A stretch of 44,589 nucleotides of DNA from assembly GCA_030670085.1 (NCBI GenBank), contig DAOVCJ010000005.1:1-44589 (forward strand), given 5' to 3'. Under the pieces are notes generated by a model, which was not told the DNA's origin, searched no databases, and saw only the letters and a list, made by a program, of their open reading frames with translations. Below, piece after piece: positions 1-44,589 of the stretch (its first letter is position 1; each line of letters starts with the position of its first letter). The position numbers and the translations under genes were made by a program. The stretch is from Candidatus Aenigmatarchaeota archaeon (GTDB taxonomy: Archaea > Aenigmatarchaeota > Aenigmatarchaeia > QMZP01).

Positions 1-104
1 TGGGTTCTGGTGTAGAAGTCCGGGAACCTTATCAGCCCCAGGGAACCTATTATTGCAAAGATTCCTGCTATGTAGAGCATTACCTGAACTATAATTTCTA
101 TCAT
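1..104 (-). CDS. mnhG: Na+/H+ antiporter subunit G (MnhG/MrpG), partial, runs off the window edge
   Basis: Minus-strand translation from ATG at 104: MIEIIVQVMLYIAGIFAIIGSLGLIRFPDFYTRT..., typical MnhG N-terminus; overlaps the mnhF stop. Confidence 0.85.
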   Translation of the reverse strand, partial: MIEIIVQVMLYIAGIFAIIGSLGLIRFPDFYTRT

Positions 105-343
105 GTTTCTTTCACCTTGATGAATTTTGCAATTGCGAGCGTCCCCACAAAGGATAGCAGCATGAGGACAACTGCTATGTCAAGATAGATCTGGCTTCCT
201 GATGTGACTGCCTGAAGAACCATAAGGAAAACCACTAAGCTTATTACCGAGCTTATTGATATCACCCTGTCAGCGAAGGTGGGTCCTGCAACCGCTCTAA
301 TCAATGCGATTATCCCGGCAGCCATGAAGAGGTATTCAATCAC
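101..343 (-). CDS. mnhF: Na+/H+ antiporter subunit F (MnhF/MrpF)
   Basis: 80 aa, RAVAGPTFADRVISISSV...LDIAVVLMLLSFVGTLAIAKF pattern typical of MrpF; operon context. Confidence 0.9.
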   Translation of the reverse strand: MIEYLFMAAGIIALIRAVAGPTFADRVISISSVISLVVFLMVLQAVTSGSQIYLDIAVVLMLLSFVGTLAIAKFIKVKET

Positions 344-804
344 TCTGTCACCCCCAAGCCAAACCTTTCAAACAAGCTACCAATCCTTTTTTTCTTACTG
401 TAGGCTATCCAGTGGACAAACATGTTCTCACCAGCCTTTATAGTAAGGGTTCCTGGAGTAAGGGTTATGGAGTTCCCGATTAAACTCTTCCCAATATCGG
501 TCCTGAACCTCGTGGGAACCTCGACTACTGCTGGTCTTATCTTCCCTGTCAGGACACGGTAGGCAACATCCAGATTCGCTACGATTTCCAGGTACAGCCA
601 GATGAAAAAATATGCAACAAACCTTGCCCACCTAACGGGATTCAGGGCCTTGTTGGGTTTTCCATGGAATATGAAATCCTTGGCTATGTACGCGATAACA
701 AGGGATACCACTACCCCAGCGATGAGTTCCTGGATGTTCAGGGAGGCTGTAAAGAATATCCATGCACCGAACGCAAGCAGGAACGTTACCGGGAACTTGA
801 GCAT
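340..804 (-). CDS. mnhE: Na+/H+ antiporter subunit E (MnhE/MrpE)
   Basis: 154 aa membrane protein with ...NSITLTPGTLTIKAGENMFVHWI motif; 4-nt overlap with mnhF. Confidence 0.9.
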   Translation of the reverse strand: MLKFPVTFLLAFGAWIFFTASLNIQELIAGVVVSLVIAYIAKDFIFHGKPNKALNPVRWARFVAYFFIWLYLEIVANLDVAYRVLTGKIRPAVVEVPTRFRTDIGKSLIGNSITLTPGTLTIKAGENMFVHWIAYSKKKRIGSLFERFGLGVTE

Positions 805-923
805 GATTATTATTTGTTTCCTGCTGATTAAAAAGTTTTATAACATTGCTTTTGAAATGATTTTATAAAGGTTTATAAATCAAAAACCAATTAATCAATA
901 ATCTAGGTTTAAGGGGCGGTTTC

Positions 924-1547
924 ATGCCGAAAAACATAACAGTAGGCGATGTTGACATAGAGTGGCTGGGCCACGCAAGCTTCAAGTTCAAGGCAGAGAA
1001 CAAGGTAATATACGTAGACCCCTTCAAGATACCCGGCGGAGAGAAGGCAGACATAATACTGGTAACCCATGATCACTACGACCACTGTGACCCCGGTTCT
1101 ATAAACTCCGTAAAGAAACCAGAAACCATTGTAATCGGACCGGAATCCTGCTCTTCAAAAATCCCTGAAATAAGGGAAATAAAAACTGGGGAAACGATAT
1201 CAGTAAAGGATATAGAGATAAAAGCTGTTCCCGCGTACAACATAGGAAAGCCATACCACCCGAAGGGTAGCGGTGTCGGGTTTGTTGTAAAGATTGCAGG
1301 AAAGACCATATATCACGCTGGAGATACGGACAGGATACCTGAGATGGAGAACCTGAAGAATATAGACGTTGCCCTCCTGCCTGCAGGGGGAACCTACACA
1401 ATGAGTGCAGAAGAAGCGGCAGAAGCAGCTAACTCTATTAAACCCGCTATAGCGATACCCATGCACTGGGGGAAAATAATAGGTTCAAAGGAGGACGCCA
1501 TAAAGTTCAAGAACCTCTGCAAGGTTGAGGTAAAGGTTCTGGATTAG
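924..1547 (+). CDS. MBL-fold metal-dependent hydrolase (UPF0173-like)
   Basis: THDHYDHCD metal-binding motif, GDTDRIPEM, IPMHWG. Confidence 0.9.
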   Translation: MPKNITVGDVDIEWLGHASFKFKAENKVIYVDPFKIPGGEKADIILVTHDHYDHCDPGSINSVKKPETIVIGPESCSSKIPEIREIKTGETISVKDIEIKAVPAYNIGKPYHPKGSGVGFVVKIAGKTIYHAGDTDRIPEMENLKNIDVALLPAGGTYTMSAEEAAEAANSIKPAIAIPMHWGKIIGSKEDAIKFKNLCKVEVKVLD

Positions 1548-1555
1548 GAGAAACC

Positions 1556-1795
1556 ATGCCAAAGGTAAAGGTTTACAGCACTCCGAGTTGCCCTTTCTGT
1601 GCAATGACAAAGAACTTCCTAAAGGAGCATAACATTGAATTTGAGGACATAAACGTTTCCACTGACAGGGATGCAGCAAGGGAAATGATTGATAAATCAG
1701 GCCAGATGGGGGTTCCTGTAACAGAGATAGACGGAAACATGGTAGTCGGTTTCGACAAGGAAAAGATAAAGGAACTGCTAAACATAAAGGATTAA
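1556..1795 (+). CDS. Glutaredoxin-family protein
   Basis: CPFC redox motif, GVPVTEIDGNMVVGFD cis-Pro region. Confidence 0.93.
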   Translation: MPKVKVYSTPSCPFCAMTKNFLKEHNIEFEDINVSTDRDAAREMIDKSGQMGVPVTEIDGNMVVGFDKEKIKELLNIKD

Positions 1796-1819
1796 AAAAC
1801 CAGTGGCTAAATATATCAT

Positions 1820-1927
1820 ATGGACAAAAAACAATTCATCAGGTCGAATATAGCGATAATCATACTGGCAATACTGATACTCATTTTCGGCTCCTACGCC
1901 ATAACGGGTATGCTTGCAGCCCCCTAA
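1820..1927 (+). CDS. Small single-TM protein (35 aa)
   Basis: MDKKQFIRSNIAIIILAILILIFGSYAITGMLAAP; short ORF not in the supplied track, in a gap between co-directional genes. Confidence 0.5.
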   Translation: MDKKQFIRSNIAIIILAILILIFGSYAITGMLAAP

Positions 1928-1967
1928 ACGGGCTCTGTTTTTTAAATACGCATGCCAATTTTTTAGC

Positions 1968-2702
1968 ATGAAGTACGATTTGCAGGGAACCACGATGCCG
2001 ATCCTGAATATAGAGCTTGATGAGAGCGAGACGATAGTCTCGGAATCCGGAAGACTGATATTCATGAGCGACAACGTGAGGATGGAAACCAAGATGGAAG
2101 GCGGTTTGTGGAGCGCGATAAAGAGGAAGTTCGCAGGCGAGTCCTTTTTCCTCGTTAACTTCATAGGCCAGGGAGGAAAGGGGATTGTAAGCTTTGGTTC
2201 TGAGTTTCCAGGGAAGATCATACCACTGCAGCTCAGGGAAGGCGAAGTGTTGATCGCGCAGAAGGACGCGTTCCTGTGCTCTGAGAAATCCGTTACTTTT
2301 GATGCAACCTTCACAAAGAAAATAGGTGCAGGTTTTCTCGGGGGCGAAGGACTCATACTCATAAAGATAAAGGGGCCTGGTATTGCCTTTTTCAATGTAG
2401 GCGGCGAGGTAACCAAGATAGACTTAGCAGCTGGACAGAAGATAAGGGTTGACACCGGCAACCTTGCAATGTTTGACCTCTCTGTTAACTACTCGGTTGA
2501 GAGGGTCAAGGGAGTCAAGAACATGATATGGGGAGGTGAGGGATTGTTCCTCGCAACCTGTACAGGACCCGGAAGGGTGTGGGTGCAGAGCCTCCCGGTC
2601 AGTGAGCTTGCAGGAAAGCTTGCTGAATATCTCCCCGGTCGCAGAGGCAGCGGAGGCAGCCTTGCTGCAGGCGTTCTACTGGGCAGCATGATGAGGAGAT
2701 AA
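1968..2702 (+). CDS. AIM24/TIGR00266-family protein
   Basis: Gly-rich beta pattern (GEVLIAQKDAFLC, FLGGEGLILIKIKGPG, GPGRVWVQSLP); likely start is internal ATG 1968. Confidence 0.85.
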   Translation: MKYDLQGTTMPILNIELDESETIVSESGRLIFMSDNVRMETKMEGGLWSAIKRKFAGESFFLVNFIGQGGKGIVSFGSEFPGKIIPLQLREGEVLIAQKDAFLCSEKSVTFDATFTKKIGAGFLGGEGLILIKIKGPGIAFFNVGGEVTKIDLAAGQKIRVDTGNLAMFDLSVNYSVERVKGVKNMIWGGEGLFLATCTGPGRVWVQSLPVSELAGKLAEYLPGRRGSGGSLAAGVLLGSMMRR

Positions 2703-2704
2703 GG

Positions 2705-3010
2705 ATGCCGGAAAAGAAGTATTTCGCGAGGCTTGGTGGGGCCCTGTTACTGGGACTTCTTGCCCTTGCAATAGCGTTCATAATATTCGTTTTTCTCCTC
2801 CCCTACATAATTCCACTCGCCCTGGGAACCCTTCTTATAATCTTGATTTTCATAGTCGTGTGGATAGTGATTTATGTAGCGATAGTTGTTGGGGTCGGGA
2901 TTTATTACTTTGTCAAGCACCCAATGAAATGGGAGAAGGAAGACAAGGGATACACAATTGAAAAGGCAAAGGAATCCGGCAGAAGGGAGAAGGGAAAGAG
3001 CAAGAAGTGA
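2705..3010 (+). CDS. Small membrane protein
   Basis: 101 aa, two hydrophobic segments and a basic tail, directly after the AIM24 gene. Confidence 0.7.
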   Translation: MPEKKYFARLGGALLLGLLALAIAFIIFVFLLPYIIPLALGTLLIILIFIVVWIVIYVAIVVGVGIYYFVKHPMKWEKEDKGYTIEKAKESGRREKGKSKK

Positions 3011-3037
3011 TTTAACTCTTTTTTCTAATTCAATTCT

Positions 3038-3196
3038 ATGACAACACCAGGATCACCCCTTCCTCCTGTTTATGTGACAGGCCTAAGGGATACCTGGATG
3101 AAAAGTAAAAACGTCAACAAAGGAATGCTAAGAAAGTACAAGGAGCATGCTAGTTTTGGTTTATATAAATGGTCTATAAAGAAGTATCCAAAATAA
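3038..3196 (+). CDS. Small hypothetical protein (52 aa)
   Basis: MTTPGSPLPPVYVTGLRDTWMKSKNVNKGMLRKYKEHASFGLYKWSIKKYPK; intact short ORF filling a gap. Confidence 0.4.
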   Translation: MTTPGSPLPPVYVTGLRDTWMKSKNVNKGMLRKYKEHASFGLYKWSIKKYPK

Positions 3197-3267
3197 ACCA
3201 TTTGGTTGATTTTTTTAAAATACAGAATATTTAAAGAAGTTTAACAATATTATTATACAAGAGCCAA

Positions 3268-4056
3268 ATGAACTACATATCAGTTGTTATTCCTGCAAAA
3301 AACGAGGAAAAGACTATTGGTAGGGTTATTTCTGCGGTCAGGAATAAGGCGGATGAGATTATAGTAGTGGATGGCTATTCAAATGACTGGACTAGGGAAA
3401 TAGCAGAGAAGGAAGGAGCAAGGGTTGTTCTGCAAACAAAGGAGATGTTCCCGGGAAAGGGAAACGCAATGAAGACCGGTTTGAATGTAGCTAAGGGGGA
3501 TATTGTTGTTTTTATTGATGCGGATATGGAGAGCATAGAACCCGACTGGATCACGTTGCTCACACAACCGATAATAAACGGTGAGACTGACATATGCAAG
3601 GCAGAATACAAGCGTGGACCCCTGGACGCCCCTGTAACCAAGCTGGTTGCAAAACCGCTCTTGAAAACCCTTTATCCGGACTTGAACGTTCACATGCCCC
3701 TTGAAGGCGAAATAGCAGCCAGAAAGTCGATATTCGAAAAACTGGAGTTCAGGGAGGACTGGGGAATCGATGTAGGCCTCGTGATCTCAGCCCACAAACA
3801 GGGATTCAGGATAAAGAACGTTTTCCTAGGCGAAAAAATTCATAAGCCAAGCTACATTGAAGACGTAGCCGAACTCGGTCCCATGGCTGAAAACATAATA
3901 CAGGCAATCATTAACTCAAAGAACGGCGAAATAATGCAGAACATTAGGGAACAAATTCTCAAGGAGATTAGTGCTAGCAAAGAATCCGGGGAACCGGTCC
4001 CGAGTTTCTTTTTACAGACTTTGCAAAACAATTTTAAATCAAAAAACAATTTTTAA
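3268..4056 (+). CDS. Glycosyltransferase family 2
   Basis: SVVIPAKNEEKTIGRVI and VVFIDADME; AT-rich promoter upstream. Confidence 0.92.
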   Translation: MNYISVVIPAKNEEKTIGRVISAVRNKADEIIVVDGYSNDWTREIAEKEGARVVLQTKEMFPGKGNAMKTGLNVAKGDIVVFIDADMESIEPDWITLLTQPIINGETDICKAEYKRGPLDAPVTKLVAKPLLKTLYPDLNVHMPLEGEIAARKSIFEKLEFREDWGIDVGLVISAHKQGFRIKNVFLGEKIHKPSYIEDVAELGPMAENIIQAIINSKNGEIMQNIREQILKEISASKESGEPVPSFFLQTLQNNFKSKNNF

Positions 4057-4198
4057 CATCTTATCAACAAGTCTTTCCTTTGAACCAATCTCTTTATAAA
4101 TGACCAGAGACCATTATAAGTACAACATAAGCAAACGATTGAGTTGGATGACCGGTATAAAACACGAGCTGACCGGGATTCTGAAAGGAGAAAATAGA

Positions 4199-4384
4199 AT
4201 GGCGTTCGATAGAAGGCGCGGCGAACATGGCGGACAGAGGTTTGGACAGCGAAGAGACTTCGGACCAAGGGAGATGCACAAGGCTGTTTGTGCAGATTGT
4301 GGAAAAGAGTGCGAAGTTCCCTTCAAGCCCAGCGGAGACAGACCTGTCTACTGCAAAGAGTGCTTCATGAAGAGGAAGAGGTAG
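4199..4384 (+). CDS. CXXC-type zinc-ribbon protein
   Basis: CADCGKECEVPFKPSGDRPVYCKECF: paired CxxC motifs with the VPFKPxGDRPVYC core. Confidence 0.85.
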   Translation: MAFDRRRGEHGGQRFGQRRDFGPREMHKAVCADCGKECEVPFKPSGDRPVYCKECFMKRKR

Positions 4385-4505
4385 TTGAGCATTGATTCTC
4401 AGCGAATTAGAACAACTGGTTAGCGGCAGCTTTAAAGAAGCCCCGGGAGGGCTTAGCACATTTTCCCTGCGGACTTTGATGTAAACCGATATCAAGAGAG
4501 CCTTA

Positions 4506-4664
4506 AGCCTCGGGAGGGAGTCGAACCCCCGACCTGCTGGTCTCATGTCGCTGAGTGTTCACATTTTTTTGATTCAAACGACCGTCTTTATGTCATAACC
4601 ACGAGGGGCTCAAAAGACCAGCGAATACAAGCCAGCCGCTCTAAACCAACTGAGCTACCGAGGC
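4506..4664 (-). tRNA. tRNA-Thr (anticodon UGU) with an 84-nt intron
   Basis: Acceptor GCCTCGG/CCGAGGC, D-arm GCTC..GAGC, anticodon stem GCTGG/CCAGC, loop CT-TGT-A^A, T-arm GGGGGTTCGACTCCCTC, discriminator T; exons 4626..4664 and 4506..4541. Confidence 0.92.
4542..4625 (-). other. Archaeal tRNA intron at position 37/38 (bulge-helix-bulge)
   Basis: Outer intron helix TCGCTG/CAGCGA, 3-nt bulges TAT and AGA at the splice sites, 4-bp central helix CTTG/CATG with one U-U mismatch. Confidence 0.85.
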
Positions 4665-4701
4665 TTAACCGCTTTCGCTTTTTTTATTTTGTAGGTTGTG
4701 T

Positions 4702-5244
4702 TTATATTATTTCTTCCATCACCTGATATATTTTTGCATAAAAGTCTTCTTTTGTTTTTTCATTTGTCAGTGTGAGCTTCGCGAGTTTCATTGTTTCAGG
4801 GATTATCTTTTCTGTGGGCAGTTTTTCCTTTTCAAGGAAATCCAGATAGGTCATTTCTCTGTCCTCTTTGGTTCCTTTTCTCCTGGTTCTCTCGTACCTT
4901 ATCCTGACATCACATTCAATCCCGATAAGAATGAAATCCTTCCCGAACCGTTTTTTAATGTGTATTACCTCCTCTGGAAACCTGATACCAGCGATTACGT
5001 ATTTTCCCTCCCCCATCCTCTCACAGAGCTTCTTCACCAGAAAATCTATCCCGTATTTTTTCCTGAGGGACATTGCAAGATTGACGAGGTTATCCCTTGT
5101 TACGGGTTTTCCCTCCTTTCTCAGGATGGGGGCAAGGATGTTGGTGGTGAAATCCAGAATCGAAAAACCATACTTCCTCCGGAGATAGTACGCGAAGAGA
5201 TTCTTTCCACAAAGTCTCTGCCCAGCCAAACCAATAACTATCAT
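4702..5244 (-). CDS. P-loop nucleotide/CoA kinase-like protein
   Basis: MIVIGLAGQRLCGKNLFAYYL Walker A-like N-terminus, VIAGIRFPEEV, RYERTRRKGTKED. Confidence 0.65.
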   Translation of the reverse strand: MIVIGLAGQRLCGKNLFAYYLRRKYGFSILDFTTNILAPILRKEGKPVTRDNLVNLAMSLRKKYGIDFLVKKLCERMGEGKYVIAGIRFPEEVIHIKKRFGKDFILIGIECDVRIRYERTRRKGTKEDREMTYLDFLEKEKLPTEKIIPETMKLAKLTLTNEKTKEDFYAKIYQVMEEII

Positions 5245-5273
5245 ATATATTACTGAACACATTTAATTAAAAT

Positions 5274-5615
5274 ATGGTCCTGGAATTCCTGACACAGATT
5301 TTCTCGCAGCTCCAGCAGGTAAACTCAATATTCCTGTTAATAGTCTTCTTCGTATTCCTGATACTTGCCTACAAGCTTTTCCAGACCGTGATGAAGGCCA
5401 TCATAGTGGGGGTGATAGCCGCTGCCTTCCCGTTCGTTGCGAACATGTTTGGCTTCAGCATCCCCATAACCCTGAATTCGATTCTTTGGTTCGCGATATT
5501 CGGTGTCGTTCTATACTTCGCGTACGCCTTCATCTCAGGAGGGGTCAAGATAATCAAGCTCATATTCTCCCCTTTCAAGGTGTTGTTCAGGAAAAAGGAG
5601 AAGAAGAAACAATAA
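5274..5615 (+). CDS. Small multi-TM membrane protein
   Basis: 113 aa, hydrophobic helices, C-terminal RKKEKKKQ. Confidence 0.7.
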   Translation: MVLEFLTQIFSQLQQVNSIFLLIVFFVFLILAYKLFQTVMKAIIVGVIAAAFPFVANMFGFSIPITLNSILWFAIFGVVLYFAYAFISGGVKIIKLIFSPFKVLFRKKEKKKQ

Positions 5616-5616
5616 G

Positions 5617-5811
5617 TTATTCGGACGTTTCTGCTGCTGACTTTTCAAATAATTCGTAGCCGTTGCAAAGTCTCTGATATTTTCTCATCTCATTTTCCCT
5701 CATCTTTTCGTCTGCGTGGAAAACTATCCTTAACTCTTCACAATAATATGCATGATCTGGATCTATATTGTTTAGATTGTGCAGGCAGGTGTAACACCTT
5801 ATTTCCTCCAT
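5617..5811 (-). CDS. Small Cys-containing hypothetical protein
   Basis: 64 aa, CYTCLHNLNN...YYCEELR; intergenic placement. Confidence 0.5.
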   Translation of the reverse strand: MEEIRCYTCLHNLNNIDPDHAYYCEELRIVFHADEKMRENEMRKYQRLCNGYELFEKSAAETSE

Positions 5812-5854
5812 GTTACCACTTCCTATAGTATGATTGATGCTAAGAAATTTAAGA

Positions 5855-6412
5855 TTAAGCTAAAACGTTCCTTCTAGCGATGTTTTCTCCCCTTTCCAGT
5901 TCTATCATTACGAAGAGATTGACCTTGTCCCTCTGCCAGGTGAAACTTCGGGCCTCGCTCCCGAACTGAACAGACAAGCCATAGCCGGAACCAACCGAAG
6001 AGAACGTTGTGGATTGGGAGTCCCCGTCCTGGACAAAAACATTTCTCTGGTCCCCGTCAAGGTTCACATTCACGGTCATATCGGTTCCCATGTAGTTCCC
6101 CAGGGAAACCACCACATTCCCTGTTGCAGGATCCCCCTCTGCAAACACCCAGAATGATGAGAAGTTCATAAGGAAGTTACTGGTCAGTCCCCTTACCCAT
6201 GAGCTGAAGTCTTCCATTGTCTGCCTGGGATTCCCGTCCTCCAGGCCCAGGTTAAGGGCATGGGGGAATTCATTTTCCAGGTTTTGCAGAATATAATCCA
6301 TGTCCTGAAGGGGAAGTTGTGTAAGGGGCTTCCCAGGTGGAAGGCCTATGAAAAACAGTGAGCAAAGCAGTACTGCCCCGAGTATGAAGAACTGTGCTTT
6401 CATAATCTCCAC
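5855..6412 (-). CDS. Pilin-like / secreted hypothetical protein
   Basis: N-terminal hydrophobic helix then beta-rich extracellular-type sequence; overlaps the next gene. Confidence 0.6.
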   Translation of the reverse strand: MEIMKAQFFILGAVLLCSLFFIGLPPGKPLTQLPLQDMDYILQNLENEFPHALNLGLEDGNPRQTMEDFSSWVRGLTSNFLMNFSSFWVFAEGDPATGNVVVSLGNYMGTDMTVNVNLDGDQRNVFVQDGDSQSTTFSSVGSGYGLSVQFGSEARSFTWQRDKVNLFVMIELERGENIARRNVLA

Positions 6413-6771
6413 ATATAGAGTTTAATCAGATAGGGCTGGTATTGATCCTCCCCAGCTATTATGTAATAGTTACCAATCCATATGTCCGCAGCATCCGGCA
6501 TATTTCCTGAACAATTACCTGCCTGGTCACAGAACTGCACGGAATGATTGTATTCGAAAAGCTTTATCTGGGAGTTCAGGCCTGAATAGTTACCGTCTAT
6601 GACATAACCCCTGAGAATCCCCTGCTGGTCAAGTTCATGCAAAATCTCATAACCCTTCAGACTCACGTACTCTCCAGGAATCCTTACATACCCGCTTGCC
6701 AGAGCAAGGACAAAGCTTATCATTATAATCCCTGCAAGAATGGCCTCTATCATATACCAAAATCCTCTCAT
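6400..6771 (-). CDS. Pilin-like hypothetical protein
   Basis: MRGFWYMIEAILAGIIMISFVLALASGYV: N-terminal hydrophobic helix with E, then a soluble domain with paired Cys. Confidence 0.6.
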   Translation of the reverse strand: MRGFWYMIEAILAGIIMISFVLALASGYVRIPGEYVSLKGYEILHELDQQGILRGYVIDGNYSGLNSQIKLFEYNHSVQFCDQAGNCSGNMPDAADIWIGNYYIIAGEDQYQPYLIKLYMWRL

Positions 6772-6791
6772 TCGAATCCCTGTTTATTAAT

Positions 6792-7427
6792 TTGTTTCCT
6801 CACCTAATAAAAAATATGAGTCTGCTCAAGATTTACCAGGTTCTGCTTAAATACTTCGGTCCCCAAGACTGGTGGCCCATGCAGAGGGGCTTCCATCCCA
6901 GGAAATGGGAAGTGGAGGTCGGAGCGGTTCTGACGCAGAACACGAGCTGGAAGAACGTTGAAATCGCTCTCAGGAACCTCAAAGAGGCAGGAATCGTTTC
7001 GAGGGAAAGTGTAAGAAAAATACCCGAAAAGAGGTTAGCGAATCTTATCAGGCCCTCTGGATACTACAACCAGAAGGCAAAGAAGCTCAGGAAGCTTGCA
7101 GAGTTTTCAGGAGACGTCACGAGGGAGAATCTTCTGGATATCTGGGGAATCGGGAGGGAGACAGCGGATTCCATCCTCCTTTACGCCTATGGAAAACCCT
7201 ACTTCGTTGTGGATGCCTACACAAAAAGGATATTCTCAAGGCTTGGTCTAATCAGAAGTGAGTGGAATTACGAGAAGATAAGGGAACACTTCGAGAAAAA
7301 TCTGCCAAGGGAAACCAAGCTCTACAAGGAGTACCATGCCCTTATTGTGGAGCTGGGAAAGAATTTCTGCAAAAACAAGCCGCTGTGCAGGGAGTGTCCG
7401 TTAAGTCAGCTTTGTAAAAAAGTCTAA
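6792..7427 (+). CDS. Endonuclease III-family DNA glycosylase (HhH-GPD, 4Fe-4S)
   Basis: LLDIWGIGRETADSILLYAYGKPYFVVDAYTKRI (HhH + catalytic Asp) and C-x6-C-x2-C-x5-C tail. Confidence 0.93.
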   Translation: MFPHLIKNMSLLKIYQVLLKYFGPQDWWPMQRGFHPRKWEVEVGAVLTQNTSWKNVEIALRNLKEAGIVSRESVRKIPEKRLANLIRPSGYYNQKAKKLRKLAEFSGDVTRENLLDIWGIGRETADSILLYAYGKPYFVVDAYTKRIFSRLGLIRSEWNYEKIREHFEKNLPRETKLYKEYHALIVELGKNFCKNKPLCRECPLSQLCKKV

Positions 7428-9118
7428 TCAAATTCTTCCTCCCCAAGCATAAATTCAATTTTCTTGAATGGTATGTGTCTGAGCTTCTCTGAAACATACT
7501 TCTTGTTCATGTTCAGCAATCTATAGTATATGTTCTTATAACAGAATCTCCTTAGTCCTACCTTAGGAGGTTTTTTGGGTATTGTTTCTATAAAGGCTAT
7601 AATCGCTTCATGAAAGAGATCTTCCATTTCAATACTCGGAAACCCTCTTCCTAATGCACCCCAATACACTCTCTTTGCTATATTTCTTATAAAGTCCCTG
7701 TTACGCCTAATTAATACCTTCAGAATCTCAGGGTTTCTCTCTATCATATCCTTTCTTATCTTACCGCTCTTTGAATAAACCAAGCCCGCCTGTTCTGCTG
7801 CTTCCTCTATAGTTCCGAAATATTTCTGTGCAGCATACTCAAGTTTGATATCTTTAGTGCTAACCCCTGTCACAATGCCTTCAGAAAACATCCCATTCAT
7901 GACTTCAATTACAGTCTCCCCGTTTTTCCAGTCTATCCTCGAAATCCACTCAGAACTATCGATTCCTATCTCCTCAAGAAAATCATACCAGCTATCATAT
8001 CTTCTGATGACAGCCCTATGATATTTTTTATTTTTTGGATCATTCTGAATATCAATTGCTCTAAGACTTGTTCCATCCTCATATAATTCAAGTACCTTTC
8101 TTTTTAATCCTTCTCCTGTGTATTTTCCCTTTAGTCTTATCTCATTGTAATCAAAACCAGCTTTATTAACCGCCTCTTCCCACCCGCCATCAAACTTCAC
8201 GCATGCCTGATAGAAAACAGTTCTTACAGAAATGTCATCATATTCAGTGATAGAAGTAATATCCAAAGGCACATCCATATTATGGAGCCTTTTTATTTCA
8301 CTGATTACTTCTTTCTTGCTTAATGACCTTGAGATCTTTCTAATTTCATCATAATCAAGACCAGTATATTCAATTGCTTTCTCCCATGAACCAAGATGAT
8401 TACACCCTGCTCTGTACAGATAATTGTAGTTATCCATTACATAACTTGTATTAAGTGGTTCTCCTCTTTCATGGAGTTTTAATATTTCCCCCTTTACTTT
8501 CTCTTTATCCCATTCCCTCTCTCTTATCTTGAATTTACTATAATCTATACCAGCGGTCTCTACAGCCTCTTCCCAACCACCATCGAATTTTCTATCTGAA
8601 ACATAAACCAATCTTCTCAGTTTCTTCTTTCTCTTATCTTTCAGTATAACGCTTGGGTTAAGGTCCTCCCCTTTAAGATGATAAGAAATTATACCTTTGA
8701 TTATCTCAGTTACGGTGTAGGGCTTTCTGGTTTTTCTTATTTTTTTGGGACTCAGTCCTATGCTTCTTAAAGCAGAGTCCCATGATCTGAAATACGTTAT
8801 GACAGCCTTGTATAAAGGAGTGTCATCATCCTTTACTGCAGCAGTGTTCATAGGCAAGCCGCTCTCAGACCTTTCTTTAAGATATTCTTTAGCCTTATTT
8901 TTATTCCATCTCCTTTGTATTACAATATCATCTACGTTTAATCCAGCATCATTCAAAGTGTTTTCCCAGAAGAATCGGCCCTCATAAAAATTCTTGGCTG
9001 CCTCATAAATAAATCTGTGTTCAGGATTATTCTGCAAACTATATGAATTTAATCTGACTCCTTCCTTATGTAATTTTCTGAGTGTTGTGTGAAGTTCATC
9101 CTTGTTTTTAATTACCAT
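7424..9118 (-). CDS. Tandem homing-endonuclease-associated-type repeat protein with C-terminal sigma-70 region 2-like domain
   Basis: About seven ~65-aa repeats (e.g. KVKGEILKLHERGEPLNTSYVMDNYNYLYRAGCNHLGSWEKAIEYTGLDYDEI) followed by LIRRNRDFIRNIAKRVYWGALGRGFPSIEMEDLFHEAIIAFIETIPKKPPKVGLRRFCYKNIYYRLLNMNKKYVSE. Confidence 0.75.
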   Translation of the reverse strand: MVIKNKDELHTTLRKLHKEGVRLNSYSLQNNPEHRFIYEAAKNFYEGRFFWENTLNDAGLNVDDIVIQRRWNKNKAKEYLKERSESGLPMNTAAVKDDDTPLYKAVITYFRSWDSALRSIGLSPKKIRKTRKPYTVTEIIKGIISYHLKGEDLNPSVILKDKRKKKLRRLVYVSDRKFDGGWEEAVETAGIDYSKFKIREREWDKEKVKGEILKLHERGEPLNTSYVMDNYNYLYRAGCNHLGSWEKAIEYTGLDYDEIRKISRSLSKKEVISEIKRLHNMDVPLDITSITEYDDISVRTVFYQACVKFDGGWEEAVNKAGFDYNEIRLKGKYTGEGLKRKVLELYEDGTSLRAIDIQNDPKNKKYHRAVIRRYDSWYDFLEEIGIDSSEWISRIDWKNGETVIEVMNGMFSEGIVTGVSTKDIKLEYAAQKYFGTIEEAAEQAGLVYSKSGKIRKDMIERNPEILKVLIRRNRDFIRNIAKRVYWGALGRGFPSIEMEDLFHEAIIAFIETIPKKPPKVGLRRFCYKNIYYRLLNMNKKYVSEKLRHIPFKKIEFMLGEEEFD

Positions 9119-9207
9119 ACTCTCTTAGAAAGAAATAAAATCAAAACTTTATAAATTCAAAATTTCTTGGTGATTGCAAATATAAAATTTAATCTGAAGT
9201 AATTAAC

Positions 9208-9564
9208 ATGGAAAAGAGATCCATACTGGTACTTGAAGGGGATGACACACTAAGGAAGCAAATTCTCAAGGAATTACTGGATTATGGCTATGATGCTCTG
9301 GCAACATTCCGATACAGGGGTGAAGTGGCAGAAAAGTTTGATGTTGTTTGTCTGGGTTCGGTTGAGTATGAAGAGGGTATAGCGAATCTTTGCAAGAAGA
9401 TAAAAAGCAAGGGAACCGGTTTGTTGCTAATGACAGATGATCCATATCTTGGCGGGGAACTCCTGGAGATGGAGTTGGTGGACGGCTATGCAAACAAGGA
9501 TTTAGATAATATCAAAGAAGCGCTCAAGATATATTTTGACCACGTCCACCCTATTTCTCGATGA
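9208..9564 (+). CDS. Receiver-like (degenerate CheY-fold) protein
   Basis: SILVLEGDDTLRKQILKELLDYGYDALATF...FDVVCLGS...GLLLMTDDP; receiver-like periodicity but no Asp at the expected phospho-site. Confidence 0.5.
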   Translation: MEKRSILVLEGDDTLRKQILKELLDYGYDALATFRYRGEVAEKFDVVCLGSVEYEEGIANLCKKIKSKGTGLLLMTDDPYLGGELLEMELVDGYANKDLDNIKEALKIYFDHVHPISR

Positions 9565-9868
9565 TCCCCAAACGCTGACAAGTCTCTAGGATAGCCCAGG
9601 CGTAAACCACAGCCTCGAACGCGTTTATGAAATCCCTCTTGTCCAGGAAATGCCTGCAGTCGCTTATGTACGCATTTATGTTCTCAATCACAGAATCAAT
9701 CTTTTCTTTTTCTACGTTCCCGATGATCTTTATGTTCTTGACTTCCTCCTCAATCCTATCAAGCCATTTCTTTGTTTCACTCTCAAGTTTGCTCTCAACA
9801 TCTCCGGACATTTTCCCAGGCATATTATATATACATATTAACAGATTAAGAAGATATGTTGCTGGCAA
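9551..9868 (-). CDS. DUF357-family protein
   Basis: YISDCRHFLDKRDFINAFEAVVYAWAILET pattern characteristic of archaeal DUF357. Confidence 0.8.
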   Translation of the reverse strand: MPATYLLNLLICIYNMPGKMSGDVESKLESETKKWLDRIEEEVKNIKIIGNVEKEKIDSVIENINAYISDCRHFLDKRDFINAFEAVVYAWAILETCQRLGIIEK

Positions 9869-9900
9869 AGAATTAAAAACTTCTTTACTAATAACTTATC

Positions 9901-12216
9901 ATGACACAGACAGAGCCTACTTATGTGATAAAGCTTGAGGATGTTGAAAAAGATAACCCAAATGTAGGTTCGAAAGCGATTTCCCTTTCCGAGCTTCTTA
10001 AGTCAAATTTCTCTGTTCCGCCCGGCTTTGTCCTGACAGGACAGGCCCTTGAAAAATTCGCAAAGGCTAACAAGCTCGAGAGCAGGATTGCCAACCTTGT
10101 GAAGGATCTCAATCCAGAGGACTTCCAGTCCCTAAGGGAGGTCTCTGAAAAGATTCAGGCTATCATAACGAATTCCAATGTCCCGGACTACCTTGAGAGA
10201 GAGATAAGGGACGCCTATGAGGAGCTAAGCGTGGGGAAGGAAGCGAAGGAGCTTGGCGGCGCTGCCCTTGACCTTATAAGAGCAGGGAGGGGGGAGGCAT
10301 GGCTGGCTGTAAGGACCTCACTGATAGGGGAATTCATGGAGCAGGGAAAATCAGTCCTGAATGTGAGGGGAGGGAAAAAGCTCTCTGACGCGGTAAAGCA
10401 GTGCTGGGCTTCCCTTTTTACACCAAGGGCAATGCTTCACAGGAGGGAGAAAAGAATCGAGGGATTCCCGTCTACGGGATTGGTTATACAGAAGATGGTT
10501 GATTCTGAGAAATCCGGAACCATTTTCACATACCAGCCAGAGACCCAGGACAGATCAAAGATTGTTGTTGAAGGCATACCGGGACTTGGAGAGGCCATGC
10601 TTGAACTGGTCACCCCGGATGAATATACTCTTGACAAGGAAACAGGAGAGATCCTGGACAGGAAGATCAGGAGAAAACTATGGATGCTGAAAAGGGACCC
10701 CTTGTCCGGAGAAACCGTAAGGGAGTCTGTCTCAAGGAGGGATATGGAGCTCGATGTTTTAAACGAGAAGGAACTGATAAAGCTCTGGGAACTTGCCCTC
10801 AAGGTTGAGAGGCAGGACGGGGCAAGGGTGATTGAGTGGTGTATGGAAAGGGGAAGGATTTTCCTTCTGCACTCCCACCCAATAAAGGGGTTCCCCATGC
10901 CAGCCGAGGAGCACGCTTTGGAGGGAAAACCACTCACAGGGGGTGTTGGAATCTACCCGGGTTTTGCAAAGGGAAACGCAAAGATCGTTTTTGGACAGTC
11001 AGACCTAAGCAAAATAAATGATGGGGACATTCTGGTTACCATGATGACCTCTGATGTAATGATACCTGCCTTCAAAAAGATATCAGGTATAGTAACGGAT
11101 TCCGGAGGGAGAACCTGCCATGCTGCAAGGCTTGCAAGGGAACTCGGGATCCCGTGCATAGTTGGAGCAGAAACAGCAACAACCCTTTTAAAGGATAACC
11201 AGGTTATTGGGATTGACGGCATTAATGGCAGGGTTTATTTCAAGGAACCCGAACCCCTTGAATCCCGAATACCGGGTATGTATGAACCAGAAGCGTACGA
11301 AGAACCCCTAAGACCAGACCTGCCTACGGAAACGAAGGATTTCACAGCAACCCAGGTGAAGGTCAACCTAACCCTGCCTGACATGGCAGAGAAAGCAAGG
11401 GAATCAGATGGTGTGGGACTCCTCAGGGCAGAACACCTCCTTTCAGAATCCGGCAGGCATCCCATATACCTGGCAAAAAACAACCCAGATACGTTTTCTG
11501 AAATGCTTTACAACCCCCTTGAGAGAATAGCAAGAATACTCTATCCCAAGCCGGTTTTCTACAGAAGCCTCGATGTCAGGACAGATGAGTTCAGTGAACT
11601 TGAGGGTGGTGAGGAAGAAACGAAAGAAAGCAATCCCATGCTGGGTTGGCATGGAATAAGGAGGAGCCTTGATGAGCCTGAGATGTTCAGGATGGAAATC
11701 GGGGTTTTGAGGAGACTCCACCAGAACGGAATGAACAATGTAATGCTTGTTCTGCCTTTCATCTCAAGTGTTGAGGAGCTCAGGAGGGCGAAAAGCTTTC
11801 TGGATTTCCCCATAAAGACAGGGATAATGATAGAGACCCCTGCCGCTGCCCTGAATATAGAGAATTTCTGCAAGGAGGGAATAGACTTCGTCTCCGTAGG
11901 GAGTGATGACCTTACACAACTCGTTCTGGGAATAGACAGGGACAACCCGAGCGTTTCCAAACTCTATACAGAGCTGAACCCTGCCATGATAAACCTGATA
12001 AAGCATATCGTTCGCGTATGCAAGCAGCACAGAGTAAGGGTCTCAGTTTGCGGTGAGGTCGGGAGTGATCCAAGGTCAGTTGAAAACCTGGTGGAACTGG
12101 GTGTTGATTCCATAACATCAGACCTAGACACATTAGAGCAGATAAAGGAGACCGTTGCAAGGACAGAGAGGAGACTGCTTCTGGACAACGTGAGGAAGAA
12201 GCAGGATGCGAGCTAA
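9901..12216 (+). CDS. ppsA: Phosphoenolpyruvate synthase (pyruvate, water dikinase)
   Basis: NVGSKAISLSELLKSNFSVPPGFVLT N-terminus, swivelling His motif GGRTCHAARLARELGIPCIVG, C-terminal SVGSDDLTQLVLGIDRDN...SVCGEVGSDP. Confidence 0.95.
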   Translation: MTQTEPTYVIKLEDVEKDNPNVGSKAISLSELLKSNFSVPPGFVLTGQALEKFAKANKLESRIANLVKDLNPEDFQSLREVSEKIQAIITNSNVPDYLEREIRDAYEELSVGKEAKELGGAALDLIRAGRGEAWLAVRTSLIGEFMEQGKSVLNVRGGKKLSDAVKQCWASLFTPRAMLHRREKRIEGFPSTGLVIQKMVDSEKSGTIFTYQPETQDRSKIVVEGIPGLGEAMLELVTPDEYTLDKETGEILDRKIRRKLWMLKRDPLSGETVRESVSRRDMELDVLNEKELIKLWELALKVERQDGARVIEWCMERGRIFLLHSHPIKGFPMPAEEHALEGKPLTGGVGIYPGFAKGNAKIVFGQSDLSKINDGDILVTMMTSDVMIPAFKKISGIVTDSGGRTCHAARLARELGIPCIVGAETATTLLKDNQVIGIDGINGRVYFKEPEPLESRIPGMYEPEAYEEPLRPDLPTETKDFTATQVKVNLTLPDMAEKARESDGVGLLRAEHLLSESGRHPIYLAKNNPDTFSEMLYNPLERIARILYPKPVFYRSLDVRTDEFSELEGGEEETKESNPMLGWHGIRRSLDEPEMFRMEIGVLRRLHQNGMNNVMLVLPFISSVEELRRAKSFLDFPIKTGIMIETPAAALNIENFCKEGIDFVSVGSDDLTQLVLGIDRDNPSVSKLYTELNPAMINLIKHIVRVCKQHRVRVSVCGEVGSDPRSVENLVELGVDSITSDLDTLEQIKETVARTERRLLLDNVRKKQDAS

Positions 12217-12425
12217 TCTTCTATCAAATCTAGATATTGTAACTCCTCGAAAGTTAAGTACTCCGATCCCCTTTTAGTTTCATTAAAAAAACAGTAGGTA
12301 TATTTAGTATGGATTGACCTGTCTATATAACCATTCTTGTAAACGTTTCCGTTTCCCCTGTGTTTAAACTTATGTTTCAGTGCTTCGCTTACAGACCCCT
12401 CAATCAGATTCATGGCAGTTGTCAT
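12213..12425 (-). CDS. Hypothetical protein
   Basis: 70 aa ORF in intergenic region convergent with ppsA. Confidence 0.4.
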   Translation of the reverse strand: MTTAMNLIEGSVSEALKHKFKHRGNGNVYKNGYIDRSIHTKYTYCFFNETKRGSEYLTFEELQYLDLIED

Positions 12426-12497
12426 AATTTACCTTATGGACAAAAATTTTATAAGCCTTTGTCTACCATTTATGTAACTACTTGAGAGTGTATAAAA

Positions 12498-12518
12498 CCG
12501 AAAAGTTTATAAATGTAT
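12498..12518 (+). promoter_or_regulatory. BRE/TATA promoter for the 12535 gene
   Basis: ACCGAAAAGTTTATAAATG: purine BRE followed by TTTATAAA about 25 nt before the ATG. Confidence 0.7.
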
Positions 12519-12534
12519 ACACCATAGAAAGATT

Positions 12535-14247
12535 ATGGATTATAGAAATGGATTCCTGATTTCAGCAGTGGTTTTCTCATTCCTAGCTCTGCTTATATCC
12601 ACCCCAACATTCGCATTTACATGCGGTGTTAATGTTTACGGGCTGAATGTTGAGGGTGACGAGATAGTCGGTTACGTCCAGAACTCAGGAACCGGTCTGG
12701 AGCTGATAAGCTATGGTTTCTATGTGAATGATGAAGCAGTAAGGACAGGGAGCTTTGAACTGAGAGCGTCCCAGACAAGAAAGGTTGAACATACATACAG
12801 CTTTGGTTATGGTGAGTATAACATCGAGCTGAGGGCAGAGGCAGGGTGTAACGCGAACGACAGTGAGACAATAGTTCACAACATCCTTGAGCCCTACATG
12901 TGCCAGAATCCGTATGGGTTTGAGGGCCAGGACTACTGTGATTACACGAACACGAGATACATGGTATGCCAGGATGGAGAATGGGTCGTGGTGGATGTTA
13001 ACGAGGGCGAATATTGCTACAACTGCAATGCATGCGGTGACGGTTTGTGTAACTGTGGAGAGACAGCCAGTACATGCTGGACTGACTGCAGGAATATATG
13101 CACCCCTGAATACCTGGACACGTACAGGTGCAATGGTGACTGGAGGCAGAGGCTTTACAGGGACTCTGACTGCGAGTATGAATGGAGAGACTGGGAGTTG
13201 TGTTCGGGGGATTGTGTTGATGGTTACTGTGTTGACGGATATTATGACTGCACACCCGGATGGAAGTGTAAGGATTCCTATCACAGGGCATACCAGAACT
13301 CTGATTGCTCATGGAGTTCTATAACATACTGTTTCAACAGGTGTGAAGATGGTTATTGTAGAGGAGAATACGGAACCTGCGGTGTTTCGCTTGAGGAGTT
13401 TGATTATATAACCCAGGTTTCTGAGGGTTCCCCTGCATGGGTAAAGGTAAAGGTCAAGAACACCGGAACCCGCAAGGAAACCATAAGGGTGAAGCTTTAC
13501 ATAGACAGTTCATACTGGGCATCAGAAAAGGTGGAGCTCTACTCAGGATCCAAGATCACGAAATCCTTTAACTTCTACCTGCTTGAGGGGAGCCACAATG
13601 TCAGGGTAGAGGCAGTGGCAGAGTGCGGATCCACTGATGCGAGGACTGTTACCATAAATGTCCAGGGATCAGGTACACAGCCACCCCAGGCATGCAATTA
13701 CAACGGCGTGTGCGAGTATGGGGAATCCTACCAGACATGCCCGCATGATTGCTCGGAGCCAGAACCAGTCCCAACCTACACAACCTCTGTTGATGTTCAC
13801 CCAACCTCACTGGATATAGAGAACTTCGCAACAGGGATTGTCAGCATAGACATAACCTCTGCTAAGGGTCAGACCTTCACCATAGATGTTTCTAGCGTTT
13901 CGAAGGAATGGCTTTCTTATCCGAGTTCCCTTGAGGTGGATGTAGGGGACAAGAGGGTTTACCTGTACATAACACCTGAAGAACCCGGAACATATACACT
14001 TGAACTGTCAGTAAAGGCAGAATACGAAGGAAAGGAGTTCACAGAAACAGTGGAGTTTTACGTCTCCCCAGTCCAGGAGGTAGGATCCGGAATGACAGGA
14101 TTCTTAACCGCGGCATCAGCAAACCTAGCTGCAGTGATCATAGGCATAGTAATAGTAATTGCAATTCTGCTCTACATCGGTTTCAAGAGGATAAGGCCTG
14201 AAGAAGAGTTATCTGAGATTGAACCGGCTGAACCGAAAACTTTTTAA
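12535..14247 (+). CDS. Secreted, C-terminally anchored Cys-rich surface protein with CARDB-like domains
   Basis: N-terminal signal, CGDGLCNCGETASTC.. and CNYNGVCEYGESYQTCPHDC motifs, C-terminal TM helix AAVIIGIVIVIAILLYIGFKRIR. Confidence 0.85.
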   Translation: MDYRNGFLISAVVFSFLALLISTPTFAFTCGVNVYGLNVEGDEIVGYVQNSGTGLELISYGFYVNDEAVRTGSFELRASQTRKVEHTYSFGYGEYNIELRAEAGCNANDSETIVHNILEPYMCQNPYGFEGQDYCDYTNTRYMVCQDGEWVVVDVNEGEYCYNCNACGDGLCNCGETASTCWTDCRNICTPEYLDTYRCNGDWRQRLYRDSDCEYEWRDWELCSGDCVDGYCVDGYYDCTPGWKCKDSYHRAYQNSDCSWSSITYCFNRCEDGYCRGEYGTCGVSLEEFDYITQVSEGSPAWVKVKVKNTGTRKETIRVKLYIDSSYWASEKVELYSGSKITKSFNFYLLEGSHNVRVEAVAECGSTDARTVTINVQGSGTQPPQACNYNGVCEYGESYQTCPHDCSEPEPVPTYTTSVDVHPTSLDIENFATGIVSIDITSAKGQTFTIDVSSVSKEWLSYPSSLEVDVGDKRVYLYITPEEPGTYTLELSVKAEYEGKEFTETVEFYVSPVQEVGSGMTGFLTAASANLAAVIIGIVIVIAILLYIGFKRIRPEEELSEIEPAEPKTF

Positions 14248-14258
14248 ACCTTTCGGTT
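14231..14258 (+). terminator. Perfect 8-bp inverted repeat overlapping the stop codon of 12535..14247
   Basis: AACCGAAA-ACTTTTTAAACC-TTTCGGTT followed by TT. Confidence 0.4.
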
Positions 14259-14292
14259 TTGCGCATAGACTTAAAAGATTTAGTCACCATTA

Positions 14293-16401
14293 ATGATTAT
14301 GAATAACAAAACACTTTTAGTATTTAGTACATTTCTGGCAGCCCTCGTTTTTGTTCAGGGTGCAATGGCCGCAGGTTTTGAGCTGACGGTTTTCCCTGAT
14401 GAGGTCTCTGTCTGCCCTTGCTCAGCCATAACACCGCAGCACGTTTCGGTTTCTGTTAAAAACCTTAGGGGTTCCACTGACAGTTATACATTCACGCTAA
14501 CAGTCCCGGCTGGCTGGAATTCGCAGATACAGGAAGATATAACCCTTGCTTCCGGGGAGGAGGGAAACCTTGACCTCTTCCTTATCAATGTGGGATGCAC
14601 TGTCCCACCGGGAACTTACCCTGCAACAGTCACTGCAAAATCCGCCACCACTGGTGAAGAAATATCCAAGACCCTGAGCATAGAGGTTCTTCTTTGCAGG
14701 GGTGCTGAACTGAGCGTGGTGGAAGATCACAAGGAGGTCTGTTTTGAGGAGGCATTCCCTGTCACGTATGACATGGTGATAAAGAACCTGGGCAAATTCG
14801 AGGAGATATTCCAGTTGTCCTCCTCGGTTAACTGGGCTGGTTTTTCAGAGGCAGAATTGACTCTGAAAGCAGGGGAAAACAAATCCTTCAGTGTGGTTCT
14901 GAACCCCGAGGGTTTGACAACGGGTCTTCACACCGTTTCAATATATGCAAAATCCACTAATCCCAGTTCCCCGCTTTACTATACACCTGTTTCAGAGACA
15001 CTTGAACTGGATGTGAAGGATTGCTATGATTTCACTGTTGATATTCAACCAGGTGAGAACACCGTTTGCTTTGGAAAATCTGTTGACTACACCCTTATGA
15101 TTGAAAACACTGGTTTGAATGAGGATTCCTATTCCATATACACCCCGGAGTGGGTAACCAGCGAGAAGACAGGGGCCAGCCTTGGTCCTGGACAGAAAAC
15201 CAGCGTGAAGGTAACGGCAACACCCGGAATCCTAGGATCTCAGGATTTCAGCGTCACTGTCACGTCTTCAAAAGAACCCGGCCTGAGCAAAAAGGCTTCT
15301 TCTGTCATAGTCTCACAGGAGTGCAGGAGCGTTGCAGTCATAGTTTCACCAACAGAGTACACAGTATGCGGCGACATGCCTCCGGTGAGTTTTGATGTTT
15401 CTGTCAAAAACACAGGAACAGTTGAAAGCACATACCAGTTGACCCCGGGCCTGGGAACCCTGGGAACCACCACCATGACCCTTAACCCGGGCGAGATACA
15501 AACAACCATGCTGGAGGTTGATATCACGGGATTGGAGGGTGAAGTAACCATAACAATCTCAGCCGCGGATGGTGAGATATACGATGATGCAGAGATAAGT
15601 CTCATTGTGGAGAACTGCTACTCTGCAAACCTGACCATAGAACCAGACATGCAGGCTGTTTGTCCTTATGATTCTGTTAAGTACACTGTAACACTGGTAA
15701 ACACAGGCAAGCTCCCAGACAACTACACCCTCAGGTACGGGGATGTAACAGAAATCCTTGAGCTGAACTCAAGCGAGTTACAGAGCTTCGAACTGACCTT
15801 CCTTGTCCCGTTTGAAGAGTCAGGGGTTTACGTGGTTTCAGCCTTTGCAGACTCTGACCACATCTCACTCATACAGACAGCTGCCCTGAATGTAAAATCA
15901 ATGGATAGCTGCTACAATGCTGAACTTAAGGTGGAGACTACAAAGAAGATAAAACCATGCACGCTCGATGAATGTGAGGCCATCACTCTTCCGGTAGAGA
16001 TAAGCAACACAGGGGAGAAACCCGCTTCCTACATTGTTTCCCTTGAGGGTCCGGACTGGGTTTATATGGAACCCACAGGCTTTGACCTGGGATCAGGAGA
16101 ATCTGGTATTGCATATCTATACCTCTCACCGAACTTCGGGGTAGAGGAGGACACCTACACCGTAACCATCAAGGCAGAATCCGAACGCGTGGAATTGGTG
16201 GAGGTTATGGACATTGTTGTTACAGAGAACATCACAGCTGAGGAACCGGACATTAGCCTGAACATCTCAGTCGGTGGGAACATCACAGGAGCGATAGTTG
16301 GTGGTGAGAGGCCACTCTGGAAAACCGTTGTGGTGGCAATAATAGCAATAATAATAATTGTAATCCTTGCCGCGAGATTCATTCTGCTTGTGAAGAAGTA
16401 A
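14293..16401 (+). CDS. Secreted, C-terminally anchored surface protein with ~5-6 Ig-like (NEW3-like) repeats
   Basis: Signal peptide; repeats of CxxxxVxYxxxVxNTGxxxxxYxL...LxPGE..; C-terminal TM helix TVVVAIIAIIIIVILAARFILLVKK. Confidence 0.88.
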   Translation: MIMNNKTLLVFSTFLAALVFVQGAMAAGFELTVFPDEVSVCPCSAITPQHVSVSVKNLRGSTDSYTFTLTVPAGWNSQIQEDITLASGEEGNLDLFLINVGCTVPPGTYPATVTAKSATTGEEISKTLSIEVLLCRGAELSVVEDHKEVCFEEAFPVTYDMVIKNLGKFEEIFQLSSSVNWAGFSEAELTLKAGENKSFSVVLNPEGLTTGLHTVSIYAKSTNPSSPLYYTPVSETLELDVKDCYDFTVDIQPGENTVCFGKSVDYTLMIENTGLNEDSYSIYTPEWVTSEKTGASLGPGQKTSVKVTATPGILGSQDFSVTVTSSKEPGLSKKASSVIVSQECRSVAVIVSPTEYTVCGDMPPVSFDVSVKNTGTVESTYQLTPGLGTLGTTTMTLNPGEIQTTMLEVDITGLEGEVTITISAADGEIYDDAEISLIVENCYSANLTIEPDMQAVCPYDSVKYTVTLVNTGKLPDNYTLRYGDVTEILELNSSELQSFELTFLVPFEESGVYVVSAFADSDHISLIQTAALNVKSMDSCYNAELKVETTKKIKPCTLDECEAITLPVEISNTGEKPASYIVSLEGPDWVYMEPTGFDLGSGESGIAYLYLSPNFGVEEDTYTVTIKAESERVELVEVMDIVVTENITAEEPDISLNISVGGNITGAIVGGERPLWKTVVVAIIAIIIIVILAARFILLVKK

Positions 16402-16429
16402 AACTCTCTAGGAGACTTAAACTTATATT

Positions 16430-16744
16430 CTACTTCAGTTTCACAGCGGTTCCATAGGCCAGAAGCTCTGCTGCTCCTCCCATCACCATTGATGTTGAGA
16501 ACCTAACATTTATTATCCCATCCGCACCGAGTTTTTCCGCGTCCTCTACCATTCTACGAACGGATTCCTCCCTTGACTCTGCCATCATTTCTGTATACTC
16601 CTTTATCTCACCACCAACGATATTCCTCAGGCCTGCAACGATGTCCTTTCCTATGTGCTTTGCCCTTATGGTGTTTCCCTTGACCATTCCAAGGGTCTTG
16701 GCAACCTTCTTGCCCTCTATGTGATCCGAAGTCACAACCATCAT
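16430..16744 (-). CDS. YbjQ/UPF0145-family heavy-metal-binding-domain protein
   Basis: MMVVTSDHIEGKKVAKTLGMVKGNTIRAKHIGKD...EMMAESREESVRRMVEDAEKLGADGIINVRF. Confidence 0.95.
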   Translation of the reverse strand: MMVVTSDHIEGKKVAKTLGMVKGNTIRAKHIGKDIVAGLRNIVGGEIKEYTEMMAESREESVRRMVEDAEKLGADGIINVRFSTSMVMGGAAELLAYGTAVKLK

Positions 16745-16748
16745 ATAC

Positions 16749-17297
16749 TCACCTCCTTTTAGTGAAGTTGAGAATCCCTCTTTTCGAATCCCTAAGGGAG
16801 AATCTCTCCCCCTTCATCATACCCATTAATCTGTCTTTGCTCATTCTGTAACCTGATATGGAAACCAGCCCACCCGGTTTCAGTATCCTTCTCATCTCCC
16901 TTATTAGGGCCCTTTTATCACCGGTCTTGTAGAGAACACCGTAAAGCAGAGCAGCGTCTACACTCCCATTCCCAAGACCTGTCTCGAGGTCAGAGAATAT
17001 AGTATCCACGTTTTTCAGACCTCTTCTTTCCGCTTTCTTCTCAATTGTTTCAAGGGCAAGGGGATGAAGATCCAGGGCGTGAATCTCTCCGTCCTTACCA
17101 ACAATCTCAGCAGCTGCAATAGTGAAGTTCCCGGGACCGCAGCCAAAATCCAGAACAGAAAAACCCGACTTTATTCCCAAATCCTCCAGAACCTTCTTCG
17201 GATTTCTGAGAACGTCCCTTACTCCAGTGAAAAATCCAGCTGTCCTGAACACAAATCCAGGTGCTCTCCACTCTCCAAGGTCCGGGTCCCTGGCCAT
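16749..17297 (-). CDS. Class I SAM-dependent methyltransferase
   Basis: SVLDFGCGPGNFTIAAAEIVG motif I, IHALDLHPLAL, LKPGGLVSISGY. Confidence 0.92.
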   Translation of the reverse strand: MARDPDLGEWRAPGFVFRTAGFFTGVRDVLRNPKKVLEDLGIKSGFSVLDFGCGPGNFTIAAAEIVGKDGEIHALDLHPLALETIEKKAERRGLKNVDTIFSDLETGLGNGSVDAALLYGVLYKTGDKRALIREMRRILKPGGLVSISGYRMSKDRLMGMMKGERFSLRDSKRGILNFTKRR

Positions 17298-17329
17298 AAA
17301 ATCACCCAGCCTACCCTTACTGAAACCAA

Positions 17330-18139
17330 TTATTCTACAACCTTCTTGATTATATCTGTATCCATTTCCTTTAAATCTGTTTTAAATTTTGGTTTTATCC
17401 ATTTGATTCCGAAGTAAGCAATTATTGCAAGGATTATGAAGGGTATTTCAATTATGTAGGCATTTGGCAGTTCTGTAATGGGTTGCAGGCTGTAAACAAG
17501 CCACGGTATAATACCGTCAACCAGAGTTTTAAATAGGATTGACAACATAAGGTAGCCCGTCGCTTTCTTCCTTACAGCGTAGAGCACGAGTAGCGTTGAA
17601 AATACGTGTATGAACACTATAAATATCCTCTCTATTATCGGACCGAATATTATCCAGGAGCTTGCATTTAACTGTGAAATAATCACGGCCTGAAAGGCCT
17701 CGGGCAGCATTGTTATAATATCGGGAAATAGGACAAACATCAGGATATTTAGGAAGGAGGTTATCCCTAGGAACAGGGCCTCTATTGACCCGAAGCCTAT
17801 ACCAAAGGCTATTCCCTGTTTGTAGTTCATTTCCTTAAGCCTGGTTTTCAGGATTGCCAGGTAGGAGAAGCCTGATTCAAGGATGCCTGTTCTCAGACCT
17901 ACGTAAAGACCCATCACCAGTAAGACTGTCAGAAGACCGTATGGCTGCATGTAGAGGCTCAGCGGCTGTGTAATGGTGTAGTCCATCACAATCTTCACAG
18001 CAACAGCAATTATCCAAACCCCTGCCCCCCAGAGAAAGTAATTCAATCTTACGTGGGTTTTTCTCTTCCAGTAAAGGGGAATGAGGATTCCCACCAGAAT
18101 CATTCCGATTCCGCTGAGCAGGAGCATAGGGTTTACCAT
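17330..18139 (-). CDS. YhfC-family intramembrane protease-like membrane protein
   Basis: GIAFGIGFGSIEALFLG and RIFIVFIHVFSTLLVLYAV motifs. Confidence 0.8.
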   Translation of the reverse strand: MVNPMLLLSGIGMILVGILIPLYWKRKTHVRLNYFLWGAGVWIIAVAVKIVMDYTITQPLSLYMQPYGLLTVLLVMGLYVGLRTGILESGFSYLAILKTRLKEMNYKQGIAFGIGFGSIEALFLGITSFLNILMFVLFPDIITMLPEAFQAVIISQLNASSWIIFGPIIERIFIVFIHVFSTLLVLYAVRKKATGYLMLSILFKTLVDGIIPWLVYSLQPITELPNAYIIEIPFIILAIIAYFGIKWIKPKFKTDLKEMDTDIIKKVVE

Positions 18140-18143
18140 AAAA

Positions 18144-18362
18144 TCACTTCTCTTTATATTCCCTCTCCTTCTTTAAATCCCTTAACCTCTCCCGTATCAG
18201 GGAGAGCAGAACAACAACTATTCCTAGGAAGATTACGATAACCCCGGTCTTTATGAGCAGGGGGATATCCTCTGCAATGGCGAAATGGTATAGACCGTAA
18301 CCGAGCATTATCAGAATTCCCAGAACGAGCAACGAAACGCCAAGGATTCTAATGTTCTTCAT
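18144..18362 (-). CDS. Small two-TM membrane protein
   Basis: 72 aa, two hydrophobic helices, charged tail; directly upstream of yhfC-like gene. Confidence 0.7.
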   Translation of the reverse strand: MKNIRILGVSLLVLGILIMLGYGLYHFAIAEDIPLLIKTGVIVIFLGIVVVLLSLIRERLRDLKKEREYKEK

Positions 18363-18445
18363 TGGATAATATTTTACCTCAAGATTTTTATTGTTTTGCA
18401 GAGCAGGTTTAGCTAAAATTTATAGTAGAAAACCAAAATATAATC

Positions 18446-19354
18446 ATGCAGAGAAAAGAGAAGGAAACTGTGATTATTGCCCTGGGCGGGAACACGCTTC
18501 TAAAGGCAAAGGAGAAGTTCTCGATACACCAGGAAGTTGAACATATAGAGGAGGCGTGTAAGGAGATAAAGAAGATTATTGATGCGAATCGAAAGGTTGT
18601 TCTCACGCACGGGAACGGTCCCCAGGTTGGGGACATCCTTCTGCAGCAAAAGATTTCGAGAAAGCTTGTCCCTCCCATGCCACTGGACGTCTGCGGTGCC
18701 CAGACACAGGGGGAGATAGGCTATCTATTGCAAAGGTCCCTTGGAAACATTCTGAAAAAACCAGTTATCACAGTTATAACCCAGACACTGGTCAGCGAAA
18801 AGGACCCCGCCTTCAAGAACCCGACAAAATTTATAGGCCCATTCTTCAAGAAACCCGGTCCCGGTCTTGAGAGGGACAGTAACAGGGGATACAGGAGGGT
18901 TGTTCCCTCACCAGACCCGAAAAAAATAATCGAAGCCAAGGAGATTAAGAGACTCCTTAACGAGGGTTTCGTTGTTATTGCATGCGGAGGCGGTGGAGTT
19001 CCTGTTGTCAGAAAGCCCAAGGGGCTGGAGGGAGTGGAGGCTGTTATAGACAAGGACCTGGCGTCAGAGAGGCTTGCCACTGAAATTGGAGCGGATACCC
19101 TTCTCATACTGACGGATGTTGACGGTGTTTATCTTAACTATGGAAGACCCTCGGAAAGGATGCTTGATGAGGTTGGCCTGGCTGAGATAGAGAAATACGC
19201 AAAACAGGGCTATTTCCCTCCCGGCTCCATGGGACCAAAAATCCAGGCAGCTGTTCGATTCCTGCAGCACGGAGGCAAGAGGGTTGTGATAACGTCCCCA
19301 AAATTCGCTCTGGGGGCATTGAAAGGTAGGGGAGGGACAACCATAAGGAGATAG
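18446..19354 (+). CDS. arcC: Carbamate kinase
   Basis: VIIALGGNTLL, LTHGNGPQVG, CGGGGVPV, DKDLASERLA, GSMGPKIQAA. Confidence 0.95.
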   Translation: MQRKEKETVIIALGGNTLLKAKEKFSIHQEVEHIEEACKEIKKIIDANRKVVLTHGNGPQVGDILLQQKISRKLVPPMPLDVCGAQTQGEIGYLLQRSLGNILKKPVITVITQTLVSEKDPAFKNPTKFIGPFFKKPGPGLERDSNRGYRRVVPSPDPKKIIEAKEIKRLLNEGFVVIACGGGGVPVVRKPKGLEGVEAVIDKDLASERLATEIGADTLLILTDVDGVYLNYGRPSERMLDEVGLAEIEKYAKQGYFPPGSMGPKIQAAVRFLQHGGKRVVITSPKFALGALKGRGGTTIRR

Positions 19355-19355
19355 C

Positions 19356-20267
19356 ATGAAGCGAGTGAAACATCTGCTTTCGGTGAATGATTTGAGTGTG
19401 AAGGAAATCGAGGCAATATTCAGGAAGACAGATCATCTTAAAAAACCGAAACCCCTTCTGAAGAACAAGACCCTTGCAATGCTCTTTGCAAAACCATCCA
19501 CAAGAACGAGGGTTTCTTTCGAAGTCGCCATGACCCAGCTTGGCGGGCATGCAATTGACCTGGATTTTGGGGATTTGCAGGTTAAGAGGGGGGAGACCAT
19601 TGCAGACACCGCAAGGGTTTTAAGCAGATACGTTGACGGGATAATGGCAAGGCTTTTTGCGCACAAGGATATAATCGAGCTTGCGAATAACTCCAGGGTT
19701 CCTGTGATAAACGGTTTGACAGACCTTCTCCATCCCTGCCAGGCCCTGGCTGATATATATACTATAAAGAAGAGGTTCAGGCGGTTGAAGGGATTGAAGC
19801 TCGTCTACCTCGGGGACGGGAGCAACAATGTTACCCATTCCCTCATGTTAATATGCTCGAAACTGGGAATCGATATGACTGTTTCATGCCCGAAAAAATA
19901 TTTCCCGGACATGGATATCGCAAAACAAACCCTTGAAAACTGCAAGAAATCCGGATGTGATTTCAAGGTCGTGACCAGCCCCAAGGAAGCTGCAAAGGAT
20001 GCAGACGTTCTTTATACAGATTCCTGGATATCAATGGGTGAAGAAGGCGAGAAGGAGGAGAGGATTGGAGTCTTCGCCCCATACCAGCTGGATTCCGAGC
20101 TAGTGAAGCTCGCAAAAAAGAGCTGCATTGTCATGCATTGTCTGCCTGCCCACAGGGGTTATGAGATCAAATCAGAGGTTATGGATGGTAAAAAATCTGT
20201 TATATTTGACCAGGCAGAGAACAGGCTCCATACAGAAAGGGGAATCCTAGCACTCCTTCTAAGATAA
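19356..20267 (+). CDS. argF: Ornithine carbamoyltransferase
   Basis: STRTR carbamoyl-phosphate motif, HPCQALAD, MHCLPAHRG; abuts arcC. Confidence 0.94.
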   Translation: MKRVKHLLSVNDLSVKEIEAIFRKTDHLKKPKPLLKNKTLAMLFAKPSTRTRVSFEVAMTQLGGHAIDLDFGDLQVKRGETIADTARVLSRYVDGIMARLFAHKDIIELANNSRVPVINGLTDLLHPCQALADIYTIKKRFRRLKGLKLVYLGDGSNNVTHSLMLICSKLGIDMTVSCPKKYFPDMDIAKQTLENCKKSGCDFKVVTSPKEAAKDADVLYTDSWISMGEEGEKEERIGVFAPYQLDSELVKLAKKSCIVMHCLPAHRGYEIKSEVMDGKKSVIFDQAENRLHTERGILALLLR

Positions 20268-20268
20268 C

Positions 20269-20301
20269 ATTACATAAGCACTACATAAACATTACAAAAC
20301 T
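20269..20301 (+). promoter_or_regulatory. Three 11-bp direct repeats upstream of the giant vWA gene
   Basis: ATTACATAAGC ACTACATAAAC ATTACAAAACT, ~30 bp upstream of a TATA-like element CATATTTAAAAC. Confidence 0.35.
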
Positions 20302-20363
20302 ATTTTCGCAACATACATATTTAAAACTAATCATCAGAATTTAATCAAATCAAAAATAGTGAT

Positions 20364-23300
20364 ATGGTGGATATTCTGAACAAAAAGGGCTTTGTAAAGA
20401 TTGGTGTTGGAGCTGGTTTCATAATCGCCATAACAGTTCTTTTGTTCTTTTCCTCTTCTCTCCTAACCCAGATCGCAGCCCCCACTGACTTATCAGGAAA
20501 CATGGTTGATTCTATAGGAGGAAACCAAGGCACGAGCACAAACAAGCCTGTTCTGATAGACGTTACCAGGCTAGGAGATGAAGGAAACGATGGGGAGAAT
20601 GACGAGACAGGAGAATCAGAGGAAGATGAATCAGACGATGATAATAATGATGAACCCGTTTTCATTTCAGGCGGTGGCTTCTTTGGAGGGGGCGGTGGAG
20701 GTATAGCATGCTGTCCGCCACCCACACATAAGGTGTGTGATTATGGCCAGCAGGCCTGTGTTGTGGTTCAGGGTCCTGGAGATGATGAATGCACAACGGA
20801 TGAAGACTGTTACTGTGATCCAAAAACACCTGGATACTGGGAGAACCACCTGAGCGAGGCAGAAGGCCTTCTTGACTGTGTGCATGATAATTACGACGTT
20901 TTCGATGATGTTGAAAACCAGAGCGATATAACCTACGTTCTGGAATGCAGCGGTAACTGTTCGAATATGTTCAATAAGCTGAAGAAGTTCCTTCTTGCAA
21001 CCATCCTGAATATATGCGCTGATTACTTCGACCTTGACGATGCCTATGATGGAGAGACGATTGAATACTGGATAGACCAGTCAGTTGCAGAGGTTGAGAA
21101 CGGGGAAAGCGAGATGGATGAATACTACAAGGACGCGCTGGACGCTATACTTAATGGCGATCTTGAGTGCAACCCAGAAAGTCACACAGTGTGTAATTAT
21201 ATCGACATGAGATGTGATTCTGTAGTGGGGTCAGGTGATGATGAGTGCGTAACATATGAGGATTGTATAGAAGAGTGCATACCACCCTACCTGGAGGTTG
21301 ACAAGACAGCGGAACCAATCGAGGTCATCTGTGAGGAGGTAACCATAACACTTGAGGTTTCTGGAGAGGGAGAGATATGTGATGGGTTTTACCCGGTGGA
21401 TGTTGTCCTTGTTTTTGACAACTCAGGAAGCATGGATGATGACGGATGGGATGATAATATAAGCGACTGGCAGCCAATAGGTGACGCGAAGATAGCTGCA
21501 AAGGCCTTCGCTGATTTGCTGGGAACAAATGATAAGGCCGCTCTGGTTTCATTTAACACTGTTGCAACCCTTGAGCAGGGACTCACATTCGATAAGAACG
21601 CTGTCAAGTCCGCTATAGATGGTATGAGCGCCGGTGGCTGGACCAACATGAGCCAGGGCATTGATTACGGAACCCAAGAATTAGTCAGCAACGGAAGGAC
21701 AGACACACCATGGATTGAAATCCTTCTTTCGGATGGGAACAACAACTGTGGCATGAAGAACCCACCCGCGGACTGTCATCAAAGGGTTTTTGACAGTGCT
21801 CAGGAAGCAGCAGATAACGGGATTGTGATATACACGATTGCCCTTGGGAATAACTCAAACCAGAGCCTTATGCAGGATATCGCAAACATAACGGGCGGGA
21901 AGTTCTACTATGCCCCGGACAGTGAGGATCTGCAGGAAATCTATGAGGAGATAGCAGAGGAGGTCACAACCATGGCAGGGACAAACATTGTTGTTATAGA
22001 TTACCTTCCAAGTTATGTTGAGTTGAATGAGTCAACCCTGCCTCCTGAATGCGTGTATGATGATATTGAAAGGAAAATAACATGCGAACTTGATGACCTG
22101 CACATAAACGAGACCGTGACAATCACATTCAATATTTACCTTCACCAGTTCGGTTACATCCTGACAAACGTTTATCCTGATTCTGGTGTCGAATACCTGA
22201 ACTACAACGGAACCACTGTTTTCGAGGAATTCCCAGAGACCTATGTAACATCTCTCGATTGTGATCACACAGTCTGCAATTACATTAATATGACATGTGA
22301 CACTGTTCTAGAACCAGGTGATGACGAATGTGTCACTTTCGATGACTGTGCCCAACATACTGTATGTGATTACATCGGACAGGTCTGTGCTATAATGGAA
22401 GGAGCAGGAGATGATGAATGCTCAGACTACAGTGACTGTTTCCACACAGAATGCGCTGAAGGATACTGTATAGATGTTCAGGGAGTAGGTGATGATCAGT
22501 GTGAAACAGACTCCGAGTGCAGGCACCATGAATGTAATTATGTAGACTTTATCTGTGAAGAGATCTTTGATATCGGTACCAACGAGTGCCAGACCTTCCA
22601 GGACTGCCCGCAACATAAGGTTTGTGACTTCGTAAATGAACTGTGCATAATAGCTGAAGGTTCAGGAGATGATGAATGCCAGACCTTTGATGACTGTTAT
22701 TACTGCGGTGATGGAATCCTGGACCCAGGAGAAGAATGCGAAATAGCTGGAGATTACGCAGGATGGGGCCCGTGGGGACACGAATACACATGCAAAGAGG
22801 ATAACACCTATTACCACTGCGTGGATTGCCAGTATGAGCATGTGAATGAGTGTAACTATTACTGCTCAGGAGACCCGTCATGTGATGGTATACCGCCAAT
22901 GACATACCTGGAAACATGCACTGCTTATGGTTATGATTACCTGCAGGATTACTGTAACGAAGTTTGTGAGCTGGAGGATAATAACTGCGAGGATGATTAT
23001 TATGGCTGCACTTCAGAACCCGAATGCGATGAATTGGAACCAGATACAGAATATTGTAATTACATGTGTCAGTACAAGCCATTGCACACAGAGTGTAATT
23101 ACCAGGCTCAGACCTGTGAATTGGTTGCGTCTCCAGGAACAAACGAGTGCGAGACCTTCGAAGACTGTCCCCAGCATAGAGAATGTGATTATCAGTTAGA
23201 GCAGTGTGTTATAGTTGAAGGTTCAGGAGATGACGAATGCCTTGTGTGGGAAGATTGCTATTACTGCGGTGATGGAACAGTCACATCACCCGAGGAATGC

Positions 23301-24890
23301 GAACTACCAGAAACGGATGACAATGAGTACTGTTCACAGACCACTTCGGGTTGTTCAGGTCACAAACTTGGAGTGAGAGATTCCTATGGTTTCTGTGATG
23401 AATACTGTGGCTGCATAGATGACCTGTTCAGCTACTCCTGTGTGGAGGGAGAGTGTGGAGCAGAGTGTGACGAGGACAGCGACTGTCCCTGCCCGCAAGA
23501 TGGGTGCATAGGGCCCGATTACTACGATTATCCTGACTATGGGGAATGCACAGAAGACTGCATGTGTGATGTTGATGAAACGCCCTGTGATGGACCATGC
23601 AAACCAACCATAACCCCAGATGATCCGAGATGTACTCACTATGAATGCGATTATATCGGGCAAGCATGTGTTTTAGCAGAGGGAGAAGCACCTGACGAGT
23701 GTTCCACCTACATGGATTGTATCCACACTGAATGCAACTATGTAAATTTGACCTGTGATATTGTTGAAGCACCGGGAATATACGAATGTATAATCTTCAG
23801 TGACTGCCCGCAGCACACAGAGTGCGATTATATCGGACAGGCATGCATTATAGCAGAGGGAGAAGAGGCAGACGAATGCATAACATATAGCGACTGTCTA
23901 CATACAGAGTGTAATTACATTAATATGACATGTGATTTAGTTGAGACCCCCGGGATTTACGAGTGTGAGACCTTCAGTGACTGCCCACAACACACTATTT
24001 GTGACTATGTTGGACAAGCGTGTGTCATAGTGGAGGGTGAAGGGAAAGATGAATGCTCTACTTATGACGACTGCATCCACACTGTCTGCAGTGACATGAC
24101 CTGTATAACCAATTTGTCCCCTGGAACAGACGAATGTGACACAGATGAGGATTGCTACTATTACACATGCCAAGGCATGTCCTGTGTGGTAGTTCCTGGT
24201 TTTGAATCAGATGAATGTGCTGATGACAGTGACTGCACTGATTACATATGCAATTACGATAACCTTACATGTGACGCTGTTGCAGGAAGCGGTTACGTGG
24301 AGTGCGAGACCTTCGAAGACTGTCCTCAACACAGTGTGTGTGACTTCGTAAATGAACTGTGCATAGTAGTTGAAGGAGCAGGAGATGATGAATGCCAGAC
24401 CTTCGATGACTGCTATTACTGCGGTGATGGAGTTTTGGACCCAGGAGAAGAATGCGAAATCGCAGGAGATTATGCAGGATGGGGCCCATGGGGACACGAA
24501 TACACATGCAAAGAGGATAACACCTATTACCATTGCGTGGACTGCCAGTATGAGCATGTGAATGAGTGTAACTATTACTGCTCTGGAGATTTTGAATGTG
24601 ATGGCATACCACCAATGACATACCTGGAAACGTGCACTGCTTATGGTTACGATTACCTGCAGGATTACTGTAACGAAGTTTGTGAACTGGAGGATAATAA
24701 CTGCGAGGATGATTATTATGGCTGCACTTCAGAACCCGAATGCGATGAATTGGAACCAGATACAGGAGATTGTAATTACATGTGCGAGTACAAGCCATTG
24801 CACGCAGAGTGTAATTACCAGACTCAGACCTGTGACTTGGTTGCGTCCCCAGGTGTGAACGAGTGCCAGACCTTCGAAGACTGTCCATGA
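20364..24890 (+). CDS. Giant Cys-rich surface protein: N-terminal TM, acidic linker, PGYWxNH-type domain, vWA domain, ~19 four-Cys repeats; 3' end apparently truncated
   Basis: TPGYWENH..., VDVVLVFDNSGSM MIDAS motif, repeats of HxxC(N/D)YxxxxC..GxxDECxxxxDC; ends abruptly inside a repeat unit. Confidence 0.85.
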   Translation: MVDILNKKGFVKIGVGAGFIIAITVLLFFSSSLLTQIAAPTDLSGNMVDSIGGNQGTSTNKPVLIDVTRLGDEGNDGENDETGESEEDESDDDNNDEPVFISGGGFFGGGGGGIACCPPPTHKVCDYGQQACVVVQGPGDDECTTDEDCYCDPKTPGYWENHLSEAEGLLDCVHDNYDVFDDVENQSDITYVLECSGNCSNMFNKLKKFLLATILNICADYFDLDDAYDGETIEYWIDQSVAEVENGESEMDEYYKDALDAILNGDLECNPESHTVCNYIDMRCDSVVGSGDDECVTYEDCIEECIPPYLEVDKTAEPIEVICEEVTITLEVSGEGEICDGFYPVDVVLVFDNSGSMDDDGWDDNISDWQPIGDAKIAAKAFADLLGTNDKAALVSFNTVATLEQGLTFDKNAVKSAIDGMSAGGWTNMSQGIDYGTQELVSNGRTDTPWIEILLSDGNNNCGMKNPPADCHQRVFDSAQEAADNGIVIYTIALGNNSNQSLMQDIANITGGKFYYAPDSEDLQEIYEEIAEEVTTMAGTNIVVIDYLPSYVELNESTLPPECVYDDIERKITCELDDLHINETVTITFNIYLHQFGYILTNVYPDSGVEYLNYNGTTVFEEFPETYVTSLDCDHTVCNYINMTCDTVLEPGDDECVTFDDCAQHTVCDYIGQVCAIMEGAGDDECSDYSDCFHTECAEGYCIDVQGVGDDQCETDSECRHHECNYVDFICEEIFDIGTNECQTFQDCPQHKVCDFVNELCIIAEGSGDDECQTFDDCYYCGDGILDPGEECEIAGDYAGWGPWGHEYTCKEDNTYYHCVDCQYEHVNECNYYCSGDPSCDGIPPMTYLETCTAYGYDYLQDYCNEVCELEDNNCEDDYYGCTSEPECDELEPDTEYCNYMCQYKPLHTECNYQAQTCELVASPGTNECETFEDCPQHRECDYQLEQCVIVEGSGDDECLVWEDCYYCGDGTVTSPEECELPETDDNEYCSQTTSGCSGHKLGVRDSYGFCDEYCGCIDDLFSYSCVEGECGAECDEDSDCPCPQDGCIGPDYYDYPDYGECTEDCMCDVDETPCDGPCKPTITPDDPRCTHYECDYIGQACVLAEGEAPDECSTYMDCIHTECNYVNLTCDIVEAPGIYECIIFSDCPQHTECDYIGQACIIAEGEEADECITYSDCLHTECNYINMTCDLVETPGIYECETFSDCPQHTICDYVGQACVIVEGEGKDECSTYDDCIHTVCSDMTCITNLSPGTDECDTDEDCYYYTCQGMSCVVVPGFESDECADDSDCTDYICNYDNLTCDAVAGSGYVECETFEDCPQHSVCDFVNELCIVVEGAGDDECQTFDDCYYCGDGVLDPGEECEIAGDYAGWGPWGHEYTCKEDNTYYHCVDCQYEHVNECNYYCSGDFECDGIPPMTYLETCTAYGYDYLQDYCNEVCELEDNNCEDDYYGCTSEPECDELEPDTGDCNYMCEYKPLHAECNYQTQTCDLVASPGVNECQTFEDCP
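22611..23170 (+). repeat. Copy 1 of ~560-bp direct repeat inside the giant gene
   Basis: Near-identical and gap-free to 24327..24886 at a constant offset of 1716 bp. Confidence 0.9.
24327..24886 (+). repeat. Copy 2 of ~560-bp direct repeat inside the giant gene
   Basis: Colinear with 22611..23170 (shared TGTGACTTCGTAAATGAACTGTGCATA through GACTGTCC). Confidence 0.9.
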
Positions 24891-24920
24891 ATGTCTGGTT
24901 TGGGAAGATTGCTATTATTC
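24889..24920 (+). pseudogene. Out-of-frame remnant of the giant gene's next repeat
   Basis: GAATGTCTGGTTTGGGAAGATTGCTATTAT matches GAATGCCTTGTGTGGGAAGATTGCTATTAC at 23235. Confidence 0.75.
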
Positions 24921-24927
24921 TCAGTAT

Positions 24928-25467
24928 CTATTCTCCCTGGAACGCGTAGAATCTTTTCTTCGCAAGAATGTACCCAAGACTTAAACCAAGGATTATCGAG
25001 AAAATCACTAATCCTATAACATGCCAGTAAGGCAGATAAGCAGTCTGTGCACCTACCTCTGGCGGAAGGGTACCTGCCACTTCTCCCATCATATCCCCTG
25101 CCCTTGTCATCAAAGGAGACGATTTGTAAACAGTAGTCTGTATGAAATCGTAGGATGTTAACAGAATAGCAAAAGCTGATAAAACAAGCACGACCCATAT
25201 CTTGGTTTCACCCGGGTTCAGGACATCCTTCCCCTTCCTAGTCAGTTCGTAGTACTTCCACTTATGTCCATCATCCTTCTGAACAACCAGATCTGCCCTG
25301 GAGAGGTTATCCAGGTGCTCCTTTATGGTGGATGGTGACATCCCGAACTCCTTTGAGAGCTCGGTAAGCATCTTCCTCCTCCTGGCCAGGCTTTTCAGAA
25401 TCCCCACACGGGTATCAGAAGCAAGGGTCTTGAACGTCTCCCTGTCCAGTGTGATCTTATCTTCCAT
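24928..25467 (-). CDS. Winged-helix (ArsR-type) transcriptional regulator with C-terminal TM helices
   Basis: LASDTRVGILKSLARRRKMLTELSKEFGMSPSTIKEHLDNLSRADLV, then two hydrophobic helices. Confidence 0.88.
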   Translation of the reverse strand: MEDKITLDRETFKTLASDTRVGILKSLARRRKMLTELSKEFGMSPSTIKEHLDNLSRADLVVQKDDGHKWKYYELTRKGKDVLNPGETKIWVVLVLSAFAILLTSYDFIQTTVYKSSPLMTRAGDMMGEVAGTLPPEVGAQTAYLPYWHVIGLVIFSIILGLSLGYILAKKRFYAFQGE

Positions 25468-25574
25468 AAAACCAAATCCCCAATATTTAATTCTTTCCGA
25501 ATGCTTTTATAAGATTTCTGATTTTGTGCGGTTTTTACCTAAACTTTATATCGCGCCTGAAACAAATTATAAAC

Positions 25575-25817
25575 ATGGCGAAGTCCACAACCCTTGACAA
25601 GCTCGCAAAGGTACTGGACAGGGCTGCCAAGCTCCTGAGGGGTCCCTACAAGAAAGTTTCTGGGGCAGTGGTTGCTGCACTGTTCGGAGCAGTTCTGAAG
25701 CTCACCCAGATAACAGAAACCTTCCCTCCACCAGCAGATATGATAGGAAACGTAATAATCTTTGCCGCTGTTCTGTTCATAGCAGTGGATCTGTGCAGGG
25801 GTGGATTACTCGATTAA
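25575..25817 (+). CDS. Small membrane protein
   Basis: MAKSTTLDKLAKVLDRAAKLLRGPYKKVSG... with hydrophobic C-terminus; promoter-like upstream. Confidence 0.65.
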   Translation: MAKSTTLDKLAKVLDRAAKLLRGPYKKVSGAVVAALFGAVLKLTQITETFPPPADMIGNVIIFAAVLFIAVDLCRGGLLD

Positions 25818-25861
25818 GTCTTGAAAATCATGTTTTTAAAAATTCCCACAAAGATTTATGT

Positions 25862-26071
25862 ATGCCGGGAAGAGGGTATACAGTAGAGGAAGCAGAAGAA
25901 TTGCTAGAAACTGCATTGGAGTTTAATAAATATTCAGACAGTGAAGAGAAACTTAAACCACCGTATTCAACAGAAAAAGCCCGTTCTATTTTGAGAAAAA
26001 TAAAAAAATATCCCGAATTCTTTAACAAAGAAATTAAAAAACTCGAGTTAAGTATAAAGGAAATGAAATAA
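25862..26071 (+). CDS. Hypothetical protein
   Basis: MPGRGYTVEEAEELLETALEFNKYSDSEEKL..., 69 aa from internal ATG. Confidence 0.55.
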   Translation: MPGRGYTVEEAEELLETALEFNKYSDSEEKLKPPYSTEKARSILRKIKKYPEFFNKEIKKLELSIKEMK

Positions 26072-26602
26072 TCATTCTGATTCTTCTGAGGAGTGTTTAA
26101 CCATATCCAGCATTTCGCTCAGCAGGTCGTGGTGGCGACCCTCCCTCTCAGAGAGTATGCGGAAGAAATCATTCCCTTCCCCCCTCAGCACATCTGCAAA
26201 TTTTTCGTAGAAAAACCTTGCTTTCTCTTCGTTTTTCATTGCATTCGTTATTATGTCAACATCGCCGGCATCCATTCTCATTTTCTTCTCCCTCAGGGAC
26301 TCTGCCTTCTGGAAGGCGTCGTCCAGGTTCCCGTAATCGTATTCCAATTTAATCCATTCATCCTTTTCTTCCAGGGATTTCTTAACCTTCTCAAGAATCT
26401 TCTTTTGGAGCTCCTTCTCTTCAGAAAGGAACCTGAAGAAGTGAATCAGCTCATGATTATGAAGAGCTTCTGTCATATGGGAATAGAAAAGCGAATTCTT
26501 CTCCTCTATCCTTATTCCTGCCTCTATCCCCTTCCTGATGTCCAGGTCCTCAGCATCGAGGTCCACTCCGAATTCCTTCTCAATCTCAGTTTTTTCTGTC
26601 AT
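26072..26602 (-). CDS. Rubrerythrin/ferritin-like protein
   Basis: Two helical repeats: GIRIEEKNSLFYSHMTEA.. and AMKNEEKARFFYEKFADVLRGEG..EREGRHHDLL. Confidence 0.7.
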   Translation of the reverse strand: MTEKTEIEKEFGVDLDAEDLDIRKGIEAGIRIEEKNSLFYSHMTEALHNHELIHFFRFLSEEKELQKKILEKVKKSLEEKDEWIKLEYDYGNLDDAFQKAESLREKKMRMDAGDVDIITNAMKNEEKARFFYEKFADVLRGEGNDFFRILSEREGRHHDLLSEMLDMVKHSSEESE

Positions 26603-26672
26603 GGTTATACTTTGGAGTAGATAAATTTATGCTTTCAAGAACCCAGTTCCCTAGCCTAAGGAAATCCGAGGC

Positions 26673-26885
26673 TTACATTCCTGCCCTTGTTTTGTAAGCT
26701 TCGTAAATAGCATACAACCAGATTATGATAGGCACAATGGCTATCCAAGCGCTGTAGTTGAATGTTGCCCAGACAGTGGCAAGATAAACCACTATCAGGC
26801 CAATAGCCTTTGCTGCCATTCTGTTGTATGCCTGTCCCAGACCAGGAAGTATTGCGCTCAATACTCCAGCCAAATATTTCTGCAT
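26673..26885 (-). CDS. TM2-like small membrane protein
   Basis: MQKYLAGVLSAILPGLGQAYNRMAAKAIG...IPIIIWLYAIYEAY. Confidence 0.75.
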   Translation of the reverse strand: MQKYLAGVLSAILPGLGQAYNRMAAKAIGLIVVYLATVWATFNYSAWIAIVPIIIWLYAIYEAYKTRAGM

Positions 26886-27049
26886 AGTTAACACCTTGCA
26901 TAATAACTCGACGAAAGCTTTATAAAGGTTTCGCTTATTGACGTTTATAAACCTTTCTCTTGTACTGGGTTTTTGAGTAAACAGTGTCAGAAATCCGCAG
27001 CCATGCCAGCAGCCATATTTTTTATATATCTCCTGCATTAATTATTAAT

Positions 27050-27535
27050 ATGGGCAAATACCTCAGCATTATAGGACTTTTCGTGATCGGTATAATAATA
27101 GTTATTGCTGGTGTCTACTACTTCATTACAAGCGCAGCAGAAACCTTTGAGTACCAGCTTGGAATCATTCTGATGCTGATTGGTTTACTGGTAACAGGAG
27201 TCGGAGCGATAAGGGGAAAGAGGACAATGAGGAGTGTAGGATACTTTGCCCAGTATCCGCCGGGAGCTCCTGCCCGGCCAGCACCTGCTCAGCCGAGGCC
27301 GGCTCCGGAAACCCCGCCAGCAGGTCCAGAACCACCAACCCAGACCCCTGCACCAAGGCCAACACCATCGGTCCCTGCAACCCAGCCCGCTAAGGCAGGA
27401 GCAAAGCCGGCAAAAACACCAGAGAAGGTGGTAAAGGTTCTTGTTTGCCCCAAGTGCGGGTCAGAGAACCAGGTCACGGATATGTTTTGCTTCAACTGCG
27501 GCAAGAAACTGAGACCAAAGAGAGCAGCTAAGTAA
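27050..27535 (+). CDS. Two-TM protein with Pro-rich linker and C-terminal zinc ribbon
   Basis: Two N-terminal hydrophobic segments, PAPAQPRPAPETPPAG linker, CPKCGSENQVTDMFCFNCGKKL. Confidence 0.85.
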   Translation: MGKYLSIIGLFVIGIIIVIAGVYYFITSAAETFEYQLGIILMLIGLLVTGVGAIRGKRTMRSVGYFAQYPPGAPARPAPAQPRPAPETPPAGPEPPTQTPAPRPTPSVPATQPAKAGAKPAKTPEKVVKVLVCPKCGSENQVTDMFCFNCGKKLRPKRAAK

Positions 27536-27775
27536 TCACTTGTTTGAAAGAAAACCAAGCTTGCTTTTTATTTTTGCACAGTTTTCAGAATTACCGAAAC
27601 AAAAAAGTGCCAGAGTCCCGATGGGGAGTTCTTCAAGATCATCTTTACAGCTGTAAGGCCACTCCCTCATATTAAGTTGATAACATGGATGTTTTCCTCT
27701 TAGTTCATTAATGGTGCTTCTAAATTCTTCTGGAACAGCATTCAATCCTTTACCTTCTCCTGTGTAGTCTGTCAT
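27536..27775 (-). CDS. Hypothetical protein
   Basis: 79 aa ORF with upstream AT-rich promoter region. Confidence 0.45.
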   Translation of the reverse strand: MTDYTGEGKGLNAVPEEFRSTINELRGKHPCYQLNMREWPYSCKDDLEELPIGTLALFCFGNSENCAKIKSKLGFLSNK

Positions 27776-27845
27776 AATCTCGTAAATAAGTAAGCAGTAA
27801 GTTTTATAAGCTTTTATTTTTATTCATCTTCGGGAAATAATAATT

Positions 27846-28757
27846 ATGAAGGTATGGATTTCTTTATTCCTGGTTATTCTGATCGTTATGGTCAGCGGCT
27901 GCGCTGAGCCGACCCATGAAGAACTGGTGTTGTGCTCAACAGATGCTGACTGCATATGCGGTCTGATACTGGTGACAGACCAGTGCTACATGGGGAACAG
28001 GTTCTTTATAGAGCCGAGTGACAGGTGTTTTCGCCTGTGTTTCGCTGACGATACCAGGAAACCCAAGTGTATCAGTGGAGAGTGTAAATGGGTTAAGATT
28101 AAAAAAGAACAGCCGGATTTTCCGGTTGCTGATATAATTTACGGAGTAATCCAGGAGGAGGATAACCTTACAGAGGTCACTGTCAAAAACACAGGACCCG
28201 TGGCATTCTCCCCCACTCTAAAACTAACCATAACAAGGGATAATGTGGGCGTTTACAGCACAGAGATGGAATACGAGACACTTGAACCCGGCTCGAGCCA
28301 GGCCAAGCAAATTCCGATACCGCCCAGGGAGGAAGTAGGTGAATGGTTCTACAACATAAGTCTGGTGGATGTTGAGGGAAGGCTGATAAACCATTCATCC
28401 GTCGTCAAAGTAAAGCTCCCGGAGCCAGTAATAGAGGCATACATGGAGTATCTCCTTGAAGAATCCTATCTTGTCCTCAAAAACATAAGCATGGGTGTCA
28501 GGAACGTGGGCAACGTGACCTTCATACCACTGGTTGAAATGGACATTTTAAGGAGAGGGGAAGTCGTACACATTGAGACCAAAACCTACAAATCCCTCGG
28601 CCCAGGAGTCACTGAAACAGGGGAGTTTATACTCCCAGTCCTGGATAACGCAACCTATATGTTCGCTTTCGTTCTGAAGGAGAAGCTAACACTCGAGGAT
28701 CTCGACAAGGTGAATTTCAACATCACAATAGGTACCAACATCACAACAGGTAGCTGA
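27846..28757 (+). CDS. Secreted lipoprotein-like protein with CARDB-like domains
   Basis: MKVWISLFLVILIVMVSGCAEP signal/lipobox-like; VKNTGPVAFSPTLKLTI... Confidence 0.75.
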   Translation: MKVWISLFLVILIVMVSGCAEPTHEELVLCSTDADCICGLILVTDQCYMGNRFFIEPSDRCFRLCFADDTRKPKCISGECKWVKIKKEQPDFPVADIIYGVIQEEDNLTEVTVKNTGPVAFSPTLKLTITRDNVGVYSTEMEYETLEPGSSQAKQIPIPPREEVGEWFYNISLVDVEGRLINHSSVVKVKLPEPVIEAYMEYLLEESYLVLKNISMGVRNVGNVTFIPLVEMDILRRGEVVHIETKTYKSLGPGVTETGEFILPVLDNATYMFAFVLKEKLTLEDLDKVNFNITIGTNITTGS

Positions 28758-28799
28758 TTCTCAGAACAAATTTAAGCGAGCGCAGGCAATTAAGAATAT

Positions 28800-29045
28800 A
28801 TGGTAATGAGAAAAACCCTTATACTCTCGCTTATATTGGGCCTGTTTGTAACCGGTTACATAAACCTTTCCGGTGCAGGGGAACCCATTGCAATGAGCAT
28901 GAACCAGGCAGCCCTGGAAACAAGTTTCGGGGCAACGGGCCAGGCCATCGCTTCCTTTGCTCTTAGCAGCTTCATAGTCTACATAATAGTGGTTGCCGCA
29001 ATCTACCTGATCCTGAGAAGCATCCTGAAGAGCTTCAGCAAGTGA
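28800..29045 (+). CDS. Small membrane protein
   Basis: 81 aa with N-terminal and C-terminal hydrophobic helices. Confidence 0.65.
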   Translation: MVMRKTLILSLILGLFVTGYINLSGAGEPIAMSMNQAALETSFGATGQAIASFALSSFIVYIIVVAAIYLILRSILKSFSK

Positions 29046-29059
29046 TTAACTTTTCTAGA

Positions 29060-29863
29060 TTACTTTTTCACTGCTTTTAATCTGTATAAAGAAAATTCCC
29101 TATCCTGGCCTATTATATGTGGAACGTATCGACCAGATGAAATTTTCAGATTTTTGATCAGATTTTCGTCATTTCTTTCAGGAATCCAGAGGCAGACAAC
29201 GTTTCCTTTCCCCCCAGCCTTTGAATGGTTTTTGGCTCTGTACATAGCCTGGTCTACTTTATCATAAATTAGACTACTAACATAGCCAATTTTATCATTA
29301 GCTTTACACTGCTCCATTTGTTTCCCTAGCCATGATCTGTCCAGTGCAGTAGCTCCTATATCCAAATCCACATTAAGATACGTGGGATTTTTTTTATCAC
29401 CGACATTTATGTATATTTCTTCTGTCTTTAAGGGCAGAGTGAATATAATATGATAAAGACCACGGTTTCCCTTACCCCTTAAAACTATTCCAAACTCGTC
29501 ACCACCTGTCCTGGCAGGTGTATCAGAGCGTCTTATAGATTTAACTATCTTTTTTGCAACGCCCCTCAAAGCATCATCCCCCATCGGATGGCCATATGTG
29601 TTGTTTATATCATCAAAATCAGCTATGTCTATTATCACTTCCCCCACATCATAGAGTTCTCTGTCCATTGCCGATATCGCTTCTTTCATCTCCCTATCAA
29701 AAGACCTGCGATTAGAAATCTCTGTCAAGAAATCAGTTGATCGATCTTCGGCCAAATGATCTATCAATACTTTTACATTCGAATCCAATCTACTAATATC
29801 TTTCTTCTTCACTCCGTGTTCTTTCATTACATCACGAAGGGGATCGAATTCATATTCAACCAT
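29060..29863 (-). CDS. GGDEF-domain protein (putative diguanylate cyclase)
   Basis: DFLTEISNRRSFDREM, IDIADFDDINNTYGHPMGDDALRGVA, RRSD-x5-GGDEF, AMYRAKNHSKAGGKGNVV; likely start ATG 29863. Confidence 0.88.
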   Translation of the reverse strand: MVEYEFDPLRDVMKEHGVKKKDISRLDSNVKVLIDHLAEDRSTDFLTEISNRRSFDREMKEAISAMDRELYDVGEVIIDIADFDDINNTYGHPMGDDALRGVAKKIVKSIRRSDTPARTGGDEFGIVLRGKGNRGLYHIIFTLPLKTEEIYINVGDKKNPTYLNVDLDIGATALDRSWLGKQMEQCKANDKIGYVSSLIYDKVDQAMYRAKNHSKAGGKGNVVCLWIPERNDENLIKNLKISSGRYVPHIIGQDREFSLYRLKAVKK

Positions 29864-30012
29864 ATTTATCACTAATAAATGGTTAATTAAGCTATTTAAA
29901 TGCTTTACGGGACGGCTCCTGTGCCCAGTTCTGAGCCATTTTTGGGCATTTTTGACCCCCTTACCCCAACAAAACCACCCCATTTTTAAGGGTTCTGGGA
30001 CCAATTATAAAC

Positions 30013-31389
30013 ATGAAGCGCGTATTTCTCGCTGCTCTGCCGCTGCTATTTCTGCTATTCCTAGCTCCGTCAGCAAATGCGGACGGGTTCAACATATACA
30101 TGGACACCTCTTCTGTTGCCCTTCATGGGGAGAACACGCAGATAGCTGCGATAAACTACGAGGACGGTGTGGAGAAACTGCTTCTTGCAGTCAAGACCGA
30201 ACAGCTTCAGGATGATTCTGTTGTATGGATTGTCCCCATCGCTTCGAAAGCAGAGGATGTGAATATAAACATATTCAAAGATTTTCCCCGTTTCCGCGGA
30301 AACGACATAATGATGATGGCTGAGAATAGGATGGGTTATGGTTTTTCCCTTGCCCTTGGAGCGAGCTTTACACAGATTTACCCAGCATTCTTCATAATGT
30401 ACGGCACGGCTTTTGGTGGTGGTTTACTGCCCGGCTACAGGCTGGGAGAAGGAGGAGTTGAAATCTACGCAACCGTGGAGAAGGAGGGAATAACCACTCA
30501 GGTCCTCAAGGCAGACACAGCCACTGACCTTTACAATTACCTGAACGGAAAGAACATAACAATAGGCGAGGGATCCCTCCCAATACTTGAGGAATACATA
30601 GGCGAGGATTACGCTTTTGTTGTGAGCTGGGTAAGGGATATAGACGGCGGAGATGAGCACAGGACACCATCCATATTCATTGAGTTCCCGACTGACAAGA
30701 TTTACTATCCCCTGAAACCGACCTCGATATACGGTGACAGGGGAATCCCGGTCCTGATTTACGTTGTGGGTCTTGTGGACCCAGAGCTATTCGAGGAGAT
30801 AGAGGATTACACCCTTGTGAGGTATTTCAGTGGCAGTATTTACGAGGGTTCCGAAGAGTCCGGGTGGCTCAAGGAGTTCTATCCAAACGCCACTGATATG
30901 GGTGGAGGAAAGTATTTCGCTCCTGAGGTATACTACACGACCATAATGATTGGTATGGAAGATTCTTGGTTTTTGTGGCCTTCAAAACATCAGGTAGAAA
31001 CCCCGAATGCAAGCGTTTTTGTGGAGGATCTCTGGATAAAGGATTCGGCCCCACCAGAGGTTGAAAAGATTTTTACCACCAATGAAATGATGGGTTTCCT
31101 AAGAGAGAATCCACTAATATCCTGGACAATAACGATCCTCTGGATAGCAGTAGCCTCAGTGATTGCCAGCTGGCTCGCAGGCCTGCTCATGTTCAGGGGA
31201 TATGGGTGGAAACCCGCGCTTTTAGGCCTTGCAAACTGCCTGACCCTGTTCATTTTCATAATAGCGACCTTTGGCGTTTTCAAGAAAGGAGAAATCAACA
31301 GGCCCAAATTCATAGTGGCCTTCACCATAATCTTCCTTATAATAAACTTCCTGGTTTTCGCTCCCTTATTCACGTTCTTTTTATTCTAA
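30013..31389 (+). CDS. DUF2330-like secreted/membrane protein
   Basis: Signal peptide, ...QIAAINYEDGVEKLLLAVKTEQLQDDSVVWIVPIASKAEDVNI, C-terminal TM helices. Confidence 0.65.
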   Translation: MKRVFLAALPLLFLLFLAPSANADGFNIYMDTSSVALHGENTQIAAINYEDGVEKLLLAVKTEQLQDDSVVWIVPIASKAEDVNINIFKDFPRFRGNDIMMMAENRMGYGFSLALGASFTQIYPAFFIMYGTAFGGGLLPGYRLGEGGVEIYATVEKEGITTQVLKADTATDLYNYLNGKNITIGEGSLPILEEYIGEDYAFVVSWVRDIDGGDEHRTPSIFIEFPTDKIYYPLKPTSIYGDRGIPVLIYVVGLVDPELFEEIEDYTLVRYFSGSIYEGSEESGWLKEFYPNATDMGGGKYFAPEVYYTTIMIGMEDSWFLWPSKHQVETPNASVFVEDLWIKDSAPPEVEKIFTTNEMMGFLRENPLISWTITILWIAVASVIASWLAGLLMFRGYGWKPALLGLANCLTLFIFIIATFGVFKKGEINRPKFIVAFTIIFLIINFLVFAPLFTFFLF

Positions 31390-31604
31390 TACTTCCTGAG
31401 AAACGCCTTCATCATAGGGATTGCGAATATTATTCCCAGGACTATGAATATAGCTCCCCACGTGATCCAGCCGTATCCCGGGAAGGCCCCTGCTATTAGG
31501 AACGCGATACCTAGGCCAAAAAGGAACTTTGCAGTCACCCACATGACAAAGGGTACGGTACCCTGTGCCTTTACCTTCTCAAGTTTCGTCTCTATCCATC
31601 CCAT
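31386..31604 (-). CDS. Small two-TM membrane protein, paralog of 42655..42897
   Basis: AKFLFGLGIAFLIAGAFPGYGWITWGAIFIVLGIIFAIP. Confidence 0.75.
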   Translation of the reverse strand: MGWIETKLEKVKAQGTVPFVMWVTAKFLFGLGIAFLIAGAFPGYGWITWGAIFIVLGIIFAIPMMKAFLRKY

Positions 31605-31674
31605 CTAAACACCTGATTAAAGTATAGGCAAGCCTGAATTTAAATCTAATTGCCCAATAATTAAATGTGGGAGA

Positions 31675-31815
31675 ATGAGATTCGATGTGAGGTGCAAGGA
31701 CTGTAAGTTCTTCAAGAAAGAGGTTTCCGAGGACGTTGATTGTGCAAACAACCTTGGCGATACCTGGGACCCTGAGAACCAGGCCTGTGACAATTTTATT
31801 CAAAGGGAGACTTAA
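31675..31815 (+). CDS. Small Cys-containing protein (46 aa)
   Basis: MRFDVRCKDCKFFKKEVSEDVDCANNLGDTWDPENQACDNFIQRET; CxxC..C..C pattern; not in the supplied track. Confidence 0.6.
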   Translation: MRFDVRCKDCKFFKKEVSEDVDCANNLGDTWDPENQACDNFIQRET

Positions 31816-32543
31816 TTCTCTGGTTTCTTGGTTTCTTTTATGATCTTGTCAGGGCAGTCAGCCTTGAATGGACAATACTTACACTCCCATTCAGGCCACA
31901 TGGGTTTCCCCTTCGGGACTGTTCCAGCGTCTAGATGTTGCTGCAAGAAGTTTACCCCTTCGTTCATGAATTTGCTCTGGTCGATATAGGGAACCTCAAG
32001 CTCCATGCAGTCCCTGTCCCCGAGCCCCACATACACCAGCCTCAATTCGTGCAGGTGGACTTTGTACGCCTCCTTAAGGATGGTCGCGTACATCTGAAGT
32101 TGCAAAGCATCTCTTGCCTTTGGACCAGAATCCCTAATATACCATCCATGGGGCGTGGTTTTGATTTCGTAAAGGATCCTCTTCGATATGTTGATTGCAT
32201 CCAGGTAGCCTACGCACGAATTCCCCTCTGGGGTGACCCATCTAAGGAACTTCTCGCTTATGTCAGACACGCTTTTTACATACTCGTGGAGGGCAGAACC
32301 TATGTTCATTGCTATGAGCGCTGTCCTGTCTATGTAGTAATCCTTTGTCATCTTCAGATAGGCCTGCCTGGGACATGATGCAAGATAAGTGACTGAGATC
32401 TTGGGTGGAAGCTGCCTTATGCTGGGGAACGTAAACTTCTTCTTCAGTATGGTCGGGAACTTGTTGCATTTCTCGCATGCCTGACACTCAAGAAACGACA
32501 CCTTTTCTTTCCTCACATCACAGTCAATCCCAATACATGGCAT
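31812..32543 (-). CDS. Cas4/RecB-family PD-(D/E)XK nuclease with Cys clusters (solitary)
   Basis: SVTYLASCPRQAYLKM, GYLDAINISKRILYEIKT, QLQMYATIL, CKYCPFKADCP; N-terminal CIGIDC..CQACEKC. Confidence 0.8.
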   Translation of the reverse strand: MPCIGIDCDVRKEKVSFLECQACEKCNKFPTILKKKFTFPSIRQLPPKISVTYLASCPRQAYLKMTKDYYIDRTALIAMNIGSALHEYVKSVSDISEKFLRWVTPEGNSCVGYLDAINISKRILYEIKTTPHGWYIRDSGPKARDALQLQMYATILKEAYKVHLHELRLVYVGLGDRDCMELEVPYIDQSKFMNEGVNFLQQHLDAGTVPKGKPMWPEWECKYCPFKADCPDKIIKETKKPEN

Positions 32544-32573
32544 AGAATCACAAGGATTTATTGGGGATTGGAT

Positions 32574-32984
32574 TTAAAAACCTGATTCATTTTTCGGAAA
32601 CAGTGATATTTGCCCGGATTCTTCAATTTCAGGTTCCTGGTTTACTGGTCCAATCTCTGTTATGTCAATCTTTTTCCTGGGCCTTCTACCATCTGATATA
32701 CCATAGAATATGGCATAAAGCTGATCCTTCTTTTTCTCATTGTACAGTTTTTTCGCCAGCCTCCAGCCTAATTCTGAAATAAATGAATCAGCAGAATACT
32801 TCATTCTATGATTTTTGCAAATCTGCTTTTTTTGTTCTTCATGTGAGATGTTTTTATACCCCTCTAAATCCCTCTTTATGAAGTAGTTTGCCAGCCAGAG
32901 AGCAGTTTCCCATTTATCTGAAGGCACCGCGTAACCTTTATCTGTTGATATTATCATGCGCGGTTCCACACCCGTTACTGGCAT
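32574..32984 (-). CDS. Hypothetical protein with C-terminal QISLF motif
   Basis: 137 aa, MPVTGVEPRMIISTDKGYAV...EESGQISLFPKNESGF; upstream motif shared with the GGDEF gene. Confidence 0.6.
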   Translation of the reverse strand: MPVTGVEPRMIISTDKGYAVPSDKWETALWLANYFIKRDLEGYKNISHEEQKKQICKNHRMKYSADSFISELGWRLAKKLYNEKKKDQLYAIFYGISDGRRPRKKIDITEIGPVNQEPEIEESGQISLFPKNESGF

Positions 32985-33028
32985 ATTAATCACTAATTAA
33001 TAGTTAATTTACCTATATAAATAGTTTT

Positions 33029-33601
33029 CTATTCCCATAACCAAGTCTTGAAGGAGTTGTAGAACTCAATCATCCTGTCTGCGGGGTATGCCAGAAGGTA
33101 GTTCCACAGGACAGGGAATGAACCGTGCAGATAGGAAACGGTTTCGTAGCATTTCTCAGGAGAGCAGGTGAACCCCAGCTTTGTGGTCTGGTATTTTGAT
33201 CTCACTGATATCCCGAAAAACGTTCCGTTCTCAGGCAGAGAACACTCTATGGATAAATGCTCGCCTGGGTTTAAGTAATTACAAAAAACCTTGTTATTGA
33301 ACATCCCCTCGCACCCCTCTCCCTTGGAGGAAACCTTGCATTCCGATACTGGGCTCACGTTCAAGGCCAGATCAATAAACTCCTCTTTTAGTCCCCCATC
33401 GTTCACTAAAGTGAGGGTCACAAAATCTGATCCGTCCCTGCTCAGGGGGTCAATCTCAAAATTCGTTACAGGGTGAAACAGTAAAATATGAATTAAGAAT
33501 GCAAAAATCAGAAACAAAAAAGCGAGAACCACTACAATATACTTTACCGATCTTATTGGAGTTCCCTTATCCTCCAAGTATTCTTTAATTCCCTCTACCA
33601 T
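33029..33601 (-). CDS. Single-TM hypothetical protein with extracellular beta domain
   Basis: IVVVLAFLFLIFAFLIHILLF TM helix then Cys-containing domain. Confidence 0.65.
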   Translation of the reverse strand: MVEGIKEYLEDKGTPIRSVKYIVVVLAFLFLIFAFLIHILLFHPVTNFEIDPLSRDGSDFVTLTLVNDGGLKEEFIDLALNVSPVSECKVSSKGEGCEGMFNNKVFCNYLNPGEHLSIECSLPENGTFFGISVRSKYQTTKLGFTCSPEKCYETVSYLHGSFPVLWNYLLAYPADRMIEFYNSFKTWLWE

Positions 33602-33772
33602 ATTTTATCTTTGAACAGGAGATTTATTAATACTAATATTATCACGAGGAACAAGAGCAGAAATTACCATCAAGGGATGACCAGTAGAACCTCCTGCCAG
33701 CCATCTCCTTGGTATTATACAATTTGTCCTAGCCCCTTTATAAGGATTTTTATACTCAAAAGATTTCATTGG

Positions 33773-33830
33773 AATCTATAATTTTGAAACCATCTTATTC
33801 CAATCTATAACTTTGAAACTATACATTCCA
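33773..33830 (+). repeat. Two tandem 29-nt imperfect repeats
   Basis: AATCTATAATTTTGAAACCATCTTATTCC / AATCTATAACTTTGAAACTATACATTCC(A). Confidence 0.6.
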
Positions 33831-33836
33831 GAAAAA

Positions 33837-34763
33837 TTATTCCCAGTGGTCCTTGTCTCTGGGGTTCCTGGGGATTATGATCCAGGCAATTATGTAGGCT
33901 ATGATACCGGCCCCCCACGCCAGGCTCACAATAACCCAGATAAGCCTTATCAGGACAGGATCAACTCCAAGGTATTCGGCTATCCCCCCACATACTCCTC
34001 CCAGGATCTTGTCCCTTCCTGACCTGTAGAGCCTCTTAACACCTGCAACTCCCTGGGTTCTTGGTTTTTCCCTGACCATTCTAACCTCCTCCCTGTATTC
34101 AGGCATCCCGGGCATCTCCAGTTTCCCCAGCATAGCCTTGATAAACAAAACCAGATATCCCAGCAATAGGAAAACGATGAATATTCCCAAAAGGTTGTAC
34201 TGTATGAAGAGAGCGATTGAGGTCAGGTAGGCATTCACAAAGGAAATGTTGATAAGGTTTATTACTGACATCAGAATCCAGAAACCGATTGTGACTCCTA
34301 TTGCCACCACTATCGGGGATATGGGCACGTACGCCCTCCTGAATCTCTTTGAGAAGTAAGAGGTGTAGGAAAAGAACAGGAAGAAAGCAAAGAACAGCGC
34401 CAGGTTAGAGACAACGAAACCATAAACATTGGTGAGGAACACACTCCCGAGGGGGAGGTTTACAAGGTTGAATATCCATAGCACAACTGCCAGGCAAATC
34501 AGGGCAAAGATACTAGAAAAGAAAGGTCCTGTAACGCCCAATGTCCTGTTCCATGAGCTTTCCCATTCCTTTCCCTTCCTCTCCATATGCCTTCCGAATC
34601 TCTCCCCGAGCTTTCCCATTTCATCTCCGAATTCCTCCATTCCCCGGTCGAATGACCTCGGAGCCATCTCAGCCCTCTTCGCTGGTTTCCTCTTGGATCT
34701 CCTGGTTTTAGGGACGCCTTTTCTCCTAGCCCGTGTCTTTTTCGCAGGCTTCCTCTTTGCCAT
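33837..34763 (-). CDS. PspC-domain membrane protein with basic N-terminus
   Basis: LYRSGRDKILGGVCGGIAEYLGVDPVLIRLIWVIVSL...IAYIIAWIIIPRNP. Confidence 0.92.
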   Translation of the reverse strand: MAKRKPAKKTRARRKGVPKTRRSKRKPAKRAEMAPRSFDRGMEEFGDEMGKLGERFGRHMERKGKEWESSWNRTLGVTGPFFSSIFALICLAVVLWIFNLVNLPLGSVFLTNVYGFVVSNLALFFAFFLFFSYTSYFSKRFRRAYVPISPIVVAIGVTIGFWILMSVINLINISFVNAYLTSIALFIQYNLLGIFIVFLLLGYLVLFIKAMLGKLEMPGMPEYREEVRMVREKPRTQGVAGVKRLYRSGRDKILGGVCGGIAEYLGVDPVLIRLIWVIVSLAWGAGIIAYIIAWIIIPRNPRDKDHWE

Positions 34764-34829
34764 GTTATCACTTATTTTTTATTTTCCAATATTATAAAGT
34801 TTTTATTCCCTCCTGTTCATATCTAAAGC

Positions 34830-35036
34830 ATGTTGGGCCGGAAAAAGAAATGCACACTCTGCAAGCAAACGATAGAGAAGGGCAAAGAGATAAAGGCAGA
34901 GGTTGATGTCTACGGCCTGGTCGGGAAGTTCAGTAGGGATTTCTGCTCTGAGGAGCACCTTGAGAAATACAATAAAATGACAGAGGAGCTCATGAAGACC
35001 AGAAGACCCAGAGTATGCATGAAATGCCTCAGGTAA
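34830..35036 (+). CDS. Small zinc-binding (TRASH-like) protein
   Basis: CTLCKQTIEKGKEIKAEV...RDFCSEEHLEKYNKM...CMKCLR. Confidence 0.65.
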   Translation: MLGRKKKCTLCKQTIEKGKEIKAEVDVYGLVGKFSRDFCSEEHLEKYNKMTEELMKTRRPRVCMKCLR

Positions 35037-35082
35037 AGATTACATTACTTCTCAGAATTCTCTATATCCCTAAAAACAGCCT

Positions 35083-37743
35083 TTACTTCACCAGTTGCCC
35101 TATCTGGTTTATGTAATTCTGATAACCTGCAAGGTCCCCTGTCTTGAGCGCATCCTGCGCCTTGTTGAACAGTTCAGCTATCTTTCCAAGCTTCTCCCTG
35201 TCAGTCAAACCCGTTGGTGGCGAGGGACCGGACGGGATTGAGATATCCCCGAATATCTCTTCCAGGGCCTGGTCCAGGGTTTCCTGCATTGTCACTTGGT
35301 TCTCGTACACCACTATAACCCTCTTGAGCTCAGGAAGGGTTCCCTTCTCCGTCGCCTCAAGATAAAGGGGTTCTATGTAGAGTATGGAGTTCTCTATCGG
35401 GATTATCAACGTATTCCCCCTTATCACATTAGAGCCGGCCTGGCTCCACAGGGTTATTCTCTGTGATATCTCTGTGTCCTGGTCTATCCTTGCCTCTATC
35501 TGCATGGGTCCATAGGTCAGGACCTGTTTTGAGAACTGGAAAACAACCAGGTTCCCGTACCCAGGGGAATCACACCTCGCAGCCATCCATCCGATCAGAT
35601 TCTCCTTGCCCCTTGGTATGAACGGAATCATGAGTATGAACTCCTCCTTCTCCTCTCCAGGAAGCTTCATTATTATGTAGTAGGGGATCATCTCCTGCCT
35701 TCCTTCCCTGTAAATCTCCTCAGGAATAACCCAGGCATCCTCCTTGTTGTAGAAAACCCTCGGGTCCTTCATGTGGTAGATTGAATAAAGCTCTGCCTGT
35801 ATCCTGAACAAATCCTCTGGATACCTTATGTGCTTCTGCAGGTCAGCAGGCATCTGGGAGAAATCCTGGAAAAGGTCAGGGAAGATTTTCATGTACGTGT
35901 TTATCACCGGGTCTTCTCTGTCTATCACGTAATACGTAACATCCCCACTGTAGGCGTCAACCACAACCTTCACAGAATTTCGTATGTAGTTGAATCCCCA
36001 CCCCGAGGTCGTGTAGATGGGTTCTGAGTATGGATATGCATTGGTTATCGTGTAAGCATCAATTATCCAGTAAAGCCTTCCCTCAGAGACAACAATGTAA
36101 GGGTCATGATCATACCAGATGAATGGGGCTATCGTGTCAATCCTTGACTTTATGTCCCTGTGCATCAGGATTTTACTTTCCGGCTTAATGGAACCCGAAA
36201 CAAGGAGCTCAATCGAGCCGTACTTGGCAGCGTAAACTAGTCTCCTGAAGAAGTCTGAGAGCTCCACCCCGCCAGACCCCGTATAAGTCGTGTATATGTT
36301 CTGCTCACCGCTCGGGTAGTCAAGCTCCTCTGTTGTGGTGTCAATTACCGCGTACTCGGATATCCCTTCCCCATAGTATATCTCCGGCCTGTTTATGTCG
36401 AAATATTGGGATTCAGGGGGTATGTCCTTTATGTAGAACACAGGGAGGCCATTAGAAACCCTGTCAACAGGGTTCATCACAGCCCCGTAGCCGTGCGTGT
36501 AGGTGAGGTGCTGGTTGACCCATGTTTGTGCCTTTGGAGGCAGGTCCCAGATATCCATCTCCCTTGCAGACACCATGACCTGCTTGTAATTCCCGTTTAT
36601 GTCATACCGGTCAATATCCACGTCATTGAATTCGTAGTAGGTCCTGAAGAGCTGGAGCTGGTTGTAGGTCGCTATCAGGGGCCTCCAGTCCCACAGCCTT
36701 ATGTTGCCTATGGTTCCTGGATTGTTTTCGATATCCTGCTTTGTGAGGTTGTAGGAGATGGGGAACATGCTTTCATCAATATCCTGCAGGCCATATGCAG
36801 CCAGCGTATTCTGGATGTTCCTCTCTATGTAGGGGCTCTCCATGTTGAATTCATCAGGGGAAACCATGAAAAGCTGAACCAGACCCGCTGCCCCGAAGCC
36901 CAGTACAAGAACAACAAGGAAAACCCCCAGCATGATCATCCGGGGTTTCAGCCTCTTTGACCGGGAACCTGCCAAAAAGACAAGACCGGTTATCACGGAT
37001 ATGAAGAGCATCACCTGCAGGAGGGGAAGTATAACGTTCAGGTCCATGTATCCTGCCCCGTAAACCACCCCGGTCTCTGAAAAAAGGAGGCTGAACTGAG
37101 CAAGGTAGAATCCGAGCCCTATGACCAGGAGCAGAATCCCTGCCAGTATGCTCAGGTGCGTCAATGCCTTTTCCGTCATCATATCCTCGAATGGCTTGCT
37201 TCCGCTCCCCTCTTCCATCTCAATCTCCACACCAGTCGGGCGGGAGGGCAGTGAGTAGTATATGTGGGCTCCCCATACCAGGAGCATTGTAGGGACAATC
37301 AGCATAGCCAGATATGTAAGTATCATTCCATAGAATGGAAGGGTAAAGGCATAGAACCCGATATCCAGGCCAAAAACAGGATCAAGCACGCCAAAGCTTG
37401 TGGGATTCATGAACTTCAGAAAAACCTCCCAGCTGGAGAATCCCACGCCCACGAACAGGGCTATGAATGCCGCAATTATGTAAAAAACCACCCCACCGGA
37501 CTTCTTCCTCCTGGATTTCTTCAGAGCGATTCTCCTCGCAACCTTGAGGTTCACAAGGGAGAAAGCCAGGAACCCGAGCCCAAAAAGGACTCCAAGGCCA
37601 ATGCTTGTGCACAGCATGGTAAGGAACACGCTCTCATACCCAAGAGAAGCGAACCAGAACCATTCCCCGAATATCCCCAGCAGTGCTGAGAACAGTCCCA
37701 GCAGAATAATAATGACCAACACTATGATACTTCCATACCTCAT
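35083..37743 (-). CDS. UPF0182-family membrane protein
   Basis: Seven N-terminal TM helices, large domain with TYTHGYGAVMNPVDRV, EQNIYTTYTGSGGVELSDFFRRLVYA, APFIWYDHDPYIVV. Confidence 0.95.
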   Translation of the reverse strand: MRYGSIIVLVIIILLGLFSALLGIFGEWFWFASLGYESVFLTMLCTSIGLGVLFGLGFLAFSLVNLKVARRIALKKSRRKKSGGVVFYIIAAFIALFVGVGFSSWEVFLKFMNPTSFGVLDPVFGLDIGFYAFTLPFYGMILTYLAMLIVPTMLLVWGAHIYYSLPSRPTGVEIEMEEGSGSKPFEDMMTEKALTHLSILAGILLLVIGLGFYLAQFSLLFSETGVVYGAGYMDLNVILPLLQVMLFISVITGLVFLAGSRSKRLKPRMIMLGVFLVVLVLGFGAAGLVQLFMVSPDEFNMESPYIERNIQNTLAAYGLQDIDESMFPISYNLTKQDIENNPGTIGNIRLWDWRPLIATYNQLQLFRTYYEFNDVDIDRYDINGNYKQVMVSAREMDIWDLPPKAQTWVNQHLTYTHGYGAVMNPVDRVSNGLPVFYIKDIPPESQYFDINRPEIYYGEGISEYAVIDTTTEELDYPSGEQNIYTTYTGSGGVELSDFFRRLVYAAKYGSIELLVSGSIKPESKILMHRDIKSRIDTIAPFIWYDHDPYIVVSEGRLYWIIDAYTITNAYPYSEPIYTTSGWGFNYIRNSVKVVVDAYSGDVTYYVIDREDPVINTYMKIFPDLFQDFSQMPADLQKHIRYPEDLFRIQAELYSIYHMKDPRVFYNKEDAWVIPEEIYREGRQEMIPYYIIMKLPGEEKEEFILMIPFIPRGKENLIGWMAARCDSPGYGNLVVFQFSKQVLTYGPMQIEARIDQDTEISQRITLWSQAGSNVIRGNTLIIPIENSILYIEPLYLEATEKGTLPELKRVIVVYENQVTMQETLDQALEEIFGDISIPSGPSPPTGLTDREKLGKIAELFNKAQDALKTGDLAGYQNYINQIGQLVK

Positions 37744-37835
37744 TAAAACACCTGGCTTTAATATTGAATTGCTGGTTTTTAAAGACTTCAGAATATTAAA
37801 CCTTCATTTATAAGTCAGGCTTCGAAAGATTTAGT

Positions 37836-38105
37836 ATGGTAAAGAGAGTTATCAAAAGGGATGAAAGAAGAGAAGATTTCGACAGAGAAAAGCTAAGAAG
37901 AGGAATACTAAGAGCAGCAGAGAGAGCAGAGGTTAAGGAAGACAGGGCAAGAGAGCTGGCAGACAGGATAGCAGAGAGGATAGAGAAAGAAGACAGGGAA
38001 GAGATGAAAGCAGAAGAGATAAGGGACAAGCTCCTGGAGGAGCTTGACAGAGAAGAGAAAGCAGTAGCTGACGCATTCAGGGCATTCAGAGAAGAAAAGA
38101 AATAA
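37836..38105 (+). CDS. Standalone ATP-cone-domain-like protein
   Basis: VIKRDERREDFDREKLRRGILRAAERAEV...IRDKLLEELDREEKAVADAFRAFRE. Confidence 0.75.
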   Translation: MVKRVIKRDERREDFDREKLRRGILRAAERAEVKEDRARELADRIAERIEKEDREEMKAEEIRDKLLEELDREEKAVADAFRAFREEKK

Positions 38106-38204
38106 GATATCTGTTGATTGGCACATTAATACCAAGTTTTTTGTCAGGTCTAGTTCTAATCTGATTTTGTATACAAAAAGTTTAATTAAATATTTTAAAC
38201 CCGC

Positions 38205-38606
38205 TTATAAATATTGCTTTAATTTGGGTAGCGCATCACACATATTAGGAACCAAAGAACCAGATTCTTTCAATTTCATCAATTCACTGAAGGAATACCA
38301 CTCCAGGCCACTGATTTTATCCCCTTCGATAACCCCTGGTTCGCCCCCTACCATGTCACAGAAATACATATGCACAGAGAATTCGCCTTCTGGAGAATGG
38401 GTATCATGCACGCCAAAAAGCTCTGTGGGCATGACCTTTACACCAATCTCTTCTTGAATTTCTCTGATAACTGCTCCTTCCCAGTCCTCATTATCGTTTT
38501 TCTTGCCCCCGGGCGGTTCAATCCGCAAATCATCATGCTTTGTGTTGTGAACCAGGAGCAGTCTTCTATCCCTAATAATCAGCCCAGCAACCATATCCCG
38601 TTTCAT
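38205..38606 (-). CDS. NUDIX hydrolase
   Basis: Nudix box GGKKNDNEDWEGAVIREIQEEIGV. Confidence 0.92.
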   Translation of the reverse strand: MKRDMVAGLIIRDRRLLLVHNTKHDDLRIEPPGGKKNDNEDWEGAVIREIQEEIGVKVMPTELFGVHDTHSPEGEFSVHMYFCDMVGGEPGVIEGDKISGLEWYSFSELMKLKESGSLVPNMCDALPKLKQYL

Positions 38607-38665
38607 ATAATAAGACTACAGAATTTCAAGCTTTTAAACCACTATCCCAACCTTTAATTGATACC

Positions 38666-38863
38666 ATGAGAGGAAGGGGAAGATACTGCCAGAAGTGCGG
38701 CATAGAGACCCGGGATCTCGGCCAGGACGAGCATGGAAGATACCTCTGCCCGGCCTGCAGGGGACTGCCACCAAAGAAGGAGGAAACCCGAAGGGAAAAG
38801 CTCAGGAAACTGTGGGAGATGGACGATAACGTGGTCAGGCACAGGGTAAGGCAGGGGAGATAA
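38666..38863 (+). CDS. Small zinc-ribbon protein
   Basis: YCQKCGIETRDLGQDEHGRYLCPACRG; C-terminus MDDNVVRHRVRQGR. Confidence 0.7.
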   Translation: MRGRGRYCQKCGIETRDLGQDEHGRYLCPACRGLPPKKEETRREKLRKLWEMDDNVVRHRVRQGR

Positions 38864-38893
38864 GAGACTATGCAATTCAAGTTTCCCAAGGTT

Positions 38894-39148
38894 TTAGCCA
38901 AGATTTGAAGCAATATCCTCTAATATAGAACTAATCCTACTGATGTCAGAACTTACATTTGTCATTGCCTCGGTTGCCTGATCAAGGGTCTGGATTCCTC
39001 CCAACCACGTCATTGCAATAAAGACCACTAAAACGATAATAACGACAACACATATCCAGATCAGCGTTGATTTTGAGATTTCCAGTTTAAGCTTTGCTTC
39101 CTTCTTTGCTGCGACTTCTTTTGCAACTTCCTTTTTTTCTTCTACCAT
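38894..39148 (-). CDS. Small single-TM protein
   Basis: KLKLEISKSTLIWICVVVIIVLVVFIAMTWLGG. Confidence 0.65.
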   Translation of the reverse strand: MVEEKKEVAKEVAAKKEAKLKLEISKSTLIWICVVVIIVLVVFIAMTWLGGIQTLDQATEAMTNVSSDISRISSILEDIASNLG

Positions 39149-39160
39149 AGTCCCTCCAAT

Positions 39161-42157
39161 TTATCCTACGGGTCGCGGCCCCACAGCATATATAATATCG
39201 ACCAATGAGCCCTCACAGTACGGCAATACCCTTTCCTCAGGCGGGTTAATGCCCAGGTGATAGTTTGGAACCTTGCATATCATCTCGTATGGTGGGTTCC
39301 ATTCCTCTGGAGTCATCCCTTCGGGGCAGCAGGGAACGCCCTCTACTACAACCTGTGTCAGGATGCAGCGGTCTCCCTCAAGTCCCTTAATCTTCGCCAC
39401 CATACCCGTGCCCGAGCCCCCTGGCCTGAATATTGCCGGCCTGCATTCCCTGAATGCCATGTTAAAGCATCCGCCGTCCATGCCGCAGTCTGTCACCCCT
39501 TGTACAACCCTTGCTTGTGCCTTTTCTATTATATTAAGTAACGAACCCTCACAGTAAGGCAATATCCTTTCCTCGGGTGGTTCAGTGCCCAAGTAATAGT
39601 CTGGAACCTTGCAGATCATTTCATAAGGGGGATTCCATTCCTCCGGGGTTATAGTCACCTCCCCCAACGGGTAGGGTGAACCCTCCTCTACAATAAGATG
39701 AATAACGCAGACGTTGTCCTCTAATCCATGAATCTTCACAATTGGTCCGCCATTAGGTGGCAGGTATGTTCCTGGCCTGCACGCTCTGAATGCCATTTCG
39801 AAACCCTTCTCTTCTTCTGTTGGACAGTCCGGACATCCTGGACACTCATTAGGATCGCATATACCATTATCCAGGCATCCGGAACACTGGGTTTGCTCAA
39901 ATCCCCTTTCCTGGCCAAATCTCATGCATTCTTCAGTGTTTCCAGGTCTTGAACAATACTCCTTGCATTCTTGTTCAGATGTGCAGCCCCCGGGACCTGA
40001 AATCTGCTCTGGTGGTCCTGACATTTGTTTCATTACCTCTACCAGGGAGCCCTCGCAGTACGGGAATATGCCCTGCTCAGGATCTCTAACACCCAGGGAA
40101 TAATCAGGAATCTTGCAGGTCATCTCGTATGGCGGATAGACACCCGGGATCATGCCTGGTGGAGGAGCTTGATCCTCTGGGAGGATAGCATACAAAACGC
40201 ATTTGTCGCCCTCCAGTCCCCTAATCTCCACGATAGGACCCCTCTCACCTTCTGGTCTGAATGTAATCTTTTTACAGGACCTGAATGCCATGTCAAAGCA
40301 TCGCCCATCCGTGCCGCAATCCTTTACATCACCCCTTGTTATGTCCATGACATCGTCACCAGTGCTCAGCATGAGGTAGAGAATATCCTTCAGTATGACA
40401 TCCTTTATGTACATCACATCGTACTTTATGTCCATCAGATCAGAGATTGTTATGGAGGCCACCCTCTCCTTGAGTTTTGTTTTTATCTCATCAACCTTTG
40501 ACTTTGCAGAGTAAAACATGTCAGCAACCCGCCTGAACCTCTCTGCTTCCGGCGAGCCGATACGTGCGTAGTAATTTGCAATATCATCCGTCTTTCTCCC
40601 AAGCTCGTTAAGCTCTATCTTCAGGCTTTCCAGGCTGAATGCTATTCCCAGCAACTCTGTTACATCAGGTACCCTTTTGATTGGTTCAACACGAATCTCA
40701 TGCTCTCCTGGCATGATACATTCGTGGAAGACTATGTATCCAAATTCGTCCCGCTTTTCTATGAACTCCCCTCCCATTTCCATGCATTTTTCCCTCGCTT
40801 CCTTAGGAATCTCCCTGAGTCTTCCGGGTTCACCGCACCTCAGGAACGGGCAACCCATTGGATCAAAATCCTCAATTACTTCAAGGCCCCTTTCAAAGCA
40901 TTCCCTCTTAAGCTCCTCCTCTTTCGGTCCATAAATGATTGGGGGGCACACTGGCCTTTCCGGTTGTACGCATTTGACAATCTTACAGCCGCCTTCGTAC
41001 ACAATAACGCCCTCCTGGCCCATATCAGCACACTTGGCAAGAATCCTGTCAATATCTTCTGGATGAGGACACGCTATTGGTGTGATTGGCAGTGTTGGAA
41101 TGTCTCCAAATATGCAGTCTATGAATAGGCAGTTGCCTGGTGGCGGACCGATCCCTCTGACTGGTTTGCCACCCCCTTCAATGCATTTCTTTTCCCATCC
41201 CTCTGGTATTGGAGGGCATTCTATCGCTACGGGTTGCTCACAGATAACATGAACAAATCCCTCCGGACTGACCTCTTCCCAGCATTCCGGAGGCAGGGGA
41301 CATGGCTCGCAGACGCATCCTGCATCTATCAGTTTGCAGGGTCTTGTCACGCCATCAGGACAGATATCATCAACAGGGCAGCAATCTATTGGACAATATT
41401 CCCCGTACTCACAAATACCATTACCACAGACTGATGGTGGGGGTATTGGTTTTGGAGGCTCAGGTCCAGGGGCGCACGGGCATTCACCAGAGCATGCTAT
41501 GTCAATGCCAGCACAATCTGCCTGACAGGAGTTGGGATACGTACTACCATCAACACCGCAGACAGGACGGTATAAAAGCGAGCAAATACAGGGTTCTGGA
41601 GCACAATCCTCTAAACATGTTTCATCTTCACCAAATTCGCAGATTCCATTGCCACAAACTGGCGGGGGGCATTGATTTTCCGGAGATATCATGCAAATCC
41701 ACTGGCCGTTTTCACACCCACACCAGGGAACCCCTGTCACACCATCAGGGCAGATATACGGTTTTACTTCACCCTCTGCACACTCTACTGGAGCCTCATG
41801 CCCCGTACAATCTGGTACGCATGCATAACAGCCTACTTCTTCGTCACAGGGGTTTAGACAGCTTACCTTTGTCCCGTCAGGGCAGACTGTCTCTGTTATA
41901 CCACAATCAACACCGGCGCAGGGGCCGCCAACAACCACATCGTGTCCCGTACAGTCCGGGGCACAGGATGAGCAGGAACCAGTAGCAGGATCGCATGTAT
42001 TAGGGCAGGAAGCGACAAAGCCATCATGGCATTCCTTTGTTGAATCAGGACACGCTATGCCAGCGCAAAGGTCAGTGGTCTCGTTCGTCTCTGCAATGGC
42101 CGGAAGAGCCAAAACCAAGAACAAAATGATAGTGAGAACGAATGCAATCGACTTCAT
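39161..42157 (-). CDS. Large secreted Cys-rich protein with Kazal-like motif and three-copy C-terminal domain
   Basis: Signal peptide; CGNGICEFGEDETC and CGNGICEYGEYC motifs; CICSLLYRPVCGVDGSTYPNSCQADCAG; three repeats ending PPYEMxCKxPxYxLG...PYCEGSL. Confidence 0.85.
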   Translation of the reverse strand: MKSIAFVLTIILFLVLALPAIAETNETTDLCAGIACPDSTKECHDGFVASCPNTCDPATGSCSSCAPDCTGHDVVVGGPCAGVDCGITETVCPDGTKVSCLNPCDEEVGCYACVPDCTGHEAPVECAEGEVKPYICPDGVTGVPWCGCENGQWICMISPENQCPPPVCGNGICEFGEDETCLEDCAPEPCICSLLYRPVCGVDGSTYPNSCQADCAGIDIACSGECPCAPGPEPPKPIPPPSVCGNGICEYGEYCPIDCCPVDDICPDGVTRPCKLIDAGCVCEPCPLPPECWEEVSPEGFVHVICEQPVAIECPPIPEGWEKKCIEGGGKPVRGIGPPPGNCLFIDCIFGDIPTLPITPIACPHPEDIDRILAKCADMGQEGVIVYEGGCKIVKCVQPERPVCPPIIYGPKEEELKRECFERGLEVIEDFDPMGCPFLRCGEPGRLREIPKEAREKCMEMGGEFIEKRDEFGYIVFHECIMPGEHEIRVEPIKRVPDVTELLGIAFSLESLKIELNELGRKTDDIANYYARIGSPEAERFRRVADMFYSAKSKVDEIKTKLKERVASITISDLMDIKYDVMYIKDVILKDILYLMLSTGDDVMDITRGDVKDCGTDGRCFDMAFRSCKKITFRPEGERGPIVEIRGLEGDKCVLYAILPEDQAPPPGMIPGVYPPYEMTCKIPDYSLGVRDPEQGIFPYCEGSLVEVMKQMSGPPEQISGPGGCTSEQECKEYCSRPGNTEECMRFGQERGFEQTQCSGCLDNGICDPNECPGCPDCPTEEEKGFEMAFRACRPGTYLPPNGGPIVKIHGLEDNVCVIHLIVEEGSPYPLGEVTITPEEWNPPYEMICKVPDYYLGTEPPEERILPYCEGSLLNIIEKAQARVVQGVTDCGMDGGCFNMAFRECRPAIFRPGGSGTGMVAKIKGLEGDRCILTQVVVEGVPCCPEGMTPEEWNPPYEMICKVPNYHLGINPPEERVLPYCEGSLVDIIYAVGPRPVG

Positions 42158-42192
42158 ACAATATAATATTATTGTCTAAATTGTATATAAAT

Positions 42193-42213
42193 AGATATAA
42201 CGGTGTTATATCT
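42193..42213. promoter_or_regulatory. Perfect 9-bp-arm palindrome upstream of the 39161..42157 promoter
   Basis: AGATATAAC-GGT-GTTATATCT; abuts the minus-strand TTTATATA box. Confidence 0.6.
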
Positions 42214-42214
42214 C

Positions 42215-42247
42215 GTGGTTAGGCACAGAGTAAAAAGCAGAAGATAG
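42215..42247 (+). pseudogene. Relic resembling the 3' end of 38666..38863
   Basis: GTGGTTAGGCACAGAGTA... reads VVRHRVKSRR*, compared with VVRHRVRQGR* at 38831. Confidence 0.45.
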
Positions 42248-42256
42248 TTTATACAT

Positions 42257-42541
42257 TCACTGGCAAAGGTTCTCATCCGAGCAGATATCCAGCGCATTCA
42301 AGCATTCATCGCTTGGTTGTGCGATCACAGGACAGCTTATCTCAGTCCCGTCGGGCTTTACTATCTTGAACCCACTACCGGCGAGTCCTGACATCACCTT
42401 AAAGGAACCATCCGTGCAGGACGAGACAGCGATTACATCCGGATCATAGCACTGGGGGGGTTTAAATGGGTAAAGAACCACAGCTATCGCAGCGATCACA
42501 ATCACAACGATAATGACCCCGATGATATATGCTGTTTTCAT
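42257..42541 (-). CDS. Single-TM hypothetical protein with Cys-containing domain
   Basis: MKTAYIIGVIIVVIVIAAIAVVLYPFKPPQCYDPDVIAVSSC... Confidence 0.65.
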   Translation of the reverse strand: MKTAYIIGVIIVVIVIAAIAVVLYPFKPPQCYDPDVIAVSSCTDGSFKVMSGLAGSGFKIVKPDGTEISCPVIAQPSDECLNALDICSDENLCQ

Positions 42542-42654
42542 ATGATATCCTTATTTCGATTATATAAAAAACAAGACCGTCTAAGGCTTAGAAAGGATTT
42601 TATCTAATCAGGTGCTTTATAAGCCGGCAAATGTAATAATAAAATGGTGGTGTT

Positions 42655-42897
42655 ATGCACTACTGTGAAGAAAAACTTGAAAGAATAAAGTCCATGCATA
42701 CCTCGAACTTTATTTTCTGGATCATGGCCAAGTTCCTTTTCGGCCTGGGCGTGGGTATACTCCTGCCCGTGTACTTCTTTGCTTACGGGTGGATTATTGT
42801 AGGGTGGATGCTTATAGTGTTCGCCATTATACTTGCTATACCGGCCCTGGTTGCTGTCTACAAGGAAAAAGGCAAAGTTCCCCCCAAATTGAAATAG
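42655..42897 (+). CDS. Small two-TM membrane protein, paralog of 31386..31604
   Basis: AKFLFGLGVGILLPVYFFAYGWIIVGWMLIVFAIILAIP. Confidence 0.75.
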   Translation: MHYCEEKLERIKSMHTSNFIFWIMAKFLFGLGVGILLPVYFFAYGWIIVGWMLIVFAIILAIPALVAVYKEKGKVPPKLK

Positions 42898-42907
42898 AGC
42901 CTTGAGG

Positions 42908-42946
42908 ATGGACTATAATGTGGTGAAGCACAGAACATTCTTCTAG
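42908..42946 (+). pseudogene. Relic resembling the 3' end of 38666..38863
   Basis: Reads MDYNVVKHRTFF*, compared with MDDNVVRHRVRQGR*. Confidence 0.4.
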
Positions 42947-43036
42947 AAATCTTAAAAAGGATTTTCTCTACTGAAAATTACGAAAAAATATATATAAAAC
43001 CGTAAACTTTAAATACACTTATACTAAATTATATAT

Positions 43037-43393
43037 ATGAATTCGGAATATATCCTGGACAAGGAACAGATAAGGATGATAAACGAGAAATACGGAGGCA
43101 GCCTGAGGAGTGATGCTGAAATAGACACCGCCCTGACCTTGGGGAAGGGCAAAAGCGTTTACAGGAAGATAGCTTATCTGTGGAGGGCGATACTCGTTGG
43201 TCACCCCTTTACTGACGGGAACAAAAGAACAGCACTCATAGTTGCCCTCACTGTACTCGATAAATGCAAGATTGAATTAGATGAAAACAAGAAAGAGAAC
43301 ATGGTATCCGAGATAACCAAGATAGCGAAGGAGAACATAACTGATGTTAACAGAATAGAGAGGCTGGTTAGGTATGCTGTCACGGGAAATTAG
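43037..43393 (+). CDS. doc: Doc-type (Fic/Doc superfamily) toxin
   Basis: HPFTDGNKRTALIVAL core motif with Lys in place of Fic Gly; N-terminal I/LDxEQIRMINEKYGG. Confidence 0.88.
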   Translation: MNSEYILDKEQIRMINEKYGGSLRSDAEIDTALTLGKGKSVYRKIAYLWRAILVGHPFTDGNKRTALIVALTVLDKCKIELDENKKENMVSEITKIAKENITDVNRIERLVRYAVTGN

Positions 43394-43400
43394 GAGGATA

Positions 43401-43595
43401 ATGAAGGAAAACGAGAAGTATGCGAAGATTCTGGAGGAATACGACAGGACAGGAAAGTTTCCTCTGGAAAAAATCAGGCGAAGCTTTACCCTCAAGAGGA
43501 TGACCATGAATAAACTGAAGGAAGCCTCTAGGAAGACAGGAAACAGCATGTCCGATATCATCGATGAGCTTGTTGATGATAAGCTGAAGGCTTAA
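43401..43595 (+). CDS. Ribbon-helix-helix-like antitoxin candidate
   Basis: RSFTLKRMTMNKLKEASRKTGNSMSDIIDELVDDKLKA RHH-like; GGAGG just upstream of ATG 43401; directly follows doc. Confidence 0.65.
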   Translation: MKENEKYAKILEEYDRTGKFPLEKIRRSFTLKRMTMNKLKEASRKTGNSMSDIIDELVDDKLKA

Positions 43596-43657
43596 AAAGG
43601 ATAAATGTAAATCTGCCAAAGGTAGGCATATTAATATCATGGCATCGAATATAATCT

Positions 43658-43942
43658 ATGAAAATAAAAGAAGTCAAGTCTAACAGCAATGCAACCCTTG
43701 ATGAGGTTGACGTTGTGAGCAAAGGCGATGTCAGGGAATTTGAGAGATTTGGCAAGCTCGGAAGGGTCTGCAATTGTGTCATAAAGGACGATTCAGGCGA
43801 AATGGAACTAACACTATGGAACGATGAAATAGACACGATTGAAGCTGGGGAGAAAATAAAGATAACCGATGGTTGGGCAAAGGAATGGAACGGAAAGCTG
43901 CAGATATCCATGGGCAAGAACGGAAAGGTTGAGAAACTGTAA
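43658..43942 (+). CDS. OB-fold nucleic-acid-binding protein (RPA/SOSS-B-like)
   Basis: GRVCNCVIKDDSGEMELTLWNDEIDTIEAGEKIKITDGWAKEWNGKLQISMGKNGKVEKL. Confidence 0.88.
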   Translation: MKIKEVKSNSNATLDEVDVVSKGDVREFERFGKLGRVCNCVIKDDSGEMELTLWNDEIDTIEAGEKIKITDGWAKEWNGKLQISMGKNGKVEKL

Positions 43943-44001
43943 AGCAATCTTTAAAACACCTCATCTAAAGCTTAAAAAGGATTTTGATACAACGCTTTAT
44001 T

Positions 44002-44553
44002 ATGGAGAGATCTGAAAAGACGAAGCCTATTGATTATGCTCGTTCTGAGACCTTAGAAGACCTTTCAAAGATCGAGCTGTATTTGGAGGCTAACCCTCGA
44101 AATCCTGAAGTGAGCGAATTTCCCCTGGTTTCTTTTGGTTACCGTTCCTGCAATGCCATATCCCTTTCAAACGGGAGGAAGGTTGGTCTATGCCATATAG
44201 ATGGAAATGATATTTCATACAATTTAGATAAGATGGTTAAGGATTTTGGTGTTCCTCTAAATGAATTGAAGGCCATTCCTGTGGCTGGTTCTGGCATGAA
44301 AAAAATGAAAGAATCTTGTAAGGACTTTGGTATAGATGTAGTGAACTGGTATCAGGATGATTACCATGTGGATGATTCGGGAGAAATGATTTTTTATCCT
44401 AGAGACGTACTTGTTATCCCTTCTTTAAAAGAAGTGATAATCTACACTCAGAAAGGAAGAGTGTACAAACTTTTCGATTCTTATTTTGAATTAACCCCAG
44501 AATTTATGCTTTTTAATAAAACCATCAATCGGGCTCATACTGAAAAAATATAA
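44002..44553 (+). CDS. Hypothetical protein
   Basis: MERSEKTKPIDYARSETLEDLSKIELYLEANPRNPEV...; intact ORF with upstream AT-rich element. Confidence 0.6.
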   Translation: MERSEKTKPIDYARSETLEDLSKIELYLEANPRNPEVSEFPLVSFGYRSCNAISLSNGRKVGLCHIDGNDISYNLDKMVKDFGVPLNELKAIPVAGSGMKKMKESCKDFGIDVVNWYQDDYHVDDSGEMIFYPRDVLVIPSLKEVIIYTQKGRVYKLFDSYFELTPEFMLFNKTINRAHTEKI

Positions 44554-44589
44554 AAAATTACATTTTTCTAATTGAAGGTTTAAAAAGGA

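Follow-up and report, generated by a model that had tools for sequence, protein, structure and literature searches.

The window analysed here is a stretch of 44,589 nucleotides covering positions 1 to 44,589 of the contig DAOVCJ010000005.1 of a Candidatus Aenigmatarchaeota archaeon. Its reverse strand carries an intact gene at positions 7424-9118, with an ATG start and no internal stops. The 564-residue product is a fusion of seven tandem HNH repeats (residues 1-454) and a domain resembling region 2 of sigma-70 (residues 466-541; 7496-7723, reverse strand). This architecture is solid, and the initial annotation had both the exact position of the gene and the correct C-terminal residues. Only a short tail of 23 residues (542-564; 7427-7495, reverse strand) follows the sigma-like domain, and no profile of region 4 of sigma-70, which recognizes the -35 element, matches the fusion protein. 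Profile searches of the protein also matched no nuclease domain (HNH, LAGLIDADG, GIY-YIG, or PD-(D/E)XK), in agreement with the early remark that a nuclease motif was missing. The search of PDB sequences with the whole protein or its C-terminus returned zero matches.

The fusion gene has a divergent neighbor on the forward strand, an open reading frame of 118 amino acids (9208-9564) that looks like a receiver domain and has no profile match above the cut-off. By eye, its phospho-acceptor Asp seems to be missing. Between the two genes lies a palindromic, TATA-box-like sequence, TTTATAAA (9148-9155), which may serve as a promoter. The two genes form a recently inserted, AT-rich islet, spanning approximately 7428-9564, between an endonuclease III gene and a DUF357 gene. 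In a congener (G001, L089), no gene separates the gene at 6400-6771 from the DUF357 gene (89% and 77% identity), and the endonuclease III gene, the fusion gene, and the 118-residue frame are absent from this locus. In another genus (G004, L092), PpsA has both an endonuclease III gene and a match to DUF357 close by. These two layouts show that the fusion gene and its receiver-like neighbor are an insertion with endonuclease III on one side and DUF357 on the other, and that the congener either lost endonuclease III as well or is without it at this locus. The GC3 of the fusion gene is 0.34, against around 0.5 in its neighbors, and no terminal repeats of note bound the insert. The foreign character suggested in the initial annotation is supported by the inserted, AT-rich character of the islet and by the absence of its genes from the congener. 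The archaeal nature of the host, also proposed there, agrees with the TFB gene present in the genome and with the synteny. Contamination of the window was considered and rejected on the basis of this synteny, with 77-89% identity on both sides. The fusion locus has no PADLOC match to a defence system, and apart from a repeat-nuclease-like protein in G021, the rest of the phylum gave no convincing relatives of either islet gene.

The repeats are well recognized by the Pfam family HNH_repeat (PF18780), which scores 53.9 bits on the fusion protein (E 2e-14), above the curated cut-off of 26. A home-made HMM, built from other HNH-repeat proteins, gave seven matches ending at residues ~61, 122, 192, 255, 323, 386, and 446. 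With this HMM and the alignment, we delimited on the reverse strand repeat 1 (residues 1-70; 8909-9118), repeat 2 (71-133; 8720-8908), repeat 3 (134-202; 8513-8719), repeat 4 (203-265; 8324-8512), which is the nearest to the consensus, repeat 5 (266-332; 8123-8323), repeat 6 (333-396; 7931-8122), which is the best Pfam HNH_repeat stretch, and repeat 7 (397-454; 7757-7930). The seven divergent tandem units of ~55-70 residues carry the pattern LYxA...GSWxxAxxxxGL, and several are degenerate when taken singly. Hence, the array of about seven homing-endonuclease-associated repeats recognized at the outset is confirmed.

The units of the fusion protein align with those of Bacillus and Brevibacillus, and a tblastn search of plasmids with the entire protein retrieved a repeat protein from Bacillus (E 2e-22). 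Tandem repeats of this family are shared with proteins such as BCE_A0008 of the B. cereus plasmid pBc10987, WP_173600033 of a plasmid of Brevibacillus sp. HD3.3A, and WP_317176023 of Halomontanus. However, the C-terminal domain of these proteins is of the PD-(D/E)XK-like, Xre-HTH, or HNH type, and none has a sigma domain. Across archaea and Bacillota, the repeats occur with domains of HNH, PD-(D/E)XK-like, LAGLIDADG-like, Xre-HTH, and helicase type, each of which acts on DNA; several of these were assigned by eye. Since the partners in the family are nucleases and HTH proteins, the repeats of the fusion protein probably bind DNA. Single repeats also occur in archaea, where we assigned by eye one on a LAGLIDADG-like protein (L104:1411-2286) and one on a DEAD-box-type helicase (L033:1456-3114). 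At the other extreme, a Bacillus subtilis plasmid protein (L009:1136-4096) has 17 HNH repeats that are near-identical except at a few hypervariable positions before FGSF, a pattern of variation that resembles modular DNA reading but does not prove it.

The C-terminal domain is divergent. Pfam Sigma70_r2 matches it with E 0.0026 when the whole protein is searched and 2-4e-4 when the domain is taken alone, at 18-21.6 bits and thus below the cut-off of 24, and the NCBIfam model TIGR02937 (sigma70-ECF region 2) does so with E 3.5e-5 and 23.5 bits, below its cut-off of 42.9. The sigma factor family PHROG_351 also matches (E 7e-4), and the sigma profiles are the only ones to match this domain in the three libraries. 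Because the scores fall below the curated cut-offs, the family labels alone do not decide the assignment. When aligned with archaeal sigma region 2 by hhalign, the domain scored 35.2, whereas none of 500 shuffles exceeded 23.9 and none of 219 other pieces of the window exceeded 17.9. An HMM built from 13 sequences of region 2, taken from genomes of the host's phylum, ranked the domain first against 5000 shuffles, and the fusion protein first among the 280 open reading frames of the window. In 93 genomes of another archaeal phylum, tblastn found a 197-residue protein with regions 2 and 4 (G466; E 2.3e-4 in that genome), and pairwise BLASTP with this two-domain sigma factor gave 6e-8. Homology to sigma-70 region 2, already proposed in the initial annotation, is therefore real and well supported by these comparisons, albeit in a divergent form.

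In the alignment, the domain is ECF-like. Its best conserved part corresponds to region 2.2, the polymerase-binding helix of sigma factors, here EDLFHEAIIAF (residues 499-509; 7592-7624, reverse strand). Of the polymerase-binding residues of region 2.2 (Asp, Gln, and Glu), this helix keeps Asp500, which is invariant in the region 2 alignment, and Glu504, while the usual Gln is replaced by His503, a substitution shared with one ECF-type sequence (L026). In region 2.3, the two aromatic residues of primary sigma factors are lost (LRRFCYKNI versus FSTYAxWWI). The region 2 homology and the residues Asp500 and Glu504 are shared with the ECF-type factors (TIGR02937, PF04542), including the archaeal ones of DPANN. 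In contrast to these, the fusion protein scores below the family cut-offs, lacks region 4, has no HTH of its own for the -35 element, and places region 2 downstream of its repeats, which reverses the order of a sigma factor. In structure prediction with AlphaFold, as suggested in the initial annotation, the single-sequence model of the C-terminus had a pLDDT of 59 and meaningless Foldseek matches, none of them to sigma factors. A model guided by 14 rows of sigma region 2 reached a pLDDT of 83. When it was compared with the PDB by Foldseek, sigma factors took all of the first 25 places, with SigE region 2 on top (TM up to 0.78, normalized by target). Phage sigma factors dominated the named matches of the guided model in a viral library. 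Since sigma rows were part of the alignment, this model shows compatibility with the sigma fold and is not independent proof of it.

It had also been suggested that BLAST might reveal whether the fusion recurs. No second case was found in 160 genomes of the phylum searched with the C-terminus, in 396 archaeal genomes searched with the whole protein, or in the 93 genomes of the other archaeal phylum. Nor was there one in the collections of genome contigs, viral contigs, phages, and plasmids. All that these hunts turned up were relatives with repeats alone and ordinary sigma factors, and the HNH-repeat proteins of the 396 archaeal genomes had no convincing match to the sigma HMM. These searches were mostly at the level of BLAST and patterns, which diverged copies could escape. 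No orthologue that would show conservation of the protein was found in the collections searched. Hence, while HNH repeats, the sigma-70 family, and archaeal sigma genes were already known, their combination is new in that it was not found in any of these collections.

Transcription initiation in Archaea depends on TBP and TFB, and the initial annotation stated that they are not known to use sigma factors. This view is dated, since Castelle and colleagues reported sigma-70 genes in DPANN in 2021, excluding mis-binning and finding no anti-sigma factors (PMC8204110). In two genera of the host's family, complete sigma factors with regions 2, 3, and 4 adjoin tryptophanyl-tRNA synthetase-like genes, and in the host's order a sigma-like gene adjoins aIF2-gamma. 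These genes support and extend the 2021 report. Sigma matches above the cut-off occur in at most 26 of the 160 genomes of the phylum, which is an upper bound because some look like bacterial contamination, such as those in a 68% GC stretch of G023. No complete sigma factor was found in the host genome, which is 87.6% complete and whose small size suggests that the host, too, belongs to DPANN. Archaeal genes of the sigma-70 family were identified at L050:11213-12265 (G007), L051:1508-3049 (G008), L049 (G009, in three copies), L058:2-883 (G037), and L118:1474-2067 (G466).

The pairing of the repeats with a sigma domain suggests an unusual transcription regulator. Our tentative reading, which we hold as somewhat short of probable, is that of a horizontally acquired, site-specific transcription factor. 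The array of seven repeats would bind a DNA site and the ECF-like region 2 would dock on the clamp coiled coil of the archaeal RNA polymerase, where TFB and TFE also bind. The docked protein might then recruit or retarget the polymerase near the bound site, possibly aiding DNA opening. The clamp coiled coil of Archaea binds TFB, TFE, and Spt4/5, and the equivalent bacterial site is used by sigma-70 (PMC3223566). In the T4 late sigma factor gp55, the sigma R2 homology domain and a helix-loop-helix suffice, the protein contacts the clamp helices, and DNA-bound partners help (PMC7892883). These facts make a repeat-targeted, clamp-docking factor the most likely explanation. As in the fusion protein, the sigma homology of gp55 is limited to region 2, and other DNA-bound parts (gp33 and gp45) are relied upon; the repeats could thus substitute for the absent region 4, a role comparable to that of gp33 and the sliding clamp with gp55. 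The likeness is one of analogy only, since gp55 stands alone as a phage protein, carries an HLH motif and a clamp-binding tail of its own, and has no repeats. The islet itself, or its element of origin, would be the likely target, since the gene was inserted together with its receiver-like partner. A more specific version, where a modular, TALE-like array sets promoter choice and a bacterial-type region 2 acts on the archaeal clamp, seems to us rather improbable.

The sub-cut-off scores, the poor single-sequence model, the lost region 2.3 aromatics, the reversed order, and the lack of an orthologue all count against the site-specific factor. Two of these, the scores and the model, could even mean that the C-terminus is an unrelated helical fold resembling sigma by chance. 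We regard this as very unlikely, given the sigma-only matches in three libraries, a score exceeding those of 500 shuffles and 219 window pieces, and the BLAST match to a two-domain archaeal sigma factor. A possible, if doubtful, alternative is that of a DNA-binding protein of a mobile element, where a plasmid or virus protein of homing or regulatory type had its nuclease swapped out and reused region 2 as an extra DNA-contacting helical module, independently of RNA polymerase. HNH repeats do travel mostly with nucleases and on plasmids, the AT-rich, inserted gene occurs in one species, and its product lacks region 4 and the region 2.3 aromatics. However, the polymerase-binding region 2.2 is the best conserved, the opposite of what is expected for pure reuse in DNA binding. 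The loss of melting residues would also fit binding without opening, as in a repressor or polymerase decoy whose region 2 sits on the clamp coiled coil and keeps TFB/TFE (or Spt4/5) away from it at repeat-marked sites, silencing a locus or the genes of an invader. This seems unlikely, and the protein matches no model of a defence system.

If the site-specific factor is the correct reading, the protein would reveal a new route to replacing region 4. The fusion is small and expressible, and may be used to ask if any docking of sigma-type domains on archaeal RNA polymerase is possible, a question raised by the bacterial-type sigma genes carried by some DPANN genomes. In the course of these searches, we also identified a 123-residue protein with sigma region 2 only (L055:1222-1590, G046), encoded beside an Mre11/SbcD-like gene in a T4-like arrangement; its contig, although binned with an archaeon, is probably from a phage.
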